64,000 nt of DNA from Deltaproteobacteria bacterium (lineage in GTDB: Bacteria > Desulfobacterota > GWC2-55-46 > DRQE01). This document shows positions 1 through 64,000 of this stretch, one piece after another. Location of the stretch: contig WGFM01000033.1 of the NCBI GenBank assembly GCA_015492245.1, positions 1 to 64,000 on the forward strand, written 5' to 3'. The position numbers were made by a program, and so were the translations under genes. Numbering within the stretch: the stretch's first letter is position 1; each line of letters starts with the position of its first letter. Under the pieces are notes generated by a model that was not told the origin of the DNA, searched no databases, and saw only the letters and a program-made list of their open reading frames with translations.

Positions 1-99
1 GATTACGAGCAGGCAGCCAGGGAGATGCTCGACAGCAAATGGGCAAGACAGGTTGGCAGAAGGGCAGAGAAGCTCGCAGAGATGATGAGGAAGGGATGA
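1..99 (+). CDS. phage lysozyme/endolysin, C-terminal fragment (truncated by window edge)
   Basis: Frame 1 reads DYEQAAREMLDSKWARQVGRRAEKLAEMMRKG*, resembling the C-terminus of phage lysozymes; followed by a small ORF and a holin-like ORF. Confidence 0.6.
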   Translation, partial: DYEQAAREMLDSKWARQVGRRAEKLAEMMRKG

Positions 100-293
100 G
101 ACACTCAGGCGTTGAGACGGCAGAGGTAAGGCTCCATGTGATGAGACTGCCCGACGAGGTGCGAAGAGAGATGGGTGGCAGGGTGAGGGACTCGTTACAG
201 TTCGTTCTTGTGTGTATCGAGGAGAAACGCCTCGAGGATGCAAAGGACGAACTCTTTGGCCTAAAGGAACTTTTGAGGAGGTTCGGGCTATGA
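96..293 (+). CDS. small phage protein of lysis cassette
   Basis: ATGA overlap with endolysin stop; MRHSGVETAEVRLHVMRL...; overlaps start of next ORF. Confidence 0.55.
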   Translation: MRHSGVETAEVRLHVMRLPDEVRREMGGRVRDSLQFVLVCIEEKRLEDAKDELFGLKELLRRFGL

Positions 294-739
294 TAGGCAA
301 ACTGTTCAAGTGGGTTGCAGGGGCAGGCAGTGTGAAAGAGAGATTGGATAGTGTGGGCAACCTTGCAAAGGATATCAGGGTTGCCCTGACTGGTGAGCTC
401 CCGCCAGAGAAGCGTGCAGAACTCGAGGCGAAGCTTGCGGAGATTGAAGGAAAGATACGAGAGGGGCAGATTGAGATAAACAAGATAGAGGCGAGCAGTG
501 GCAAGCTCTACCTTGCAGGGTGGCGACCCTTTGTGGGATGGATGTGCGGGATAGCACTGTTCTGGAACTACATACTGTTCCCCTTCGTGGGGTGGGCAAT
601 GCACGTGTGGATGACAGGGGAGGTAACAGAGATACCGAAGCTGGACACGGGCGATTTGATGGCACTGCTGTTGAGCTTGCTTGGATTTGGTGGAATGAGG
701 AGTTTTGAAAAATTCAAAGGCGTGGAGCACAGGAGGTAG
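290..739 (+). CDS. holin-like membrane protein (3TM/GTA-holin-like)
   Basis: MIGKLFKWVAGAG..., coiled-coil then hydrophobic segments WRPFVGWMCGIALFWNYILFPFVGWAM; adjacent to endolysin. Confidence 0.6.
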   Translation: MIGKLFKWVAGAGSVKERLDSVGNLAKDIRVALTGELPPEKRAELEAKLAEIEGKIREGQIEINKIEASSGKLYLAGWRPFVGWMCGIALFWNYILFPFVGWAMHVWMTGEVTEIPKLDTGDLMALLLSLLGFGGMRSFEKFKGVEHRR

Positions 740-741
740 AG

Positions 742-1761
742 TCATAGCATATCAATCTCCCTATGGGTCTGTTCTATCTTTATATGGGCATAGTGCCTTA
801 AAGTTACATCAATGGAACTATGCCCCATATACTCGCTTATGAGCCCAATGTCCACTCCCCTTTTCCGCAGGTGAGATCCAAAGGTCTCGCGAAGGACCTG
901 GAGACACACATCTTTAGGATTTATCCCCACCTGCTTGGCTATCAGTTTGAGTTCGCGGTTCAGGTTGTTAACCCGTGGACGCCCGCCCTGTGTCTCGAAG
1001 AACCACTTTTTACCAGGCTTGTGTTGGAGCAGTATCTCTTTGAGTTTAGAATGTAACGGAATTATCCTTTCCTGATGGTCCTTGATGGGGTTTTCGGGCT
1101 TACTGCGGACGATTATATGATTTTCTTTAAAGTTTATGTCCTGCGGCTCAAGGTATCTCAATTCATTCGCCCTGAGTCCAGCGTAATATGCTGTTGCGTA
1201 GATAGGAAACAAGAGCGGGCTTCTTTCCCTTGCTCTATGCAATAGTTTTTCTATCTCCTCGAAACTCAAGGATCTAAATATCTTTCTGGTCGGTTTTACC
1301 TGTTTTACCTTGTTGGCAGGATTTTCTTGTATATATCCTTTTTCTACTGCATAGTTTAGGAGGGCTTTCAATGCCCTCAAGTTTGACCTTGCGCCACCTG
1401 GAGACACACTGTGTCTCGACTTATAGAAGTTCTCCACACAAGCGATGTCTATCTCGTGGACATAGTTAACTCCTTCTTTCTCGCAGTGAGCCAGAAAGAA
1501 CTTTGCTGCCCATGCATACCACTCTTTTGTCCTCTTTCTGTGAACGCGAAAGTTTATATACTCTGTAAATACTTCTATAACAGGCTTATTGACCTGGAGC
1601 AGTTTAGAATTGTGGCGGAATTTTGCCTCACGCAGTTGATATTCGCTCAGAAGAAGTTCAGCTGCCTTGCGCGAAGTTACCCGTAATGACCGTTGCACAG
1701 TGCGCCCGCCTTCTTTGTAGCCTATCCACCAGGTTCTTCCTCGTTTATAGATATACGCCAT
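742..1761 (-). CDS. phage tyrosine recombinase/integrase
   Basis: YAGLRANEL (Arg I), QVLRETFGSHL, EYMGHSSIDVTLRHYAH (C-terminal box with Tyr); start at MAYIYKRGRTWW preferred over the longer ORF to 1863; next to a tRNA. Confidence 0.88.
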   Translation of the reverse strand: MAYIYKRGRTWWIGYKEGGRTVQRSLRVTSRKAAELLLSEYQLREAKFRHNSKLLQVNKPVIEVFTEYINFRVHRKRTKEWYAWAAKFFLAHCEKEGVNYVHEIDIACVENFYKSRHSVSPGGARSNLRALKALLNYAVEKGYIQENPANKVKQVKPTRKIFRSLSFEEIEKLLHRARERSPLLFPIYATAYYAGLRANELRYLEPQDINFKENHIIVRSKPENPIKDHQERIIPLHSKLKEILLQHKPGKKWFFETQGGRPRVNNLNRELKLIAKQVGINPKDVCLQVLRETFGSHLRKRGVDIGLISEYMGHSSIDVTLRHYAHIKIEQTHREIDML

Positions 1762-1861
1762 TGCCAGTGTAAGTATATTGTAAGTCAAAAAGGGAAAATA
1801 GGGGCAATTTAGGGCAAATATAAACAAATAACGGCATGATGTCAAGAGCCATGTTGCAAAC

Positions 1862-1904
1862 AAAAAACCCTTGATATTGTTGCATTTTTTAGCAATATCA
1901 AGGG
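1862..1904 (-). terminator. Rho-independent terminator downstream of tRNA-Arg
   Basis: Perfect 12-bp inverted repeat CCCTTGATATTG(1868-1879)/CAATATCAAGGG(1893-1904), followed on the minus strand by TTTTTTG. Confidence 0.75.
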
Positions 1905-1913
1905 TCTGACAAA

Positions 1914-1990
1914 TGGTGCCCCCGAGAGGACTCGAACCTCCGACACACGGATTAGGAATCCGTTGCTCTATCCTGCTGAGCTACGGGGGC
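1914..1990 (-). tRNA. tRNA-Arg (anticodon CCT), CCA encoded
   Basis: Minus strand: GCCCCCGTAGCTCAGCAGGATAGAGCAACGGATTCCTAATCCGTGTGTCGGAGGTTCGAGTCCTCTCGGGGGCACCA; cloverleaf arms and anticodon loop TTCCTAA. Confidence 0.95.
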
Positions 1991-2097
1991 AGGCATCTCT
2001 AAGAATTATAGGAATTATTACATTTCCTGTCAACAGGTTTGTCCTGTCTGTTTGGGGGTACATGGGCTGAGTCGCCCCAATGGATAGAGGATTTCCT

Positions 2098-2127
2098 TTG
2101 ACACCACCACAGGCTTTGTGGTATCTT
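2098..2127 (+). promoter_or_regulatory. sigma70-like promoter for riboswitch/cob operon
   Basis: TTGACA(2098-2103)-N18-TATCTT(2122-2127). Confidence 0.5.
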
Positions 2128-2149
2128 TTCTCTGGATTTTCAGGTTTTT

Positions 2150-2330
2150 CTTATCGAGGCCATCTGGTTCCCTTGGGAGGGATTGAAGGGGAATCCCGTG
2201 TAAATCGGGAGCGGGCCCGCCACTGTAACCGGGGACGAACACCGCTACGATGCCACTGGGTGCGTGTTGAAAAAAACACCCGGGAAGGCGCGGTAAGTAG
2301 GACGAACCGGAAGCCAGGAGACCTGCCAGA
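2150..2330 (+). promoter_or_regulatory. cobalamin (B12) riboswitch
   Basis: B12-box elements: ..GCCCGCCACTGTAACCGG.., ATGCCACTGGG, CGGGAAGGCGCGG, GAACCGGAAGCCAGGAGACCTGCC; directly upstream of cobyric acid synthase. Confidence 0.93.
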
Positions 2331-2483
2331 TGGCCAGAGAGATGAAAAAAAGCTGTTCCATTTCTTCGAGGAACGAGAAATGGGAGGATGCCTGCAGGCA
2401 TGCCTGCTCAAGCCTTCTACTTGTCTCATGCCATACCCACAGGTTCCTTCCATGTTCTCAATATCCTTTGTGGATAGACTCTT

Positions 2484-4031
2484 ATGGGAAAAGATTGCAG
2501 ATGCATAATGGTCCAGGGAACTGGCTCAAGTGTTGGAAAGTCCATCATCGTGGCAGCCCTGTGCCGTATATTCAGGGAAGATGGGTTCAGGGTGGCCCCT
2601 TTCAAGCCACAGAACATGTCCCTCAACTCCTTCGTTACAGCCGCAGGGGGTGAGGTATCAAGGGCACAGGCGGTGCAGGCAGAGGCCGCAGGAGTAGAGC
2701 TTACCACGGACATGAACCCCATACTGCTCAAGCCTATGAGGGACAGGGGCTCACAGGTCATAGTGCACGGAAGGGTCTACGGGGTGATGGATGCAAGAAA
2801 GTTTCAGAGTTTCAAGAAGGTGGCAAGGGGGTTTGTCATTGAAAGCTTCAGGAGGCTTGCAGAAGACCATGAGATAATCGTCATAGAGGGCGCGGGCTCT
2901 CCGGCAGAGATAAACCTGAGGGAAGATGACATCGCCAACATGGGCACGGCACACATGACCGATGCACCGGTGGTGCTTGCGGGAGACATAGACAGAGGCG
3001 GCGTGTTCGCCTCCATTGTGGGAACACTCGAGCTTCTTTCACCACAGGATAGACAGAAAATAAAGGGATTCATCATAAATAAGTTCAGGGGAGACATAAC
3101 CCTTCTTGCCCCGGGGCTTGAGTTCCTCCAGAAGAGGACAGGGCTTCCGGTAATAGGTGTTGTGCCATTTCTTGATGATATATACATACAGGAAGAAGAT
3201 GGGGTGAACCTGAAGGAGAGGCAGAGAGAGGGTGGCACCGTGGAGGTTGCCGTAATACAGCTGCCACATCTATCCAACTCCACAGACTTTGAGCCCTTCA
3301 CCCTTGAAGATGATGTAACATTGAGGTATGTGAGGCCCGGCATGCCCATAGGAAGGGCTGACATACTCATAATACCCGGCACAAAGAACACCATAGAGGA
3401 CTTGAGATACCTCAAAGAGAGGGGCTACCCCAATGAGATACAGGCCCACATAGAGCGGGGTGGCATACTCATGGGCATATGTGGAGGATTTCAGATGCTG
3501 GGCAGAACCATCGAGGACCCCTACATGGTGGAAGAAGGCGGCAGAGAAGAAGGCCTCGGATACCTGCCCATGGAGACACGCCTTGAGCCAGAAAAACTCA
3601 CCCAGAGGGTGAAGGCCCGTGTGGCAGGTAGCCTCGTTGCAGAAACTGACATGGAGATAACAGGCTATGAGATACATGCAGGCAGGAGCACAACTGCTAC
3701 AGCTCTGCCCCCGCCATTTGTTATCTACAGAAGGGGTAGTAAAGATGTTAACATACCCGATGGATGCATCAGTAAGGACGGCAGGATATGGGGCACATAC
3801 ATACATGGCATATTCGACAATACACGCTTTAGAAGGGCCCTCATAGAGAGGGTAAAAAAGGGCAGGGGACTTTCAACAGCTGGTGATACACCTGAGATGG
3901 ACTATAAGGCAAGGAGCGAAGAATCTTACAGAAGGCTTGCAGGGTGTGTAAGAGACAGCCTCGATATGGAGCTCATCTACCAGATGATGGGGCTACATAC
4001 ATCGAGCATCGGGGCAGGAGTAGAGAGATGA
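2484..4031 (+). CDS. cbiP/cobQ: cobyric acid synthase
   Basis: MVQGTGSSVGKSIIVAALCRIF...KPQNMSLNS; GATase motif GGILMGICGGFQMLG. Confidence 0.95.
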   Translation: MGKDCRCIMVQGTGSSVGKSIIVAALCRIFREDGFRVAPFKPQNMSLNSFVTAAGGEVSRAQAVQAEAAGVELTTDMNPILLKPMRDRGSQVIVHGRVYGVMDARKFQSFKKVARGFVIESFRRLAEDHEIIVIEGAGSPAEINLREDDIANMGTAHMTDAPVVLAGDIDRGGVFASIVGTLELLSPQDRQKIKGFIINKFRGDITLLAPGLEFLQKRTGLPVIGVVPFLDDIYIQEEDGVNLKERQREGGTVEVAVIQLPHLSNSTDFEPFTLEDDVTLRYVRPGMPIGRADILIIPGTKNTIEDLRYLKERGYPNEIQAHIERGGILMGICGGFQMLGRTIEDPYMVEEGGREEGLGYLPMETRLEPEKLTQRVKARVAGSLVAETDMEITGYEIHAGRSTTATALPPPFVIYRRGSKDVNIPDGCISKDGRIWGTYIHGIFDNTRFRRALIERVKKGRGLSTAGDTPEMDYKARSEESYRRLAGCVRDSLDMELIYQMMGLHTSSIGAGVER

Positions 4032-5026
4032 AAAAGAAGGGAGTGCTTCTTGTCGCCCATGGAAGCAGAAGAGAGGAGGCTAACCAGGAACTCCTCGGCC
4101 AGCTCGAAAGGCTCCGCCGTTACTACCAGACCTCTCTCATAGAGGCGGGCTTCATGGAGCTTGCCCAACCTGGTATAGACGAGGCAGTTAAGAGACTTGT
4201 GGACCAAGGGGCAGAAGAGATCGTGGTGTTGCCATTTTTTCTCTTCAGGGGTATGCACACAACAAGGGATATTCCCCAGATGGTAAGAGAGTCTGTGGCC
4301 AGACACGATGGCACCATGGCCGTAAGACTCCTGAAGCCTGTGGGAACCCACCCCCTCATATTCGATATACTGAGAGAAGAACTCTCCGGTGAGCTCGCCA
4401 CCCCTTCCACCATAAAAGATGTTCCACCCCACCGTATAGAGGAAGAGAGCATGACAATAATAGATGGATACATAGAGGGCTTCGAGATACCAGAGGATGT
4501 AAGGGCTGTGGTAAAGAGGGTTGTGCACACAACAGGGGATTTCGAGTATGTAAAGAGCCTTGTGTTCGGTGGAGAAGCTGTTGAAAAGGGGATAGAGGCA
4601 TTGCGCAGGGGGGTAGGCATATATACCGATGTAACGATGGTCAAAAGTGGTATAAACAAGAGATACGGGCACAGGGTGGTCTGCGTGCTCAACGAAGAGG
4701 GTGTAAGAGAGATGGCAGAGCGTGAGGGCATAACAAGGGCTGCGGCATCCATTATAAGCCTCTCGGAAAGACTCGATGGCAGTGTGGTTGCCATAGGCAA
4801 TGCACCAACCGCATTGTTGAAACTCGTGAACATGGTAAAGGAAGGCAGAGTAAGGCCCGCACTCGTCGTTGCCACCCCTGTGGGGTTTGTAAACGCAAGG
4901 GAGGCAAAGCTATACCTTGAGACCCTTGAGTCTACCCCTTACATAACAAATCGTGGCTTCAAGGGTGGAAGCACAGTGGCTGCCGCCATAGTGAATGCAC
5001 TGATAAAGATGGCATTCGAAAGATAA
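4028..5026 (+). CDS. fused sirohydrochlorin cobaltochelatase (CbiX-like) / precorrin-8X methylmutase (CbiC)
   Basis: N-terminal MKKKGVLLVAHGSRREEANQ... (CbiX); C-terminal ...VHTTGDFEYVKSLVFGGEAV...GFKGGSTVAAAIVNAL (CbiC). Confidence 0.88.
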   Translation: MKKKGVLLVAHGSRREEANQELLGQLERLRRYYQTSLIEAGFMELAQPGIDEAVKRLVDQGAEEIVVLPFFLFRGMHTTRDIPQMVRESVARHDGTMAVRLLKPVGTHPLIFDILREELSGELATPSTIKDVPPHRIEEESMTIIDGYIEGFEIPEDVRAVVKRVVHTTGDFEYVKSLVFGGEAVEKGIEALRRGVGIYTDVTMVKSGINKRYGHRVVCVLNEEGVREMAEREGITRAAASIISLSERLDGSVVAIGNAPTALLKLVNMVKEGRVRPALVVATPVGFVNAREAKLYLETLESTPYITNRGFKGGSTVAAAIVNALIKMAFER

Positions 5027-5051
5027 AAAAACCATAAGGAGGTACCGGCTT

Positions 5052-5231
5052 ATGAGAGAAGAGGCAAGAAGAGGAGAGAGGAGTATCTATCTCGTGGTGT
5101 TGCTCTCGGTGGTTGTGCTCCTCTGTGCATTTGCGATGATACTTATCGTATATGGTGTGGACTCCATCGCACCTGGTGTGCACGATGCCTACCATGACTT
5201 CAGGCACACCATCGGTATGCCATGCCATTGA
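5052..5231 (+). CDS. cbtB: CbtB-like cobalt transporter subunit, 59 aa (absent from ORF track)
   Basis: Hand translation: MREEARRGERSIYLVVLLSVVVLLCAFAMILIVYGVDSIAPGVHDAYHDFRHTIGMPCH*; one TM helix plus His-rich HDxxHDxRHxxGxPCH tail; RBS AAGGAGG upstream. Confidence 0.8.
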   Translation: MREEARRGERSIYLVVLLSVVVLLCAFAMILIVYGVDSIAPGVHDAYHDFRHTIGMPCH

Positions 5232-5255
5232 GACCCTTACAAGGAGGTATGAAGG

Positions 5256-5666
5256 ATGAGACTCAAAGACGGACTTGTAGCAGGACTTGTGGGGGGTACC
5301 CTGTGGGGTATACTCTCCATGGCCGTAAATGGCATGACAGGCATATTCCCCTTCGAGCATCCCTTTTTCTATAACCTTGTTATGTTTGCAACAGGTGGTG
5401 CCCTGTTCGGTATCGTTACAGGCGCCCTTTTTGTTGCATCCAGGGCCGTGTTACCACTGGATTCTGCCATCCTCAGGGCAACGATCGTGAGTGTGTTCGT
5501 ATGGATGGTCTTAAGGGGTGGGGGGCTCGTGCTCTCTTACATGAACCCCTACAGGTATCATGCCGTGTTTGTGGAGGCCCTCCAGGGGCTTGCACTCTCG
5601 GTGTTCCTCGGGATTATTGTGGGTATGGCAGTAAGGTTCAAAGAGAGAAGTGTTATTACAACCTGA
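5256..5666 (+). CDS. small integral membrane protein, putative cobalt-uptake partner
   Basis: 136 aa, about four hydrophobic segments; AAGGAGG RBS; between cbtB-like ORF and cbiD. Confidence 0.65.
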   Translation: MRLKDGLVAGLVGGTLWGILSMAVNGMTGIFPFEHPFFYNLVMFATGGALFGIVTGALFVASRAVLPLDSAILRATIVSVFVWMVLRGGGLVLSYMNPYRYHAVFVEALQGLALSVFLGIIVGMAVRFKERSVITT

Positions 5667-6762
5667 AACAAATGGGGACATGTCTTATTCTGTGGCATAT
5701 ACCACCGGCACATATACGGCAGGAGCTGTGAAGGCCGCGCTCCTTGCACTCCTTGAGGGGATAAGCCCTGTGGAGGTGAGCGTGAGGCTGCCACAGGGTG
5801 GTGTGGCAGAGATACCCGTCAGAAGTGTTAGCATACATGAGGGTGTGGCTCGATGCAGCGTGGTCAAGAAATCAGTCGAGAATGAAGACCTCACCCACAA
5901 CCTCGAAATCGTGGCAACTGTCTCTTTAAGGGAAGATGGAGGGATAGTCATAAAGGCAGGCGAGGGGATAGGGGTTGTAAGAAAGAGGGGACTGCCTGTG
6001 CCCCCAGGAAGCCCGGCAATAAACCCCACACCAAGGCGCATGATAATAGAGACCATACGGGAGCTTACAAAGAGAGGGGTGGATGTTGTCATATCCGCAC
6101 CCGGGGGTAAGGAGATAGCAGGGCGCACATGGAACCCCAGGCTCGGCATAGAAGGGGGTATATCCATAATAGGCACCACAGGTATGATGAGGCCCAAGTC
6201 TGCCCCTGCATTCAAGGAGAGCATACTGGCACAGCTCAGGGTTGTTGAAGAAGAGGGCGCAGAGGAACTCATAATAACCCCTGGCAATATAAGTGAACAG
6301 GCAGTGCTCACCCTCTTTCCCCATAAGGTTACAGGCGAGATGGTCCTTCAGGCAGGGGACTTCCTGGGATTCTCTCTCAGGGAGGCATCAAAGAGGGTGG
6401 GAAGGATTATCGTTGCAGGCCATCCTGCAAAGCTTGCAAAGCTCATAGAGGGTTACTTTCAGACCCATTACAGCCGTTCGCCCCATGCAAAGAAGATGGT
6501 GCTCCAGTTCCTGAAAAAGAGGGTCGACAGTAAGAGGTTTGGTGCCCTCATGGAGCTACCCACTGTGGATGGCATAATACAGGCATTGAAGAAAGACTCC
6601 CTCCTACGGCCATTCGATGAGCTGGCAGAACTTATAGAAGTCAAGATAAAAGACTATATTGGTAGAACCAGGCCTGTGCCCATATTGTTGTTCGACATGG
6701 AGAGGGCCCTTATAGGGTTATCGAGGTCTGCAAGGCTATGGATAGGGAAAGACTCTACATAG
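5650..6762 (+). CDS. cbiD: cobalt-precorrin-5B C1-methyltransferase
   Basis: YTTGTYTAGAVKAAL...GEGIGVVRKRGLPVPPGSPAINPTPRRMI; GTG start or internal ATG at 5680. Confidence 0.92.
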   Translation: MLLQPETNGDMSYSVAYTTGTYTAGAVKAALLALLEGISPVEVSVRLPQGGVAEIPVRSVSIHEGVARCSVVKKSVENEDLTHNLEIVATVSLREDGGIVIKAGEGIGVVRKRGLPVPPGSPAINPTPRRMIIETIRELTKRGVDVVISAPGGKEIAGRTWNPRLGIEGGISIIGTTGMMRPKSAPAFKESILAQLRVVEEEGAEELIITPGNISEQAVLTLFPHKVTGEMVLQAGDFLGFSLREASKRVGRIIVAGHPAKLAKLIEGYFQTHYSRSPHAKKMVLQFLKKRVDSKRFGALMELPTVDGIIQALKKDSLLRPFDELAELIEVKIKDYIGRTRPVPILLFDMERALIGLSRSARLWIGKDST

Positions 6763-7385
6763 TGGGCTGTGGCCCTGGGACACCTGATATGCTCACCATG
6801 AGGGCAAGGTCTATTATAGAACAGGCCACGGTCTGTGTGGGGGCAGAGAGGCTCCTTGAAGAGCTGGTGGACAGGGTGGGTGGTAAAAAGGTCCTGCCCC
6901 TTAGGGGCAACTACTCAGAGGTGCTCAAAGAGGCAGAACTTCTGTGGAAAGAGGGTGAGAGGGTGGTGTTCCTGGTCTCTGGAGACCCCCTTCTCTACAG
7001 CCTCGGCACGATGGTGATAGAGCGGTTCGGTAGAGACCATTGCGATGTCGTGCCAGGGATAAGCTCTGTCCAGTATGCCTTTGCAAGGCTTAAAGAGAGC
7101 TGGAATGGCTACATGGTGGTAAGCCTTCACGGTGGTAGAGGGGTAGATGTAAGAAGGCTCTTCGAAGAGGGCAGAAACCTTGCGATACTGCTCGATGCAG
7201 GGTGTAGCCTTGAGTCTATCAGGGCCATGCTCGAAGGGCTCGACCTCAGTGGCTACAGATTCTTTATGGCCGCCAACCTCTCTCTGCCTGATGAAAGGGT
7301 TGAAGAGATAGGCCTTGATGAGTTCCATAAAGGGGATATACCTTCTCTGAGCATACTCATAGCAGGAAGGAATAAGGATGGGTAG
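6738..7385 (+). CDS. cbiE: precorrin-6Y C5,15-methyltransferase, CbiE subunit
   Basis: YIVGCGPGTPDMLTMRARSIIEQA..., FLVSGDPLLYSLG; tetrapyrrole methylase fold. Confidence 0.87.
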   Translation: MDRERLYIVGCGPGTPDMLTMRARSIIEQATVCVGAERLLEELVDRVGGKKVLPLRGNYSEVLKEAELLWKEGERVVFLVSGDPLLYSLGTMVIERFGRDHCDVVPGISSVQYAFARLKESWNGYMVVSLHGGRGVDVRRLFEEGRNLAILLDAGCSLESIRAMLEGLDLSGYRFFMAANLSLPDERVEEIGLDEFHKGDIPSLSILIAGRNKDG

Positions 7386-8091
7386 GTTCTTCGGCGTGGG
7401 GCTTGGCCCCGGAGAGGCAGAGCTTGTAACACTCAGGGCATACAGGGTATTGCAGGCCGTGGATGTAATCTTCGTGCCCAGGGCAGAGGGCAGCCCCGAT
7501 GCCGCAGCAGAGAGAATCCTGGCTGCACTGGACATGGATAGCGGGAAGTTCTATCCTGTAAGTTTTCCCATGACAGGCGATGAAGCCACACTACAGGAGA
7601 GATACCGCCACACAGCACAGTGTATACTCAAAAGGCTTGGGGATGGAGATGTGGCATATGTAACCATAGGAGACCCCCTTCTTTACAGCACATACATATA
7701 TCTTCTCGATGCACTCTGTTCCCTTTCATCGGGGATTGAGATGGAGACCGTCCCCGGGATAACATCCTACAGTGCCGTGGCAGCAAGGTTCAACTATTCT
7801 CTTGCCGAAAGGTCAGAGCGTGTCTGCATATACCCTGCAACAGGCAAGATGGATGAGCTCGAAAGGGTCTTACTCTCTAACCATACCACCGTTATAATGA
7901 AGGCAGGCCGATGGCTTGAGGATATAATGGCGGTTATTGAAAGGCTGGGGCTTACTGGCAACACAGTGTTTGCAAGCCGCCTTGGGCTTGAAGGGGAGAG
8001 GCTGATGGACTTTAGGAGAGAGCCCTTCATCCAGAGTGCCAGACCAGAGGGCTATCTTTCCACCATAATAGTAAGGAGGAAGCGGGGTTGA
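7378..8091 (+). CDS. cbiL: precorrin-2 C20-methyltransferase
   Basis: GVGLGPGEAELVTLRAYRVLQAVDVIFVPRAEG...ETVPGITSYSAVAARFNYSLAE. Confidence 0.9.
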   Translation: MGRFFGVGLGPGEAELVTLRAYRVLQAVDVIFVPRAEGSPDAAAERILAALDMDSGKFYPVSFPMTGDEATLQERYRHTAQCILKRLGDGDVAYVTIGDPLLYSTYIYLLDALCSLSSGIEMETVPGITSYSAVAARFNYSLAERSERVCIYPATGKMDELERVLLSNHTTVIMKAGRWLEDIMAVIERLGLTGNTVFASRLGLEGERLMDFRREPFIQSARPEGYLSTIIVRRKRG

Positions 8092-8846
8092 AGGTATATT
8101 TCATAGGGGCAGGCCCCGGGGACCCGGAGCTTCTCACCCTCAAGGCAAAAAATATAATAGAGAGGGCAGGGATTATTGTCTATGCGGGCTCGCTTGTAAA
8201 CCGCGCCATTGTGGATGAGTATGGCAGCAGGGCAGAAAGGGTATACGACTCCTCGGGGCTCACCATAGAGGAGCTAAAGGAGATATTCAGGGAGGCAGCC
8301 TCCCTCGGGCTCGATGTTGCACGCATACACTCAGGGGACCCTTCCATCTATGGCGCCATAGCCGAGCAGATAGAGATGCTCGAAGAGCTTGGCATAGAGT
8401 ATGAGGTTGTGCCAGGTGTCAGCTCCTTTCAGCTCGCAGCAGCAAGGGCTGGAAGGGAACTTACCGTGCCGGGGCTATCGCAGACGGTGGTGCTCACAAG
8501 GGTGTCTGGCAGGACACCCGGGCCATCGCTCAAGGAGCTTTCGCAGCAGATAAAGACAAGGCCAACCCTTGTGCTCTTTCTCTCCATCTCCATGATAGAC
8601 TCCATAGTGGAGGTGCTGAAGAAGGCCTACAGGAAGGATACCCCTGTGGTGGTTGCACACAGGGTGGGCTGGAAGGATGAAAGGATGGTTGTGGGCACAC
8701 TCGATGACATAGTGGCAAGGATAAGACCCCTCTCCATGAAGAAGACCGCCCTCATAATGGTGGGAGAGGTGTTTGGCAGCAGGGGGGGCAGACAATCCAG
8801 GCTGTATGCCCCGGGGTTCAGCCATGGCCACAGAAAAGGAAGATGA
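8088..8846 (+). CDS. cbiF: precorrin-4 C11-methyltransferase
   Basis: MKVYFIGAGPGDPELLTLKAKNIIERAGIIVYAGSLV...RIHSGDPSIYGAIAEQ. Confidence 0.92.
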   Translation: MKVYFIGAGPGDPELLTLKAKNIIERAGIIVYAGSLVNRAIVDEYGSRAERVYDSSGLTIEELKEIFREAASLGLDVARIHSGDPSIYGAIAEQIEMLEELGIEYEVVPGVSSFQLAAARAGRELTVPGLSQTVVLTRVSGRTPGPSLKELSQQIKTRPTLVLFLSISMIDSIVEVLKKAYRKDTPVVVAHRVGWKDERMVVGTLDDIVARIRPLSMKKTALIMVGEVFGSRGGRQSRLYAPGFSHGHRKGR

Positions 8847-9625
8847 AGACCGCTGTAATAGCGATAACAGAGGAAGGGCTCGGGATAGGCGAGCTTCTTG
8901 CAAAAAAGACAGGCTTTGACCTCTACGCGCCGAAGAAGATAGGGGCCCACAGGGGTAATGTTGCCTCTTACGACACACCTACCTCGAAGCTTTTGGAGAG
9001 GATATGGAGCACATACCGTGGGTTCGTGTTCATAATGCCAACAGGGGCTGTGGTGAGGCTCATAAAGGGACTCATAAGGGACAAACACAGAGACCCTGCG
9101 GTTGTTGTTATGGACGAGATGGGCAGATACGCCATAAGCCTTCTTTCGGGCCACGAGGGTGGTGCCAACAGGCTTGCCGCACAGGTTGCACGCATATACA
9201 CAGGGGCAGAACCCGTTATAACCACAGGCAGGGAGGCAAAGAGACGGCTCGTCGTGGGTATGGGCTGCCGCAGGGGGGTATCGGTGGATACACTCGATGA
9301 GGCCCTAAGGGAGGCACTCACACTTGCAGCCAGAACCATCGAGGATGTAAGGCTCATAGCCACGATAGAGGCAAAGAAAGATGAGGAGGCCATACACACC
9401 CTGTCCGAAAGGTTGCAGATACCAGTGGTGTTCGTATCAGAAGGCCTTGTAGCCTCTGTGGAAGAGGGGTTCAAGAAATCAGAGGTTGTGAAACGAAATA
9501 TGGGCGTATACTCTGTGGCAGAGCCCTGTGCAATGGCTGGAGGTAAAAGATGCACCCTGATACTGCCAAAGACAAAACTGAAGGGCTGCGTAACGGTGGC
9601 CATAGCAGAGGAAGGCTCTTTGTAG
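8843..9625 (+). CDS. cbiG: cobalt-precorrin-5A hydrolase
   Basis: IMPTGAVVRLIKGLIRDKHRDPAVVVMDE..ISLLSGHEGGANRLA...VVGMGCRRGVS. Confidence 0.88.
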   Translation: MKTAVIAITEEGLGIGELLAKKTGFDLYAPKKIGAHRGNVASYDTPTSKLLERIWSTYRGFVFIMPTGAVVRLIKGLIRDKHRDPAVVVMDEMGRYAISLLSGHEGGANRLAAQVARIYTGAEPVITTGREAKRRLVVGMGCRRGVSVDTLDEALREALTLAARTIEDVRLIATIEAKKDEEAIHTLSERLQIPVVFVSEGLVASVEEGFKKSEVVKRNMGVYSVAEPCAMAGGKRCTLILPKTKLKGCVTVAIAEEGSL

Positions 9626-10356
9626 CCGGTATAGGCCCCGGAGGGGTTGAGCACATAACCCCTGCAGTGAGAAGGGCTATCGAGGAGTCTACAGTGGTTG
9701 TGGGCTACAGCACATACCTCTCCCTCGTAGAGGACCTCGTAAGGGACAAGACCATCTATTCCTTTGGCATGACCCAGGAGGTGGAAAGATGCTCCCTTGC
9801 CCTGAGGCTTGCAGGAGAGGGCAGGGTTGTAACCCTTGTTAGCAGCGGAGACCCTGGCATATACGGTATGGCAGGGCTTGTGCTCGAGCTTGCCAGAAAG
9901 CACCCCGTGGATGATATAGAGATACTGCCCGGTATAACGGCCATAAGTGCCTGTGCTGCACGGGTGGGTGCCCCGCTCATGCATGACTTTGCGGTGATAA
10001 GCCTGAGTGATCTGCTCACCCCATGGAATGTTATAGAAGAACGCCTCGAGTGTGCAGCAAGGGGAGACTTCGTCATAGCCCTCTACAACCCGAGGAGCAA
10101 AAAGAGAACAGAACACATAGAAAGGGCAGTCCAGATCATAAGACGCCATAGAAGCCCCACCACACCTGTTGCCGTAGTTACCAGTGCCTTCAGAAAAGGT
10201 GAGACGATCATCCTTACAGAGCTCGATGATGTCGCAGCACATCCGGTATCCATGCTCTCGGTGGTCATCGTAGGCAACAGCCAGACCAGAAGGGAGGGCA
10301 ACTACCTTGTAACACCCAGGGGGTATGACAGGAAGTATGAAGAGGTTGTGGAGTAG
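9550..10356 (+). CDS. cbiH: precorrin-3B C17-methyltransferase
   Basis: VAGIGPGGVEHITPAVRRAIEESTVVVGYSTYL...LVSSGDPGIYGMAGL; 5' boundary uncertain because of 76-nt overlap with cbiG. Confidence 0.9.
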   Translation: MHPDTAKDKTEGLRNGGHSRGRLFVAGIGPGGVEHITPAVRRAIEESTVVVGYSTYLSLVEDLVRDKTIYSFGMTQEVERCSLALRLAGEGRVVTLVSSGDPGIYGMAGLVLELARKHPVDDIEILPGITAISACAARVGAPLMHDFAVISLSDLLTPWNVIEERLECAARGDFVIALYNPRSKKRTEHIERAVQIIRRHRSPTTPVAVVTSAFRKGETIILTELDDVAAHPVSMLSVVIVGNSQTRREGNYLVTPRGYDRKYEEVVE

Positions 10357-10381
10357 CAGGGGGCACAAGGTGGTTTTGCTG

Positions 10382-10410
10382 TTGACACCCCTCGATTATT
10401 GGTATAATAT
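10382..10410 (+). promoter_or_regulatory. sigma70-like promoter
   Basis: TTGACA(10382-10387)-N17-TAATAT, overlapping TATAAT at 10403-10408. Confidence 0.6.
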
Positions 10411-10478
10411 GAGAAAATTCATGACATAAGTCAACAATACAATGGATATAAATCCAATCAAACGAGGAGGGCAGTAGC

Positions 10479-10991
10479 ATGGCAGTAAACACTGTTGACG
10501 AGGCAAAGGAGAGGATAACCCAGTGGCTCAATGAGAATGGTCATCAGATAAGACAGGTGGATGACAACTATGCAAACTTCCACTTTGAAATCGACTACCC
10601 CATGGGCACGATGAAACGCCAGAGGGTGATACAGCCCAAGGATTATCCAGGGCTCATTCTTCTTCTAAGTGGTGTTGCGATAGCCGAGGACCACAAGGAA
10701 AGGCTATCGAAGATGTCAGAAGAGGAGAGGGTAGAATTCTACGATTCCATAAGGAAGGATCTATTGTTCCTCGACAACAGCTTCGATATGAACACAGACC
10801 AGAACGGCATAATCCAGCAGATACAGTTCTCATACGAGTTCTACTTCGACAGCCTCACCAAGACCCAACTCTACAGGGGCCTGCTTCTGAACCACCGCAC
10901 ACTTCTCTACATAGTAACCATATTCAACGAAAAGTTCGGCATACCCAACATGCCGGAGATGAAGACCCCGCCAACGGCAACAACACAGTAA
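10479..10991 (+). CDS. hypothetical protein, DUF2299-like
   Basis: MAVNTVDEAKERITQWLNENGHQIRQVDDNYANFHFEIDYP...; RBS GGAGG; family call is from memory. Confidence 0.6.
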   Translation: MAVNTVDEAKERITQWLNENGHQIRQVDDNYANFHFEIDYPMGTMKRQRVIQPKDYPGLILLLSGVAIAEDHKERLSKMSEEERVEFYDSIRKDLLFLDNSFDMNTDQNGIIQQIQFSYEFYFDSLTKTQLYRGLLLNHRTLLYIVTIFNEKFGIPNMPEMKTPPTATTQ

Positions 10992-11021
10992 GGGAAGCTC
11001 TTCTGATACAGGAGGAAAAAC

Positions 11022-11060
11022 AAAGGGAGAAGGCATCATAAAAACCTTCTCCCTTTTTGT
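11022..11060 (+). terminator. Rho-independent terminator
   Basis: AAAGGGAGAAGG(11022-11033)/CCTTCTCCCTTT(11045-11056) with T tract. Confidence 0.85.
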
Positions 11061-11100
11061 CTCATGTTCTTCTTACAGGATGGTGTCATGTGGCCTGATG

Positions 11101-11934
11101 TCAGTGTCCACAGCAGCTGTCATCGCCCTTCGAGGTAAGGGCCTTTATTGCCAGTATCTCGGCATCCATCTTTCTTCTGTCCTCAGAGAACGGCGAAAGC
11201 CCTTTTGCCTTTCTGTCGCCAGGCTCAAGTGGTATGTGGGCATCTTCGAGCTCCTGCATCTGCTTTAGAAGCGTTTTTCTGTCCTCTTCCTCCAGGTGGT
11301 CGTCGATGAGGGTGAAGAACTCCTCGTCCTCTTTCTTTATGTGGTGTCTCAGGTTGGCTATGAGGGAATTTACCGGGCCATCGAGTATCTCTCCATCCTG
11401 AAGCCCACAGCGGAAACCATGGAGTATGGAGATGAACTCACGATGGTCCTCCTTCATTATGCCTATTAGTGCCGGTCCCATGGGGATTCTGTCCTCTACA
11501 AGTGGGAAGAGGGATTCTTCCTCCTTCTTTATGGAGTGCAGTATTATGTCGTTTTCAAGATGTGCCGTTGAGAGCCACAGGCCTTCTATGTCTCGCCTTC
11601 TTACCTGGTCCTCTATGAGCTCGAGCCTTTTGAGCACTTCCTGGTGTTCCGAAGAGAGCATCTTAAGTGGGTCGTTCTCTGCGGTTCTTTCCTCTCCACT
11701 GCTCTCTTCTTCATCCAGTGCCCTGTTCACCTCAACCACCCTGAACTCCTGTGCATAACCCATTCTGCATATGTCGGCAGGGCTTCTGAAGGTGTCCTCT
11801 GAGTCCGTCCTTTCAGATAGTTTACTGAACTCCTCCTCGTCAACCAGTATCTCGCCCTTCTTGCAGAACACCTGGCAGGAAGGGTGCAGACAAACATATT
11901 TTACCCTTAACATCTTTTCCGTGGCTGCCTTCAC
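11101..11934 (-). CDS. hemerythrin/HHE-domain protein with Cys-containing N-terminal extension
   Basis: MLSSEHQEVLKRLELIEDQ...HLENDIILHSIKKEEESLFP...EDHREF...HHIKKEDEEFF. Confidence 0.8.
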   Translation of the reverse strand: MKAATEKMLRVKYVCLHPSCQVFCKKGEILVDEEEFSKLSERTDSEDTFRSPADICRMGYAQEFRVVEVNRALDEEESSGEERTAENDPLKMLSSEHQEVLKRLELIEDQVRRRDIEGLWLSTAHLENDIILHSIKKEEESLFPLVEDRIPMGPALIGIMKEDHREFISILHGFRCGLQDGEILDGPVNSLIANLRHHIKKEDEEFFTLIDDHLEEEDRKTLLKQMQELEDAHIPLEPGDRKAKGLSPFSEDRRKMDAEILAIKALTSKGDDSCCGH

Positions 11935-12004
11935 CGTATCATCTCCTTTTTAAGGCTGTTTGTTGTTGTATCAGTTGAAATCTTATCAAAATAACTGTTC
12001 AACT

Positions 12005-12559
12005 TCAATCTGTTTGTTCCCCCCCTTTATGTGGCCTGTAGGTCTTTATTACAGAGCTGTCCACCTCCACCCCCCTGCACCCAAGAAGATCAAGGCAGTC
12101 CACCACCGCAGGGAATATGGCAGGCAGGCAGTCATCGATGGCAGAGGGCTTGCCGGGTAGATTCACCACGAGGGTTCTGTCATTGTATATGCCGGCTGTC
12201 TGGCGGGACAGTATTGCGGTGGGCACCTTCTTGTATGATACGGCCCTCATGAGCTCGCCAAACCCTGGCAGTATCTTCTGGCACACACTGAGTGTTGCAT
12301 CTGGGGTGATGTCTCTCGGTGCAGGGCCCGTGCCCCCTGTGGTTACGATAAGCTGGCAGCCATCCACATCTGAAAGACTGCGAAGGGTTCGCACCACAAC
12401 ATCCTCATCGTCTGGCACTATCTTCTTTACAGCCTCCCAGCCGCCTTTGAGAAACCTTCCGAGGAGTTCCTCCACCCTTGGCCCCCCCAGGTCCTGGTAT
12501 TGTCTGCGTGATGCCCTGTCAGACACTGTAACTATGCCTATCCTGAGTATGGTCTCCAT
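12005..12559 (-). CDS. mogA: molybdopterin adenylyltransferase / MoaB-MogA family
   Basis: RIGIVTVSDRAS..., VTTGGTGPAPRDITPDAT, VNLPGKPSAIDDCL. Confidence 0.9.
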   Translation of the reverse strand: METILRIGIVTVSDRASRRQYQDLGGPRVEELLGRFLKGGWEAVKKIVPDDEDVVVRTLRSLSDVDGCQLIVTTGGTGPAPRDITPDATLSVCQKILPGFGELMRAVSYKKVPTAILSRQTAGIYNDRTLVVNLPGKPSAIDDCLPAIFPAVVDCLDLLGCRGVEVDSSVIKTYRPHKGGEQTD

Positions 12560-12563
12560 GCTT

Positions 12564-13814
12564 CTATACCTCGTTTACCGGTGGCCTTTCCTGGAAGCTC
12601 TGCACACTGAGGAGCTGGCACAGGGCACTATCGCCCTCCTTGAGTTCATCACACTCCTGGGGAACTATGAGCAACCCATCTGCACCCACCACATTCATGA
12701 GTATGCCGCTACCCTGTCTGCCCGTAAGCCTTGCAACCGTCTCTGTGGGGGTGTTCTCTATCCTCACACGCACAAAGTTGGTCCTGCCCTTCTTGTCCTT
12801 TACCGTGCCACCCACTGCAACCCTTACGGCCTTTCTGAACAACCTTTTTGCACCGAGCATCTTCCTTATGGCAGGCACCACGAAGACCTCGAAACACACC
12901 ATCGCAGATACAGGGTTACCAGGCAGTGCAAAGAGTGGAACCCCTTCCTGAGATATGCCGAATGCAAATGGATGACCAGGCCTTATGGCAACACGCCAGA
13001 ACTTCATGTCTATGTCGAGCTCCTTTATGGTCTCCCTTACGAAGTCATGATGCCCGACAGAGACCCCACCGGATACCACCACGGCATCGTAGGCCAGTGC
13101 CCGGGAGAGTTTTTCCCTCAACTCTTCCTTTCTGTCCCTCGCTATGCCCGCAAGCTCTGGCACCGCCCCTGTAAGAGAGAGCTGCGCCATGAGGGTGTAG
13201 CTGTTGGCATCCGGTATCTTGAGGGGAGAGAACTCATCTTCCAGCCCTTCGAGCTCGTCCCCTGTGGAAAGCACTGCCACACTGGGGCTTCTTCCCACCC
13301 TGACGACCTTTTTCTTCACCATGGCCAGGATACCCACCTCTGCAGGCTTGAGGTCTGTGCCTGTATGGAGCAGGGGTTCTCCTTCTCTCAGGTTCTCACC
13401 CTTCCTTCTTATGTCTGTGCCACGGGCTGAAGTGGTGAGTATCTTTACAACCCTGCCATCGGTGTCCGTGTCTTCAACCCTTACCACCGTGTCAGCACCC
13501 TGTGGTAGCGGGGCACCTGTCATTATACGGGCTGCCTGGCCACTTTCCACTGCCCTCTGGGGCATGGAGCCTGCCTTTATGTCGTCAACTATGGTCAGTA
13601 TTGCCGGATTCTCCCGAGATGCCCCGCCTATATCCTCGCTCCTTACTGCATAGCCATCCATGGCAGATACATCGTAGGGTGGATGATCCCTGTTCGAATA
13701 TACATCCTCCAGGAGAACCCTTCCTGCTGAATCGAATATGGACACCTCCTCTGCTCCACAGGGCCTTGTATGCTCCAGCACCGTTTTTATGGCCTCAGAG
13801 ACGGTCTTCATCAC
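12564..13814 (-). CDS. moeA: molybdopterin molybdotransferase
   Basis: DHPPYDVSAMDGYAVRSED..., VLSTGDELEG, VVSGGVSVGHHDFV, ALPGNPVSAMVCFEVFV. Confidence 0.93.
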   Translation of the reverse strand: MMKTVSEAIKTVLEHTRPCGAEEVSIFDSAGRVLLEDVYSNRDHPPYDVSAMDGYAVRSEDIGGASRENPAILTIVDDIKAGSMPQRAVESGQAARIMTGAPLPQGADTVVRVEDTDTDGRVVKILTTSARGTDIRRKGENLREGEPLLHTGTDLKPAEVGILAMVKKKVVRVGRSPSVAVLSTGDELEGLEDEFSPLKIPDANSYTLMAQLSLTGAVPELAGIARDRKEELREKLSRALAYDAVVVSGGVSVGHHDFVRETIKELDIDMKFWRVAIRPGHPFAFGISQEGVPLFALPGNPVSAMVCFEVFVVPAIRKMLGAKRLFRKAVRVAVGGTVKDKKGRTNFVRVRIENTPTETVARLTGRQGSGILMNVVGADGLLIVPQECDELKEGDSALCQLLSVQSFQERPPVNEV

Positions 13815-14452
13815 GCACCCTCCCTCAAGATTTTTTCAACCACCGCCATCTCCTGTGCGGTATCTATGTCGATGAATGTGGCAAGTTCTGGGTCAACAGC
13901 TGAAAGCTCTTCTTCTTTTACACAACAGGCTGTTATATGTTTCAACCTGATAAAATCTTTGAGGTTTCTTTCACCACCCTGGATATGTTCTTTCATGGGC
14001 TCAAGGAGTGCATCTCTGTTGTAGAAGGCACAGAGTGGCTGTATTCTGCCCCTTGCCACGGGGATAACGCAGTGGTTATCCCCTCTTCTTTCTGCAAGGT
14101 AGCGGATGAGTTCTCTTCTTACAAGTGGCATGTCGCAGGCTATGGCAAAGAGCCATGGTGTGTCCATGGTCTTGAGGGCTGTGTATATGCCTGCAATGGG
14201 GCCTTTCGGTTCCATGCAGTCTTCTATGAAGGGGTGGGTGGTGAGTCTTTCGAGGGGGTGCGGCCTTTTTCTTACCCCTATGAATGTCTTTCTGAAAAGA
14301 GGGGATACCACCTCGATGACCCTTTCTGCAAAGGATCGCTCAAGAAGGGGTGTGGTGGCCTTGTCTCTGCCGAACCTTGAGGACTCCCCTCCTGCAAGCA
14401 CCACTGCGCTTGCGTCTTCTATTATCTCTTCTTTCTCAACCATTGTCTTCAT
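13811..14452 (-). CDS. mobA: molybdenum cofactor guanylyltransferase
   Basis: AVVLAGGESSRFGRDKATTPL..., GPIAGIYTAL, ACDMPLV. Confidence 0.9.
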   Translation of the reverse strand: MKTMVEKEEIIEDASAVVLAGGESSRFGRDKATTPLLERSFAERVIEVVSPLFRKTFIGVRKRPHPLERLTTHPFIEDCMEPKGPIAGIYTALKTMDTPWLFAIACDMPLVRRELIRYLAERRGDNHCVIPVARGRIQPLCAFYNRDALLEPMKEHIQGGERNLKDFIRLKHITACCVKEEELSAVDPELATFIDIDTAQEMAVVEKILREGA

Positions 14453-14454
14453 TG

Positions 14455-14973
14455 TTACAGCTTGCAGGCCCTTATGGAGAGGTGTCTTGTAAGGAACGAG
14501 GCTACCTCCTCCGGGTCGTTAAGGTTCAACAGGGGCACCATCTGGTCCTGAAGCCTCATATCTGTTGCGATGGCTATAAGGCCCTCCGAAGGGCTAAGCG
14601 AGGGGCTGTCAGAGATGCCGGCCCTTACCACTTCTATCTTGTCCAGCCTTGCCTGTTTGAACCCTTCCACTATGACGATGTCCATATCCTGCATGTACGA
14701 GGCGGCAATATCCTCTGGTTCACACTCTGCTGGGGTGTCCATAACAAGCTGCATCGAGGCCGGGCCTGCAAAGACGCTCTTTCGTGCACCTGCCCTTTTG
14801 TGTCGCCAGCTGTCCTTGCCCGGCATGTCCATGGGATGGGGGTGGCAGCTGTGCTTTATTGTGCCCACCTTGTGCCCCTGCAGACTCAATGTGGCCACGA
14901 CCCTCTCCACCAGCGTGGTCTTGCCTGCACCACTGTTTCCAACTATGGCCACTATGGGTGGGGTTCTACCCAT
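14455..14973 (-). CDS. mobB: molybdopterin-guanine dinucleotide biosynthesis protein MobB
   Basis: MGRTPPIVAIVGNSGAGKTTLVERVV...VGTIKHSCHPHPMDMPGKDSWRHKRAGA. Confidence 0.9.
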   Translation of the reverse strand: MGRTPPIVAIVGNSGAGKTTLVERVVATLSLQGHKVGTIKHSCHPHPMDMPGKDSWRHKRAGARKSVFAGPASMQLVMDTPAECEPEDIAASYMQDMDIVIVEGFKQARLDKIEVVRAGISDSPSLSPSEGLIAIATDMRLQDQMVPLLNLNDPEEVASFLTRHLSIRACKL

Positions 14974-15383
14974 GATTCTCCCTCTGGTGTAATCTCCTTC
15001 TTCCACAGGGGCACAGTATTTTTGAGTGTGTCTATGCACCAGCTGCAGGCCTCGAATGCCTCCTTGCGGTGTTCGGAACCCACCACTATGAGCACTATAT
15101 TATCACCTGCAGGTATGCGGGCCACCCTGTGGACTATCCTTACATCTATTATGTCGAACCTCTCGAGGGTATCCTGGCGGAGTTTTTCCATGGCCCTGAG
15201 TGCCATGGACTGGTATTGCTCGAACTCAAGGGATTCTATCCTGTGCCCCCTGGAGAAATCCCTTGCCACACCACAGAATGTAACGACCGCACCTATCCTC
15301 TTCGAGGTGGACTTAAGTGCCCTTACCTCCTCTTCCACAGAGAAGTCCTCGGTCTGTATCCTTACGGGCTCGAGCATAGCCAT
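14952..15383 (-). CDS. moaE: molybdopterin synthase catalytic subunit
   Basis: GAVVTFCGVARDFSRGHRIESLEFEQYQSMA..., HRVARIPAGDNIVLIVVGSEHRKEAFEAC. Confidence 0.92.
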   Translation of the reverse strand: MAMLEPVRIQTEDFSVEEEVRALKSTSKRIGAVVTFCGVARDFSRGHRIESLEFEQYQSMALRAMEKLRQDTLERFDIIDVRIVHRVARIPAGDNIVLIVVGSEHRKEAFEACSWCIDTLKNTVPLWKKEITPEGESWVEPHP

Positions 15384-15620
15384 TCAACCTCCTGAAAAGG
15401 GTGGCATTACTGCCACTGTATCGCCATCGTGGACGATGCTTTCTTTTGAAGCCTGCTCTTCGTTTATTGCGAATAGAAACTCTCCCTCTGGCAGAGAGGG
15501 CAGCCTTTTTCGAAGCTCTTCGATAAGCCCTTCTATGGTTACAGGGGTCTCTATCTCGAGGCTCATCTCTTTGGTGCCTGTCTTCGTTGCAAGCACACCG
15601 AAAAGGAGCACCCTTATCAT
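15384..15620 (-). CDS. moaD: molybdopterin synthase sulfur carrier subunit
   Basis: MIRVLLFGVLATKTG..., C-terminal DTVAVMPPFSGG di-Gly tail. Confidence 0.9.
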   Translation of the reverse strand: MIRVLLFGVLATKTGTKEMSLEIETPVTIEGLIEELRKRLPSLPEGEFLFAINEEQASKESIVHDGDTVAVMPPFSGG

Positions 15621-16105
15621 CCCTCTTCTCTCCTCCAGTGCCCGCTTCTGCCGCCCTGTTTCTCCATGAGCCTTATGTCCTGTATGGCCATGCCCCTGTC
15701 CAGGGCCTTGCACATGTCGTATATGGCGAGCAGTGCGGTTGCAACGGCTGTGAGGGCCTCCATCTCAACCCCTGTCTTTCCCACACACCTGGTGGTTACA
15801 GTTACATCCATGTAGGCCCTTTCTCCATCCATGCCATCTTCAAAATCCACCTCTACCGAGGTAAGCCCTATGGGATGGCACATGGGTATTATGTCAGGGG
15901 TTCTCTTTGCACCCATTACAGCCGCCACATTGGATACTGCAAGCACATCGCCTTTCTTTACAGCCCCTTCCTTTATCTTCCCGAGGGTCTCAGGGTTCAT
16001 GAGGATTCTGCCCCGTGCGGTGGCAACGCGCACGCTCTCCTGTTTTTCCGATACATCCACCATCCTTGCCCTGCCCTTGTCTGTGAAATGGGTGAATTCA
16101 GACAC
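15617..16105 (-). CDS. moaC: cyclic pyranopterin monophosphate synthase
   Basis: MVDVSEKQESVRVATARGRI..., IPMCHPIGLTSVEVDF, GVEMEALTAVATALLAIYDMCKA. Confidence 0.94.
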   Translation of the reverse strand: MSEFTHFTDKGRARMVDVSEKQESVRVATARGRILMNPETLGKIKEGAVKKGDVLAVSNVAAVMGAKRTPDIIPMCHPIGLTSVEVDFEDGMDGERAYMDVTVTTRCVGKTGVEMEALTAVATALLAIYDMCKALDRGMAIQDIRLMEKQGGRSGHWRREEG

Positions 16106-16122
16106 ATCTGCCTCCCTGCGTG

Positions 16123-16800
16123 TTAGTAAGAAACAAGCGGCATGAATACTATGTTGTCCTTCTTCTTTCTTTCGCTCAGGGTGCCCTCGTCGAGCTCGAA
16201 GACCCTGTCGCCAAGGTAGTGTATCTCTGCATAGTCATGCGAGACCATTATAGCGGGTATTTCCCATAGTCTCTGAATATCCTTGAGAAACTTTCTGAAC
16301 TTTGGCCTGAGCAGTTTGTCCACTGCACTCAGTGGTTCATCGAGCAGCAGTATGTCCGGTTTTCTCACCAGTGCCCTTGCCAGCGCCACCCTCTGGGCCT
16401 CTCCGCCCGAGAGTTTATCGGGGTAGCTTGACAGAAGGTGTGTGAGCTCCAGTTCTGTGGCAAGAAACTCTATGTGGTGAGTGAGCCTGTCTCTTTCCCA
16501 TCTTTTTAGGGGGAAGAGTATGTTCTGTTCTGCTGTAAGCCAGGGGAACAGCGCCGGTTTCTGAAAGACAAACCCTGCGTTTCTGCTCTCGGGATGGAGG
16601 AATGTGGATTCATCCTGGAGGACCCTTTCGTTCAGTGTCACCACTCCATGGTCAGCCCTTACAAGCCCTGCTACCATCTTCAAGAGCGTGGTCTTTCCGG
16701 CCCCGTTTGGTCCTGTAATCATTATGAAGCCTTGTTCTACCTCGAGCTCTACCTTCAGGGTGAATCTTTCGAGTCTTTTTGTGAGCCTTAACTGGAGCAT
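16123..16800 (-). CDS. modC: molybdate/tungstate ABC transporter ATP-binding protein lacking a TOBE domain
   Basis: GPNGAGKTTLLK, LSGGEAQRVALARALVRKPDILLLDEPLSAVD; 225 aa. Confidence 0.85.
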   Translation of the reverse strand: MLQLRLTKRLERFTLKVELEVEQGFIMITGPNGAGKTTLLKMVAGLVRADHGVVTLNERVLQDESTFLHPESRNAGFVFQKPALFPWLTAEQNILFPLKRWERDRLTHHIEFLATELELTHLLSSYPDKLSGGEAQRVALARALVRKPDILLLDEPLSAVDKLLRPKFRKFLKDIQRLWEIPAIMVSHDYAEIHYLGDRVFELDEGTLSERKKKDNIVFMPLVSY

Positions 16801-16814
16801 GGTTCATCCTCTCT

Positions 16815-17486
16815 TCATATCAGTATCCTCTCCCTTCGGTTAATATAATACACACAGGAGAGCACTGTAAAGGATATTGCAAGCAGTATGAGGGACATAA
16901 CCAGTGCCTCGGTGTAGTTAAGGGTTTCCACACTCTCGTATATCGAGATACTTGCCACCCTGGTAACCCCTGGTATGCTGCCACCCACCATGAGCACAAC
17001 CCCGAACTCACCAAGGGTATGGGCAAAGGCAAGCACAGAGCCTGTTATTATGCCTCTTCTTGAAGCAGGTATTATGACCCTGAAGAACACCCCTGTCCTG
17101 GAGCAACCAAGGGTTCGGCCTGCATCGATAAGGGTTCTGTCCACATGCTCGAAGGCATTCTGCATGGGCTGTACAGCAAAGGGAAGACTGTAGAGTATGC
17201 TTGCCACAACGAGCCCCTCGAAGGAGAATGCCAGAGGCTGGCCGAACATATCGGTGTAGAATCTTCCAAGGGGTGAGTGGTTGCCCATGGCAACGAGCAG
17301 AAAGAAACCCAGCACCGTTGGTGGCAACACTATGGGCAGACTCACTGTGGCCTCAACGAGGGTCTTGCCCCTGAACCTATGGTAGGCAAGAAGATAGGCA
17401 ACAGGAAGACCCACCACAAGCAGGCACACTGTGGTTACAAGTGCGAGCTTGAAGGATATGTAAAGGGGCATAAGGTCCAAAACCAT
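16815..17486 (-). CDS. modB: molybdate/tungstate ABC transporter permease
   Basis: LPIVLPPTVLGFFLLV..., AFAHTLGEFGVVLMVGGSIPG. Confidence 0.88.
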   Translation of the reverse strand: MVLDLMPLYISFKLALVTTVCLLVVGLPVAYLLAYHRFRGKTLVEATVSLPIVLPPTVLGFFLLVAMGNHSPLGRFYTDMFGQPLAFSFEGLVVASILYSLPFAVQPMQNAFEHVDRTLIDAGRTLGCSRTGVFFRVIIPASRRGIITGSVLAFAHTLGEFGVVLMVGGSIPGVTRVASISIYESVETLNYTEALVMSLILLAISFTVLSCVYYINRRERILI

Positions 17487-17573
17487 GACAATATTATACC
17501 ATTTCCAAGCGTATCAGACATTAATATCATATTCTGAAGTCTTTTTCATCAAAAAGAAGAAAAAGAAGGTGGT

Positions 17574-18305
17574 TCAGGGTTCCACAAGGTAGCCGTATTC
17601 TTCGAATATACGGCGTGCACTGTGGGACATCAGAAACTCAACAAACCTGCGTGCCTGTGGTGTGTCCGTCAGTGCTATGGCATCCTGCTCTATGGGGCTG
17701 TGGAGAGATGGGTCTATCTTAACCAGCCTTCCTTCCACACCGTATACCGCAGAGAGTGCCACTATCGAGGCATCTGCATTACCGGTAAGTGTAAAGCCCA
17801 GGGCCTGTGAGACATTCTCACCATAAAGGAGCTTGTGTTCAACCCCCTTAAGCAACCCTTTGTTCTTGAGCACCTCTATTGCCGCTCTTCCGTAGGGTGC
17901 GGTATCCGGATTGGCTATGGCAACAAGCCTTATGTGTGGAGATGCAAGTTCCTCTATGGAGCCAAGGGGCATGTCATTTCTTGTCCACACCACCAGCACT
18001 CCCCGTGCATAGGTAAAGCGGGTGCCCTTTATACCATGGCCCTTTTCTTCAAGAAGGCGGGGGCGTTCTCTATCGGCGGAAAGGAAGATGTGGTATGGTG
18101 CGCCGTTTATTATCTGTGCGTAGAGTTTTCCTGTAGAGCCACTTACAATGCGCACCCTCACGCCCTCAAGCTCCTGGTAGGTGCGGGCAAGCTCTTTCAT
18201 CACCTTGATGGCATTGCTTGCCGTGGCAACAAGAAGTTCTGCTGCATGGAGGGGGGTGAACAGGAAAAGGATAAGTATCAGGGAGGAGAGTGCTGCCCTT
18301 ATCAT
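17574..18305 (-). CDS. modA: molybdate-binding periplasmic protein
   Basis: Signal peptide; ELLVATASNAIKVMKELARTY..VRIVSGSTGKLYAQIINGAPYHIFLSADRERP. Confidence 0.9.
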   Translation of the reverse strand: MIRAALSSLILILFLFTPLHAAELLVATASNAIKVMKELARTYQELEGVRVRIVSGSTGKLYAQIINGAPYHIFLSADRERPRLLEEKGHGIKGTRFTYARGVLVVWTRNDMPLGSIEELASPHIRLVAIANPDTAPYGRAAIEVLKNKGLLKGVEHKLLYGENVSQALGFTLTGNADASIVALSAVYGVEGRLVKIDPSLHSPIEQDAIALTDTPQARRFVEFLMSHSARRIFEEYGYLVEP

Positions 18306-18505
18306 TTTATGAAAGAGACCTCTGTTGCCTTTATAAGGGCCGTTACATGGTCTCCCACCTTGAGCTGCATCCTCTCCACACTGGTTGTGGTTATGACCCC
18401 TGCTATCTGGTGTTCACCCACCTGGATGACCACCTCGCTTACCACCTCACCCTTCTTGATTTCTATGATCTCTCCTGGTATCTGGTTTCTTCCTGACAGT
18501 TGCAT
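18302..18505 (-). CDS. mop: molbindin (single TOBE/Mop domain)
   Basis: MQLSGRNQIPGEIIEIKKGEVVSEVVIQVGEHQIAGVITTTSVERMQLKVGDHVTALIKATEVSFIK. Confidence 0.88.
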   Translation of the reverse strand: MQLSGRNQIPGEIIEIKKGEVVSEVVIQVGEHQIAGVITTTSVERMQLKVGDHVTALIKATEVSFIK

Positions 18506-18516
18506 CCTTAATGCGG

Positions 18517-19497
18517 TCAGCCTCCTATGTGTATCATAGATTTCTTTCTTCCCTCGGTGGAGAATGTGTACACCCCGGCCTCTGGCTTCATCTCTGTGGC
18601 CTTTCGTATGAGGGCTTCGAGCCCCTGTCGGTCTGCCCCGCCCCTTATGGCATCTCTCAGGGATACATCCATGTCAGCTGGAAGACAAAGATGAAGCCTG
18701 CCATCTGCAGTGAGGCGCAGTCTGTTGCAGCGCTCGCAGAATCGGTTGGAAAGGGGGGATATAAAGCCCACCCTGCCCCTGCCAGACCTCAAGGGCAGCA
18801 TATGTTCCGCACCACCTGGTTCTCCTCTTTCCTCTACCACCACGCGCTCCTTTATGTCCTCTCTTTCGAGCACCTCCTGGATCGGCATGTAGTGGCGTTT
18901 CCAGTCGAACCCGTCCCGCATGGGCATACACTCTATGAACCTCACACCCATGCCCCGCTCACTGGCAAAGTCTATGATACCTGCCAGCTCGTCCTCGTTT
19001 ATACCCCGCATGACCACCGTGTTGAGTTTGACAGGCACAAGCCCCTCCCTGAGGGCTGCCTCTATGCCCTCCAGTGCCAGTGAGAGTCTGCCCCCGCCTG
19101 TTATGAGGCGGAACTTTTCGGCATCAAGGGTGTCCATGCTTATATTGACCCTTTTGAGGCCCGCCTCTTTGAGCCTCCTGGCAAATCTTGGAAGAAGGGT
19201 GGCGTTGGTCGTAAGGGTGGTCTCCCTTATGCCCTCGATTGCGTTGACCATGCCCACAAGCTCTGCAATGCCCTTCCTTACAAGCGGCTCTCCACCGGTA
19301 AACCTTATCTTCTCGACCCCCATGGACGCCATGACGGTGATGATTTCTGTAAGCTCCGAAAAACTCAGAACCTGGTTTCGCTCCCTGTGTTTCTCCTGTG
19401 GGCGGCTACAGTAGTTGCAGCGGTGGTTACACCTGTCGGTTACAGATACACGAAGGTAGGTTATGGCTCTGCCAAATCTGTCAACAAGGGGCTTCAT
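18517..19497 (-). CDS. moaA: GTP 3',8-cyclase
   Basis: LRVSVTDRCNHRCNYCSRP radical SAM motif; C-terminal CERCNRLRLTADGRLHLCL; -GG terminus. Confidence 0.95.
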   Translation of the reverse strand: MKPLVDRFGRAITYLRVSVTDRCNHRCNYCSRPQEKHRERNQVLSFSELTEIITVMASMGVEKIRFTGGEPLVRKGIAELVGMVNAIEGIRETTLTTNATLLPRFARRLKEAGLKRVNISMDTLDAEKFRLITGGGRLSLALEGIEAALREGLVPVKLNTVVMRGINEDELAGIIDFASERGMGVRFIECMPMRDGFDWKRHYMPIQEVLEREDIKERVVVEERGEPGGAEHMLPLRSGRGRVGFISPLSNRFCERCNRLRLTADGRLHLCLPADMDVSLRDAIRGGADRQGLEALIRKATEMKPEAGVYTFSTEGRKKSMIHIGG

Positions 19498-19544
19498 ACA
19501 GGAAATCTTACCAGAAGATGGGGGACAATTCAATTCCATAAAGG

Positions 19545-21695
19545 CTATATGGTAAAGAGGTAGGTGAGTTTCAAGATGATGATTCTATCCACCCGGTCTT
19601 CTGTGCCTGTATGGTGGCGTTCGTTGTAGACTAAGTATATGTCGCTGTTCGGTCTGTACTCGTAGTTGAAGCGTATGTTGAAGGAGCGCTGGTCCATATC
19701 GTCGTTCCATTGCAGAAGTGCGTTAAGGAAGGCACGGGTGGTTATGGTGTATTCTATGGAGGTGGTTACAAGGTTTGCCGTAAAAGAGCCCTGGGGAAGG
19801 CTCACATCCTCACGGGTGAGGCCAGGGCTTATCTTGAGGTATCTTGCTGGCACCATGTTGAGCGAGCCTGTATAGGATGTTCTACTTCCCCCATAGTAGT
19901 CGCCCTTTTCCGCAACAATGATGCCAGAGAGCCTTCTTCTATCATCTGTAGAAAGGGCCAGGTATACCGAGGGGTTTGTATACCCCCCCCGGGGTATAAC
20001 TATGGAGGGTCTTATCTCGAAGTCGTAGTCCAGGCGGTCGAACTCCTTCTTGAATGCCAGCTCGAGGGTGTCTCCGCTGTGAAGGGTTACCGAAAGCCCT
20101 GTGTTCAGGTTTCTGCCCACAAGGCGTCCCTTCTGGTCGGACAGATACTTGAGGAGCACATAGGGCGCATACTCCCTTACAACAGAGCCTTCTGGTCTTA
20201 TGAAAAGATGGGTATAGGATGTGGTCTCCTTTATATCTGTTCGCCGGACAAAGCCCACCTCGGGGTTGAAGTTCTCTTCCACATCGAGATGGGACAGGCT
20301 CAAGAGCAGGCGGGGGTCATACCACATAAGCTTAATGTAGCCTGCCCCATCGTTGCCAGAGATACCCCTGCTGTAGGTCTTGACCAGGAAGGAGCTTACA
20401 TAGAGGTGGTCGAGGAAGACCAGCCTTGTATCCACACCGATGGTCCTGTTGAAGGAGCCATCCTGGGGCTCCTTGTTTATGGCAAGGATGCCCACCCTTG
20501 ACCTCGAGAGTATGTCTTTCTTGAGCCTTATGACCGTGTAGTTGGTCTGTGGCACAGAAGATGTCTCCTTGGTCTCTATATTGAGCAGTCCTATGCCGTA
20601 TGTGCCGAGCTTGCCAGTAAGCTTCACCCCTGCAAGTATGGGTATCTCCTTGCCACCAGAGAGCCCGATCCTTCTTGAGAAGAAGGGCTGAACCTTTGCC
20701 CTGAGACCGAACTCGAAGAAACCAGAGCCCTCGAGGAAGAACTCCCTTTTTTCAGGGAAGAAGAGGGGAAAACGGGTTATGTTTATGGAGAGCTCATCTG
20801 CCTCTACCTGTGCAAAGTCCGTATTGAGGGTGATGTCAAGGGTGAGGTGTGGTGTTATGGCATACTTTATGTCAATCCCCATGTCCTTTGTTGTCTCTGT
20901 TGTGTCGGAGCCTTCTGATGGCACTCTTTCGAGACCTGCGAGTATGTAGGGCTTTATCTCCATGTTTCTTCCCTGGCGTATGTCTTCAAGCCCTGCAAGG
21001 TGGCCAGCGAGAGAGAGTCGCCACATGGAGGCATCGAGCGGAAGGGGTGCCCAGTAGACCTCCTCGTTCTTTTTGCGTATGATACGGCGTAGCTGTAGCC
21101 CCCAGGTGGAAACCCTGTTGCTATCGAATCGCAGGGTGCTGAAGGGTATCTTCATCTCCACCTGCCAGCCCTCCAGGGTCATGCGGGAGGCAACCTGCCA
21201 CAGGCCATCCCAGTCCGTGTTCACCTCTCTGCCCTCGTCGAATACAACCGCATCGAGCCTTGCCCCGAGGGGGTTGGTCTCGAAGAAGAAACCATTGCGG
21301 TGGTCATGGTATGTATCTATAAGGACTGCGAAGGTGTCGTTGCGGTAGAGGGGGCCGTCTCTGCGCATCTCATCGGCTATTATCCCGGTGGGGTCTGAAT
21401 CGTAGAGGATGGCACCTATGTAGAGGTTCTCGCTGTCGTAAAGAACCCTTACAACAGTCTTCTCTGTGGCTGATCTTCCAGGGTAGGGCTCGCGCTGGGT
21501 GAAGCCGGTTGCATAAGGGGCGTCCTTCCATCCCTGTTCATCGAGCCTGCCATCGAGCACAATGTGGCCTGCTTCGACCCTCTCCGCCCTTAGCTCCGAG
21601 GATGCCTCCAGAGGCATGGGGTGAAGAAGAGAGGCCAGCAGCAGGACTACCACAGGAATAAGCACCATGTTATTTCTGTCTAAAGAGGAATCCAT
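19545..21695 (-). CDS. DUF5916-like protein: CBM9-like N-terminal domain plus outer-membrane beta-barrel
   Basis: VLDGRLDEQGWKDAPYATGFTQREPYPG..TEKTVVRVLYDSENLYIGAI...; aromatic/alternating C-terminal strands. Confidence 0.72.
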   Translation of the reverse strand: MDSSLDRNNMVLIPVVVLLLASLLHPMPLEASSELRAERVEAGHIVLDGRLDEQGWKDAPYATGFTQREPYPGRSATEKTVVRVLYDSENLYIGAILYDSDPTGIIADEMRRDGPLYRNDTFAVLIDTYHDHRNGFFFETNPLGARLDAVVFDEGREVNTDWDGLWQVASRMTLEGWQVEMKIPFSTLRFDSNRVSTWGLQLRRIIRKKNEEVYWAPLPLDASMWRLSLAGHLAGLEDIRQGRNMEIKPYILAGLERVPSEGSDTTETTKDMGIDIKYAITPHLTLDITLNTDFAQVEADELSINITRFPLFFPEKREFFLEGSGFFEFGLRAKVQPFFSRRIGLSGGKEIPILAGVKLTGKLGTYGIGLLNIETKETSSVPQTNYTVIRLKKDILSRSRVGILAINKEPQDGSFNRTIGVDTRLVFLDHLYVSSFLVKTYSRGISGNDGAGYIKLMWYDPRLLLSLSHLDVEENFNPEVGFVRRTDIKETTSYTHLFIRPEGSVVREYAPYVLLKYLSDQKGRLVGRNLNTGLSVTLHSGDTLELAFKKEFDRLDYDFEIRPSIVIPRGGYTNPSVYLALSTDDRRRLSGIIVAEKGDYYGGSRTSYTGSLNMVPARYLKISPGLTREDVSLPQGSFTANLVTTSIEYTITTRAFLNALLQWNDDMDQRSFNIRFNYEYRPNSDIYLVYNERHHTGTEDRVDRIIILKLTYLFTI

Positions 21696-21957
21696 AAGAA
21701 AGCGTGCAGATAAAGGCGGAACAACAATAAAACCGGCAGAGGGGCTGCAACCCCTCTACACATGGATAGTCAAAAAAACAAAGGTCGGGGATACATGGTT
21801 ACTCTCTGCTTTGCCCCATTTCGGCCTTGTCGAAATGGCCAAGATGCTGGTAAATTATAGATTATACCATCGAGGCATGTCAACGATTGTTTTCAACATG
21901 GGATAGTATTGCCACAGGGGTGGCGCCCTGTTACAACCTTGCACTTGAGAAACTGCC

Positions 21958-21986
21958 TTGACAAATCATTGCCTGTAAGTTATAGA
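21958..21986 (+). promoter_or_regulatory. sigma70-like promoter for cytochrome genes
   Basis: TTGACA(21958-21963)-N17-TATAGA(21981-21986). Confidence 0.65.
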
Positions 21987-22021
21987 TTTTTAGATTTATG
22001 TTTTTTGGTGAAGGGTCAATT

Positions 22022-22699
22022 ATGTCAGGTGTGATTAAGACAGTTTCCCTTGCGGTATCTGTTCTTCTCTGTGTATTTCTTCTATCTGTCCCTGGTGCCA
22101 GTGGTGGGATGGCGGCGGAGGGTAGGAGGGTGTTTGTGGAAAGGGGGTGTGGAGAGTGCCACACAACCGAAAGACCTCTCAGAAGGCCCACATTTGAGGA
22201 GTTCCTCACGGAGAAGGGCCCTCCCCTGTGGTATGCAGGAAGCAAGTTCAGAAAGGGCTGGCTTAAGGAGTGGCTTACATCTCCGGAGCCTGTAAGACCC
22301 ATGGCCTACAACTCCCTTAAGGAGCGAAATCCCGATAACCATCCTGCCCTCGGCAGCAAGGAGGCAGAGGCAGTTGCAGAGTATCTGGCAACTCTCAAGG
22401 TAGAAGGGCTCAAAAGGGGTGTGGTAAGGCCAGAGAAGAATGTGAGGGGAAGGATAATATTTGAGAAGAAGCTGGGCTGCTACGGATGTCATCTTGTAAG
22501 GAAGGGCAGAAGGATTGTGGGTGGGCTCAGTGGACCAAGCCTCGTTGGTGCAGGCAGAAGGCTCGAGCCCGACTGGATATACGCCTTTCTGAAGGATAAA
22601 AACCTCTTCGTGCCATATACATCCATGCCTGTATATGTGGGTATCATAACCGACAGGGAGATGCGCATACTTTCAGGATATGTGGCTTCCATGGAATAG
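22022..22699 (+). CDS. secreted diheme c-type cytochrome
   Basis: Signal peptide; CGECH and CYGCH heme motifs. Confidence 0.85.
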   Translation: MSGVIKTVSLAVSVLLCVFLLSVPGASGGMAAEGRRVFVERGCGECHTTERPLRRPTFEEFLTEKGPPLWYAGSKFRKGWLKEWLTSPEPVRPMAYNSLKERNPDNHPALGSKEAEAVAEYLATLKVEGLKRGVVRPEKNVRGRIIFEKKLGCYGCHLVRKGRRIVGGLSGPSLVGAGRRLEPDWIYAFLKDKNLFVPYTSMPVYVGIITDREMRILSGYVASME

Positions 22700-23045
22700 A
22701 ATCATAGTGGCGTTGCTCCTGGCCTTTCTTTTCACAATCCCTGCATCGGCTCTTAGGGTAAAGGAGAACTATCTTTTCTACTGCGCACCGTGCCATGGCC
22801 TTGATGGTAGGGGAGAGGGGCCCAACGCGACACCCACACAACCTGTGACACCACGAAACCATCGCAACCCAAAAGAGATGGAGAAACTCTCGGACGAGGA
22901 CATAATAAATGTAATAAGGTTCGGGGGCAGGGCAACGGGTATATCAACACTCATGCCCCCTTACAGGAATACACTTACAGAAGAGGAGATTCTGGAGCTC
23001 AAGGACTACCTGAGAGAGCTTTGCCAGTGCAGTGGGCCAAGGTAA
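22680..23045 (+). CDS. secreted monoheme c-type cytochrome
   Basis: YCAPCHGLDGRGEGPNA; TLMPPYRNTLTEEEILELKDYLREL; overlaps upstream cytochrome ORF. Confidence 0.83.
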   Translation: MWLPWNRIIVALLLAFLFTIPASALRVKENYLFYCAPCHGLDGRGEGPNATPTQPVTPRNHRNPKEMEKLSDEDIINVIRFGGRATGISTLMPPYRNTLTEEEILELKDYLRELCQCSGPR

Positions 23046-23140
23046 ATTGCATAACCTATGAGAAATAATTTGACAAGATATGGAAAAGATTAAATAATAA
23101 AAAGCTCGAAAAGATAAACTAAACCTGATGGAGTAATGTT

Positions 23141-25592
<2,452 letters not shown>

Positions 25593-25656
25593 TGTGGCTT
25601 GAAGGAAAAGGCTTCCCTGTGTTATAATTGAAATCAATCTCAAACAGAGGGTATGT

Positions 25657-26418
25657 ATGAGAAGCATAAGGTCTTTTCTTGCACTTCTGTCAATAGTTCT
25701 GCTCAGTGCCTGTTCCACCACCAACACCCTTCAGGGAAGCCTGCCAGGGGCTGGGGAGCTATATACTAAAGGCATCTCAGCATACAACGAGGGGCTGTAC
25801 ACAGAGGGTGAAGAGTATCTGAGAAAGGTGCTCGAGGAATATCCGCTGAGCCCCTATTCAGTGGAGGCACAGCTCAAGCTTGCAGACATCTACTTCGTGC
25901 AGGAAAGATACGAGGAGGCCCAATCCTATTACACCACATTCTATACATTCCATCCCTCCCATCTCCGTGCTCCCTATGCACTGTTCCAGAAGGGGATGTG
26001 TCATCTGAGAGAGGTTGACACCATAGACAGGGATCAGACCCCCACAAGAAAGGCGCTCTTTGCGTTTCAGGATCTCATAACATACTATCCCGACAGCTTC
26101 TATGCCGAGAGGGCACGCACCATCACGGCATTCCTTGAAGAGAGGCTTGCAGAGAACGAGTTCTATGTGGGGATGTTCTACTACAGGAAGGGAGACTACA
26201 GGGGGGCCCTCATGAGGTTCAGAAAGATACTGGAGGATTATCCCCACACACATGTGGTTGAGAAGACCCTCTACCATGTTGGAGAGGTGTACATACACCT
26301 CGAGGAAGAAGAGCTTGCACAGCAGACATTCAGAACCCTTGTGGACAGGTTTCCCAACAGCCCCTATGTTAGCATAGCGAAGAACAGACTCAGGTCCCCT
26401 GTGGAAGGGGAGGAGTAA
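25657..26418 (+). CDS. BamD/YfiO-like TPR lipoprotein
   Basis: Lipobox LLSACSTT; TPR repeats AYNEGLYTEGEEYLRKVLEEYPLSPYS. Confidence 0.78.
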   Translation: MRSIRSFLALLSIVLLSACSTTNTLQGSLPGAGELYTKGISAYNEGLYTEGEEYLRKVLEEYPLSPYSVEAQLKLADIYFVQERYEEAQSYYTTFYTFHPSHLRAPYALFQKGMCHLREVDTIDRDQTPTRKALFAFQDLITYYPDSFYAERARTITAFLEERLAENEFYVGMFYYRKGDYRGALMRFRKILEDYPHTHVVEKTLYHVGEVYIHLEEEELAQQTFRTLVDRFPNSPYVSIAKNRLRSPVEGEE

Positions 26419-26427
26419 GGAACTGGC

Positions 26428-27135
26428 ATGAAAGAAAGGTGGCAGGAGCTATACGAGATGGGCAAGCGTGCCTTCACTGAGAAGAACTACGAAGAGGCCC
26501 GCACCGTCTTCGAGAAGGTTGTGCGTGCCAAGGATGACTGCGCGGATGTATACAACATGCTGGGAATAATCTACTTTATAGACAATAGATACGACGAGGC
26601 CATAAGGGCCTTCAGGAAGGCCCTCGATATAAACCCCTTCTACATAGAGGCATCGTTGAATCTCTCCATAGTGTACAACGAAACAGGTGATTTCGAGAAG
26701 GCACAGCAGGCCTATGCCGCTGCCAAGGCATCAAGTGGAAGGAGCACCAGAACATACCTCGACCCCTATGTCAAGGGAAGGCTTGCCAACAAGCATGCAG
26801 AGATAGGGGACATATACCGTGAGCTTGGTCTATACTACGATGCCGCAAGGGAATACAACATGGCACTGGCCCTGAGGGCAGACCTGGTGGATGTAAAGAT
26901 GCGGCTCGGTATGGTATACAGAAACATGGGAGACCACAAGAAGTCTGTGGCTGAACTCAAGGAGGCGAAAGATCTGAATCCAAAGTTCCTTCCAGCAAGG
27001 ATACAGCTGGGGCTCACCTACTATGCCATGGGAGAGAAGGAGAAGGCACGGGATGAATGGGCCGAGGTGCTGAAATACAATCCAAACGACAGGCTCGTCA
27101 GGATGTATCTGAAGCTGGTAGGTGTTAAGAGCTGA
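26428..27135 (+). CDS. tetratricopeptide repeat protein
   Basis: NYEEARTVFEKVVRAKDDCADVYNMLGIIYFIDNRYDEAIRAFRKALDINP. Confidence 0.85.
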   Translation: MKERWQELYEMGKRAFTEKNYEEARTVFEKVVRAKDDCADVYNMLGIIYFIDNRYDEAIRAFRKALDINPFYIEASLNLSIVYNETGDFEKAQQAYAAAKASSGRSTRTYLDPYVKGRLANKHAEIGDIYRELGLYYDAAREYNMALALRADLVDVKMRLGMVYRNMGDHKKSVAELKEAKDLNPKFLPARIQLGLTYYAMGEKEKARDEWAEVLKYNPNDRLVRMYLKLVGVKS

Positions 27136-27238
27136 CTCCTGCCTGTAAAGACCACCCCGCTTGTAGAACAGCCACCATAGGGAAGATACCACACCAGATG
27201 AGCAGATACCTGCAAGAATCATACATCAACAGTTTCTC

Positions 27239-27267
27239 TTGACATATACCTGCATTTATAGTATTTC
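27239..27267 (+). promoter_or_regulatory. putative promoter of peptide-modification cassette
   Basis: TTGACA(27239-27244)-N17-TATTTC(27262-27267); alternative TATAGT/TATGAT nearby. Confidence 0.45.
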
Positions 27268-27314
27268 TATGATAGTTTAAACACATCATCGATTCTTTCA
27301 AATCAGAAACTTTC

Positions 27315-27344
27315 TGTTGACCATCCTGAAAGAGATGGTCAACA
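27315..27344. promoter_or_regulatory. 11-bp perfect inverted repeat in cassette leader
   Basis: TGTTGACCATC(27315-27325)-N8-GATGGTCAACA(27334-27344). Confidence 0.55.
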
Positions 27345-27572
27345 TGTTCTGGAAGACAGGTCAGCTGGCAACATTCCTGCCCCTTGTGAGTGTCTCATCC
27401 TTGTTTTCGTTTTCTGAAGGACCTGTTTCTGTGTTATAGGCATTCGTTGAAGGTTTTATAAGTGGCTTCCTGCGCTGGCAGTGCCGGAAGGTGTGTGGCA
27501 GAGGGTTCGTGGAAGATGGGCTTCCATGGGGTAGCTTCAGTGAGAACAAAAAAGAGTAAAGGAGGTGGAGTT

Positions 27573-28067
27573 ATGTCGAGACAGGAACCTGTGGCACTAA
27601 AGTATCTTATGTGCAGCAAAGAGGCGGAAGAGCTGATGGAAAGAGGAGAGAGGGTGGCTCTTAAGTATCTTATGTGCAGTAGAGAAGGCCAGATGGGCCT
27701 CAAGGATGCGGTTGCTCTCAAGTATCTTATGTGCAGCAAGGAGGCCGAGGGGCAGATAGACAATAACGAGCCTGTGGCACTGAAGTACCTGATGTGCAGT
27801 AGAGAGATGAGCTCAATAGAAGCAAAGGACGCAGTTGCGCTTAAGTATCTGATGTGCAGCAGAGAGGCTGACGATATGCTCGCACGGGGTGAAAGCGTTT
27901 CGTTAAAGTATCTGATGTGCAGCAGAGAGGCAGGCGAGATAAACCCTGAGGCAGCGGTGGCGTTGAAGTATCTTATGTGCAGCAGACCGATAGATGAGCT
28001 CTCAAGGGGTGGAGACACCGTTGCACTCAAATATATCATGTGCAGTAAGGAACTGGAGGAAAAGTAA
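27573..28067 (+). CDS. repeat-containing RiPP-like precursor peptide, 164 aa, eight V[AS]LKY[LI]MCS[KR] motifs
   Basis: RBS AAAGGAGGTGGAG before ATG 27573; repeats begin at 27591, 27654, 27711, 27774, 27834, 27897, 27957, 28020; every Cys and every aromatic residue lies in a repeat. Confidence 0.85.
   Translation: MSRQEPVALKYLMCSKEAEELMERGERVALKYLMCSREGQMGLKDAVALKYLMCSKEAEGQIDNNEPVALKYLMCSREMSSIEAKDAVALKYLMCSREADDMLARGESVSLKYLMCSREAGEINPEAAVALKYLMCSRPIDELSRGGDTVALKYIMCSKELEEK
27591..28067 (+). repeat. eight in-frame imperfect coding repeats, 57-63 nt period
   Basis: Protein motif near-invariant while Leu/Ala/Val codons differ between copies (e.g. GCA CTA, GCT CTT, GCT CTC, GCA CTG, GCG CTT, TCG TTA, GCG TTG, GCA CTC). 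Confidence 0.95.
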
Positions 28068-28160
28068 CGGAGGCAGACAGAAAGTTCCACTCTTCGGTTG
28101 AGACAGTCCACGAATCCTCTTCACACAAACCCGGGTTTAAAGGACAGGAGACAGGCAGTA

Positions 28161-29570
28161 ATGGGTAACATGGCTGGTATAATGCGTTTTTTAGCAAGGG
28201 AAGGCAGCATACGGTTGTCCCATCAGCTCCATGTCTCGGAGCTTGCACCTGGCTGGAAGGGGGTCTACAGCCCCTTCGGACACAGGGTGGCATTCGTCTT
28301 CCATGAGGCATGGGAGGCACTCACCAGAAGAGAGTTCCACAGGGTGAGCCCACAGATGCTGGAATATCTCGTTGAGAACAACATCCTTGTGGAACAGGGC
28401 TTCGAGGAAAGATGGCTCAGGGAAAACCTTCCATCTTATCAGGTGGGTTTCAACTCCATGTACCTTGTGGTAACGCAGGGATGTAACTTCGGATGCAAGT
28501 ACTGTGCAGTAGTTGAGAATATAGACTCTTCAGAGCGGTTGAAGGAGAAGATGAGCCCTGAGACAGGTAAGAAGGCTGTGGAGTTCTTCGCCAGAGAGCT
28601 CAGGATAAGCAACCCACCCGATGCCAGGGTAACATTCTATGGTGGAGAACCCATGCTCAACAAGGAGCTCATCTTTGAACTGGTGCCACGCATAAAGGAG
28701 ATAAGCTATCCTGGCCAGACACAGGATGTGGAGGTTGTGATGATAACAAATGGCTATCTATACGATCCCAACCTTACAGAGCTGTTCAAGGAGTATGGAG
28801 TCGGTGTGTGCCTATCTCTTGATGGGACAAGGCGCCACCAGGATGCAACACGCGTTACACGGGACGGCAGACTGCCAACCTTCAACCGTGTTGTAGAGAA
28901 CTTCCGCAGATACAGGGACGCTGGACTCTCCATGGGTGTATCGACTGCACTGGGAAGTCACAATGTGCGAGACCTCAAAGAGATAAGTCTTTTTTATGCA
29001 GAGCTTGGTGCCCACTTTGTGGAATTTCAGATTCCCTACCAGGTTGCAAACGAGAGCAACCTGTTCTGGGTTTCAACAACAGAGCTTACAGGCTATCTCA
29101 TGGATGCCTATGAGACACTCAGGACACATAACATAGTGGAGGGAACGACCTATCGGCGTCTGAAAGACTTCGCCACAGGAAGGATACATACCAGAGACTG
29201 CGGGGCAAACGGTAACCAGCTCGTTGTGGCACCAGATGGCTCCATTGGACCATGCCACAGTCTGGTTGGAACGAGGAAGTTCTTCGAAGGAAATGTGAGA
29301 GAGCCCTGTAACCCGAGGAAGATGAAGAATTTTACCGAATGGGCAGCCAGGTTTCCGCTCAACATGGCAATATGCAAGGGATGTCCCTACATCTCGCTGT
29401 GTGGAGGTGGATGCACATACAACAGTTACATATCTACCGGCACCATATGGAACAAGGACCCCCAGGTGTGCGAATATATGAAGGGCATGGTGGACTGGAT
29501 ACTGAAGGACCTCTGGAAGGAGACGGGCATGGAAGCAAGATACGGCAGTATCGAGCAAAAAGAGGGGTAG
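28161..29570 (+). CDS. radical SAM/SPASM peptide maturase
   Basis: TQGCNFGCKYCAVVE (CxxxCxxC); SPASM-type Cys: DCGANGNQLVVAPDGSIGPCHSLVG...CKGCPYISLCGGGCTYN...CEYM; ATG 28161 preferred, ORF open from 28098. Confidence 0.88.
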   Translation: MGNMAGIMRFLAREGSIRLSHQLHVSELAPGWKGVYSPFGHRVAFVFHEAWEALTRREFHRVSPQMLEYLVENNILVEQGFEERWLRENLPSYQVGFNSMYLVVTQGCNFGCKYCAVVENIDSSERLKEKMSPETGKKAVEFFARELRISNPPDARVTFYGGEPMLNKELIFELVPRIKEISYPGQTQDVEVVMITNGYLYDPNLTELFKEYGVGVCLSLDGTRRHQDATRVTRDGRLPTFNRVVENFRRYRDAGLSMGVSTALGSHNVRDLKEISLFYAELGAHFVEFQIPYQVANESNLFWVSTTELTGYLMDAYETLRTHNIVEGTTYRRLKDFATGRIHTRDCGANGNQLVVAPDGSIGPCHSLVGTRKFFEGNVREPCNPRKMKNFTEWAARFPLNMAICKGCPYISLCGGGCTYNSYISTGTIWNKDPQVCEYMKGMVDWILKDLWKETGMEARYGSIEQKEG

Positions 29571-29571
29571 G

Positions 29572-30960
29572 ATGGGGGTGAGGCTTGCGCTTGTTGAACC
29601 GTATGTGTCTGTGGATTCCCTAAGGGCTTATGCTGACAGGTGCGAGCCCTCCCATCTGGTGGGCATGTATAACCTGCTCAAAGCCGCTGACTGCGATGTA
29701 ACCTTGATAGATGCCTACAGCAACAACCTTTCTGTCAAAGGGCTCGTCGGGCGTCTCGTTGAAGAGGGTATTACCCATGCAGGTTTCACAGTATACGACT
29801 ACACCCCCTGTGTGAGCTACATGCAGAAGGTCTTCGAATACCTGCCCGGTGGTATTACCACAATCGTTGGAGGTCCTGGGGCAACCTACTGCACAGAGAG
29901 GATTGTTGAACTGCTCAGGCCAGACTGGCTCGTCAAGGGTGAGGGTGAGGATGCCATCATTGGCCTCTACAGGGCAGGATTCTCCAAAGAAAAGCTCGAT
30001 GCCATGGGCTACCGCACTTCTCTGCGTGGCCGTACTGCTGTAGTCTCCTCAAGGCAGCTACCCTTCGATGATATACCGTTTGAGCGCCCATACGGACTGG
30101 AACGCTATCACTATCAGGCGTCCCTACGGGTTCAGAGAGGATGTGTTGGCAGATGTGTCTTCTGTTCAGGTGCGTACCAGAAGGAATTTGACTACATGAG
30201 CACTTCTCTTGCGAGAAGGCTCATGGACCATCTTGTCTTCCAGAAGTCCGCAAAGGTCATAGCACCAAGCGGGCCCGATTTTACCACCCTGCCACACAGG
30301 GCGAATGATATAGTGCGGGTCATACTGGAAGGTGGGCTCGACTTTCATTCCTTCAGGCCTGGTGTAAGGCTCGATACACTGTCCGTTGCACTGAAACAGG
30401 CTCCTTCTTTATGGCAGAGACTTTCAGAGCGTTACAGTGTAAGCATGGAGTCTTCGATAGAGTCCTTTTCTCCAGCAAGGCTCAGGCGCCTTGGCAAGAA
30501 TGTGTCTGAGGATTTTTTCAACAGCATATTCAAGCTCCTCCAGGAGATATTCAACAGATGTAACTGCACCATAGTTCTTGGAAGGATAGCCATAGACCCT
30601 ACAATGACCATAGATGAGTTCATAACAGACTGTCAGGGTTTCAGAAAACTCATCGAAAGATTCGGCAACCGTGTTACAATAGGCGGTATGCTTATGAACC
30701 AGTTCATCCCCCTTGAGGGTACCCCTGCAACAGAAGTGTCAGATTCTACCAGCAATCACTGGCTTCTGCCAGAGCCTGCAGACCCGCTCATGGCAGCCCT
30801 GAAGAGAGAGTTTCTCGATGACAGAAGGTTCAGAACATGGTGCATGCTTGCAGAGAGGCTCGATGACTTCAGCGAGCGTAATATGGTCTTCCATGAGATT
30901 TTAAGAGTAGCAGAAAGAGAGGCAAGGGAGATAAAGAGAAGGTGTGTGCTGAAGGACTGA
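29572..30960 (+). CDS. radical SAM protein with B12-binding-like N-terminal domain
   Basis: N-term LALVEPYVSVDSLRAYADRCEPSHLVGMYNLLKAADCDVTLIDAYS..THAGFTVYDY..IVGGPGATYC..KGEGEDAI; then RVQRGCVGRCVFCSG (CxxxCxxC). Confidence 0.85.
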   Translation: MGVRLALVEPYVSVDSLRAYADRCEPSHLVGMYNLLKAADCDVTLIDAYSNNLSVKGLVGRLVEEGITHAGFTVYDYTPCVSYMQKVFEYLPGGITTIVGGPGATYCTERIVELLRPDWLVKGEGEDAIIGLYRAGFSKEKLDAMGYRTSLRGRTAVVSSRQLPFDDIPFERPYGLERYHYQASLRVQRGCVGRCVFCSGAYQKEFDYMSTSLARRLMDHLVFQKSAKVIAPSGPDFTTLPHRANDIVRVILEGGLDFHSFRPGVRLDTLSVALKQAPSLWQRLSERYSVSMESSIESFSPARLRRLGKNVSEDFFNSIFKLLQEIFNRCNCTIVLGRIAIDPTMTIDEFITDCQGFRKLIERFGNRVTIGGMLMNQFIPLEGTPATEVSDSTSNHWLLPEPADPLMAALKREFLDDRRFRTWCMLAERLDDFSERNMVFHEILRVAEREAREIKRRCVLKD

Positions 30961-31613
30961 ATCCTCTCAAGGTGGACTCTGTTGCAGCAAGGCTTCGCTG
31001 CCCCCCACAGATGGAACACAGAAGAGTCGAGTTTGCAACCATGGTTGTAGATGCCTACAGTATTGTTAGAAGGTTCGCCGTAGACCATCAATACGGGGCA
31101 CACCTTGAGCCGTCCCTTTTCGGCTCCGTTGAGATATTTGCTACAGAGGAGAAGCTCATACAGAGGCTTTCCTCTGTTACCACCCTTCCTTGCAGAAGGC
31201 CTGAAGGAGAGGTTCTCTGTGCAGCGCTTGTGTCGGCTGTGCTGATGGCAGTAACGCCAGAGGAATACGCCAGCTTGAGACCCGAGTATGCTTCAATAGA
31301 CAGGGCATGGACGAGACTTCTGGCACACGAGATGGCACACGAACTTCACAGCAGAGTGGCGGGTGGACAGGAAAGCATGGGACCAAGATGGTTCTATGAA
31401 GGGTTCGCCATGTATGTGGCAGGCCAGTTCTTCCATGAGAAGGTCTCAACGGCTGAGGAAGCAGGGGCTGCAATAGCTGCCACATCTCGTGGTTCCTATG
31501 CAAAATATGTGGCTGCCTTCAGGTTCTTTGTTGAAAGGCTGGGCATTAAGCAGTTGCTCGCTCATGCCCACAGAAAGGGGTTTGAAGAATGGCTGTTCGC
31601 ATCCCTTAAATGA
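30942..31613 (+). CDS. cytosolic HExxH metalloprotease (gluzincin-like), putative precursor-processing peptidase
   Basis: LLAHEMAHELHSRVAGGQESMGPRWFYEGFAMYVAGQFF (HExxH plus downstream Glu); no signal peptide; GTG start overlaps upstream stop. Confidence 0.75.
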   Translation: MCAEGLNPLKVDSVAARLRCPPQMEHRRVEFATMVVDAYSIVRRFAVDHQYGAHLEPSLFGSVEIFATEEKLIQRLSSVTTLPCRRPEGEVLCAALVSAVLMAVTPEEYASLRPEYASIDRAWTRLLAHEMAHELHSRVAGGQESMGPRWFYEGFAMYVAGQFFHEKVSTAEEAGAAIAATSRGSYAKYVAAFRFFVERLGIKQLLAHAHRKGFEEWLFASLK

Positions 31614-31623
31614 TGAGTCGGCT

Positions 31624-34266
31624 CTATCGCAACATCTTTCTTACAAACTCGGTGGTCCTTTCAACGGCCGATTTCACCTTATCTGTCGCCTTGCCACCTG
31701 CCTGTGCCATGGTGGGTCTTCCTCCACCACGGCCACCTATGATGGGGGCAAGCTCTTTTATAAGACCTGTGGCAGGCACCTTTTCTGCAAGATCCTCTGT
31801 TACAGAGGCTACAAGTGTTGCCTTATCATTACTGCTCGTTCCAAGAACCACCACGCAGGATTCAAGCCTCTGGCGTATGACATCGGTGAGCCTCCTAAGC
31901 TCCTCCACCTCTGCCTCCTCGAGCACGCCGGTTACAACCCTTATGTCTTCAACGGTCTTTACATTATCGAGCAGTGTTGAGGCAATGTCTTTCTTCTCCC
32001 TGTGTGCTGCTCTCTTGAGTTCTGCCTCGAGCTCTCTTTTCTCCTCAAGAAGTCTCTTTATACGCTCTGCAGTCTCCTCTGGCCTTGTGTTGAGGATCGA
32101 GGCAAGCTCTTCAATCAGCCTGTGGGCATTGTAGAGTTCCCTGAAGGCCATCTCGCCCGTGAGTGCCTCTATCCTTCTTATGCCAGAGCCGACAGATCCC
32201 TCCTTAATTATCTTGAACAGCCCCATGTCAGAGCTTCTCCTCACATGGGTTCCACCACAGAGTTCCTTGCTGACATTGTTCACAGACACGACCCTTACCA
32301 TGGACTCGTATCTTTCGCCAAAGAAGGCAAGGGCTCCCTTCTCCATGGCCTTGTCGAGGGTCGTCAGTTCCACCGTTACCTCGAGGTTCTTCCTTATGAT
32401 TCGGTTCACCTCTTCCTCTATTCGTTCTATGTCCTCCCGGCTGAGGGGAGAAAAATGTGTGAAGTCGAACCTGAGCCTGTCAGGGGCCACAAGAGAGCCT
32501 GCCTGTTTTACATGCTCACCGAGGAGCCTTCTCAACACACTGTGGAGTACGTGGGTTGCCGTGTGGTTGCGGGCTATGGACTCCCTTCGTTCTATGTTTG
32601 GCGCAAGCTCCACCCACATGCCCTTCTTGAGTGTGCCTTCCTTTACGGTGCAGATGTGGGTTATGATTTCTGGAACAGGTCTTTTTGTATCGAGCACTGT
32701 AACAGAGAGGTCTTTGCCCACAATGACCCCCGTGTCTCCCACCTGGCCACCTGACTCACCATAGAACGGGGTCTCCTCTGTTATAAGCTCCACGCTATCA
32801 CCTGCCTCTGCCATGTCCACAGCCATGCCACCCTTAAGTATTGCCACCACCCTGGAGGATGTAACCTCTTCGTGGTAGCCAACAAACTTGGTCTCCACAC
32901 CCTCTTCGACGAGTTCCCTGTAGGTGCGCTCCTCTTCTCCCAGGGCCTCTCCCTTCCATGCCCTTCGTGCCCTTTCCTTCTGTTCTGCCATCTCTCTGTT
33001 GAACCCCTCGGTATCCACCCCTATGCCTTCGTTCTTGAGTATGTCCTCGGTGAGGTCCAGAGGAAAGCCGTAGGTATCGTAGAGTTTGAAGGCAACGGGG
33101 CCTGGAAGCACCTTCGCCCCTTCCTTCTTAAGCCTTTCCACCTCTTCGGTAAGTATGGAGAGCCCGCGCTCCAGGGTCTCGAGGAAGCGTTCCTCCTCTG
33201 TGAGGGTTATCTGTTTTATGATGGACTCGGATCTTTCGAGCTCTGGATAGGTGCTGCCCATGAGGTCTATAACAGATGGCACGACCCTGTGGAGGAAGGG
33301 TCCTTTCAGCCCGAGCAGGCTCCCATGGCGTACCGTTCTTCTTATGATACGCCTCAGCACATAGCCTCTGCCCTCGTTGGATGGGAATATGCCCTCTGCT
33401 ATGAGGAATGCCGTGGCCCTTGCATGGTCTGCCATGGCGCGTATGGATATGTCTTTCTGGTGGTCCTTTCCGTAGTCAACAGAGGTGAGCCCTTCTATCT
33501 CTTCTATAATGGGTATGAAGAGGTCTGTATCGTAGTTGCTCTTCTTGCCCTGGAGTGCTGCTGCGATGCGCTCGAGCCCCATGCCGGTATCTATGCTGGG
33601 GTTTGGCAGCGGCTCAAGGCTTCCGTCGGGCTGGCGATTGTATTCCATGAACACAAGGTTCCACAGCTCGAGGTATCTATCGCAGTCGCATCCAGCGGTG
33701 CATGTGGGCCTGCCGCAGCCAGCCTCCTCACCCTGGTCCATGAGTACTTCTGAACAGGGCCCGCAGGGGCCTGTATCTGCCATGCTCCAGAAGTTGTCCG
33801 CCTCTCCCATGCGCACGACCCTTTCGGGAGGAAGCCCTATCCTATCTATCCAGAGCCTTTCTGCCTCATGGTCCTCCTCGAAGACCGTTGCCCACAGCCT
33901 TTCCGGAGGAAGTCCTGCCACACGGGTAAGGAACTCCCAGGCATACTGGATAGTCTCTTCCTTGAAGTAGTCGCCAAAGGAGAAGTTTCCCAGCATCTCG
34001 AAGAAGGTGTGGTGCCGTGCGGTGTAGCCCACATTCTCGAGGTCGTTGTGTTTCCCGCCCACGCGCATACACTTCTGGCAGCTTACAGCCCTGGTGTAGT
34101 CTCTTTTTTCCTCGCCAAGGAATACCCCTTTGAACTGCACCATCCCTGCGTTGGTGAAAAGGAGGGTGGGATCACTCTGTGGCACAAGCGATGAAGAGGG
34201 AACCACCCTGTGCCCCTTCGAACGGAAGTATTCGAGGAAAGCATTTCTTATCTCATCGGCCCTCAT
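31624..34266 (-). CDS. alaS: alanyl-tRNA synthetase
   Basis: IRNAFLEYFRSKGHRVVPSSSLVPQSDPTLLFTNAGMVQFK; C-terminal GGRGGGRPTMAQAGG. Confidence 0.97.
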   Translation of the reverse strand: MRADEIRNAFLEYFRSKGHRVVPSSSLVPQSDPTLLFTNAGMVQFKGVFLGEEKRDYTRAVSCQKCMRVGGKHNDLENVGYTARHHTFFEMLGNFSFGDYFKEETIQYAWEFLTRVAGLPPERLWATVFEEDHEAERLWIDRIGLPPERVVRMGEADNFWSMADTGPCGPCSEVLMDQGEEAGCGRPTCTAGCDCDRYLELWNLVFMEYNRQPDGSLEPLPNPSIDTGMGLERIAAALQGKKSNYDTDLFIPIIEEIEGLTSVDYGKDHQKDISIRAMADHARATAFLIAEGIFPSNEGRGYVLRRIIRRTVRHGSLLGLKGPFLHRVVPSVIDLMGSTYPELERSESIIKQITLTEEERFLETLERGLSILTEEVERLKKEGAKVLPGPVAFKLYDTYGFPLDLTEDILKNEGIGVDTEGFNREMAEQKERARRAWKGEALGEEERTYRELVEEGVETKFVGYHEEVTSSRVVAILKGGMAVDMAEAGDSVELITEETPFYGESGGQVGDTGVIVGKDLSVTVLDTKRPVPEIITHICTVKEGTLKKGMWVELAPNIERRESIARNHTATHVLHSVLRRLLGEHVKQAGSLVAPDRLRFDFTHFSPLSREDIERIEEEVNRIIRKNLEVTVELTTLDKAMEKGALAFFGERYESMVRVVSVNNVSKELCGGTHVRRSSDMGLFKIIKEGSVGSGIRRIEALTGEMAFRELYNAHRLIEELASILNTRPEETAERIKRLLEEKRELEAELKRAAHREKKDIASTLLDNVKTVEDIRVVTGVLEEAEVEELRRLTDVIRQRLESCVVVLGTSSNDKATLVASVTEDLAEKVPATGLIKELAPIIGGRGGGRPTMAQAGGKATDKVKSAVERTTEFVRKMLR

Positions 34267-34269
34267 CGG

Positions 34270-35442
34270 TCAGAACCTGTCTATCTCGTCTTTTTCCACC
34301 TCTACGGTCTCTTCCTTCTCTGAGCCACCAGTTTCCTCGAACTCCTTCCAGCCCGCATCGCTTGTGGCTGTTATGCCCTTGACCTTCAGGGCGAAGTCAT
34401 CGGGGTTCGATGCCTGCTTGAGTGCCTCATCGTATGATATGAGCCCGCTGTTCATGAGATGCAGCAGAGATTGATCAAAGGTCTGCATACCGTATGTAAT
34501 CTGACCCTTTGAGATCGCATCTGGTATCTCCTTTGTCTTCTCCTTGTCCTCTATACATTCCCTTATCCTTGCCGTTGAAACCATGACCTCAACGGCAGGC
34601 ACCCTGCCTTTTTCATCCTTTTTTGGCAGGAGCCTCTGGGATACCACCCCCTTGAGTATCCCAGCAAGCTGTATCCTTATCTGTTTCTGCTGGTAGGGTG
34701 GGAAGACAGATACTATACGGTTTACAGTCTCCATGGCGTCTATGGTATGGAGTGTGGACAGCACAAGATGGCCTGTCTCTGCAGCCATGAGGGCTATCTC
34801 TATGGTCTCCATGTCTCGCATCTCACCAACCATTATGACATCAGGGTCCTGCCTGAGTGCTCCCCTCAGTGCCTCGGCGAATGAGATTGTGTCCACCCCT
34901 ATCTCCCGCTGGTTTATGATACTCTTTTTGTCCTTGAAGAGGAACTCTATGGGGTCCTCGATGGTTACAACATTGCAGGAGCGAGTGGAGTTTATGTGCT
35001 CTATCATGGCAGCAAGGGTGGTGGATTTTCCACTGCCCGTTATACCTGTAACGAGGATGAGCCCACGCACCTCCTGGGAGAGTTTCTTAAGGATTGGTGG
35101 GAGGTTGAGTTCCTCGAAGCTTTTTATGACCATGGGTATGACCCTGAAGACCACCCCCACGGCTCCGCGCTGCTGGAATATATTGCCCCTGAACCTGCCA
35201 AGCCCCGGCACGCTGTAGGCTATGTCCACCTGGTGTTTCTGTCGGAAGGTCTCCTTCTGCGTCTCGTTCATTATCCGGGTGGCACAGCGGGTTACATCGT
35301 CTGGAGAGAGCCTGGGATGGTTTCTTATGGGTATGAGCCTTCCGTTGATCCTCAGCACTGGTGGAAGCCCTGCCTTTATGTGCACATCCGAGGCCTGCTC
35401 CTTTACCGCAAAATTGAGTATTGCATGAAGGTCGATAGCCAT
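34270..35442 (-). CDS. pilT: twitching motility ATPase PilT
   Basis: ASDVHIKAGLPPVLRINGRL; GITGSGKSTTLAAMI; GEMRDMETIEIALMAAETGHLVLSTLHT. Confidence 0.95.
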   Translation of the reverse strand: MAIDLHAILNFAVKEQASDVHIKAGLPPVLRINGRLIPIRNHPRLSPDDVTRCATRIMNETQKETFRQKHQVDIAYSVPGLGRFRGNIFQQRGAVGVVFRVIPMVIKSFEELNLPPILKKLSQEVRGLILVTGITGSGKSTTLAAMIEHINSTRSCNVVTIEDPIEFLFKDKKSIINQREIGVDTISFAEALRGALRQDPDVIMVGEMRDMETIEIALMAAETGHLVLSTLHTIDAMETVNRIVSVFPPYQQKQIRIQLAGILKGVVSQRLLPKKDEKGRVPAVEVMVSTARIRECIEDKEKTKEIPDAISKGQITYGMQTFDQSLLHLMNSGLISYDEALKQASNPDDFALKVKGITATSDAGWKEFEETGGSEKEETVEVEKDEIDRF

Positions 35443-35465
35443 GGTCTATGGGTCCTCCTTTATGC

Positions 35466-36476
35466 TTAGTGTTTCACACCGTAATATTCGAACACCTTCT
35501 GTTCTATCTCTTTTGCCACCTCGGGGTGTTCCATGAGGTATGCCCTTGCAGCCTCTCTGCCCTGGCCAAGGCGGTCCTTGTTGTATGAGAACCAGGAGCC
35601 ACTCTTTCCTACAATACCTGTCTTCACACCGAGGTCAAGGAGGTCTCCCTCTCTGGATATTCCGTGGTTGAATATTATGTCGAACTCACAGTCCCTGAAG
35701 GGTGGGGCAAGCTTGTTCTTTACTATCTTTACCTTTGTGCGGTGTCCCACCACCGTCTCTCCCGTCTTTATGGAGGGACCCCTTCTTATCTCGAGCCTGA
35801 GCGAGGCATAGAACTTGAGAGCGTTTCCACCGGTGGTGGTCTCAGGGCTTCCGTAGAACTGGCCTATCTTGTGGCGTATCTGGTTTATAAAGACCATGCA
35901 GGTTCTGCTCTTGCTTATGGTTGCGGTGAGTTTCCTCAGGGCCTGGCTCATGAGCCTTGCCTGAAGCCCCATGTGAGAATCCCCCATATCTCCCTCTATC
36001 TCTGCCTTGGGCACGAGGGCTGCCACAGAGTCTATCACTATTATGTCCACGGCCCCGCTTCTCACCAGAAGGTCTGCTATCTCGAGGGCCTGCTCGCCTG
36101 TATCTGGCTGTGATAGAAGGAGGTCCTCAACCCCGACCCCCAGCTTTCTTGCATACTCCACATCGAGTGCATGCTCTGCGTCTATGAAGGCAGCGGTGCC
36201 TCCGGCCTTCTGTGCCTCTGCTATTATGTGCAGGGAGAGGGTGGTCTTTCCGGAGGATTCGGGGCCGAATATCTCCACAACCCTTCCCCGTGGCACCCCA
36301 CCTGTGCCGAGGGATATATCGAGGGCAGGTGAGCCCGTGGATATGGTGGATACATCCTTTATTACCGCCTCGCCCTTTCCGAGACGCATTATCGAGCCCT
36401 TACCGAATTGTTTCTCTATCTGGGTTATGGCAAGCTCTATCGCCTTGTGTCTGTCCTGTGGTGGTTGGGTAGACAT
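35466..36476 (-). CDS. recA: recombinase RecA
   Basis: [44 protein letters not shown]. Confidence 0.98.
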
Positions 36477-36494
36477 GGCTAAAACCTCCTGTTT

Positions 36495-37061
36495 TTAGTG
36501 CTTAAAGTGTATATGTCTCAAAGGGGTGTGTATGGCACCTCCTGGGTTGAGTTCGCTTTTGAACAGTATTATACCCTCTGCAACGAAGGTTTCACATATT
36601 GCCGGCTCAAAGCGGGCGAGCTCCCTCGACAGTCTTCTTCTCTGTGCCTCGTCCCTTGCCCTGCAGATGGTAAGGTGAGGCCGAAATGGCCTCTTTTCTT
36701 CCTCAAAACCGAGCCCCGAAATCTCCTGAGTAACCTTCCTGTGGAGTTCCGCAAGTTCCTGGCTTATCTCTATACCTATCCACAGAACCCTCGGCATCCT
36801 TAGAGATGGAAACCCTCCCATACCGGCTATCGTCAGCTCGAAGGGGCGGGTCTCTGAGCCTATCCTTTCGAGTATCTCCTTTATGGGTTCAATCCTTTCT
36901 TTTTCCACACCGCCCAGGAACTTGACTGTTACATGTAGTGTGGCAGGCCTTACCCAGGAGAGCCCGGGTAGCCGATCCTTGAGGTTGTCCACAATAGAGG
37001 CTATCTTCTTCTTTATATCCTCTGGAATCTCTATGGCTATGAAGGTCCTTATCCGTTCCAA
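36495..37061 (-). CDS. thpR: RNA 2',3'-cyclic phosphodiesterase
   Basis: IRTFIAIEIPEDIKKKI; HVTVKFLGGV; RPHLTICRAR. Confidence 0.9.
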   Translation of the reverse strand: MERIRTFIAIEIPEDIKKKIASIVDNLKDRLPGLSWVRPATLHVTVKFLGGVEKERIEPIKEILERIGSETRPFELTIAGMGGFPSLRMPRVLWIGIEISQELAELHRKVTQEISGLGFEEEKRPFRPHLTICRARDEAQRRRLSRELARFEPAICETFVAEGIILFKSELNPGGAIHTPLRHIHFKH

Positions 37062-37075
37062 CCTGCTCGATACCT

Positions 37076-37552
37076 CTATGAGCTCTCAACAAACTCTTCT
37101 ACAATATCGATGGCCTTGAGCACTGCCTTCTCCCTTATCTCCCTTCTTGATCCCTGAAAGAGAAGCCTTTCTGCCTTCATTCTTTCCCCATCGGTTATGG
37201 CCACGAAGACCGTGCCCACAGGTTTCCCGGGGCTTGCGCCTGTGGGCCCTGCAATGCCTGTTATGGCGATGGCCACATCAGCGCCTGTGGCCCTTCTGGC
37301 ACCCTCTGCCATCTCCAAGGCAGTCTCCGTAGATACAGCTCCATGAAGTTCGAGGGTTCTCTCGGATACCCCCAGCAGGGCAACCTTCAACTCGTTGGCA
37401 TAGGCGACAATACCACCCTTGAACCAGCCGGAGCTTCCTGGCACGGCGGTTATTGTGGCTCCCAGAAGCCCGCCTGTGCAGGACTCTGCAACAGCCAGAT
37501 ACAATCCCCTTTCACCCAGTATCTGGCCTATCTTTCTGGCAGGCTGTTCCAT
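37076..37552 (-). CDS. pncC: CinA C-terminal-domain / nicotinamide-nucleotide amidase
   Basis: LAVAESCTGGLLGATITAVPGSSGWFKGGIVAYANELK. Confidence 0.92.
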   Translation of the reverse strand: MEQPARKIGQILGERGLYLAVAESCTGGLLGATITAVPGSSGWFKGGIVAYANELKVALLGVSERTLELHGAVSTETALEMAEGARRATGADVAIAITGIAGPTGASPGKPVGTVFVAITDGERMKAERLLFQGSRREIREKAVLKAIDIVEEFVESS

Positions 37553-38016
37553 CAGCGTAGAGCCACCATAATGATATTTAGCAGAAGGTTTGTATACACC
37601 CCTGCAATAACATCGTCTGCAACTATTCCTGTCCCCCCTGTGAGCCTTCTTTCCACAACTCCTATGGGGAATGGTTTAAGAATATCAAAAAACCTGAAAA
37701 GAATAAAGCCCAATATGAGGTTTGTCCAGTCGAAGGGAAGCCCGAAGAGGGCCACACAGAAGCCCGAGACCTCGTCGCAGACTATCTCGGGGGGGTCTTC
37801 TCTTCGAAAGTATTGCCTTGCCTCACCAGATACAAGGATACTGCCTGTAAGGACCAGTAGAAGAAGCATGAGCCCCAGGTGGAGACCCAAAAGGGATATA
37901 CCATAGGCCAGTGGTATGGCCGTAAGGGTTCCGAATGTGCCGGGGGCAACCCTTATGTAGCCAGAAAACCCTGAGGTTGCAAGAAAGAGTATGCTATTTC
38001 TGCCTGCCTTATACAA
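37552..38016 (-). CDS. pgpA: phosphatidylglycerophosphatase A
   Basis: VAPGTFGTLTAIPLAY; DEVSGF; FDILKPFPIG. Confidence 0.9.
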   Translation of the reverse strand: MYKAGRNSILFLATSGFSGYIRVAPGTFGTLTAIPLAYGISLLGLHLGLMLLLLVLTGSILVSGEARQYFRREDPPEIVCDEVSGFCVALFGLPFDWTNLILGFILFRFFDILKPFPIGVVERRLTGGTGIVADDVIAGVYTNLLLNIIMVALR

Positions 38017-38020
38017 GGGT

Positions 38021-39112
38021 CTAAAAGAGGAACCTCCTGATTGCTATATTCAGAAGCAGACCCACCCCTATGAATGTGGTTACAAGAAAACTTCCACCAT
38101 AGCTGAGGAACGGCAGTGGCACGCCCACCACTGGCAGAAGCCCTGTAACCATGCCCATGTTCACCACCGTGTGCCAGAAGACCATCGATATTATACCAAA
38201 CGCCAGAAGAAAGCCGAACCTGTCCTTTGCCCCACCGGTTATATCCATTGCCCTTATTATGAAGAAGAGAAAGAGGAGCAACACCACGAAGGAGCCCACA
38301 AACCCCCATTCCTCTGCAAGCACGGGGAATATGAAGTCTGTGTGATGGGCAGGCAGGAACATCAGGGTGCCCTGGGTGCCCTGTGTGAAGCCCTTGCCAA
38401 GAAAACCTCCCGAGCCTATGGCTATCTTGGATTGCAGAATGTGGTAGCCAGAACCCAGGGGGTCCATGGTGGGGTCCAGAAAGCTCAAAAGCCTTGCCTT
38501 CTGGTAATCCTTGAGCGAGTGCCACACAAAGGGAACCATGGATAGAATAGCGGCAGATATGGTCAGCACCGTTCTTAGTCTTATCTTTACCATACAGAGC
38601 ATGGAGGCGAATACAAAGAGGAATATAAGTGCTGTTCCAAGATCAGGCTGCTTTGCTATGAGGGTGAACGGCAGGGCCACCAGTGCCACAGGGCCTGCAA
38701 GTTCTTTGAGGCCCAGTCCCCTCCTGGGAAGCTCTCTGGAGCTTAGGTACTTTGCGAGTGCCATGAGGAAGGCTATCTTTGCAAGCTCAGAGGGCTGAAA
38801 GTTGAACAACCCCAGATCAAGCCACCTTCTGGAACCCCCTGCAGAGTGTCCCCACAGAAGGGCAACCACAAGGGTTACAATGGATATGCCGTATATCACA
38901 TAGGCGAACCGCTCGAATAGAGAGTAGTTTACAATCACCACCGGCACCATGACCACAAGTGCCACCACAAGCCAGTAGATCTGCTTCTTGTAGAGGAAGG
39001 GCTGGTGTACATGGGTGGCACTGTATATATTGGCCACTCCTGTCATGGCAAGTGCTATGGCTATGGCAAGAAGAAGCCAGTCTGTCTGAAAGAAGTAGCG
39101 TTTAGGTATCAA
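38021..39112 (-). CDS. rodA: peptidoglycan polymerase RodA
   Basis: FQPSELAKIAFLMALAKYL; KQPDLGTALIFL; GVPLPFLSYGGS. Confidence 0.94.
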   Translation of the reverse strand: MIPKRYFFQTDWLLLAIAIALAMTGVANIYSATHVHQPFLYKKQIYWLVVALVVMVPVVIVNYSLFERFAYVIYGISIVTLVVALLWGHSAGGSRRWLDLGLFNFQPSELAKIAFLMALAKYLSSRELPRRGLGLKELAGPVALVALPFTLIAKQPDLGTALIFLFVFASMLCMVKIRLRTVLTISAAILSMVPFVWHSLKDYQKARLLSFLDPTMDPLGSGYHILQSKIAIGSGGFLGKGFTQGTQGTLMFLPAHHTDFIFPVLAEEWGFVGSFVVLLLFLFFIIRAMDITGGAKDRFGFLLAFGIISMVFWHTVVNMGMVTGLLPVVGVPLPFLSYGGSFLVTTFIGVGLLLNIAIRRFLF

Positions 39113-40983
39113 TGTCTCTCTCTCCTTGTGTATTCTGCGGAGAGCATGCCTTCTTCCTGGTTGACCCCCTCCAGATAGGTCTTTATCACCTTAAGGGCTA
39201 TGGGTGCAGCGCTCTGGGAGCCGAACCCACCGTGCTCCACTATGACGACAACGACTATCCTGGGCTCATCATAGGGTGCAAACCCCACGAACCAGGCATG
39301 GTCTCTGTGTTTGTAGGGTATCTTCTCTATATCCTTAACGCGTTTCTTAAACCTCACCACCTGGGCAGTGCCTGTCTTGCCGGCTATCCTGAGGCCGTCT
39401 ACATTGAGGTGGTGGGCTGTGCCCTCTTCATGGGCTACCACACCCCTGAGGGCCTCTCTTATAAGGGTCAATGTCCCCTCGGATATGTTCAACCTCCCAA
39501 GCTCCACCGGTTCGAACCTTTTTATCACCTCTCCACCAGGGCTCTCTATGGTATCTACAAGCTGTGGAAGGTAGAGGGTGCCCCCGTTGGCTATAGCCGA
39601 GTAGGCATTTACAAGCTGAAGCGGGGTTGTAAGGAGAAAACCCTGCCCTATGGCTGTAAGGATGGTCTCGCCATCGTACCATATGGTGCCGTGGTTCTCC
39701 TTCTTCCATGCCGGGGTGGGCACAAGCCCTGGTTTTTCTGTGCCAAAGCCCATGCCTGTCTTTCTGCCGAAGCCGAACATGGTGGCATACCGGGCAAGCC
39801 GTTCTATACCCACCATGAGGCCCACCTGGTAGAAGAAGGTATCGGCACTCCTTATTATAGCCTCTTCTATGCCTATGTTTCCGTGGCCAGTGGGCTTCCA
39901 GTCGCGATACTCGTGGCCTCCGAATCGAAAGACAGGCCCTGCGTACATCCTGGTGGAGGGCTCTATGAGGCCTTCTTCCAGGGCTGCAGCCGCGGTTATC
40001 ACCTTGAATGTCGATGCAGGGGGGTATTGCCCCTGTATGGCCCTGTTGGTGAATACCCTGAAGGGGTTGTTTATCATGCTCTGCCAGTCCTCCTCGGTTA
40101 TACCGCTTACAAGAAGATTCGGGTCGAAAGAGGGGGTGCTCACCATGGCAAGAATCCTGCCGTTGCGTGGGTCCATGGCAACGCCTGCACCTGCCTTTCC
40201 CTCGAGGGCCTCCCACAGGGCAAGCTGGGCCTGTACATCTATCGTGAGCCGAAGGTTGTTGCCAGGGAAGGGTGGTATCTCCTTTGTAACCTTTATGAGT
40301 CTTCCATGGGCATCCACCTCTATCTGGCGGCCTCCGTCTATGCCCTTGAGGATACTCTCGTAGAGGGCCTCCACACCGGACTTTCCGATTATGTCTCCAA
40401 GGCTGTAGGAGGTCTTGCCGGCCCTTCTGAGTTTCTCCTGCTCTTTTGGGGTTATCTCACCCACATAGCCAATAAGGTGTGCCGTCATCTCGCCAAAGGG
40501 ATAGTTCCTCTTCGGACCAACCTCTATGGATACGCCCGGAAGCTCGAACCTGTAGATGGCAACCCTTACCATCTCCTCCCAGCTCAAGTCCTTTTTGAGT
40601 TTCACACTCTTGAAAGGGGGTCTTCCCCTTGCACGCTCTATCCTTTTGCGAAGGACCGCTCTGTCCACACCCACCAGGTTCTCGAGTGTGGCCAGGGTCT
40701 TTTCCATATCCTCCACATCCTCAGGGGTTATGGCAAGATCAAAGCCGGGCCGGTTCTCGGCGAGTATGGTGCCATCCCGTGCGAGTATTAGCCCTCTGGG
40801 GGCAGGGGTCTTGGTAACCCTTATACGGTTGTTGAGAGAGAGTTCCCCGAAGTAGTGAGACTTCATCACCTGCAGATACCATAGCCTTACAACCAGCACA
40901 GAGAATATGAAGAACACAACCCCTATGGCTACAAAGAGCCTTTCACGAAATTCGGTGGGGTCTTTGTCCGATATGTAACGCAT
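39109..40983 (-). CDS. mrdA: penicillin-binding protein 2
   Basis: PASTFKVITAAAALEEG (SxxK), RSADTFFYQVG, GKTGTAQ. Confidence 0.94.
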   Translation of the reverse strand: MRYISDKDPTEFRERLFVAIGVVFFIFSVLVVRLWYLQVMKSHYFGELSLNNRIRVTKTPAPRGLILARDGTILAENRPGFDLAITPEDVEDMEKTLATLENLVGVDRAVLRKRIERARGRPPFKSVKLKKDLSWEEMVRVAIYRFELPGVSIEVGPKRNYPFGEMTAHLIGYVGEITPKEQEKLRRAGKTSYSLGDIIGKSGVEALYESILKGIDGGRQIEVDAHGRLIKVTKEIPPFPGNNLRLTIDVQAQLALWEALEGKAGAGVAMDPRNGRILAMVSTPSFDPNLLVSGITEEDWQSMINNPFRVFTNRAIQGQYPPASTFKVITAAAALEEGLIEPSTRMYAGPVFRFGGHEYRDWKPTGHGNIGIEEAIIRSADTFFYQVGLMVGIERLARYATMFGFGRKTGMGFGTEKPGLVPTPAWKKENHGTIWYDGETILTAIGQGFLLTTPLQLVNAYSAIANGGTLYLPQLVDTIESPGGEVIKRFEPVELGRLNISEGTLTLIREALRGVVAHEEGTAHHLNVDGLRIAGKTGTAQVVRFKKRVKDIEKIPYKHRDHAWFVGFAPYDEPRIVVVVIVEHGGFGSQSAAPIALKVIKTYLEGVNQEEGMLSAEYTRRERH

Positions 40984-40986
40984 GGT

Positions 40987-41472
40987 TTAGAGCTCACCTC
41001 TTTCAGTGCGTAACAGTACGAGTTCAGATGCCTTCCTGAAAAGAAGAAAGAAAAGGGGTGAAAGGAGTGCCGTAACAAAGGCAACCACAAAGATATACAG
41101 GCCAGGGCCAACGGCTATGCCGGTAAAATAGAGCACCAGCAGGACCACAAGCTCCTTTGCCATGCAGGTTATGAACATGGCCACACCCCTTATAAGCGGG
41201 TCCGTGAAGGCGACCTTTCGAGATACGAAGCAGAGCACGGTGTAGACTATTACAAGGGAGAAAGAGGAACTGCCCACTATGGTGCCGCTGAATATGTCGT
41301 CTATGTAGCCAAGAACAAAGGCAAGGAACACACCCTCCAGGGATGGCCTTCGGCTTGCAAGAAAGAACACTATGAGAACCGATATGTCAGGAATCGGCAG
41401 GTTGGGGGTTATGGTAACCCTGAAGGACAGGTACACTATTGCAACGGGTATGAAGAGTATGAACTCACGCAT
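40987..41472 (-). CDS. mreD: rod shape-determining protein MreD
   Basis: Polytopic 161-aa membrane protein in mreBCD-mrdA-rodA order. Confidence 0.82.
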   Translation of the reverse strand: MREFILFIPVAIVYLSFRVTITPNLPIPDISVLIVFFLASRRPSLEGVFLAFVLGYIDDIFSGTIVGSSSFSLVIVYTVLCFVSRKVAFTDPLIRGVAMFITCMAKELVVLLVLYFTGIAVGPGLYIFVVAFVTALLSPLFFLLFRKASELVLLRTERGEL

Positions 41473-41480
41473 GATGAGGA

Positions 41481-42314
41481 CTAACCCCTTGTAAGTTCTT
41501 TTATTATGAGCACCTCCTCGAGGCTGTCCAGCGGGGCTGTGGGCTCCACCTCTATGTATTTGAAGAAGTTGTCCTCTCCCTTCTCAACCCTCGTTATCCT
41601 GCCCACCTCAAGCCCCTTGGGGAATATGCCAGACAGGCCTGCCGTAACGAGCACATCCCCTGGCCTTACATCATCGAGCTGCCTTATGTACTTGAGCCTC
41701 AGGGTGCGGCTTCCTGTGCCCTCAACAAGCCCCTTTGTCCTGGTTCTCTGCACTATGGCATCTATGCTGGATCTCGGGTCTGTTATGAGAAGCACCGTGG
41801 AGGTCGTGGATGTAACCTCTATGATTCTGCCAACCACACCCCTGGGGGATACCACGGCCATGTCCACCCTTATGCCATCCCTGGAGCCCTTGTCCAGGGT
41901 TGCGGTCCTCATCCATCCTGCGGCACCGAAACTGCTGTATCCTGTAACCTCGGCAGCCAGAGAGTCTATGCCCAGCACATTGCGATACCTGAGTATCTCC
42001 TTCAGCCTTTCGGCAAGGAGCAGTTCCTCACGAAGCCTGTTGTTCTCTTCCATGAGTCTGTGGAGTGTTTCATGGAGGAACCTGTTCTCTTCCCTGATGC
42101 CCACAAGGTATATGTAGTTTGACCAGACTCTGTCGAACACCGAATACAGGGTGAGGAAACCCTTCTGAATGGGTCTCGATACGGTGGAGACAACCCCCCT
42201 TACTATTACCTCTCCTCCTATTCCCCTTTCTGCATTAACGGCTATGTGTAGAGACACAAGGCAAAGCAGGAAGGCCGAAAGAATGATCTGGTGTCTCCTT
42301 ATGAACGAAAACAT
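41481..42314 (-). CDS. mreC: rod shape-determining protein MreC
   Basis: MAVVSPRGVVGRIIEVTSTTSTVLLITDPRSSIDAIVQRTRTKGLVEG. Confidence 0.92.
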   Translation of the reverse strand: MFSFIRRHQIILSAFLLCLVSLHIAVNAERGIGGEVIVRGVVSTVSRPIQKGFLTLYSVFDRVWSNYIYLVGIREENRFLHETLHRLMEENNRLREELLLAERLKEILRYRNVLGIDSLAAEVTGYSSFGAAGWMRTATLDKGSRDGIRVDMAVVSPRGVVGRIIEVTSTTSTVLLITDPRSSIDAIVQRTRTKGLVEGTGSRTLRLKYIRQLDDVRPGDVLVTAGLSGIFPKGLEVGRITRVEKGEDNFFKYIEVEPTAPLDSLEEVLIIKELTRG

Positions 42315-42321
42315 ATCGTTA

Positions 42322-43356
42322 TCAGTTACGCACCGTTACTTCTCTTAAGAGTTTTACCTCATCGAGCACCTTGCCTGCTCCTTTGACGACACATGTGAGC
42401 GGGTCTTCTGCGATGGTTACAGGAAGCCGGGTCTCTTCCCTCAGTATTACATCAAGATTCTTTATCAGTGCCCCTCCGCCTGCCAGCACTATGCCCTGCT
42501 CAACCATGTCTGCTGCCAGCTCTGGCGGGGTGGTCTCGAGCACCTGCTTTATGGCCTCAATGAGGGCACCAATGGGCTCGTTCGTCGCCTCGCGAATCTC
42601 GCCAGCGGTTATCTCTATGGTGGTGGGTATGCCTGTTACAAAGTTGGAACCCTTGATTTCCATGGTCCTCTCCTCTTCCTCTGGCATGGCGAGCCCGAAC
42701 TCTATCTTGATCTTCTCTGCGGTGCTTATACCTATGGAAAGATTGTATTTTCTCTTTATATACTGCACTATCGCCTCATCGAGCTTGTCTCCACCTATGC
42801 GGATGGACTTTGACCTCACTATACCGGCAAGGGATATGACCGCTATCTCAGAGGTTCCTCCCCCTATGTCAACTATCATGTTGGCCGAGGGCTCTGTTAT
42901 GGGCAGCCCCGCACCTATGGCCGCTGCCATGGGCTCTTCTATGAGATATACCTCTCCAGCACCTGCCGAGTAGGCAGACTCCTTCACGGCCCTCATCTCC
43001 ACCTGGGTGATGCCAGAGGGTATGCCTATCATTATACGGGGTCTTACAAGGAATCTTCGGTTGTGGACCTTGGTTATGAAGTACTTGAGCATCTCCTCGG
43101 TTATCTCGAAGTCTGCTATGACACCATCCTTAAGGGGCCTTATGGCAGCTATATTGCCAGGGGTCTTGCCGAGCATGGCCTTCGCCTCCTTGCCAACGGC
43201 AAGAACCCTCTTGCCACCCCTGCCATCCTTCTTGACGGCGACGACCGAGGGCTCATTGGTAACTATACCCTTGCCCTTTACATATATCAGTGTGCTTGCT
43301 GTTCCAAGATCTATGGCAAGATCATTGGAGAAGAGTCCAAGAAAGTAGTTGAACAT
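42322..43356 (-). CDS. mreB: rod shape-determining protein MreB
   Basis: [32 protein letters not shown]; start MFNYFLGLF with GGGGAGG RBS. Confidence 0.96.
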
Positions 43357-43551
43357 CCCGCCTCCCCTGTGGATAACCTTTAATACCCTATGGTAGCAAA
43401 AAAATATCTTCATTGGCAAGAGAAAACTTGCAGGCAGATGCCCAGTAGCAGATATTTCACCAGAACATGGGCCCTTCCCACATAAATAAAGTTGAATTCA
43501 TGGGGGAAATCTATTAACATACACACTTAATCCAACACAGGAGGTATCTTG

Positions 43552-45471
43552 ATGCTCGATTTTCTGAGAAGAAAGAAGAGGTCCTTCGTCATACTCCTCA
43601 TATTCTTTGCCATAATAGTGGTCTTCATCTTCTGGGGTGTCGGACCAACCCCACAGCAGGGCTCCGAAAACCAGGTGGTGGCAAGGGTCGACGGCATACC
43701 AATATATGGCAGCACCTACGAGGATGCCTACCGTAGAGAGCTCGAATACTACAAGAGGGCACTGGGGGAGAAGTTCTCACCCGAGGTGCTGGAGCGACTC
43801 AACCTGAGAGAGAGAACCATCAACGCCATAATAGATAGAATTCTTGTTCTCAAGGAGGCGGAACGCCAGGGTGTGGAGGTCTCACCAGAGGAGGTAAGAG
43901 AGCGCATATTCTCTACCTCCATATTCCAGCAGAACGGGGTGTTCAGCAAGGAACTCTACTTTGCAATCCTCCAGGCAAACCGTATAAAACCGGCAGAATA
44001 CGAAGACACTGTCAGGCAGGAACTCATGATAGAGAAGATGGCAGACTCTGTAACAAGGGATGTTACAGTAACCGACGAAGAGGTGTGGAAGAAGTTCCTT
44101 GTGGAGAACAGAAAGGTATCGCTGAACTACATTGTGGTCGAGAAGGAGGGGTTCAGAAAAGTGGTAAAACCCGATGAGGAGGCGCTCGGGAAGTTCTTCA
44201 AGGAGCATGGCTCAAACTACATGGTGCCACCGAAGGTCAGGGTTCTGTATGCATGGATAGACAAGGATGCACTCCTTGAAGAGGTAGAGCTGAAGGAAGA
44301 GGAAATCGAGGCCTACTATAAAAGACACATGAATGAATACAGGGTGCCTGCAAGGGTCAGGGCACGCCATATACTCATAAGGCCCGACTCCTCAACAGAA
44401 GACAAGGAGAAGGCATGGCAGGAGGCAAGAGAAAGGATAGAGAAGATACTCGAAAGGGTAGAGAAGGGCGAGGACTTCTCAGAGCTTGCAAAACGGTTCT
44501 CCCAGGACCCGGGCTCCGCACAGAAGGGAGGCGAGCTCGGCTGGTTCGAAGAGGGCATGATGGTAAAGGAGTTCGAACAGGCTGCCTTCAGCCTTGAAAA
44601 AGGAGAGGTAAGCCCCATCGTGAAGACCCAGTACGGCTTCCACATAATAAAGGTTGATGACAGAAAGCCAGGCAAGACCATATCCCTCAAGGAGGCCAGA
44701 GCGGAGATAGAGGAAAAACTCAAAAGAAGATACGCCATGAGGCTTGCGAGAAAGAGGATGGCAGAGTTCCACACACTGCTCAAGAAGACAGACAGCACCG
44801 ATGAGCTTGAAGAGCAGGCAAGAAGGTTCGGAATAACCGTTAAGGTTACAGACTACATGGACGCCCATGGTGGAGACGAAGAACTCCTGGGAAACAAAGA
44901 TCTCAAAGAGGCCGCCTTCACCCTACCTCGGGGGGGAGTGAGTGGAATAATAGATGCCGACAAGGGGTTCTACATACTCAAGGTTATCGACAGGGTCGAG
45001 GCGCACATGCCAGAGTTCGAAGAGGTGAAAGAGAAGGTCAGAGAGGACTACACAGAGTATATGGCCATGAAGCTTGCAGAGGAGAAGGCAGAGGAGATAC
45101 TTGAAAAGGCCATGGCAGGCGAGGATGTAAAAGAGCTTGCACTAAAAGAGGGGCTTAAGATGGGTAACACCGTGTTCTTCAGCATGCGAGACGGCGTAAT
45201 ACCAGACCTTGGCATCTTCGTTGCCCAGAGGCAGGCCATCTTTACACTCAAAGAGGAGCTGCCCTTATACCCAGAGGTGATAAGACACCAGGATGGGTTC
45301 TATGTATTCTGGCTCAGGTCCTCACAGGAGCCCTCGAAGGAGGCCTTCGAGAAGGTGAAAAAGAGGCTTCGTGATGCACTCCTTATGGAGAAACGAAGGG
45401 AAAGGTTCAGCCAGTGGATTTCGGAACTTCGTGAAAAGGCAGACATAGAGATAAGGGAGGAACTCCTTTAA
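43552..45471 (+). CDS. PpiD/SurA-like peptidylprolyl isomerase with N-terminal TM anchor
   Basis: [42 protein letters not shown]...[48 protein letters not shown]. Confidence 0.9.
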
Positions 45472-45484
45472 AAGGGGTAAACAG

Positions 45485-47218
45485 GTGCGTTTCACAAAGG
45501 CATTCATACCAACACTGAAGGAGAGCCCAGCCGATGCAGAGGTTGTGAGCCACCGCCTTATGATAAGGGCAGGGATGATAAGAAAGCTCGCCTCTGGTAT
45601 ATACGATCTGCTTCCCCTGGGGCTTAAGGCCATAAGGAGGGTTGAAACAATCGTGCGCGAGGAGATGGACAGGGCAGATGCCCAGGAGGTGCTTCTTCCA
45701 GTGGTGCTGCCTGCAGGGCTCTGGAAGGAAAGCGGCAGGTGGGAGCTCTACGGAAAGGAGCTTTTAAGGCTCAAAGACCGTGGGGACAGGGAGTTCTGCC
45801 TTGGTCCCACCCATGAAGAGGCCATAACGGACATGGTAAGGCGAGAGGTGCGCTCCTACAGGGACCTTCCGCTAAACCTCTACCAGATACAGATAAAGTT
45901 TCGTGATGAGATGAGGCCCCGCTTCGGCCTTATGAGGGCAAGAGAGTTCATAATGAAGGATGCCTACTCATTCCACGCAACAGACGAGTGTGCCGAGAGA
46001 GAATACGAAAACATGCGCCAGACCTACACCCGCATATTCCACAGATGCGGGCTCGAGTTCACCTGTGTGGAGGCAGAGACAGGCACCATAGGGGGCAGTT
46101 TCTCCCATGAGTTCATGGTGCTTGCAGACACAGGGGAGTCGAGCATAGTGGTATGCCAGGCCTGCGGATACAGCGCAAACACAGAGAGGGCAGAGATAGC
46201 ACCCCCCCGGACTCCACCAGCACCAGCTGAAAAGGGTGAGCCCCCAGGGGAGGTCCATACCCCGGGGAAAAAGGGTGTGGATGAGGTGGCAGCCTTTCTG
46301 GGGGTAAGCCCTGAACAGCTCATAAAGACCCTCATATTCACAACGGAGCAGGGCCCTGTGGCTGCCTGTGTGAGGGGCACAGAAGAGGTAAACCCGGAAA
46401 AACTCAAGAGGGCAGCAGGGGTGGAGACGGTAGAGCTTGCAGACGACAGAACCATAGAGGAGGCCACAGGGGGGGCTGCAGGGTTCAGCGGGCCTGTGGG
46501 GCTGCTCAAGGTACCTGTCATAGCAGACTACTCCGTTATGGACATGAAAGATGCCGTTACAGGGGCCAACAAAAGAGACTACCACCTTGTGGGTGTAACC
46601 CCCGGGGTGGACTTCAATCCCACCTACATGGACATAAGGGTTGCAAAAGGGGGGGACCCGTGCCCCCGTTGCTCTACGGCCATGATACTCAAAAGGGGTA
46701 TAGAGGTGGGGCATATATTCAAACTCGGTGTAAAGTACAGCGAGTCCATGGGCGCCCTGTTCATAGACGAGTCAGGCCGTGAGCGCCCCATAATAATGGG
46801 TTGCTATGGCATAGGCATAGGCAGAACCGTTGCAGCCTCTATAGAGCAGAACCACGATGAGGCAGGCATAATATGGCCTGCACCTTTAGCACCATACCAT
46901 GTACACCTTCTACCGGTAAACATGAACGACGAGAAGACCCGCAAAAAGGCAGACTCACTCTATGAGACCCTTCGGATGGAAGGCTACAGTGTGCTCTACG
47001 ACGACAGAGACATCGGGGCTGGTATAAAGTTCAAGGACGCGGATCTGCTCGGTATGCCCCTCAGACTCACCGTGAGCGGAAGAACCCTGAAGGAGGACTC
47101 TGTGGAGATAAGGAAGCGAAGGAGCGGAAGCCAGGAACTGGTACATCTGGATGAGGTCGTGGCCTTCCTGGAGAGATTCCTCAGGGGAGTAGAAGAGAGA
47201 CCATCCATGAACCCTTAA
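45485..47218 (+). CDS. proS: prolyl-tRNA synthetase
   Basis: SGIYDLLPLGLKAIRRVETIVREEMDRADAQEVLLPV; FRDEMRPRFGLMRAREFIMKDAYSFH. Confidence 0.97.
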   Translation: MRFTKAFIPTLKESPADAEVVSHRLMIRAGMIRKLASGIYDLLPLGLKAIRRVETIVREEMDRADAQEVLLPVVLPAGLWKESGRWELYGKELLRLKDRGDREFCLGPTHEEAITDMVRREVRSYRDLPLNLYQIQIKFRDEMRPRFGLMRAREFIMKDAYSFHATDECAEREYENMRQTYTRIFHRCGLEFTCVEAETGTIGGSFSHEFMVLADTGESSIVVCQACGYSANTERAEIAPPRTPPAPAEKGEPPGEVHTPGKKGVDEVAAFLGVSPEQLIKTLIFTTEQGPVAACVRGTEEVNPEKLKRAAGVETVELADDRTIEEATGGAAGFSGPVGLLKVPVIADYSVMDMKDAVTGANKRDYHLVGVTPGVDFNPTYMDIRVAKGGDPCPRCSTAMILKRGIEVGHIFKLGVKYSESMGALFIDESGRERPIIMGCYGIGIGRTVAASIEQNHDEAGIIWPAPLAPYHVHLLPVNMNDEKTRKKADSLYETLRMEGYSVLYDDRDIGAGIKFKDADLLGMPLRLTVSGRTLKEDSVEIRKRRSGSQELVHLDEVVAFLERFLRGVEERPSMNP

Positions 47219-47234
47219 AAAAGGAGGCCTTGAG

Positions 47235-47723
47235 ATGGATGGCAGGCTCAATGTAATCTTCGGGTTCTGTTACCTTGTGTTCACCATAGTGCTTGGCCCC
47301 CTTGTGCTCGTGCCTCGTGCAGGCGAGAACCTTAAGGCCATGGGGGAGCTTGCCTCAAGGGCATCTTCCGTGCCACAGGATGAACTCCTCCATGGGGTGG
47401 TGGGCTATCTATCACAGATTTCGGACTCGCACTTTCTGGCAAGTGCTGTCCATGGCCATGGAAACCTTGAGGCAGTCCTGAACATAGTGGTTGGGCTTGC
47501 ACTCCTACAGCTCACACTCCCCAGTGTATATAAACTTGTTGCAGGCCTCCTCTTCCTTGTGGGTACCCTTTTGCATTCAGGGATGCTCTATCTGTACGGT
47601 GTGTTCGGTGTGGGCTGGGCAACCATGTTCACAAAGTTCGGTGCCATCTCTATTGTGGCAGGGGTGGTGCTCATGGCAGCCCTTTCTATCCTGGGGTTTC
47701 AGCGGAAAGAAGCCCATCGATGA
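47235..47723 (+). CDS. hypothetical integral membrane protein
   Basis: 162 aa with four hydrophobic segments; RBS AAGGAGG. Confidence 0.7.
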   Translation: MDGRLNVIFGFCYLVFTIVLGPLVLVPRAGENLKAMGELASRASSVPQDELLHGVVGYLSQISDSHFLASAVHGHGNLEAVLNIVVGLALLQLTLPSVYKLVAGLLFLVGTLLHSGMLYLYGVFGVGWATMFTKFGAISIVAGVVLMAALSILGFQRKEAHR

Positions 47724-48225
47724 GGGATATGAAGCGAGGGGAGGTGAATTCAAGCCTCTCCTTCATACTTATGAAGGCCATGGTGCCTGCCTTGTCCACC
47801 ACAACCACCGTGGGTGTCCACAGGACCTTGTAGAGGCCTGCAAGGTAGGCACCATCGTCTCTTAAGATGCGGAATGTGTAGCCACCCTCCCTGAAGAAGT
47901 TTGTTATGGTGTATATGGAGCCTGAGTGTATGGTGTCCTCGTCTATGGTTATTATGGTGAGGGGTTTACCCTTATACATGGCCTCGAGCTCCTTGAGGGA
48001 TGGAAACATCTGTCTACACTCCTTGCAGCGGTACCTCCAGAAAAACAGAAGCACCACCCGCCCCCGCTCACCTTCGAGGTTGAACACCCTGCCATCCATG
48101 TCCGGATAGGCAAACTGTGGTGCCTTCTTGCCAACTGTTATGGAGCCAGAGCCAACAGGCTCACCCTCTCTTCCACAGCCTGGAAGGAGGGCGGCGAGTA
48201 TAAGAAGGATTGCAACAAGCCTCAT
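47686..48225 (-). CDS. TlpA/thioredoxin-like lipoprotein
   Basis: Lipobox LLPGCG; FFWRYRCKECRQMFPSLKELE (CxxC); convergent tail overlap with 47235-47723. Confidence 0.8.
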   Translation of the reverse strand: MRLVAILLILAALLPGCGREGEPVGSGSITVGKKAPQFAYPDMDGRVFNLEGERGRVVLLFFWRYRCKECRQMFPSLKELEAMYKGKPLTIITIDEDTIHSGSIYTITNFFREGGYTFRILRDDGAYLAGLYKVLWTPTVVVVDKAGTMAFISMKERLEFTSPRFISLIDGLLSAETPG

Positions 48226-48321
48226 GGATATTACTATAACAGAGGTGCGGGTGGTCTTTCAAACCACATTTTTGGTTTGAAAAAAAAACCTCTATATGTT
48301 AGAAACACTTATTAAAACTCT

Positions 48322-50910
48322 GTGAAGAGGTGGAAACCCCTTATGGAACCATATAATCCCCGGGGGATAGAGAAGAGATGGCAGGAAAGGTGGCAGAAAG
48401 AGGATGCCTTCAGTGTGGAGAGAGATGCCTCGAAGGAGAAGTTCTATCTACTCGAGATGTTTCCCTATCCATCTGGAAGGATACACATGGGCCATGTGAG
48501 GAACTACTCCATAGGCGATGTGCTCGCAAGATTTTTGAGGATGAGGGGCTACAATGTGCTCCATCCCATGGGCTGGGATGCATTCGGGCTGCCGGCAGAA
48601 AATGCCGCCATAAACCATGGCATACACCCGGCAAGATGGACCGAAGAGAACATAGCATACATGCGGACACAGCTCAAGCGGATGGGTTTCAGCTACGACT
48701 GGCACAGAGAGATTTCAACCTGCACGCCCCGGTACTACCGTTGGAACCAGTACCTGTTCCTCAAACTCTACGAGAAGGGGCTTGCCTACAGGAAGGAGTC
48801 CCTTGTGAACTGGTGTCCCTCCTGCTCAACCGTTCTTGCCAACGAGCAGACGGAAGAGGGCAGGTGCTGGCGGTGTGAGTCTGTGGTTGAAAAGAAGGTC
48901 CTCATGCAGTGGTTCCTAAAGATAACGGAGTATGCAGAAGAACTCCTTCAGGATACCTACAGGCTTTCGGGCTGGCCAGAGAAGGTCCTTGTAATGCAGC
49001 GTAACTGGATAGGCAAGAGCACAGGCGCAGAGGTGGACTTTCCTGTAAAGGACTCGGACAAGAAGATAAAGATATTCACCACAAGGCCCGATACCCTCTA
49101 CGGGGTTACATTCATGAGCCTTGCCCCTGAGCATCCACTGGCAGCAGAGCTTACAAGCCCTGAAAGAAGGGAAGAGGTGGAAGGGTTCATCAAACAGGTG
49201 AGTTCCCTTACCACCAGGGATCGTGAGGCCTCCTGTAAGGAGGGTGTGTTCACAGGCTCCTACTGTATAAACCCCCTTACGGGCGAGGCTGTGCCCATAT
49301 ATGTGGCAAACTTCGTGCTCATGGAGTACGGCACAGGGGCTGTAATGGCAGTGCCTGCCCATGACCAGCGCGATTTTGAGTTCGCACGCCAGTACGGGCT
49401 TCCCATAAAGGTCGTTATCCATCCCCCTGAGAGAGAGCTCAACCCCGATGGGATGGAAGAGGCATATACAGAGCCAGGGGTCATGAAAGACTCCGGGCCC
49501 TTTACAGGGCTTCCCAGTGAGGAGGCGAAAGAGAAGATAGTCGAGATGCTCGAAGAGCTTCGAATGGGCAAGAAGACTGTAAACTACAAGCTCAAGGACT
49601 GGGGTATATCCAGGCAGCGCTACTGGGGCTGCCCCATACCCATAGTATACTGCGAAGGGTGTGGCACAGTGCCCCTGCCATACCAGGAGCTTCCAGTCAT
49701 ACTGCCCCTCGATGTGAACCTTACAGGCAGGGGGCTGTCGCCCCTCAAAGGACACTCCTTTGTGAACACAACCTGCCCACGCTGTGGCAGGGATGCACAA
49801 AGAGAGACCGACACCATGGACACCTTTGTGGATTCATCCTGGTATTTTCTGCGTTTTACCTCACCACACACAGAGGACGCCCCCTTCAAGAGGGAGGATG
49901 CCAGCTACTGGATGCCCGTAGACCAGTACATAGGGGGCATAGAGCATGCGGTGCTCCACCTTCTCTATGCCAGGTTCTTCACAAAGGCCATGCGGGATAT
50001 GGGACTTGCCGATATAGATGAGCCTTTCAAGAACCTTCTTACACAGGGTATGGTCTGCAAAGAGACTAAAAGATGCCCTGAGTGTGGATACCTTTCGGAC
50101 GATGAGTGCCAGGATGGACGGTGTAAACACTGCGGAAGAGAGTATGCCACAGGGGCCGTGGAGAAGATGAGCAAATCGAAGAAGAACACCGTGGACCCTG
50201 ATTCCATAATAGAACGCTATGGGGCGGACACCACACGGCTCTTCACCCTCTTTGCAGCCCCACCAGAGAGAGACCTCGAGTGGAGTGAGGAAGGGGTCGA
50301 GGGTGGCTACAGATTCCTTAACAGGGTATGGCGCCTTGTTACAGAACACCTGCCCCTCATAAAGGATGTGGAACCCTACAGAGGCGGCGAGAGGCTCGAT
50401 GGCCCCCTTGAAGAGATACGCCACATGACCCACAGGACCATAAAGAAGGTGTCAGAGGATATGGAAAGGAGGTTCCACTTCAACACCGCCATAAGCGCCA
50501 TCATGGAGCTTGTAAATAGCCTCTATCTGTGGAATAGAGACAAAGAAGACGAACCTGCCAGAATGGTCCTTAAAGAGGCTTTGCAGACGGTGGTGGCCCT
50601 CCTTTCACCATTTGCCCCACACATCGCAGAGGAACTCTGGGAGAAGATGGGCAACACCACCCCACTCTACAGAACAGCCTGGCCCGAGTACGACCCCAAG
50701 GCAATAGAGAAAGAAGAGGTGCTCATAGTGGTGCAGATAGACGGAAAGGTCAGAGGCAAACTTACCGTGCCACGGGATGCAACCAGGGAGGATGTGGAAG
50801 AAAGGGCCCTTGGGGATGAGGCCATAGCACGATGGCTCGAAAAGAGGACCATAAGGAAGACCATATATGTTGAGGGAAGGATACTCAATATAGTAACGGC
50901 ACAGAGATGA
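48322..50910 (+). CDS. leuS: leucyl-tRNA synthetase
   Basis: [37 protein letters not shown]. Confidence 0.98.
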
Positions 50911-51419
50911 CAAAAAATATCAAGTTTATAGCCCTTCTTCTTGTATTTACACTGCTTTACGGGTGTGGTTACCATGTGGCAGGAAGGGGCACAAGGATAG
51001 CCGGTATAGAGAGGCTCGCCATACCGATCTTCAAGAACCTCACCCAGAAACCGGACATAGAGAGCATCATGACCACCGCCGTGGTGGACGAGTTCGTAAA
51101 CATCGTGCAGATAGTGGACCAGAAGGATGCCGATGCGGTGCTCCACGGAGTTATAAAGAGTTACAGGCTTGTGCCCATATCCTACAGCCAGCGCGATGTG
51201 GTCAATGAATACCGCCTGAAGGTGATCTTCCAGTTCGAGCTGAAGGGTGCGAAGGATGGCAGGACCATCTGGAAGGGCCTTATCCCTGACTACGAGGACT
51301 TCCAGATAGACACCGCAAGTGTAACCGAGACCAAGATAAAGGAGATAGACTCTTTCAGGAAGATGGCAAAGGACACGGCAAGGCTTCTAAGGGAGAGGAT
51401 ACTCGAAGAGGTCTATTAG
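50907..51419 (+). CDS. lptE: LPS assembly lipoprotein LptE
   Basis: [36 protein letters not shown]; between leuS and holA. Confidence 0.85.
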
Positions 51420-51420
51420 G

Positions 51421-52377
51421 ATGGCAGAGAGTCTCAAACCCATATACCTTCTCTATGGAGACCCCTCACTTGTAAGGGAGTTTAGAGAGAAGCTCAGAAA
51501 AGAGGCCCTGAACCCTGGCTATGAGTCCTTCAACTACCATGGCTACAGTGCCGCAGAGATGGATGCAGAAGAGGTGTTGCAGACAGCCCTTACACTGCCA
51601 GTTTTTGGTGGAAAGAGGGTTGTGGTGGTAAAGGACTGTCAGGAGATGAAAGACCGTGAGAGGGCGTTGTTTATAGAGTATGCCATGGCACCATCGGTGG
51701 ATACCTGCCTCGTTCTTCTCTATGGTGAGCAGAGGCCACAGGCAGGGGATAAGCTCTTTTCGGCACTTAGAGACAGGGGCTATGTTAAGGAGCTCAAATG
51801 CCCCAAAGGGAGGAGGCTTGAGGACTGGATAGTGCGGTATGTAAGAAAGGAGGGCAAGGATATAACCCCGCAGGCCGTCTCCCTCCTCATGGAGATGAAG
51901 GGAGATGCCCTTGGTGAACTCGGGGCGGAACTGGACAAACTCATACTCTATAAAGGAGGGGATGTTACAATAGAGAGGGACGATGTGGAGGAGTCTGCCC
52001 TCCAGACAGAAGGGGCCGGTGTGTTCCGGCTCATCGATACCATAGGAAGGAAGGACAGGGCAGAGGCCATGAGGATATTCACACTGTTGAAAGAGGAAGA
52101 GCCGCTCAAGGTTCTGGGTGCCCTTGCATGGTATGTGAGGCTTCTTGCAAGGTGCAGGGAGCTTATGGACGAGGGGCTGGCCCCGGAGAAGATAGCCTCG
52201 AGGCTCCGCATCCCCGGCTTCAGGGTGTCTGCATACATGCAGGCCGCAGGAAGGTTCTCACAGAGAAGGCTCTATGGGCTTCTGTTACTGCTCTCAGAGG
52301 CAGACCGCCTCCTTAAGGGCTCGCAGCAGAGACCCGTAAATATTATATTCAGGCTCATAATGGAGCTTTGCAAGTAG
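51421..52377 (+). CDS. holA: DNA polymerase III delta subunit
   Basis: IYLLYGDPSLVREFREKLRKEAL; KRVVVVKDCQEM; RLEDWIVRYVRKEGKDITPQAVSLL. Confidence 0.9.
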   Translation: MAESLKPIYLLYGDPSLVREFREKLRKEALNPGYESFNYHGYSAAEMDAEEVLQTALTLPVFGGKRVVVVKDCQEMKDRERALFIEYAMAPSVDTCLVLLYGEQRPQAGDKLFSALRDRGYVKELKCPKGRRLEDWIVRYVRKEGKDITPQAVSLLMEMKGDALGELGAELDKLILYKGGDVTIERDDVEESALQTEGAGVFRLIDTIGRKDRAEAMRIFTLLKEEEPLKVLGALAWYVRLLARCRELMDEGLAPEKIASRLRIPGFRVSAYMQAAGRFSQRRLYGLLLLLSEADRLLKGSQQRPVNIIFRLIMELCK

Positions 52378-52397
52378 GTAAGCAGGGTGGCGAGTAG

Positions 52398-52670
52398 TTA
52401 TCTGTTCTGTAACATGGAGTTTACTGCCACTGTAAGGCGCGAGATTCTGCGCGATGCGTTGTTCCTGTGCAGAACCCCCTTCGTTACAGCCCTGTCAACC
52501 AGCCTTACAACTGCTCCGAGATGGGCCCTCGCCTCCTCGGGTTTGCCCTCTTCGATGGCTGTCCTCACCCTCTTTATGGCGGTCTTTATGGCGGATCTTA
52601 CGGCCTTGTTCCTGACTCTCCTCTTCTCACTCTGCCTCAGCCTCTTCAGTGCTGAACGATGGTTTGGCAA
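52398..52670 (-). CDS. rpsT: 30S ribosomal protein S20
   Basis: MPNHRSALKRLRQSEKRRVRNKAVRSAIKTAIKRV. Confidence 0.96.
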   Translation of the reverse strand: MPNHRSALKRLRQSEKRRVRNKAVRSAIKTAIKRVRTAIEEGKPEEARAHLGAVVRLVDRAVTKGVLHRNNASRRISRLTVAVNSMLQNR

Positions 52671-52706
52671 TGTGGTCCACCTCCGTCAGAAAGATTTAAT
52701 TGAAAG

Positions 52707-52735
52707 ATGATATTCTTTTTTTCATCGGTTGTCAA
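52707..52735 (-). promoter_or_regulatory. sigma70-like promoter of rpsT
   Basis: Minus strand TTGACA-N17-TATCAT. Confidence 0.6.
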
Positions 52736-52750
52736 GGGTTAACTAAAAAA

Positions 52751-54319
52751 ATGACGGAAAGAGGAAGGATAACGAGTGCGGCAACGAAGGTGGGTCTACT
52801 TACCTTTGCAAGCAGGGTGCTGGGCTATATAAGGGATGCTGCCATAGCATTCGTCTTCGGGGCGGGCCTTGCAAGTGATGCCTTCTTTGTTGCCTTCAGG
52901 ATTGCCAACCTCCTCAGGCGTCTTGTGGGCGAGGGAACCATAACCCATGCCTTTGTGCCCATCTTTACGGAGATAAGAGAGGTAAGGGGCACAGAGGAGG
53001 CCACACTCTTTGTAAGAAGGTTCTTTACCATCTTTTTCCTCATCCTCCTGGGGCTTGCAACACTGGGTATGGTCTTCTCAGGTAGCATTGTCTCCCTTCT
53101 TGCCCCTGGTTTCGAGGCCATCGGGGGCAAGTTCTCCCTTACGGTAGACCTTGCCCGTATCATGTTCCCCTATATGGTATTCATAGGGCTCATGGCGGCA
53201 AGCATGGGGGTGCTTAACTCCATGGGGCACTTTACCATGCCGGCCCTCTCACCTGTCTTTTTCAACCTCTCACTCATAGGGGCCACCTTCCTTGTTGCCT
53301 CCTTTCTTACGGAGCCTGCCTATGCCCTCGCCTATGGGGTGCTCCTTGGTGGGTTGCTCCAGTTCGGGGTGCAGCTACCGGTGCTCAGAAGATACGGCAT
53401 GGTTCCATATCCACCACTGTTCGAGCTTCGAGACCCCGAGCTTCGAAGGATATTCCGCCTTATAGCCCCTGCGGTGGTGAGCATTGGTATATACCAGCTC
53501 AACATATTCGTTACCATGAGGTTTGCCTCTCTCCTGTCAGAGGGAAGTGTCTCCTACCTTTACTACGCCTCAAGGCTTGTGGAGCTGCCCATAGGGGTCT
53601 TCGGTGTTGCCTTCACACAGGCAGCACTACCTGCCCTGTCGGGCCACATGGTGGGTAGAGAGCGAGAAGGGTTCCTATCTTCACTCTCGTTCAGCATAAG
53701 GATGGTCAACTTTGTAAATATTCCTGCCACGGTGGGGCTTGTGGTTCTTGCCACCCCACTTGTGGATACCCTCTTTGCAAGGGGCGAGTTCGGCCCCCGG
53801 GATACAGGGCTTACCGTGTATGCCCTGCTCTTCTATGCCATAGGTATCGTGCCCGTCTCTGTTGCAAGGCTTCTTGCAACGGCCTTTTACTCCATGAAGG
53901 ACAGCACAACCCCTGTTGTGGCAGGTGTGTTGAGCTTTGTCTCGAACATAGGGTTCTGCATGGTTCTCATAGGCCCGCTTTCACACGGCGGGCTTGCCCT
54001 TGCCACAACCCTTGCATCGGTTGTCAACCTTGTGGTGCTGGCAGCGTTTATCAGAAGGAGGCTCGGAAGGATGGGTATAAGAGATATGCTCGCCTCGGCC
54101 ATCAGGTCTTCTTCTGTAGCCCTTTTCATGGGGGCGGTGGTCTACCTTCTTGCTGCCCTCCTGTACACCCCTGAAAGCACACTGCCTGTAAAACTTGCAG
54201 TGCTCATCTTCCTGGTCCTTACAGGGGTGGGAGCGTATATAGGGGGAGCCTCCCTTATGAGAATGGAAGAGTTCGGACACCTCAAGGAGCTCACCAGAAA
54301 CAGAGGTTGCCGAAAATAA
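52751..54319 (+). CDS. murJ: lipid II flippase MurJ
   Basis: SAATKVGLLTFASRVLGYIRDAAIAFVFGAGLASDAFFVAFRIANLLRRLVGEGTITHAFVPIF. Confidence 0.95.
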   Translation: MTERGRITSAATKVGLLTFASRVLGYIRDAAIAFVFGAGLASDAFFVAFRIANLLRRLVGEGTITHAFVPIFTEIREVRGTEEATLFVRRFFTIFFLILLGLATLGMVFSGSIVSLLAPGFEAIGGKFSLTVDLARIMFPYMVFIGLMAASMGVLNSMGHFTMPALSPVFFNLSLIGATFLVASFLTEPAYALAYGVLLGGLLQFGVQLPVLRRYGMVPYPPLFELRDPELRRIFRLIAPAVVSIGIYQLNIFVTMRFASLLSEGSVSYLYYASRLVELPIGVFGVAFTQAALPALSGHMVGREREGFLSSLSFSIRMVNFVNIPATVGLVVLATPLVDTLFARGEFGPRDTGLTVYALLFYAIGIVPVSVARLLATAFYSMKDSTTPVVAGVLSFVSNIGFCMVLIGPLSHGGLALATTLASVVNLVVLAAFIRRRLGRMGIRDMLASAIRSSSVALFMGAVVYLLAALLYTPESTLPVKLAVLIFLVLTGVGAYIGGASLMRMEEFGHLKELTRNRGCRK

Positions 54320-54497
54320 AGGACTTTCCTGTGTGTCAAATGAAAGTGTTCACATAACAGTATAACTGTCTAATTTTTAAGGTAAAAATGGTGATTAAAT
54401 TTTGTGCAATGTTCGGAAGACCTTTGAAATACCATTCCACAGTTCTTTGCAGCGGTTGTATTTCAACAGGTTATCCACAGAAGGTGGGGAAATCTCT

Positions 54498-55289
54498 CTA
54501 ATCCGTTGAATTAGCGTTTCTTTTGGCCTCCTGCCAGAGGGCTTCCATCTCCTCGAGGGTTGCATCCTCGAGGCTCTTTCCCATCCTGTCGAGTTTTTTC
54601 TCGAGGTGGTGGAAGCGGTGGATGAATTTTTTCACTGTCCTGGCAAGGGCCCATTCGGGATCCACCCCTGAGAACCTTGATACATTGACCAGTGTGAACA
54701 TGAGGTCTCCCAGTTCCTCTTCTATGCGGTGGTCCTCTTTTGCTGCAACCGCCTCTTTGAGTTCTTCAACTTCTTCTTCCAGTTTATTGAGAACCCCTGC
54801 CATGTCCTTCCAGTCGAACCCTACCTTTGCCACCCTTCTCGACACCTTCTGTGCCTTAAGGAGTGCTGGCATGCCCTCTTCTATGTCAGAGAGGAATCCC
54901 TCCCCTTTTTTCTCCTCCCTTTCTTCCTCCTTGATGTCTGCCCATTGTTTGAGGACATCATGGGCTGATTCTGCCCTCTTGTCTCCAAACACATGGGGGT
55001 GTCTTCGGACCATCTTGTCGAAAGAGTCCTTCAGGACATCCTCTATGGTGAACCAGCCCTCCTCCCTTGCTATCTGCGAGACGAACAGAACCTGGAACAG
55101 GAGGTCTCCACACTCCTCTTTTATGTCTTCTTTCGAGCCCTCTTCCATGGCATGGCACAGCTCGTATGCCTCTTCCAGTATGTAGGGGATAAGGCTGTTG
55201 AGTGTCTGCTCCCTGTCCCAGGGGCAGCCCCCTGGAGACCTTAAATGCTCCATGAGCCATATGAGCCTTTCAAACCCTGTCTTTTCCAT
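54498..55289 (-). CDS. mazG: nucleoside triphosphate pyrophosphohydrolase MazG
   Basis: LRSPGGCPWDREQTLNSLIPYILEEAYEL; EECGDLLFQVLF. Confidence 0.95.
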   Translation of the reverse strand: MEKTGFERLIWLMEHLRSPGGCPWDREQTLNSLIPYILEEAYELCHAMEEGSKEDIKEECGDLLFQVLFVSQIAREEGWFTIEDVLKDSFDKMVRRHPHVFGDKRAESAHDVLKQWADIKEEEREEKKGEGFLSDIEEGMPALLKAQKVSRRVAKVGFDWKDMAGVLNKLEEEVEELKEAVAAKEDHRIEEELGDLMFTLVNVSRFSGVDPEWALARTVKKFIHRFHHLEKKLDRMGKSLEDATLEEMEALWQEAKRNANSTD

Positions 55290-55330
55290 GCCCCCTATTG
55301 TGCCATACAGTCAGGGTTAAATCAAACATA

Positions 55331-55421
55331 TTGACCTTGATAGCCCTGGTGTGGTAGATTCTAAGTAACTGTGGTGCAACAACATTGTGGAGGTGTAGTG
55401 AAGAGCACCTCTTAATTTTTT
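55331..55421 (+). promoter_or_regulatory. putative promoter plus terminator-like hairpin leader of selA
   Basis: TTGACC(55331-55336)-N18-TAGATT(55355-55360); GAGGTG(55390-55395)/CACCTC(55406-55411) then TTAATTTTTT; RBS GGAGG immediately after. Confidence 0.45.
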
Positions 55422-55437
55422 GGAGGCTACCAGATCT

Positions 55438-56817
55438 ATGGTGAAAAGCCTTCTCAGAAACCTTCCATCTGTTGACGAACTCTTGAGAGATAGTGAGCTG
55501 GTCCCACTTTACAGGAAGTTTTCAGCCTCGATAGTGAAGGACTCCATAAGGGGGGTTCTTGAGGTGTTGAGAGAAGAAGTCCTTTGTGGAAGGCTCAAGG
55601 ACCTTTCCCGCAGCACCATCAGGGCCCTTATAAGGGCAGACCTTGAGGGGCTCCTCCGCCCAGGGCTTGAACCTGTGGTTAACGCCTCTGGCACGGTCAT
55701 CCACACCCATCTTGGAAGAGCACCCCTGCCAGATGAGGCCCTGGAGGCGGTAAGGCTTGCGGCAGAGGGGCCTGTAAGCCTCGAGGTAGACCTTGAAGAT
55801 GGCTCGAGAGGGGAGAGGGATGCACACTGTGAGGAACTGATAAGGAGGCTTACCGGGTGCGAGGCTGCCTGCATTGTGAACAACAACGCGGCAGCGGTGT
55901 TCATAACACTGAACAGCCTGGCATATGGCAGAGAGGCTGTAATCTCCCGGGGTGAGCTTATAGAGATAGGGGGTTCTTTCAGGCTGCCAGAGATAATGGA
56001 ACGAAGCGGCTGTATCCTCAAAGAGGTGGGAACAACCAACAGGACCCACCTCCATGACTACATGGACGCCATGGGAGAGAATACGGGCCTTCTCCTCAAG
56101 GTGCACCGAAGCAACTATAACATCACAGGGTTCACAAAGGAGGTTCATCTTCCAGAGCTTGTTACGCTTGGCAGAAGGTATGGTGTTGCTGTGGTAGAAG
56201 ACCTTGGCAGCGGCTCTCTCGTAGACCTTTCCAGATATGGACTCAAGAAAGAGCCAGTGGTGGACGAAAGTATAAAGGAGGGTGTTGATGTGGTTACATT
56301 CAGTGCGGACAAACTCCTTGGCGGCCCACAGGCAGGTATCATAGCAGGCAAGAAGGAGTTTGTAGAGAGGATAAGACGAAATCCCATCAAGAGGGCCCTG
56401 AGGGTGGACAAACTCACCGTCTCCGCGCTTGAGGCAACACTCAGGCTCTACCTGAACCCCGAAGGGCTCGAGGAGAGGTTGCCCATACTCAGACTCCTTA
56501 CCCGCCCACTGGAAGAGATAGAGAAGAGGGCCTGGAGGATAAAGGAGCTTCTTTCCTCAAGACTGGGTAAGAGGTTCCTGATATATGTGGAAGAGAGCAG
56601 CTCCATAGTGGGAAGCGGGGCACTGCCCGATTGCAGTATTCCAACCAGAGTGGTTACCATCACACACCATGAGATAGGAGCAGAGAGGATATTCAACCAC
56701 TTCCTCCACAGTGAGCCACCTGTGCTGGGAAGGGTGGAAAGGGAAAGGTTTGTGCTCGATGCAAGAACCATCGATGCGGAACATGTTGAGCACATAAAGC
56801 CGTTGTATCATGGATAG
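55438..56817 (+). CDS. selA: L-seryl-tRNA(Sec) selenium transferase
   Basis: RNLPSVDELL; NASGTVIHTHLGRAPLPDEALEAV; CEAACIVNNNAAAVFITLN; VVTFSADKLLGGPQAGIIAGKKE; ORF open from TTG 55420. Confidence 0.95.
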   Translation: MVKSLLRNLPSVDELLRDSELVPLYRKFSASIVKDSIRGVLEVLREEVLCGRLKDLSRSTIRALIRADLEGLLRPGLEPVVNASGTVIHTHLGRAPLPDEALEAVRLAAEGPVSLEVDLEDGSRGERDAHCEELIRRLTGCEAACIVNNNAAAVFITLNSLAYGREAVISRGELIEIGGSFRLPEIMERSGCILKEVGTTNRTHLHDYMDAMGENTGLLLKVHRSNYNITGFTKEVHLPELVTLGRRYGVAVVEDLGSGSLVDLSRYGLKKEPVVDESIKEGVDVVTFSADKLLGGPQAGIIAGKKEFVERIRRNPIKRALRVDKLTVSALEATLRLYLNPEGLEERLPILRLLTRPLEEIEKRAWRIKELLSSRLGKRFLIYVEESSSIVGSGALPDCSIPTRVVTITHHEIGAERIFNHFLHSEPPVLGRVERERFVLDARTIDAEHVEHIKPLYHG

Positions 56818-59800
56818 AGCAGGCTTTTCCTTGCTGCAGAAGACCGTTATCGCCCTCGTTGTCATACAACTTCCTGTGCTCATTACCTTCCTTGTAACCT
56901 ACAACAACCTCAAGGAACACATACTGTCCCTGGTACTCAACGATATAACCATCATAAAGGATGTGATGGACAACCAGATAGAGCGTATGTTGAAGCATGC
57001 AAAAAGACATACAGTGAACATAGCCAGGGACCCTGTTCTTCACTCGCTTCTTGAAGAGGCCGGCAAAGACGGGAAAGCTGTTGAGAAGCTCGAGCGCTAC
57101 ATCGCCGAACGCTGGGAGAACGAGGGAGACATAGCCGTAGCAGGGCCTGACGGAAGGATACTCGTCTCAACAGGTGGCAACAACACAGACACAGAAGAAC
57201 TCTTCGGGCCGGATGCCCTGAAGAAGGACAGGGCTGTGATAATCGACAGGGTGAAAGATGGCAAACCCCTTCTGTATGCCATAGCCCCTGTTGTGTTTGA
57301 TGACTCGGCAGAGCCAGCTGGTTTCGTTATAAACAGGTTCCACATTGGAGAGCTCAACATACTGCCCATGAGCGCTATGGTGCCTCGTTATGAGTCCATG
57401 AGGATGTACCTTGTGGATAGAGATGGCATCCCTATAGCTTCGACGGTGGAGATTGAGGGGACACTTGCCGGCTCTCCACATGTGAGAGAGTGCATAGGCT
57501 ATGGCAGAAGCTTTGAGGGTAGATACACCACGCTTTCAGGCAGAGAGGTCTTTGCCACCACAAGCTGTATAACCCCGCCCGGATGGGTCTTCGCTGTGGA
57601 GGTGGACATGGCAGATGTGTGGAGGCCCATAAACATAATAAAAGAGGCTGTCGTGCTGACAGCAATGGTTGTTGGAGTGATAATGTTCGTGCTTTTTGCC
57701 ATGTTCTCAAGAACAGTGGTTAAGAACCTGAGGAGGCTTGTGGCATTTGCAGACAAAATATCCCGTGGCAACTACGATGTTACACTGCCTGTTGAGAGCC
57801 ATGACGAGATAGGCCAGCTGACAGAAAGATTCAACATGATGGCTAAGGAGATAAAGCAGCGAACCCGGGAGATAACCGAAAGCAGGAGGACACTCTCGAC
57901 ACTTTTGAGCAACCTTCCTGGTATGGCCTACAGGGCGTTCTCTGACAGGGAACGCACCATGGAGTTTATAAGCAACGGCTCCATGGAACTCACGGGCTAC
58001 ACACCCCAGGAGTTCATCTCTGGCAGGGTGCACTATGGCACAGAAGTTATGCATCCCGAGGACATGGAGCAGGTAGTGAGGGAAATCCACCATGCGGTGG
58101 AGAGGCTGGTGCCATACAGGCTATCATACAGGATTATAACCAGGGATGGCAAGGAGCGATGGGTGTGGGAACAGGGCAGGATGGTTGCCAGGAAGGACGA
58201 TGTGGCAGTCCTGGAGGGCTTTATAGCAGACATGACCGAGCAGAAGATGGCAGAGCTTGAGCTCAAAAAGCTCTCCAGTGCAATAGAGGAAAGCATAAAC
58301 ATAGTCTTTATTACCAACACCGAGGGCAAGATAGAGTATGTGAATCCCACATTCGAGAGGGTTACAGGATACACCAAGAAGGAGGTCATCGGCAAGAACC
58401 CCGGCATGCTTGCATCAGGGGAGACACCGCCCTCCAAGTACAGAGAGCTGTGGCTTACCATCAAGAGTGGAAGAACCTGGCGTGGAATATTCAAGAACAA
58501 AAAGAAGAGCGGGGAGTTCTACTGGGCCAATGGACTTGTATACCCTGTAAAGGATGAGAGTGGAAAGATAACCCACTTTATAGCCATACAGGAAGATATA
58601 ACAGAGCGAATGCTCGCAGAAGAGCGTATGCGTTATCTCTCGACCCACGATGGGCTCACAGGGCTTTACAACAGGGACTACTTCATAGAGCTGCTTGGTG
58701 AATGGATGGGTGCCGCAGGGAGGAAGGGGAAAAAGGGTGGGTTGCTGATTGTCGGGCTTGACCAGTTCAAGCTCATAAACGACACCTATGGACACGGTAT
58801 GGGCGATGAGGTGCTCAGAAGTATTGCAAGGCTCATAGAGGCATGCGTGAGATATACAGACGATACATACTCAAGAAAGGCAGCAAGAGACAGTATTATA
58901 GCAAGACTCGGTGGCGACGAGTTTGCCGTGTTCATACCCCATCTCAATGCACAGGAGCTTGTGAAGATAGCGGAGAAGATAAGGAAGATGATAGAGGAGT
59001 TCAGACTCATGGGTAGAAACTTCTACCTTACGGCAAGCATAGGTATTGCCCTCTACCCCGAGCACGGTACAACAACCAAGGAGCTTATAACCAGGGCGGA
59101 TGCAGCACTATCCCATGTGAAAGAGAAGGGAAGAAACCGCTGTGAATTCTTCAGCGAAGAATACCGTATATTCGAGGACATGCACGAAAGGCTCAAGTGG
59201 AAACACATTATATTCGACGCCATCGAGAAGGATCGCATAGAGCTGTGGTTCCAGCCCATACTGGATATAAGAAACAACATGATCTACCACTACGAGGTGC
59301 TTGCAAGGATGCGCGATGAGAAGGGAGAACTCGTATTCCCTGGTGTCTTCATAGACATAGCAGAACGCTTTGGCCTTATAGATGCATTGAACCGTATGAT
59401 AGTGGAGAAGGCCATAACACTGCAGGCAGAGATGAGCCGAAAGAACAGCCCTGTTGCAATAAGCATAAACCTTTCGGGACTCACACTTGGTGATGAGTCC
59501 TCCCTCATGTTCATAAGCGATACCATAAAGAAGGGAGGAGCAGACCCGGACCACCTTGTCTTCGAGATAACAGAGACCGCTGCAGTGGAAGACATAGAGA
59601 TGGCCAGGAGGTTCATAAATACACTGAAGAAGACAGGCTGCCACTTCTCGCTCGATGACTTCGGGGTGGGCTTTACATCCTTCATGTATCTGCGAGAACT
59701 CTCGGTGGACTACATAAAGATAGATGGCTCGTTCATAAGAAGACTCAAGGACAACAGGCATGATCAGCTTGTGGTGCAGGCAATATCGCATATTGCAAAG

Positions 59801-59953
59801 GGTATGGATATTAAGACCATCGCAGAGTTCGTCGAGAACAAAGAAAGCCTCGAACTCCTCAAGGAGTTTGACATAGACTATGCACAGGGCTACTATATTG
59901 GCAGACCATCTCCATCAATAGACTTTGAGGAAAGAGAGTTTGCAAAGGAATAG
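56810..59953 (+). CDS. membrane cache/HAMP-PAS-PAS-GGDEF-EAL cyclic-di-GMP signalling protein
   Basis: TM segments at both ends of an extracytoplasmic region; HAMP-like; PAS..GYTKKEVIGKNPGMLASGE; ARLGGDEFAVF; YEVLARMRDEKGELVFPG..DDFGVGFTSFMYLRELSVDYIKIDGSFI. Confidence 0.92.
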   Translation: MDRAGFSLLQKTVIALVVIQLPVLITFLVTYNNLKEHILSLVLNDITIIKDVMDNQIERMLKHAKRHTVNIARDPVLHSLLEEAGKDGKAVEKLERYIAERWENEGDIAVAGPDGRILVSTGGNNTDTEELFGPDALKKDRAVIIDRVKDGKPLLYAIAPVVFDDSAEPAGFVINRFHIGELNILPMSAMVPRYESMRMYLVDRDGIPIASTVEIEGTLAGSPHVRECIGYGRSFEGRYTTLSGREVFATTSCITPPGWVFAVEVDMADVWRPINIIKEAVVLTAMVVGVIMFVLFAMFSRTVVKNLRRLVAFADKISRGNYDVTLPVESHDEIGQLTERFNMMAKEIKQRTREITESRRTLSTLLSNLPGMAYRAFSDRERTMEFISNGSMELTGYTPQEFISGRVHYGTEVMHPEDMEQVVREIHHAVERLVPYRLSYRIITRDGKERWVWEQGRMVARKDDVAVLEGFIADMTEQKMAELELKKLSSAIEESINIVFITNTEGKIEYVNPTFERVTGYTKKEVIGKNPGMLASGETPPSKYRELWLTIKSGRTWRGIFKNKKKSGEFYWANGLVYPVKDESGKITHFIAIQEDITERMLAEERMRYLSTHDGLTGLYNRDYFIELLGEWMGAAGRKGKKGGLLIVGLDQFKLINDTYGHGMGDEVLRSIARLIEACVRYTDDTYSRKAARDSIIARLGGDEFAVFIPHLNAQELVKIAEKIRKMIEEFRLMGRNFYLTASIGIALYPEHGTTTKELITRADAALSHVKEKGRNRCEFFSEEYRIFEDMHERLKWKHIIFDAIEKDRIELWFQPILDIRNNMIYHYEVLARMRDEKGELVFPGVFIDIAERFGLIDALNRMIVEKAITLQAEMSRKNSPVAISINLSGLTLGDESSLMFISDTIKKGGADPDHLVFEITETAAVEDIEMARRFINTLKKTGCHFSLDDFGVGFTSFMYLRELSVDYIKIDGSFIRRLKDNRHDQLVVQAISHIAKGMDIKTIAEFVENKESLELLKEFDIDYAQGYYIGRPSPSIDFEEREFAKE

Positions 59954-60799
59954 ATGAAAAAGGGTGTTTCGTATATTGTGCTCTGCCTGGCACTACTTCT
60001 TACGGCCATCGGTGCTGTTGAGGCAGCCTCCATAGGAGAGAGTTTTCTGGGTGAGAGTTATCGCTACAGGCTCAGTTTCTGGCTCTTTGATGATGTTGCC
60101 AGGGCAGAGGTCAGGCTCGAAAAGAAGGGCCCCTACTATGTGGCCACCCTCAAGGCAAAGACGAGGGGGTTCATTGACCGTATACGCCACAGGGAAGACT
60201 CCTACACCGCCATAATGGAAGAGGTGGATGGAGGCAGAAGGTTCAGAACACTGAGGTTCGAGAAGAATGTGAGGATAGGAAAGAAGAGCAAGAGAACAAT
60301 CACCATGCTCGACCACGAAGAGGGTGTTATAAGGTGGGAGAAGTGGCGCAGAGGCAAAAAGACAAAGGAGGGCACACTGCCCATACCCCATGGGACCACC
60401 TACGATTGTCCACTTACAGCCTTCTACAACTTCAGGTTCGGCGTCTACGGAGATGTGAAAAAAGGCGGGAAATACCGTATAAAGACCCTTCCAAAAGAGG
60501 ACGGCAAAGAGATAGATATACACCTTCGTATACTCACAGAAGGTGAGGCAAAAAGACGTCTCAAGAAAGAGAAGAAGAACCCCCTGCCAGATGAATACTA
60601 CCTTGCCGATGCAAAGATACCGAAGAAACTCTTCGACTCCAGAAGCGGCAAGATAGAGATACTCTTCAACAAGGGCCTCATACCACTCCTTGCGGTCGCA
60701 AAGGATGTGATATTCTTCGGCGATGTGAGAGGTAAACTTATTAAACAAGATATTGAGCAAAATAGCACCATTTCTCCACCCAAAAAATCCACAAAATAA
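59954..60799 (+). CDS. DUF3108-like secreted protein
   Basis: Signal peptide; GESYRYRLSFWLFDDVARAEVRLEKKGPYYVATLKAKTRGFIDRI. Confidence 0.7.
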   Translation: MKKGVSYIVLCLALLLTAIGAVEAASIGESFLGESYRYRLSFWLFDDVARAEVRLEKKGPYYVATLKAKTRGFIDRIRHREDSYTAIMEEVDGGRRFRTLRFEKNVRIGKKSKRTITMLDHEEGVIRWEKWRRGKKTKEGTLPIPHGTTYDCPLTAFYNFRFGVYGDVKKGGKYRIKTLPKEDGKEIDIHLRILTEGEAKRRLKKEKKNPLPDEYYLADAKIPKKLFDSRSGKIEILFNKGLIPLLAVAKDVIFFGDVRGKLIKQDIEQNSTISPPKKSTK

Positions 60800-60817
60800 A
60801 AGGACTTACAAAACCCC

Positions 60818-60846
60818 TTGACAAAAACCCACAAAAACTGTATAAT
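60818..60846 (+). promoter_or_regulatory. perfect consensus sigma70 promoter
   Basis: TTGACA(60818-60823)-N17-TATAAT(60841-60846). Confidence 0.8.
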
Positions 60847-60936
60847 ATTTACACCACAAGTTGAATAAAGTCTTTTATCTTTGGTTGGAGACCTGTCTGC
60901 TGCTTGCTTGAAAATATCTGCGAAGGGGGAGCATCG

Positions 60937-61209
60937 GTGAGTGGAACAACAAGGGTTGACCCCGACTCTTTTTACGGAGAGCTCAAGGGTGAAGGCAGTG
61001 AGCTCAGGGAGATTCTATGGCCCCTTGCCCATCTTACGCCCCGTGAGAGGGCGGTCTTTGTGGAATATCATTACTGGAACACCCATATGAAGGTCATAGC
61101 GGAAAGCCACAGAATATCTCTTGGGAGGGCTTATGAGATACTTTACAGGGCAGAAAAGAAGATTGCGTCTTCAAGGACACAGGAGAAGAAGAAAGGTGCC
61201 AGAGGTTGA
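60937..61209 (+). CDS. phage-associated sigma70-region-4-like HTH protein
   Basis: GTG start; LTPRERAVFVEYHYWNTHMKVIAESHRISLGRAYEILYRAEKKI. Confidence 0.6.
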   Translation: MSGTTRVDPDSFYGELKGEGSELREILWPLAHLTPRERAVFVEYHYWNTHMKVIAESHRISLGRAYEILYRAEKKIASSRTQEKKKGARG

Positions 61210-61369
61210 AAATCTGGACAGACCGCCAGAACTCTCGTGGCTCGACTACAAGACCATAAGGCAGTATCAGTCCATGGGAGATATTCTGGAAGGATTCAGA
61301 AGTGGCACAGGAGAACCACTTCGTGATGAGACAAAAAACGGTTACAACTGGCTGACAAAGGACCCTTAA
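61196..61369 (+). CDS. small hypothetical phage protein
   Basis: VPEVENLDRPPELSWLDYKTIRQYQSMGDILEGF...; GTG start overlaps upstream ORF. Confidence 0.45.
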   Translation: MPEVENLDRPPELSWLDYKTIRQYQSMGDILEGFRSGTGEPLRDETKNGYNWLTKDP

Positions 61370-61409
61370 CCTCCTCTCATATCTCCAGCCTCTAATCTTC
61401 TACTCACAG

Positions 61410-61437
61410 GCACACCCCCAGCAGGGGTGTGCTTTTT
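61410..61437 (+). terminator. Rho-independent terminator
   Basis: GCACACCCC-cagca-GGGGTGTGC-TTTTT. Confidence 0.88.
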
Positions 61438-61574
61438 CGTTTCGAGGGCCTGCAGGGGTAGAATAAAAAGAACAAAATTTCTCTTTTAAAACGAAAGCTT
61501 GCAAAATTAGGGGTAGAAAAAATACACCATAGGGTGTCTTGGTTGTATTCACAAAAAACCGGAGGTGTGTAGCC

Positions 61575-61757
61575 ATGGCAAACTATGATTATTTTGCCCG
61601 CATCGGAGAGCTTGAGGACTGGAGAAGGCATCATCCCAGGGGTAGAGAACGGGTGCTCCTGAGGGAGCCCGAGATGTGCAGGGAGTGTCTCAGGACATTC
61701 TTGAGCCTCTATCCACTTAAAAGATGTGTGGACCATGATGGACTTGAGGAGATATGA
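61575..61757 (+). CDS. small phage protein
   Basis: MANYDYFARIGELEDWRRHHPRGRERVLLREPEMCRECLRTFLSLYPLKRCVDHDGLEEI; RBS GGAGG. Confidence 0.55.
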   Translation: MANYDYFARIGELEDWRRHHPRGRERVLLREPEMCRECLRTFLSLYPLKRCVDHDGLEEI

Positions 61758-62179
61758 GAAGACGGATAGACTGGCAGCGGCTCAGGGAGGACTACTCAAG
61801 GGGGTTTTCTCCAGAAGAGCTCGCAGAGCTCTACCACTGCAGCATAAGAACCATCAGAAACAGAATACTCAGGGAGGGCTGGAAGAGGCTTAGGGAAGAA
61901 GAGTGTGGGGCAGGCACACTCGTCAAGGAGCACCGCAGACTCTGGCAGGAGGTAAAAAAGAGGCTCTCGGTAGGGCTTAACAGGGGAGACGAAAAGGAAC
62001 TGAAGATTGCAAAGATGGCAGGCGATGTGCTCTTAAGCGTCATCAAGGGAGAAAAAGAGGTATGGGACATGGACCCTGCCGATAAAGGGCTTACAGAAGA
62101 GGAGATAGATGCGATTACCAAAGAGATGGAATCCCTTACAGTATCACACAGAACAGAGGCGTCTGTGGACGGAGAATAA
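61754..62179 (+). CDS. phage terminase small subunit-like HTH protein
   Basis: FSPEELAELYHCSIRTIRNRILREGWKRL HTH; upstream of and overlapping large terminase. Confidence 0.65.
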   Translation: MRRRIDWQRLREDYSRGFSPEELAELYHCSIRTIRNRILREGWKRLREEECGAGTLVKEHRRLWQEVKKRLSVGLNRGDEKELKIAKMAGDVLLSVIKGEKEVWDMDPADKGLTEEEIDAITKEMESLTVSHRTEASVDGE

Positions 62180-63365
62180 GAGGTTCAAGGTGGTGCCTGC
62201 AGGCAGAAGGAGTGGCAAGACAGAGCTTGCAAAGAGGAGGCTCGTTGTTGCCCTTGCAGAGAAGAAGGGCTGGCAGGACCCACGCTACTTTGCCGCAGCA
62301 CCCACCCGTGAGCAGGCGAAGAGGATATTCTGGAAAGACCTTAAGGCCCTTGTGCCGCCACGCTGGATAAGGCGTATCTACGAGACAGAGCTCTGCATAA
62401 CCACCCGTATGGGCTCTGAGCTATGGGTGGTGGGCCTGGACAGACCAGAGCGCATAGAGGGTATCCCCTGGGATGGCTGTGTGCTCGATGAGTACGCAAA
62501 CATGAAGCCCGAGACCTGGCAGGCACATGTAAGGCCAGCCCTTTCTGACAGGCAGGGCTGGTGCTGGTTCATAGGGGTGCCAGAGGGGCTTAACCACTAC
62601 AAAGACCTTGCAGACTACGCCCGTAGTGGTGCAGACCCCGACTGGGGCCTTTACACCTGGTTCTCAGAGGACATACTCCCGCCCGAAGAGATAGAGGCGG
62701 CACGAAGGGTGCTGGACCCGAAGACCTTCAGGCAGGAATACCAGGCAAGCTTCGAGGGGGCTGTGGGAAGGGTCTATTATCCCTACAGTGTGGAACTCCA
62801 CCAGGATGCAACTGTGGAGGTGAAGGGTGGCCTGCCACTCATCCTGTGCTGTGATTTCAATGTGGACCCCTGTGTGTGGCTTGTCTGCCAGACAGATGGC
62901 ACAAAGGTGTGGGTTGTAGACGAGGTGGTAAAGAGGGGGGCCAGCACAGTGGAGATGGCAAAGGAGGTGTTGGGCCGCTACGGCACCCATGGTGCCGGCA
63001 TAGTCGTCTATGGCGATGCCACAGGCGGAAGACGCTCTACCGCAGGAAAGAGCGATTACGCACTGCTCCAGGAGCTGGGTCTTGCAGACCAGCGTATACC
63101 ACGGAAGAACCCACCTGTGAAGGACAGGGTCAATGCGGTAAATGCCATGCTCTGCAACACCCGCGCAGAGGTAAGACTCCTCCACCACCCACGGTGCAGA
63201 TACTTGAGGAGAGACCTGGAGACCGTAACCTGGCAGAAAGACTCCATGGATATAGACAAGGCAGACAACGAAAGGACCCATGCCTCGGATGCGCTGGGAT
63301 ACTTCATAGTGAAGGAGTTTCCTGTAAGGCTTAAAAGGCCACGAAATAAAAGGTTTTACAAATAA
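62109..63365 (+). CDS. phage terminase large subunit
   Basis: VVPAGRRSGKTELAKRR (Walker A); GCVLDEYANM (Walker B); LILCCDFNVDPCVW and VVYGDATGG nuclease motifs. Confidence 0.9.
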   Translation: MRLPKRWNPLQYHTEQRRLWTENKRFKVVPAGRRSGKTELAKRRLVVALAEKKGWQDPRYFAAAPTREQAKRIFWKDLKALVPPRWIRRIYETELCITTRMGSELWVVGLDRPERIEGIPWDGCVLDEYANMKPETWQAHVRPALSDRQGWCWFIGVPEGLNHYKDLADYARSGADPDWGLYTWFSEDILPPEEIEAARRVLDPKTFRQEYQASFEGAVGRVYYPYSVELHQDATVEVKGGLPLILCCDFNVDPCVWLVCQTDGTKVWVVDEVVKRGASTVEMAKEVLGRYGTHGAGIVVYGDATGGRRSTAGKSDYALLQELGLADQRIPRKNPPVKDRVNAVNAMLCNTRAEVRLLHHPRCRYLRRDLETVTWQKDSMDIDKADNERTHASDALGYFIVKEFPVRLKRPRNKRFYK

Positions 63366-63405
63366 GACATGATAAAAAATATCACTTGAGAGGAGTGTGT
63401 CCTGT

Positions 63406-64000
63406 ATGACAAGAGAAGAGCTTGAAAGGAGGCATCCCCTGTACATGGCCTCTGTGGCAGAGTGGGAGTTCTTTGTAAGGAGCTATTTCGGTGGAAGGCT
63501 CTATCGAGAGGGTGGTTATCTTCTAAAGCATCCCTTTGAGTCTACGGAGAACTACAGCCGCAGGAAGGCCACCGCCTATTACTACAACTACTGTGGGCCC
63601 GTGGTGGACATAATGGTCTCCCACCTTTTCAGAAAACCTCCGAAGAGGGATTTCGGCAGCCTCTCGGAGGACCCGCTCTTTGTGGCCTTCCTTGAGGACT
63701 GTGATCTCGAGGGCTCAAGCCTTGCCCGTTTCATGCGGGAGGCCCAGCGGTTTGCGAGCATCTATGGAAGGGTGTCCATTGTGGTGGACAAGCCAAGGCT
63801 TACTGCCTTCACCCGTGAAGAAGAGATCGCAGGGGGGCTGAGGCCCTATCTTGTGCTCATAACGCCTGAGAACCTTCTGGACTGGCGTTTTACAAGGCTT
63901 CCCTCTGGCAGGGTGGCCCTCCAGATGGTGAAGATAAGGGAGGAGGAGGGCCTCTACAGGATATGGACACACAGGGGCTGGCAGCTCTGGAGGGTGGATG
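63406..64000 (+). CDS. phage portal protein (incomplete, runs off window)
   Basis: Hand translation from ATG 63406: MTREELERRHPLYMASVAEWEFFVRSYFGGRLYREGGYLLKHPFESTENYSRRKATAYYYNYCGPVVDIMVSHLF... open to the end; follows terminase. Confidence 0.75.
   Translation, partial: MTREELERRHPLYMASVAEWEFFVRSYFGGRLYREGGYLLKHPFESTENYSRRKATAYYYNYCGPVVDIMVSHLFRKPPKRDFGSLSEDPLFVAFLEDCDLEGSSLARFMREAQRFASIYGRVSIVVDKPRLTAFTREEEIAGGLRPYLVLITPENLLDWRFTRLPSGRVALQMVKIREEEGLYRIWTHRGWQLWRVD

Follow-up and report, generated by a model that had tools for sequence, protein, structure and literature searches.

A four-gene block encoding an eight-unit repeat protein, two radical SAM enzymes and a gluzincin-like protease: a candidate leaderless multicore radical SAM peptide pathway

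Organization of the locus

The window analyzed here is a 64,000-nucleotide stretch of a Deltaproteobacteria bacterium genome (contig WGFM01000033.1, positions 1 to 64,000), and all coordinates are window positions unless stated otherwise. Between a TPR protein gene and alaS lie four consecutive genes, all on the + strand as a preliminary description of this DNA had reported, together with the following features:

27136–31623: apparently gained block, flanked by the TPR gene and alaS, which adjoin each other in six relatives
27315–27344: perfect 11-bp inverted repeat, TGTTGACCATC-N8-GATGGTCAACA, about 230 nt before the precursor gene
27573–28067, + strand: repeat protein gene (164 aa), an ORF with a strong ribosome site and eight cores; proposed leaderless multicore precursor
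27591–28049, + strand: stretch from core 1 through core 8, V[AS]LKY[LI]MCS[KR], with a period of 19–21 aa
28161–29570, + strand: radical SAM/SPASM enzyme (469 aa), thioether-maturase-like by profiles that all score below cut-off
29572–30960, + strand: B12-type radical SAM enzyme (462 aa) with a predicted N-terminal B12-binding domain (PF04055, PF02310)
30942–31613, + strand: HExxH gluzincin-like metalloprotease (223 aa; HEMAH and WFYEGFA), with a GTG start
31624–34266: alaS, convergent, closing the four-gene block

The start of the HExxH gene overlaps the end of the B12-type radical SAM gene, and the block ends as first described, with the HExxH gene stopping at 31613 and the convergent alaS beyond it. 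The ATG of the precursor gene is preceded by AAAGGAGGTGG, a strong ribosome site and the strongest of the four genes. No exporter or transporter and no regulator is present among the four genes.

The preliminary description also placed a promoter-like element of its own ahead of the block, a claim that we now regard as weak and unsupported: TTGACA at 27239 is a perfect hexamer, but the hexamer 17 nt downstream is TATTTC, and a promoter scan listed nothing on the + strand ahead of the precursor gene. The inverted repeat at 27315–27344 is present in a single copy genome-wide, even allowing up to 3 mismatches, and is possibly an operator or an mRNA hairpin. Rfam identifies no element in the 5′ region of the precursor gene, and the RNA fold of this region is unexceptional (z −1.6). 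GC skew is strongly positive (0.21–0.24) at 27000–28500, which spans the precursor gene and its upstream region, and exceeds that of the surroundings.

The repeat protein

The product of the first gene contains the motif V[AS]LKY[LI]MCS[KR] eight times, in agreement with the initial reading, at spacings of 21, 19, 21, 20, 21, 20 and 21 residues. The K, Y, M and S residues of the core are invariant across units; [KR] is followed by Glu in 7/8 units and by Pro in the eighth, the Glu standing three residues past the invariant Cys (C-x-x-E). The spacers between cores are variable and acidic. The first core begins at residue 7, and with only six residues ahead of the first unit the precursor lacks an N-terminal leader or any segment of leader length.

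Comparison of the eight cores in all pairs (Nei-Gojobori) gives pS = 0.735 and pN = 0.039, and one core leucine position uses six codon forms while the peptide is fixed. Because synonymous sites are saturated and the protein is almost invariant, the repeat peptide is under strong selection; the repetition of the motif is beyond chance and selection acts on the peptide itself. An LKY[LIM]MCS DNA pattern has eight matches genome-wide, all of them inside the repeat gene.

Profile searches with the precursor yielded no family match that we accept. Matches to PHROG 7816 (4e-11) and to Pfam EGF_BRNP (5.9e-7, with no single passing stretch) were judged to be repeat artefacts. A literature search returned no paper matching LKYLMC, and likewise none for FibroRumin, a radical SAM system discussed below.

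The modifying enzymes and the protease

The three downstream products correspond to the earlier assignments of a radical SAM/SPASM protein, a radical SAM protein with a B12-binding-like N-terminus, and a soluble HExxH protein. The first of these has the radical SAM triad CNFGCKYC at residues 108–115 and a complete set of SPASM cysteines (7/7, scored against the pattern CX9-15GX4C, CX2CX5CX3C, C): C-X12-G-X4-C at 347–365, CX2CX5CX3C at 405–418, and C437. The Pfam SPASM match is only 17 bits against a cut-off of 21.5. Among NCBIfam profiles the best is FibroRumin TIGR04136 at 172 bits (cut-off 400), and the PapB ranthipeptide maturase NF047865 (148 bits, cut-off 340), QhpD (133 bits, cut-off 453) and the SCIFF maturase TIGR03974 (121 bits, cut-off 425) also score. 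Judged by sequence, the enzyme thus appears related to the thioether-type maturases, all four profiles describing enzymes whose substrates contain Cys, and with scores below every cut-off it belongs to none of these families.

The closest solved structure is CteB (5wgg/5why), both by sequence (5e-24) and by fold (Foldseek 5e-18, from a model with a pTM of 0.69), and ChlB, anSME and TigE are the other top solved relatives by sequence and fold. RRE or PqqD-like recognition domains are common in radical SAM RiPP systems. The N-terminal 97 residues of the SPASM enzyme have no Pfam match and no recognizable RRE or PqqD domain, and this region is modelled poorly, with low confidence; since 98 residues precede the CteB alignment in the SPASM enzyme and 97 in CteB, there is space for a CteB-type RRE.

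The B12-type enzyme has the motif CVGRCVFC at residues 191–198, a radical SAM core (PF04055, E 1.4e-10) and a marginal B12-binding match (PF02310, E 1.6e-7, 31.6 bits against a cut-off of 32.1), from which cobalamin binding is predicted. No named family comes close to it (best NCBIfam score 28 bits), and its AlphaFold model, made without an alignment, has a pLDDT of only 34.5. Many of the substrates on which B12 radical SAM enzymes are known to act are not peptides, so the substrate of this one could likewise be something other than a peptide. Elsewhere in the window a cobalamin riboswitch is found at 2148–2344 on the + strand (Rfam 121 bits), followed to about 6762 by an apparent cobyric acid synthase, a CbiX/CobH-type fusion and CbiD, as read from their translations. 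The riboswitch and the cobalamin-synthesis-like genes of the host are in line with a B12-dependent enzyme.

The HExxH protein contains HEMAH at residues 129–133 followed by WFYEGFA at 150–156, the latter providing a gluzincin-like third ligand, and with an HExxH motif and a downstream Glu it is predicted to be a gluzincin. No family passes its cut-off in Pfam or NCBIfam; weak matches below cut-off are to Peptidase_MA_2 (0.013) and flagellinolysin (5e-6).

Gain of the block and search for relatives

In six relatives from six genera the TPR gene lies next to alaS, with gaps of about 30 to 215 bp against 4.5 kb in the window. In a relative from the same genus the TPR protein is 94% identical and the last matching codons are only 42 bp apart. 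As the flanks adjoin in all six, the simplest history is that the whole 4.5-kb block was gained in this lineage. No integrase, transposase or tRNA was seen within the block. Its G+C content equals that of the flanks (0.50–0.52), and its codon usage is somewhat less host-like (0.61–0.66 versus 0.69–0.77, the reference being the flanking genes themselves).

Searches of 117 relatives, 63 genomes from the class and 395 from the phylum found no orthologue of the SPASM enzyme; every match was 26–28% identical. For the B12-type enzyme, 297 genomes from the phylum, plasmids and viruses likewise yielded no orthologue, and for the HExxH protease neither 97 relatives nor plasmids did; beyond the phylum, relatives of the enzymes were sought among plasmids and viruses only. 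A genome of the same order (G037:C108) has two adjacent SPASM-type radical SAM genes, 26–27% identical to the window enzyme. A possible anti-phage role was considered and dropped, the similarity to viperins being of a generic radical SAM kind.

With the LKY[LIM]MCS-type pattern, the repeat gene was found nowhere else in 395 phylum genomes, and single matches in four other genomes of the phylum were judged to be chance. A query with the repeat protein matched nothing in viral contigs, where a two-repeat pattern gave two matches, both chance. A three-repeat scan of genome_contigs (84,980 species), a motif pattern demanding KYxxC-like repeats at set spacing, found no true repeat gene; its sole match, an AT-rich repeat interrupted by stop codons in every frame, was attributed to chance. 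Homologous repeat proteins with or without radical SAM neighbours were thus looked for and none was found, and the co-occurrence is known from one locus. The locus is real, under selection and self-contained, and is without close relatives within the collections searched.

Comparison with known systems

Radical SAM RiPP precursors usually consist of a leader and one core, an N-terminal leader being usual and not universal. The window has a small precursor gene beside a peptide-modifying radical SAM gene (27573–28067, then 28161–29570) as is typical of these systems, and its repeat protein is leaderless. FibroRumin (TIGR04136), the best SPASM profile, likewise has its small precursor genes directly upstream (Campylobacter plasmid p16187MP2), but the window SPASM enzyme is 28% identical and far below the cut-off. 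FibroRumin precursors are 55 aa long with one Cys-rich core and no 20-aa repeats, and no B12 enzyme is annotated beside the maturase on p16187MP2. On a Campylobacter plasmid (L019, 5514–7236) a tandem pair of FibroRumin Cys-rich precursors is followed by the maturase, and the next gene encodes a long hypothetical protein (7223–9316).

PapB and CteB (SCIFF) have a radical SAM domain and a 7-Cys SPASM domain in common with the window enzyme, which misses their cut-offs. Their precursors consist of a leader and one core region and, unlike the window block, their systems include no B12 enzyme. PapB forms Cys-Asp/Glu links and accepts C-Xn-D substrates with n = 0–6 (PMC9413430), and a C-x-x-E thioether is therefore chemically plausible. 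QhpD/PeaB, the quinohemoprotein amine dehydrogenase maturase, is the third-best profile, also below cut-off; QhpD forms Cys-Asp and Cys-Glu thioethers (PMC8326336), and its substrate is a single enzyme subunit.

A radical SAM RiPP precursor made of repeats has been described in TvgA, which is composed of TVGG repeats and belongs to the cyclopropylglycine-forming TvgB system (PMC9062424). Its short repeats are modified singly by a radical SAM enzyme, as proposed for the window precursor, but they are contiguous four-residue repeats rather than 20-aa units, the chemistry is aliphatic C-C, and the locus contains a dioxygenase and transporters where the window block has the B12 enzyme and the protease. 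M1- and M61-type metalloproteases take part in RiPP pathways (PMC10885120).

A proposed pathway and its alternatives

We consider it probable (roughly 0.7) that the block makes a radical-SAM-modified peptide product from an almost all-core precursor. The best reading of the pathway is a leaderless multicore radical SAM RiPP or peptide-derived cofactor that is new in its precursor and in its enzyme set. The RiPP-type system of the preliminary description fits the gained operon, the selection on the peptide, the thioether-like SPASM enzyme and a precursor that matches no family; its chemistry, its product and the release of eight identical units are kept here as suggestions. From their adjacency at this one locus, which is the sole basis, we infer that the enzymes act on the repeat protein, and we infer likewise each chemical step, the cleavage and how the product is used. 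In this scheme the acidic spacer of every 20-residue unit would supply the residues by which that unit is recognized, and the SPASM enzyme would oxidize each LKYLMCS unit, most likely by linking the invariant Cys through a thioether to a neighbouring residue, either the C+3 Glu or the core Tyr or Lys, by analogy with PapB. The B12 enzyme may C-methylate or otherwise tailor the same units, and the gluzincin could then cut the spacers intracellularly, freeing up to eight near-identical modified peptides. With no transporter in the block, the product is more likely to be a cofactor or metal ligand used inside the cell, or else to leave through general export systems.

More tentatively, and at somewhat less than even odds, the block may represent a new pathway class in which the units of a leaderless eight-fold precursor are cross-linked by the SPASM enzyme, methylated by the B12 enzyme and freed by the gluzincin as numerous copies of a small KYxMC-derived redox or metal-binding compound. 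The locus stands out for a precursor that is nearly all core, its eight copies near-identical despite saturated silent sites, and for combining two different radical enzymes with a protease of its own in a compact insert. If confirmed, the pathway would extend the known precursor architectures, probably reveal a new peptide modification, and show by what means leaderless multicore substrates are recognized; the size of the four-gene block permits its expression whole.

The product might also be a small peptide-derived cofactor or metal ligand in which just a few residues of each core, K-Y or M-C, are retained in cross-linked form, by analogy with PQQ or mycofactocin, the eight copies then amplifying the yield. 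This reading falls within the best explanation, from which sequence cannot separate it, and is unlikely as a specific outcome: the operon has a protease and no exporter, and Lys-Tyr and Met-Cys pairs are conserved in every unit, but no PqqD-like or dehydrogenase-like partner lies within the block, and PQQ and mycofactocin precursors have one core each. We think it improbable that the substrate of the two radical SAM enzymes and the protease is encoded elsewhere, with the repeat protein as carrier, decoy or regulator. Although adjacency is the sole link between substrate and enzymes and relatives provide no comparative support, the four genes are tightly spaced in one gained block, the repeat gene stands first with the strongest ribosome site, and repeated Cys-containing units beside a thioether-maturase-like enzyme are the usual substrate pairing.

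About equally improbable is a structural reading, in which the repeat protein would be a degenerate Cys-ladder leucine-rich repeat (LRR) with a scaffold or binding role and the radical SAM enzymes would serve other substrates or modify it to a marginal extent. Whether the motif belongs to a known structural repeat family had been raised at the outset, and a weak similarity to Cys-ladder LRRs of the internalin J type does exist: an L-x-x-L-x-C strand and a period of about 21 aa are in common, and there are matches to internalin J 3bz5 (phmmer, E 9e-5), to NCBIfam InlJ (0.029) and to an Enterococcus Cys-ladder LRR (tblastn, E 2e-3). The defining positions fail, however. Against the pattern LxxLxLxxNxL (Asn at position 9, Leu at 11), the Asn-ladder position is Asn in 17/17 repeats of the Enterococcus protein and in 0/8 units here, and the next hydrophobic position is Leu, Ile or Met in 17/17 and 0/8, respectively, such that the repeat protein has neither an Asn ladder nor a second hydrophobic row. 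The surface positions K, Y, M and S, free to vary in an LRR, are invariant, and Pfam reports no LRR family for the repeat protein at E 0.1. Shuffling the core destroys the score, whereas shuffling the spacers mostly preserves it (mean 23.8 versus 31.9 bits, with 15/200 as high), and the spacers therefore add little LRR signal. The LRR likeness thus appears limited to L-x-x-L-x-C with a similar period, and we do not class the repeat protein as an LRR.

Follow-up and report, generated by a model that had tools for sequence, protein, structure and literature searches.

Guidance of radical SAM (rSAM)/SPASM peptide maturases is in most cases attributed to a substrate leader that is bound by an RRE. 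In the PapA/PapB ranthipeptides, thioethers from Cys to Asp/Glu are formed in six repeated CX3D/E motifs, the leader of PapB substrates is bound by an RRE, and PapB joins Cys to Asp/Glu with 0 to 6 residues between them (PMC9413430). CteA likewise has a separate leader, and an RRE is present at the N terminus of CteB (PMC8326336). In the TvgA/TvgB system, a short repeated motif is modified by an rSAM enzyme at each repeat to give a poly-cyclopropylglycine peptide, and a peptidase is found in the cluster (PMC9062424).

Here we analyzed a 64,000-nucleotide stretch of DNA from a Deltaproteobacteria bacterium (contig WGFM01000033.1; the window), which contains a precursor gene with eight near-identical units followed by three enzyme genes (Table 1). 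The units, their pattern of constraint, the gene order, the enzyme superfamilies and the boundaries of the cassette were observed directly. We consider it reasonably probable, somewhat above even, that the locus is a self-contained multi-core RiPP cassette whose units would each carry their own recognition and modification site, acted upon by the predicted chemistry set out below.

Table 1. Positions of the features in the window
Feature	Position	Strand	Remarks
Whole cassette	27136..31632	.	Interval between the stop of the TPR-protein gene and alaS that a same-genus genome lacks at this site
Shine-Dalgarno of precursor gene	27558..27572	+	AAAGGAGGTGGAGTT; read directly
Precursor gene	27573..28067	+	164 aa; eight units V[AS]LKY[LI]MCS[KR][EP] with variable spacers of 11-13 aa
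Single-unit peptide of precursor			VALKYLMCSKEAEEL
Radical SAM/SPASM peptide maturase	28161..29570	+	469 aa; 93 nt past precursor gene; CX3CX2C at 108-115
Putative B12-binding-domain radical SAM protein	29572..30960	+	462 aa; starts 1 nt past maturase stop
Putative zinc metallopeptidase (HExxH protein)	30942..31613	+	223 aa; HEMAH ... WFYEGFAMY; 19-nt overlap with B12-type gene

The four-gene cassette and its boundaries

The cassette comprises 4.5 kb with four co-directional genes, and, as in RiPP clusters, a short precursor gene adjoins the gene of a peptide-modifying enzyme in one operon. The initial annotation had described an eight-core precursor, and the reading of a multi-core precursor beside maturases is borne out by the eight units and the rSAM/SPASM gene downstream. 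A same-genus genome (G001, locus L032) has the TPR gene and alaS in convergent orientation, with their stops 30 bp apart and no cassette between them; homology of the window to this locus stops at the TPR stop (27135) and restarts inside the end of alaS at 31633, the TPR protein upstream of the cassette being 94% identical to its counterpart. The cassette is likewise missing at this place in a second family member (L033). Since the flanking genes lie 30 bp apart where the cassette is lacking, the 4.5-kb unit appears to be self-contained, with four genes, among which no transporter, regulator or immunity gene was found. A recent foreign origin of the cassette was considered and is unsupported, as the GC content is 50.4% against 51.9% and the three enzyme genes have a codon usage within the host range. 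The left end of the cassette (27136-27572) consists of about 437 bp of A+T-richer (55% A+T) noncoding DNA, in which no clear plus-strand promoter and no Rfam match was found.

The precursor proved to be rare in the genomes searched. No homologue was found in 97 relatives or in plasmids, where one weak match of 25% identity came up, and none was present among the matches listed for viral contigs, where those with at least two KYxMC in frame were rejected as low-complexity chance reads. The repeat DNA pattern occurred in 1 of 396 genomes of the phylum and 1 of 63 genomes of the class, in both cases the source genome itself, and the string KYLMCS was found in none of the papers searched. Since no precursor homologue was found, conservation of the precursor rests on the paralogous units only. 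For the maturase, a pattern-based search of genome contigs, which may miss distant relatives, gave none above about 33% identity, and no relatives were found at 1e-30 in the 396 phylum genomes; the available class genomes, plasmids and viral contigs likewise yielded no close relative. A defence-system reading was rejected, as viperin models gave only generic radical SAM matches.

Constraint on the units and history of the repeats

In the translation, the consensus unit VALKYLMCS[KR]E (n = 8) recurs every 19-21 aa, with unit-to-unit spacings of 21, 19, 21, 20, 21, 20 and 21 aa. Only MSRQEP stands ahead of unit 1, the V of which is residue 7. The start at ATG27573 has a strong Shine-Dalgarno (GGAGGTGGAGTT-ATG, with GGAGGT ending 6 nt upstream of the ATG), while the alternative start GTG27462 has only a weak GAAGG; the precursor should therefore have almost no leader, in agreement with its earlier description as near-leaderless, and a separate N-terminal leader, which is a usual but not universal feature of RiPPs, was not found. 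As had also been claimed, all Tyr (eight) and all Cys (eight) are inside the units, and Trp, Phe and His are absent from the protein.

Of the six frames over the precursor, the sense frame and one antisense frame are open and the other four contain stops. The antisense ORF (27434-28111, minus strand, 225 aa) spans the whole precursor gene but is not taken as coding, since constraint on the repeats is lower there: pN/pS among the units is 0.077 in the sense frame versus 0.247 in the antisense frame. In the sense frame, variation within the unit is at the third codon position for 9 of 11 codons. Across the eight units, the motif VALKYLMCS has a pN/pS of 0.053, whereas the odd spacers (12 aa, of equal length) reach 0.647 with a pS of about 0.73, as in the motif; at similar pS, this difference points to strong constraint on the peptide motif and not on the spacer. 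The proposal of purifying selection on the peptide is thereby upheld, while the suggestion that the spacers act as recognition sequences in place of a leader is disfavoured, because they are the weakly constrained part. On these sequence comparisons, the conserved motif would be the better recognition candidate.

The codons record how the units arose. The first Leu of the motif uses CTA, CTT, CTC, CTG, CTT, TTA, TTG and CTC in units 1 to 8, that is, all six Leu codons, as the initial annotation had noted, and 26 of 28 codon pairs differ at this column versus 19.95 expected from local codon usage (P ~ 0.002, uncorrected for about 10 columns). Over all columns, there are 111 synonymous differences versus 146 ± 9.7 under a free draw built on local codon usage (the window's own genes), which is fewer than expected (P = 0.002), so that saturation is not general. 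Ser is encoded by AGY in all eight units, for which a free draw from AGY and TCN would give about 0.32^8; Cys is TGC in 8/8, Arg AGA in 5/5 and Tyr TAT in 7/8. Codons so much more alike than free draws (Ser AGY, Cys TGC, Arg AGA) argue that the eight units descend from one ancestor by old tandem duplication and have been diverging for a long time. Of the earlier contention that selection, rather than recent tandem duplication, explains the repeats, one half stands, recent duplication being unlikely, and the other does not, since these shared codons mark the units as tandem duplicates all the same.

The spacers alternate, with 13 residues after units 1, 3, 5 and 7 and 11-12 after units 2, 4 and 6; the odd ones follow the pattern [KR]-E-x-x-E-L-x-x-R-G-x-x-V and the even ones RE...(K/E)(D/A)AV. 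Among 35 partitions, the odd/even split comes first at the protein level and seventh at the DNA level, a post hoc and marginal result that gives a weak hint of two-unit blocks having been duplicated. As for acidic residues by the Cys, Glu is found at C+3 (CX2E) in seven of the eight units and Asp at C+5 (CX4D) in unit 7; no unit has one at C+4, and the Cys-X3-Asp/Glu motif is absent.

Enzymes, proposed route and rival explanations

The maturase contains the rSAM cysteines C108, C112 and C115 and the seven SPASM cysteines C347, C365, C405, C408, C414, C418 and C437, all invariant in A1/A2, and it is a radical SAM/SPASM protein on this basis. It passes no NCBIfam cut-off, the best models being TIGR04136 FibroRumin (172 of 400 bits, 2e-50), PapB NF047865 (148 of 340 bits) and, at 133 of 453 bits, the quinohemoprotein amine dehydrogenase maturase. 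Its nearest relatives (L002-L006), from Patescibacteria and cyanobacteria, are 29-33% identical to it, and two of these, compared with TIGR04136, scored 401 and 398 of 400 bits (a member and a borderline case). A profile of the maturase and its nearest relatives returned TigE (8vpo, 3e-34) and CteB (5wgg/5why, 3e-33) as the top solved structures, and the AlphaFold model (pLDDT 57, modest) again placed 8vpo and CteB first by fold. The profile alignment to 8vpo includes the N-terminal region, for which the model has strands at 24-36 and 44-47 and helices at 48-72; hhalign gave a probability of 4.8% for this domain against PqqD-like proteins. The N-terminal ~95 aa are probably an RRE-like domain.

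The B12-type protein carries CX3CX2C at 191-198, present in A3, and scores above the cut-off for Radical_SAM (42.0 bits); its B12-binding match (29.2 bits, 8.8e-7) lies about 3 bits under the Pfam cut-off of 32.1, and no curated equivalog matched. Elsewhere in the window, a cobalamin riboswitch (2148-2344, 121 bits) lies upstream of a CobQ/CbiP-like gene (2484-4031), from which B12 is probably available in the host. The HExxH protein has the segments HEMAH and WFYEGFAMY, which may supply the HExxH and the downstream Glu ligand of a gluzincin-type metallopeptidase, with family matches below cut-off (Peptidase_MA_2, 15.7 of 32.4 bits; flagellinolysin, 26.2 of 205 bits), and no signal peptide by eye; its AlphaFold model (pLDDT 48) was too poor for use, and no relatives were found in 148 genomes. 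Two HExxH-type proteins that are 40% identical to each other are encoded at two Patescibacteria loci (L003:2652-3362 and L004, ~1178-2059), where their genes come after a FibroRumin-type maturase; no relation of the window protein to them was detectable.

What follows is inferred from these features, as regards how the units are recognized, which bond is made, the sequence of steps, where the chain is cut and the role of the product: (i) the precursor would be a polyprotein of eight tandem, self-sufficient substrate units and not one leader with one core; (ii) the recognition sequence would lie within each unit, probably VALKYL, adjoining the reactive Cys, and its binding in strand form by the RRE-like domain of the rSAM/SPASM enzyme would bring the Cys into the active site; (iii) this enzyme would probably crosslink the Cys, most likely through a thioether whose nearby partner carbon belongs to the Glu at C+3 in seven units and to the Asp at C+5 in unit 7, or else lies on the Tyr/Lys side, with Tyr-Cys or Lys-Tyr as alternative bonds; (iv) as a second change, the B12 enzyme would most likely either C-methylate Lys, Tyr, Leu or Met or form another bond there; and (v) the HExxH protein would cut in the variable spacers, releasing up to eight near-identical small products. 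The placement of Glu and Asp would fit a thioether of the PapB kind; since the spacers are rich in acidic residues, an acidic residue near the Cys is by itself no evidence for a Cys-Glu/Asp bond. As two different kinds of radical SAM enzyme may act on one short unit, new bond chemistry is plausible. The fullest form of this proposal, in which each ten-residue unit of a leaderless polyprotein is both address and substrate for the two rSAM enzymes in sequence, each round of translation giving eight copies of a new peptide or cofactor that is C-methylated and crosslinked at Tyr/Lys/Met/Cys, is tentative, and we would sooner doubt it than assume it.

The division of the precursor into conserved motif and variable spacer could also be read the other way round, the motif being a repeated address and the 11-13 aa spacers the products, a combinatorial set of seven different peptides; each conserved unit would then direct the modification of the spacer that comes after it, or be crosslinked to that spacer. 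Cyanobactins, in which conserved recognition sequences flank variable cores, provide a precedent, and the spacers are indeed the variable part (pN/pS 0.65) and of two alternating kinds. We regard this as unlikely, however, as the typical rSAM target residues (Cys, Tyr and Lys) sit in the conserved part, the spacers resemble soft linkers (E, A, G, R and D), and the alternation, recognized post hoc as 1 of 35 partitions, is only weakly reflected in the DNA (rank 7 of 35).

There are two further rival explanations. The eight KYxMC units may supply in bulk a small cofactor or metal ligand derived from Tyr/Cys for intracellular use, formed by a PQQ- or mycofactocin-like route that combines crosslinking, another radical step and metallopeptidase trimming. 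An rSAM/SPASM enzyme and a peptidase with a Tyr-containing precursor but no transporter or immunity gene resemble the PQQ layout (PqqE, PqqF/G; PMC8326336), four genes make the cassette complete, and Met-Cys could bind soft metals. Yet the cassette contains neither PqqD nor a dehydrogenase client, ten conserved residues exceed the need of a two-residue cofactor, and PqqE/MftC are not the nearest curated models to the maturase; we give this route only a small chance. That the precursor is instead an unmodified small repeat or scaffold protein standing beside radical SAM genes by chance is suggested by the periodicity of 20-21 aa, by the amphipathic-looking ALKYLMCS segment and by the lack of known homologous precursors. 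This is very improbable, given that the four genes are absent together at the empty site, that every Cys and Tyr is in the motif while the spacers vary in length and sequence, and that the adjoining gene encodes a SPASM-type peptide maturase. We retain the multi-core RiPP cassette as the working interpretation.

Comparison with known systems

A natural precursor with eight equal units and hardly any leader would allow a test of whether the address can reside in each core, and would lend itself to producing a crosslinked peptide in many copies from a single gene. Since the empty site defines the cassette, its likely gene set of four is known, which makes reconstitution in laboratory E. coli practical.

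The FibroRumin system provides the closest curated model to the window maturase, TIGR04136, although the maturase remains below its cut-off and the short Cys-rich precursor of that system is lacking. FibroRumin-type precursors (L002, L003, L005, L006 and L160) each consist of one short peptide whose N terminus looks like a leader and whose cysteines are clustered, whereas the window precursor has one Cys per ~20-aa unit, eight units and no leader. Four Cys-rich precursors in Patescibacteria and cyanobacteria (L002:5640-5852, L003:77-349, L005:1326-1556 and L006:2895-3074) share FAIPxxxDFxxIxxxIG and adjoin FibroRumin-type maturases; three of them were compared with NCBIfam and matched no model. 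Their sequences suggest an unnamed family that has moved between phyla.

PapA/PapB shares with the window system several Cys with an acidic residue after each, and PapB is the second-best maturase model, but the window units are CX2E (seven) or CX4D (one), with no conserved CX3D/E, and the cassette has additional B12-rSAM and HExxH genes. SCIFF/CteB and TigE (5wgg and 8vpo) are the nearest solved structures over the rSAM, SPASM and N-terminal regions of the maturase; identity to it is low, and their precursors are unrelated. TvgA/TvgB also combines one precursor bearing a repeated short motif with an rSAM enzyme and a peptidase, but differs in its four-residue TVGG repeats without a Tyr/Cys target, in its transporters and Fe/2OG oxidase, and in its chemistry. 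Repeated-motif rSAM precursors (TvgA) and PapB substrates with several Cys are already known; the window is unusual in that one bounded four-gene cassette combines a near-leaderless precursor of eight equal ten-residue units with two kinds of radical SAM enzyme.
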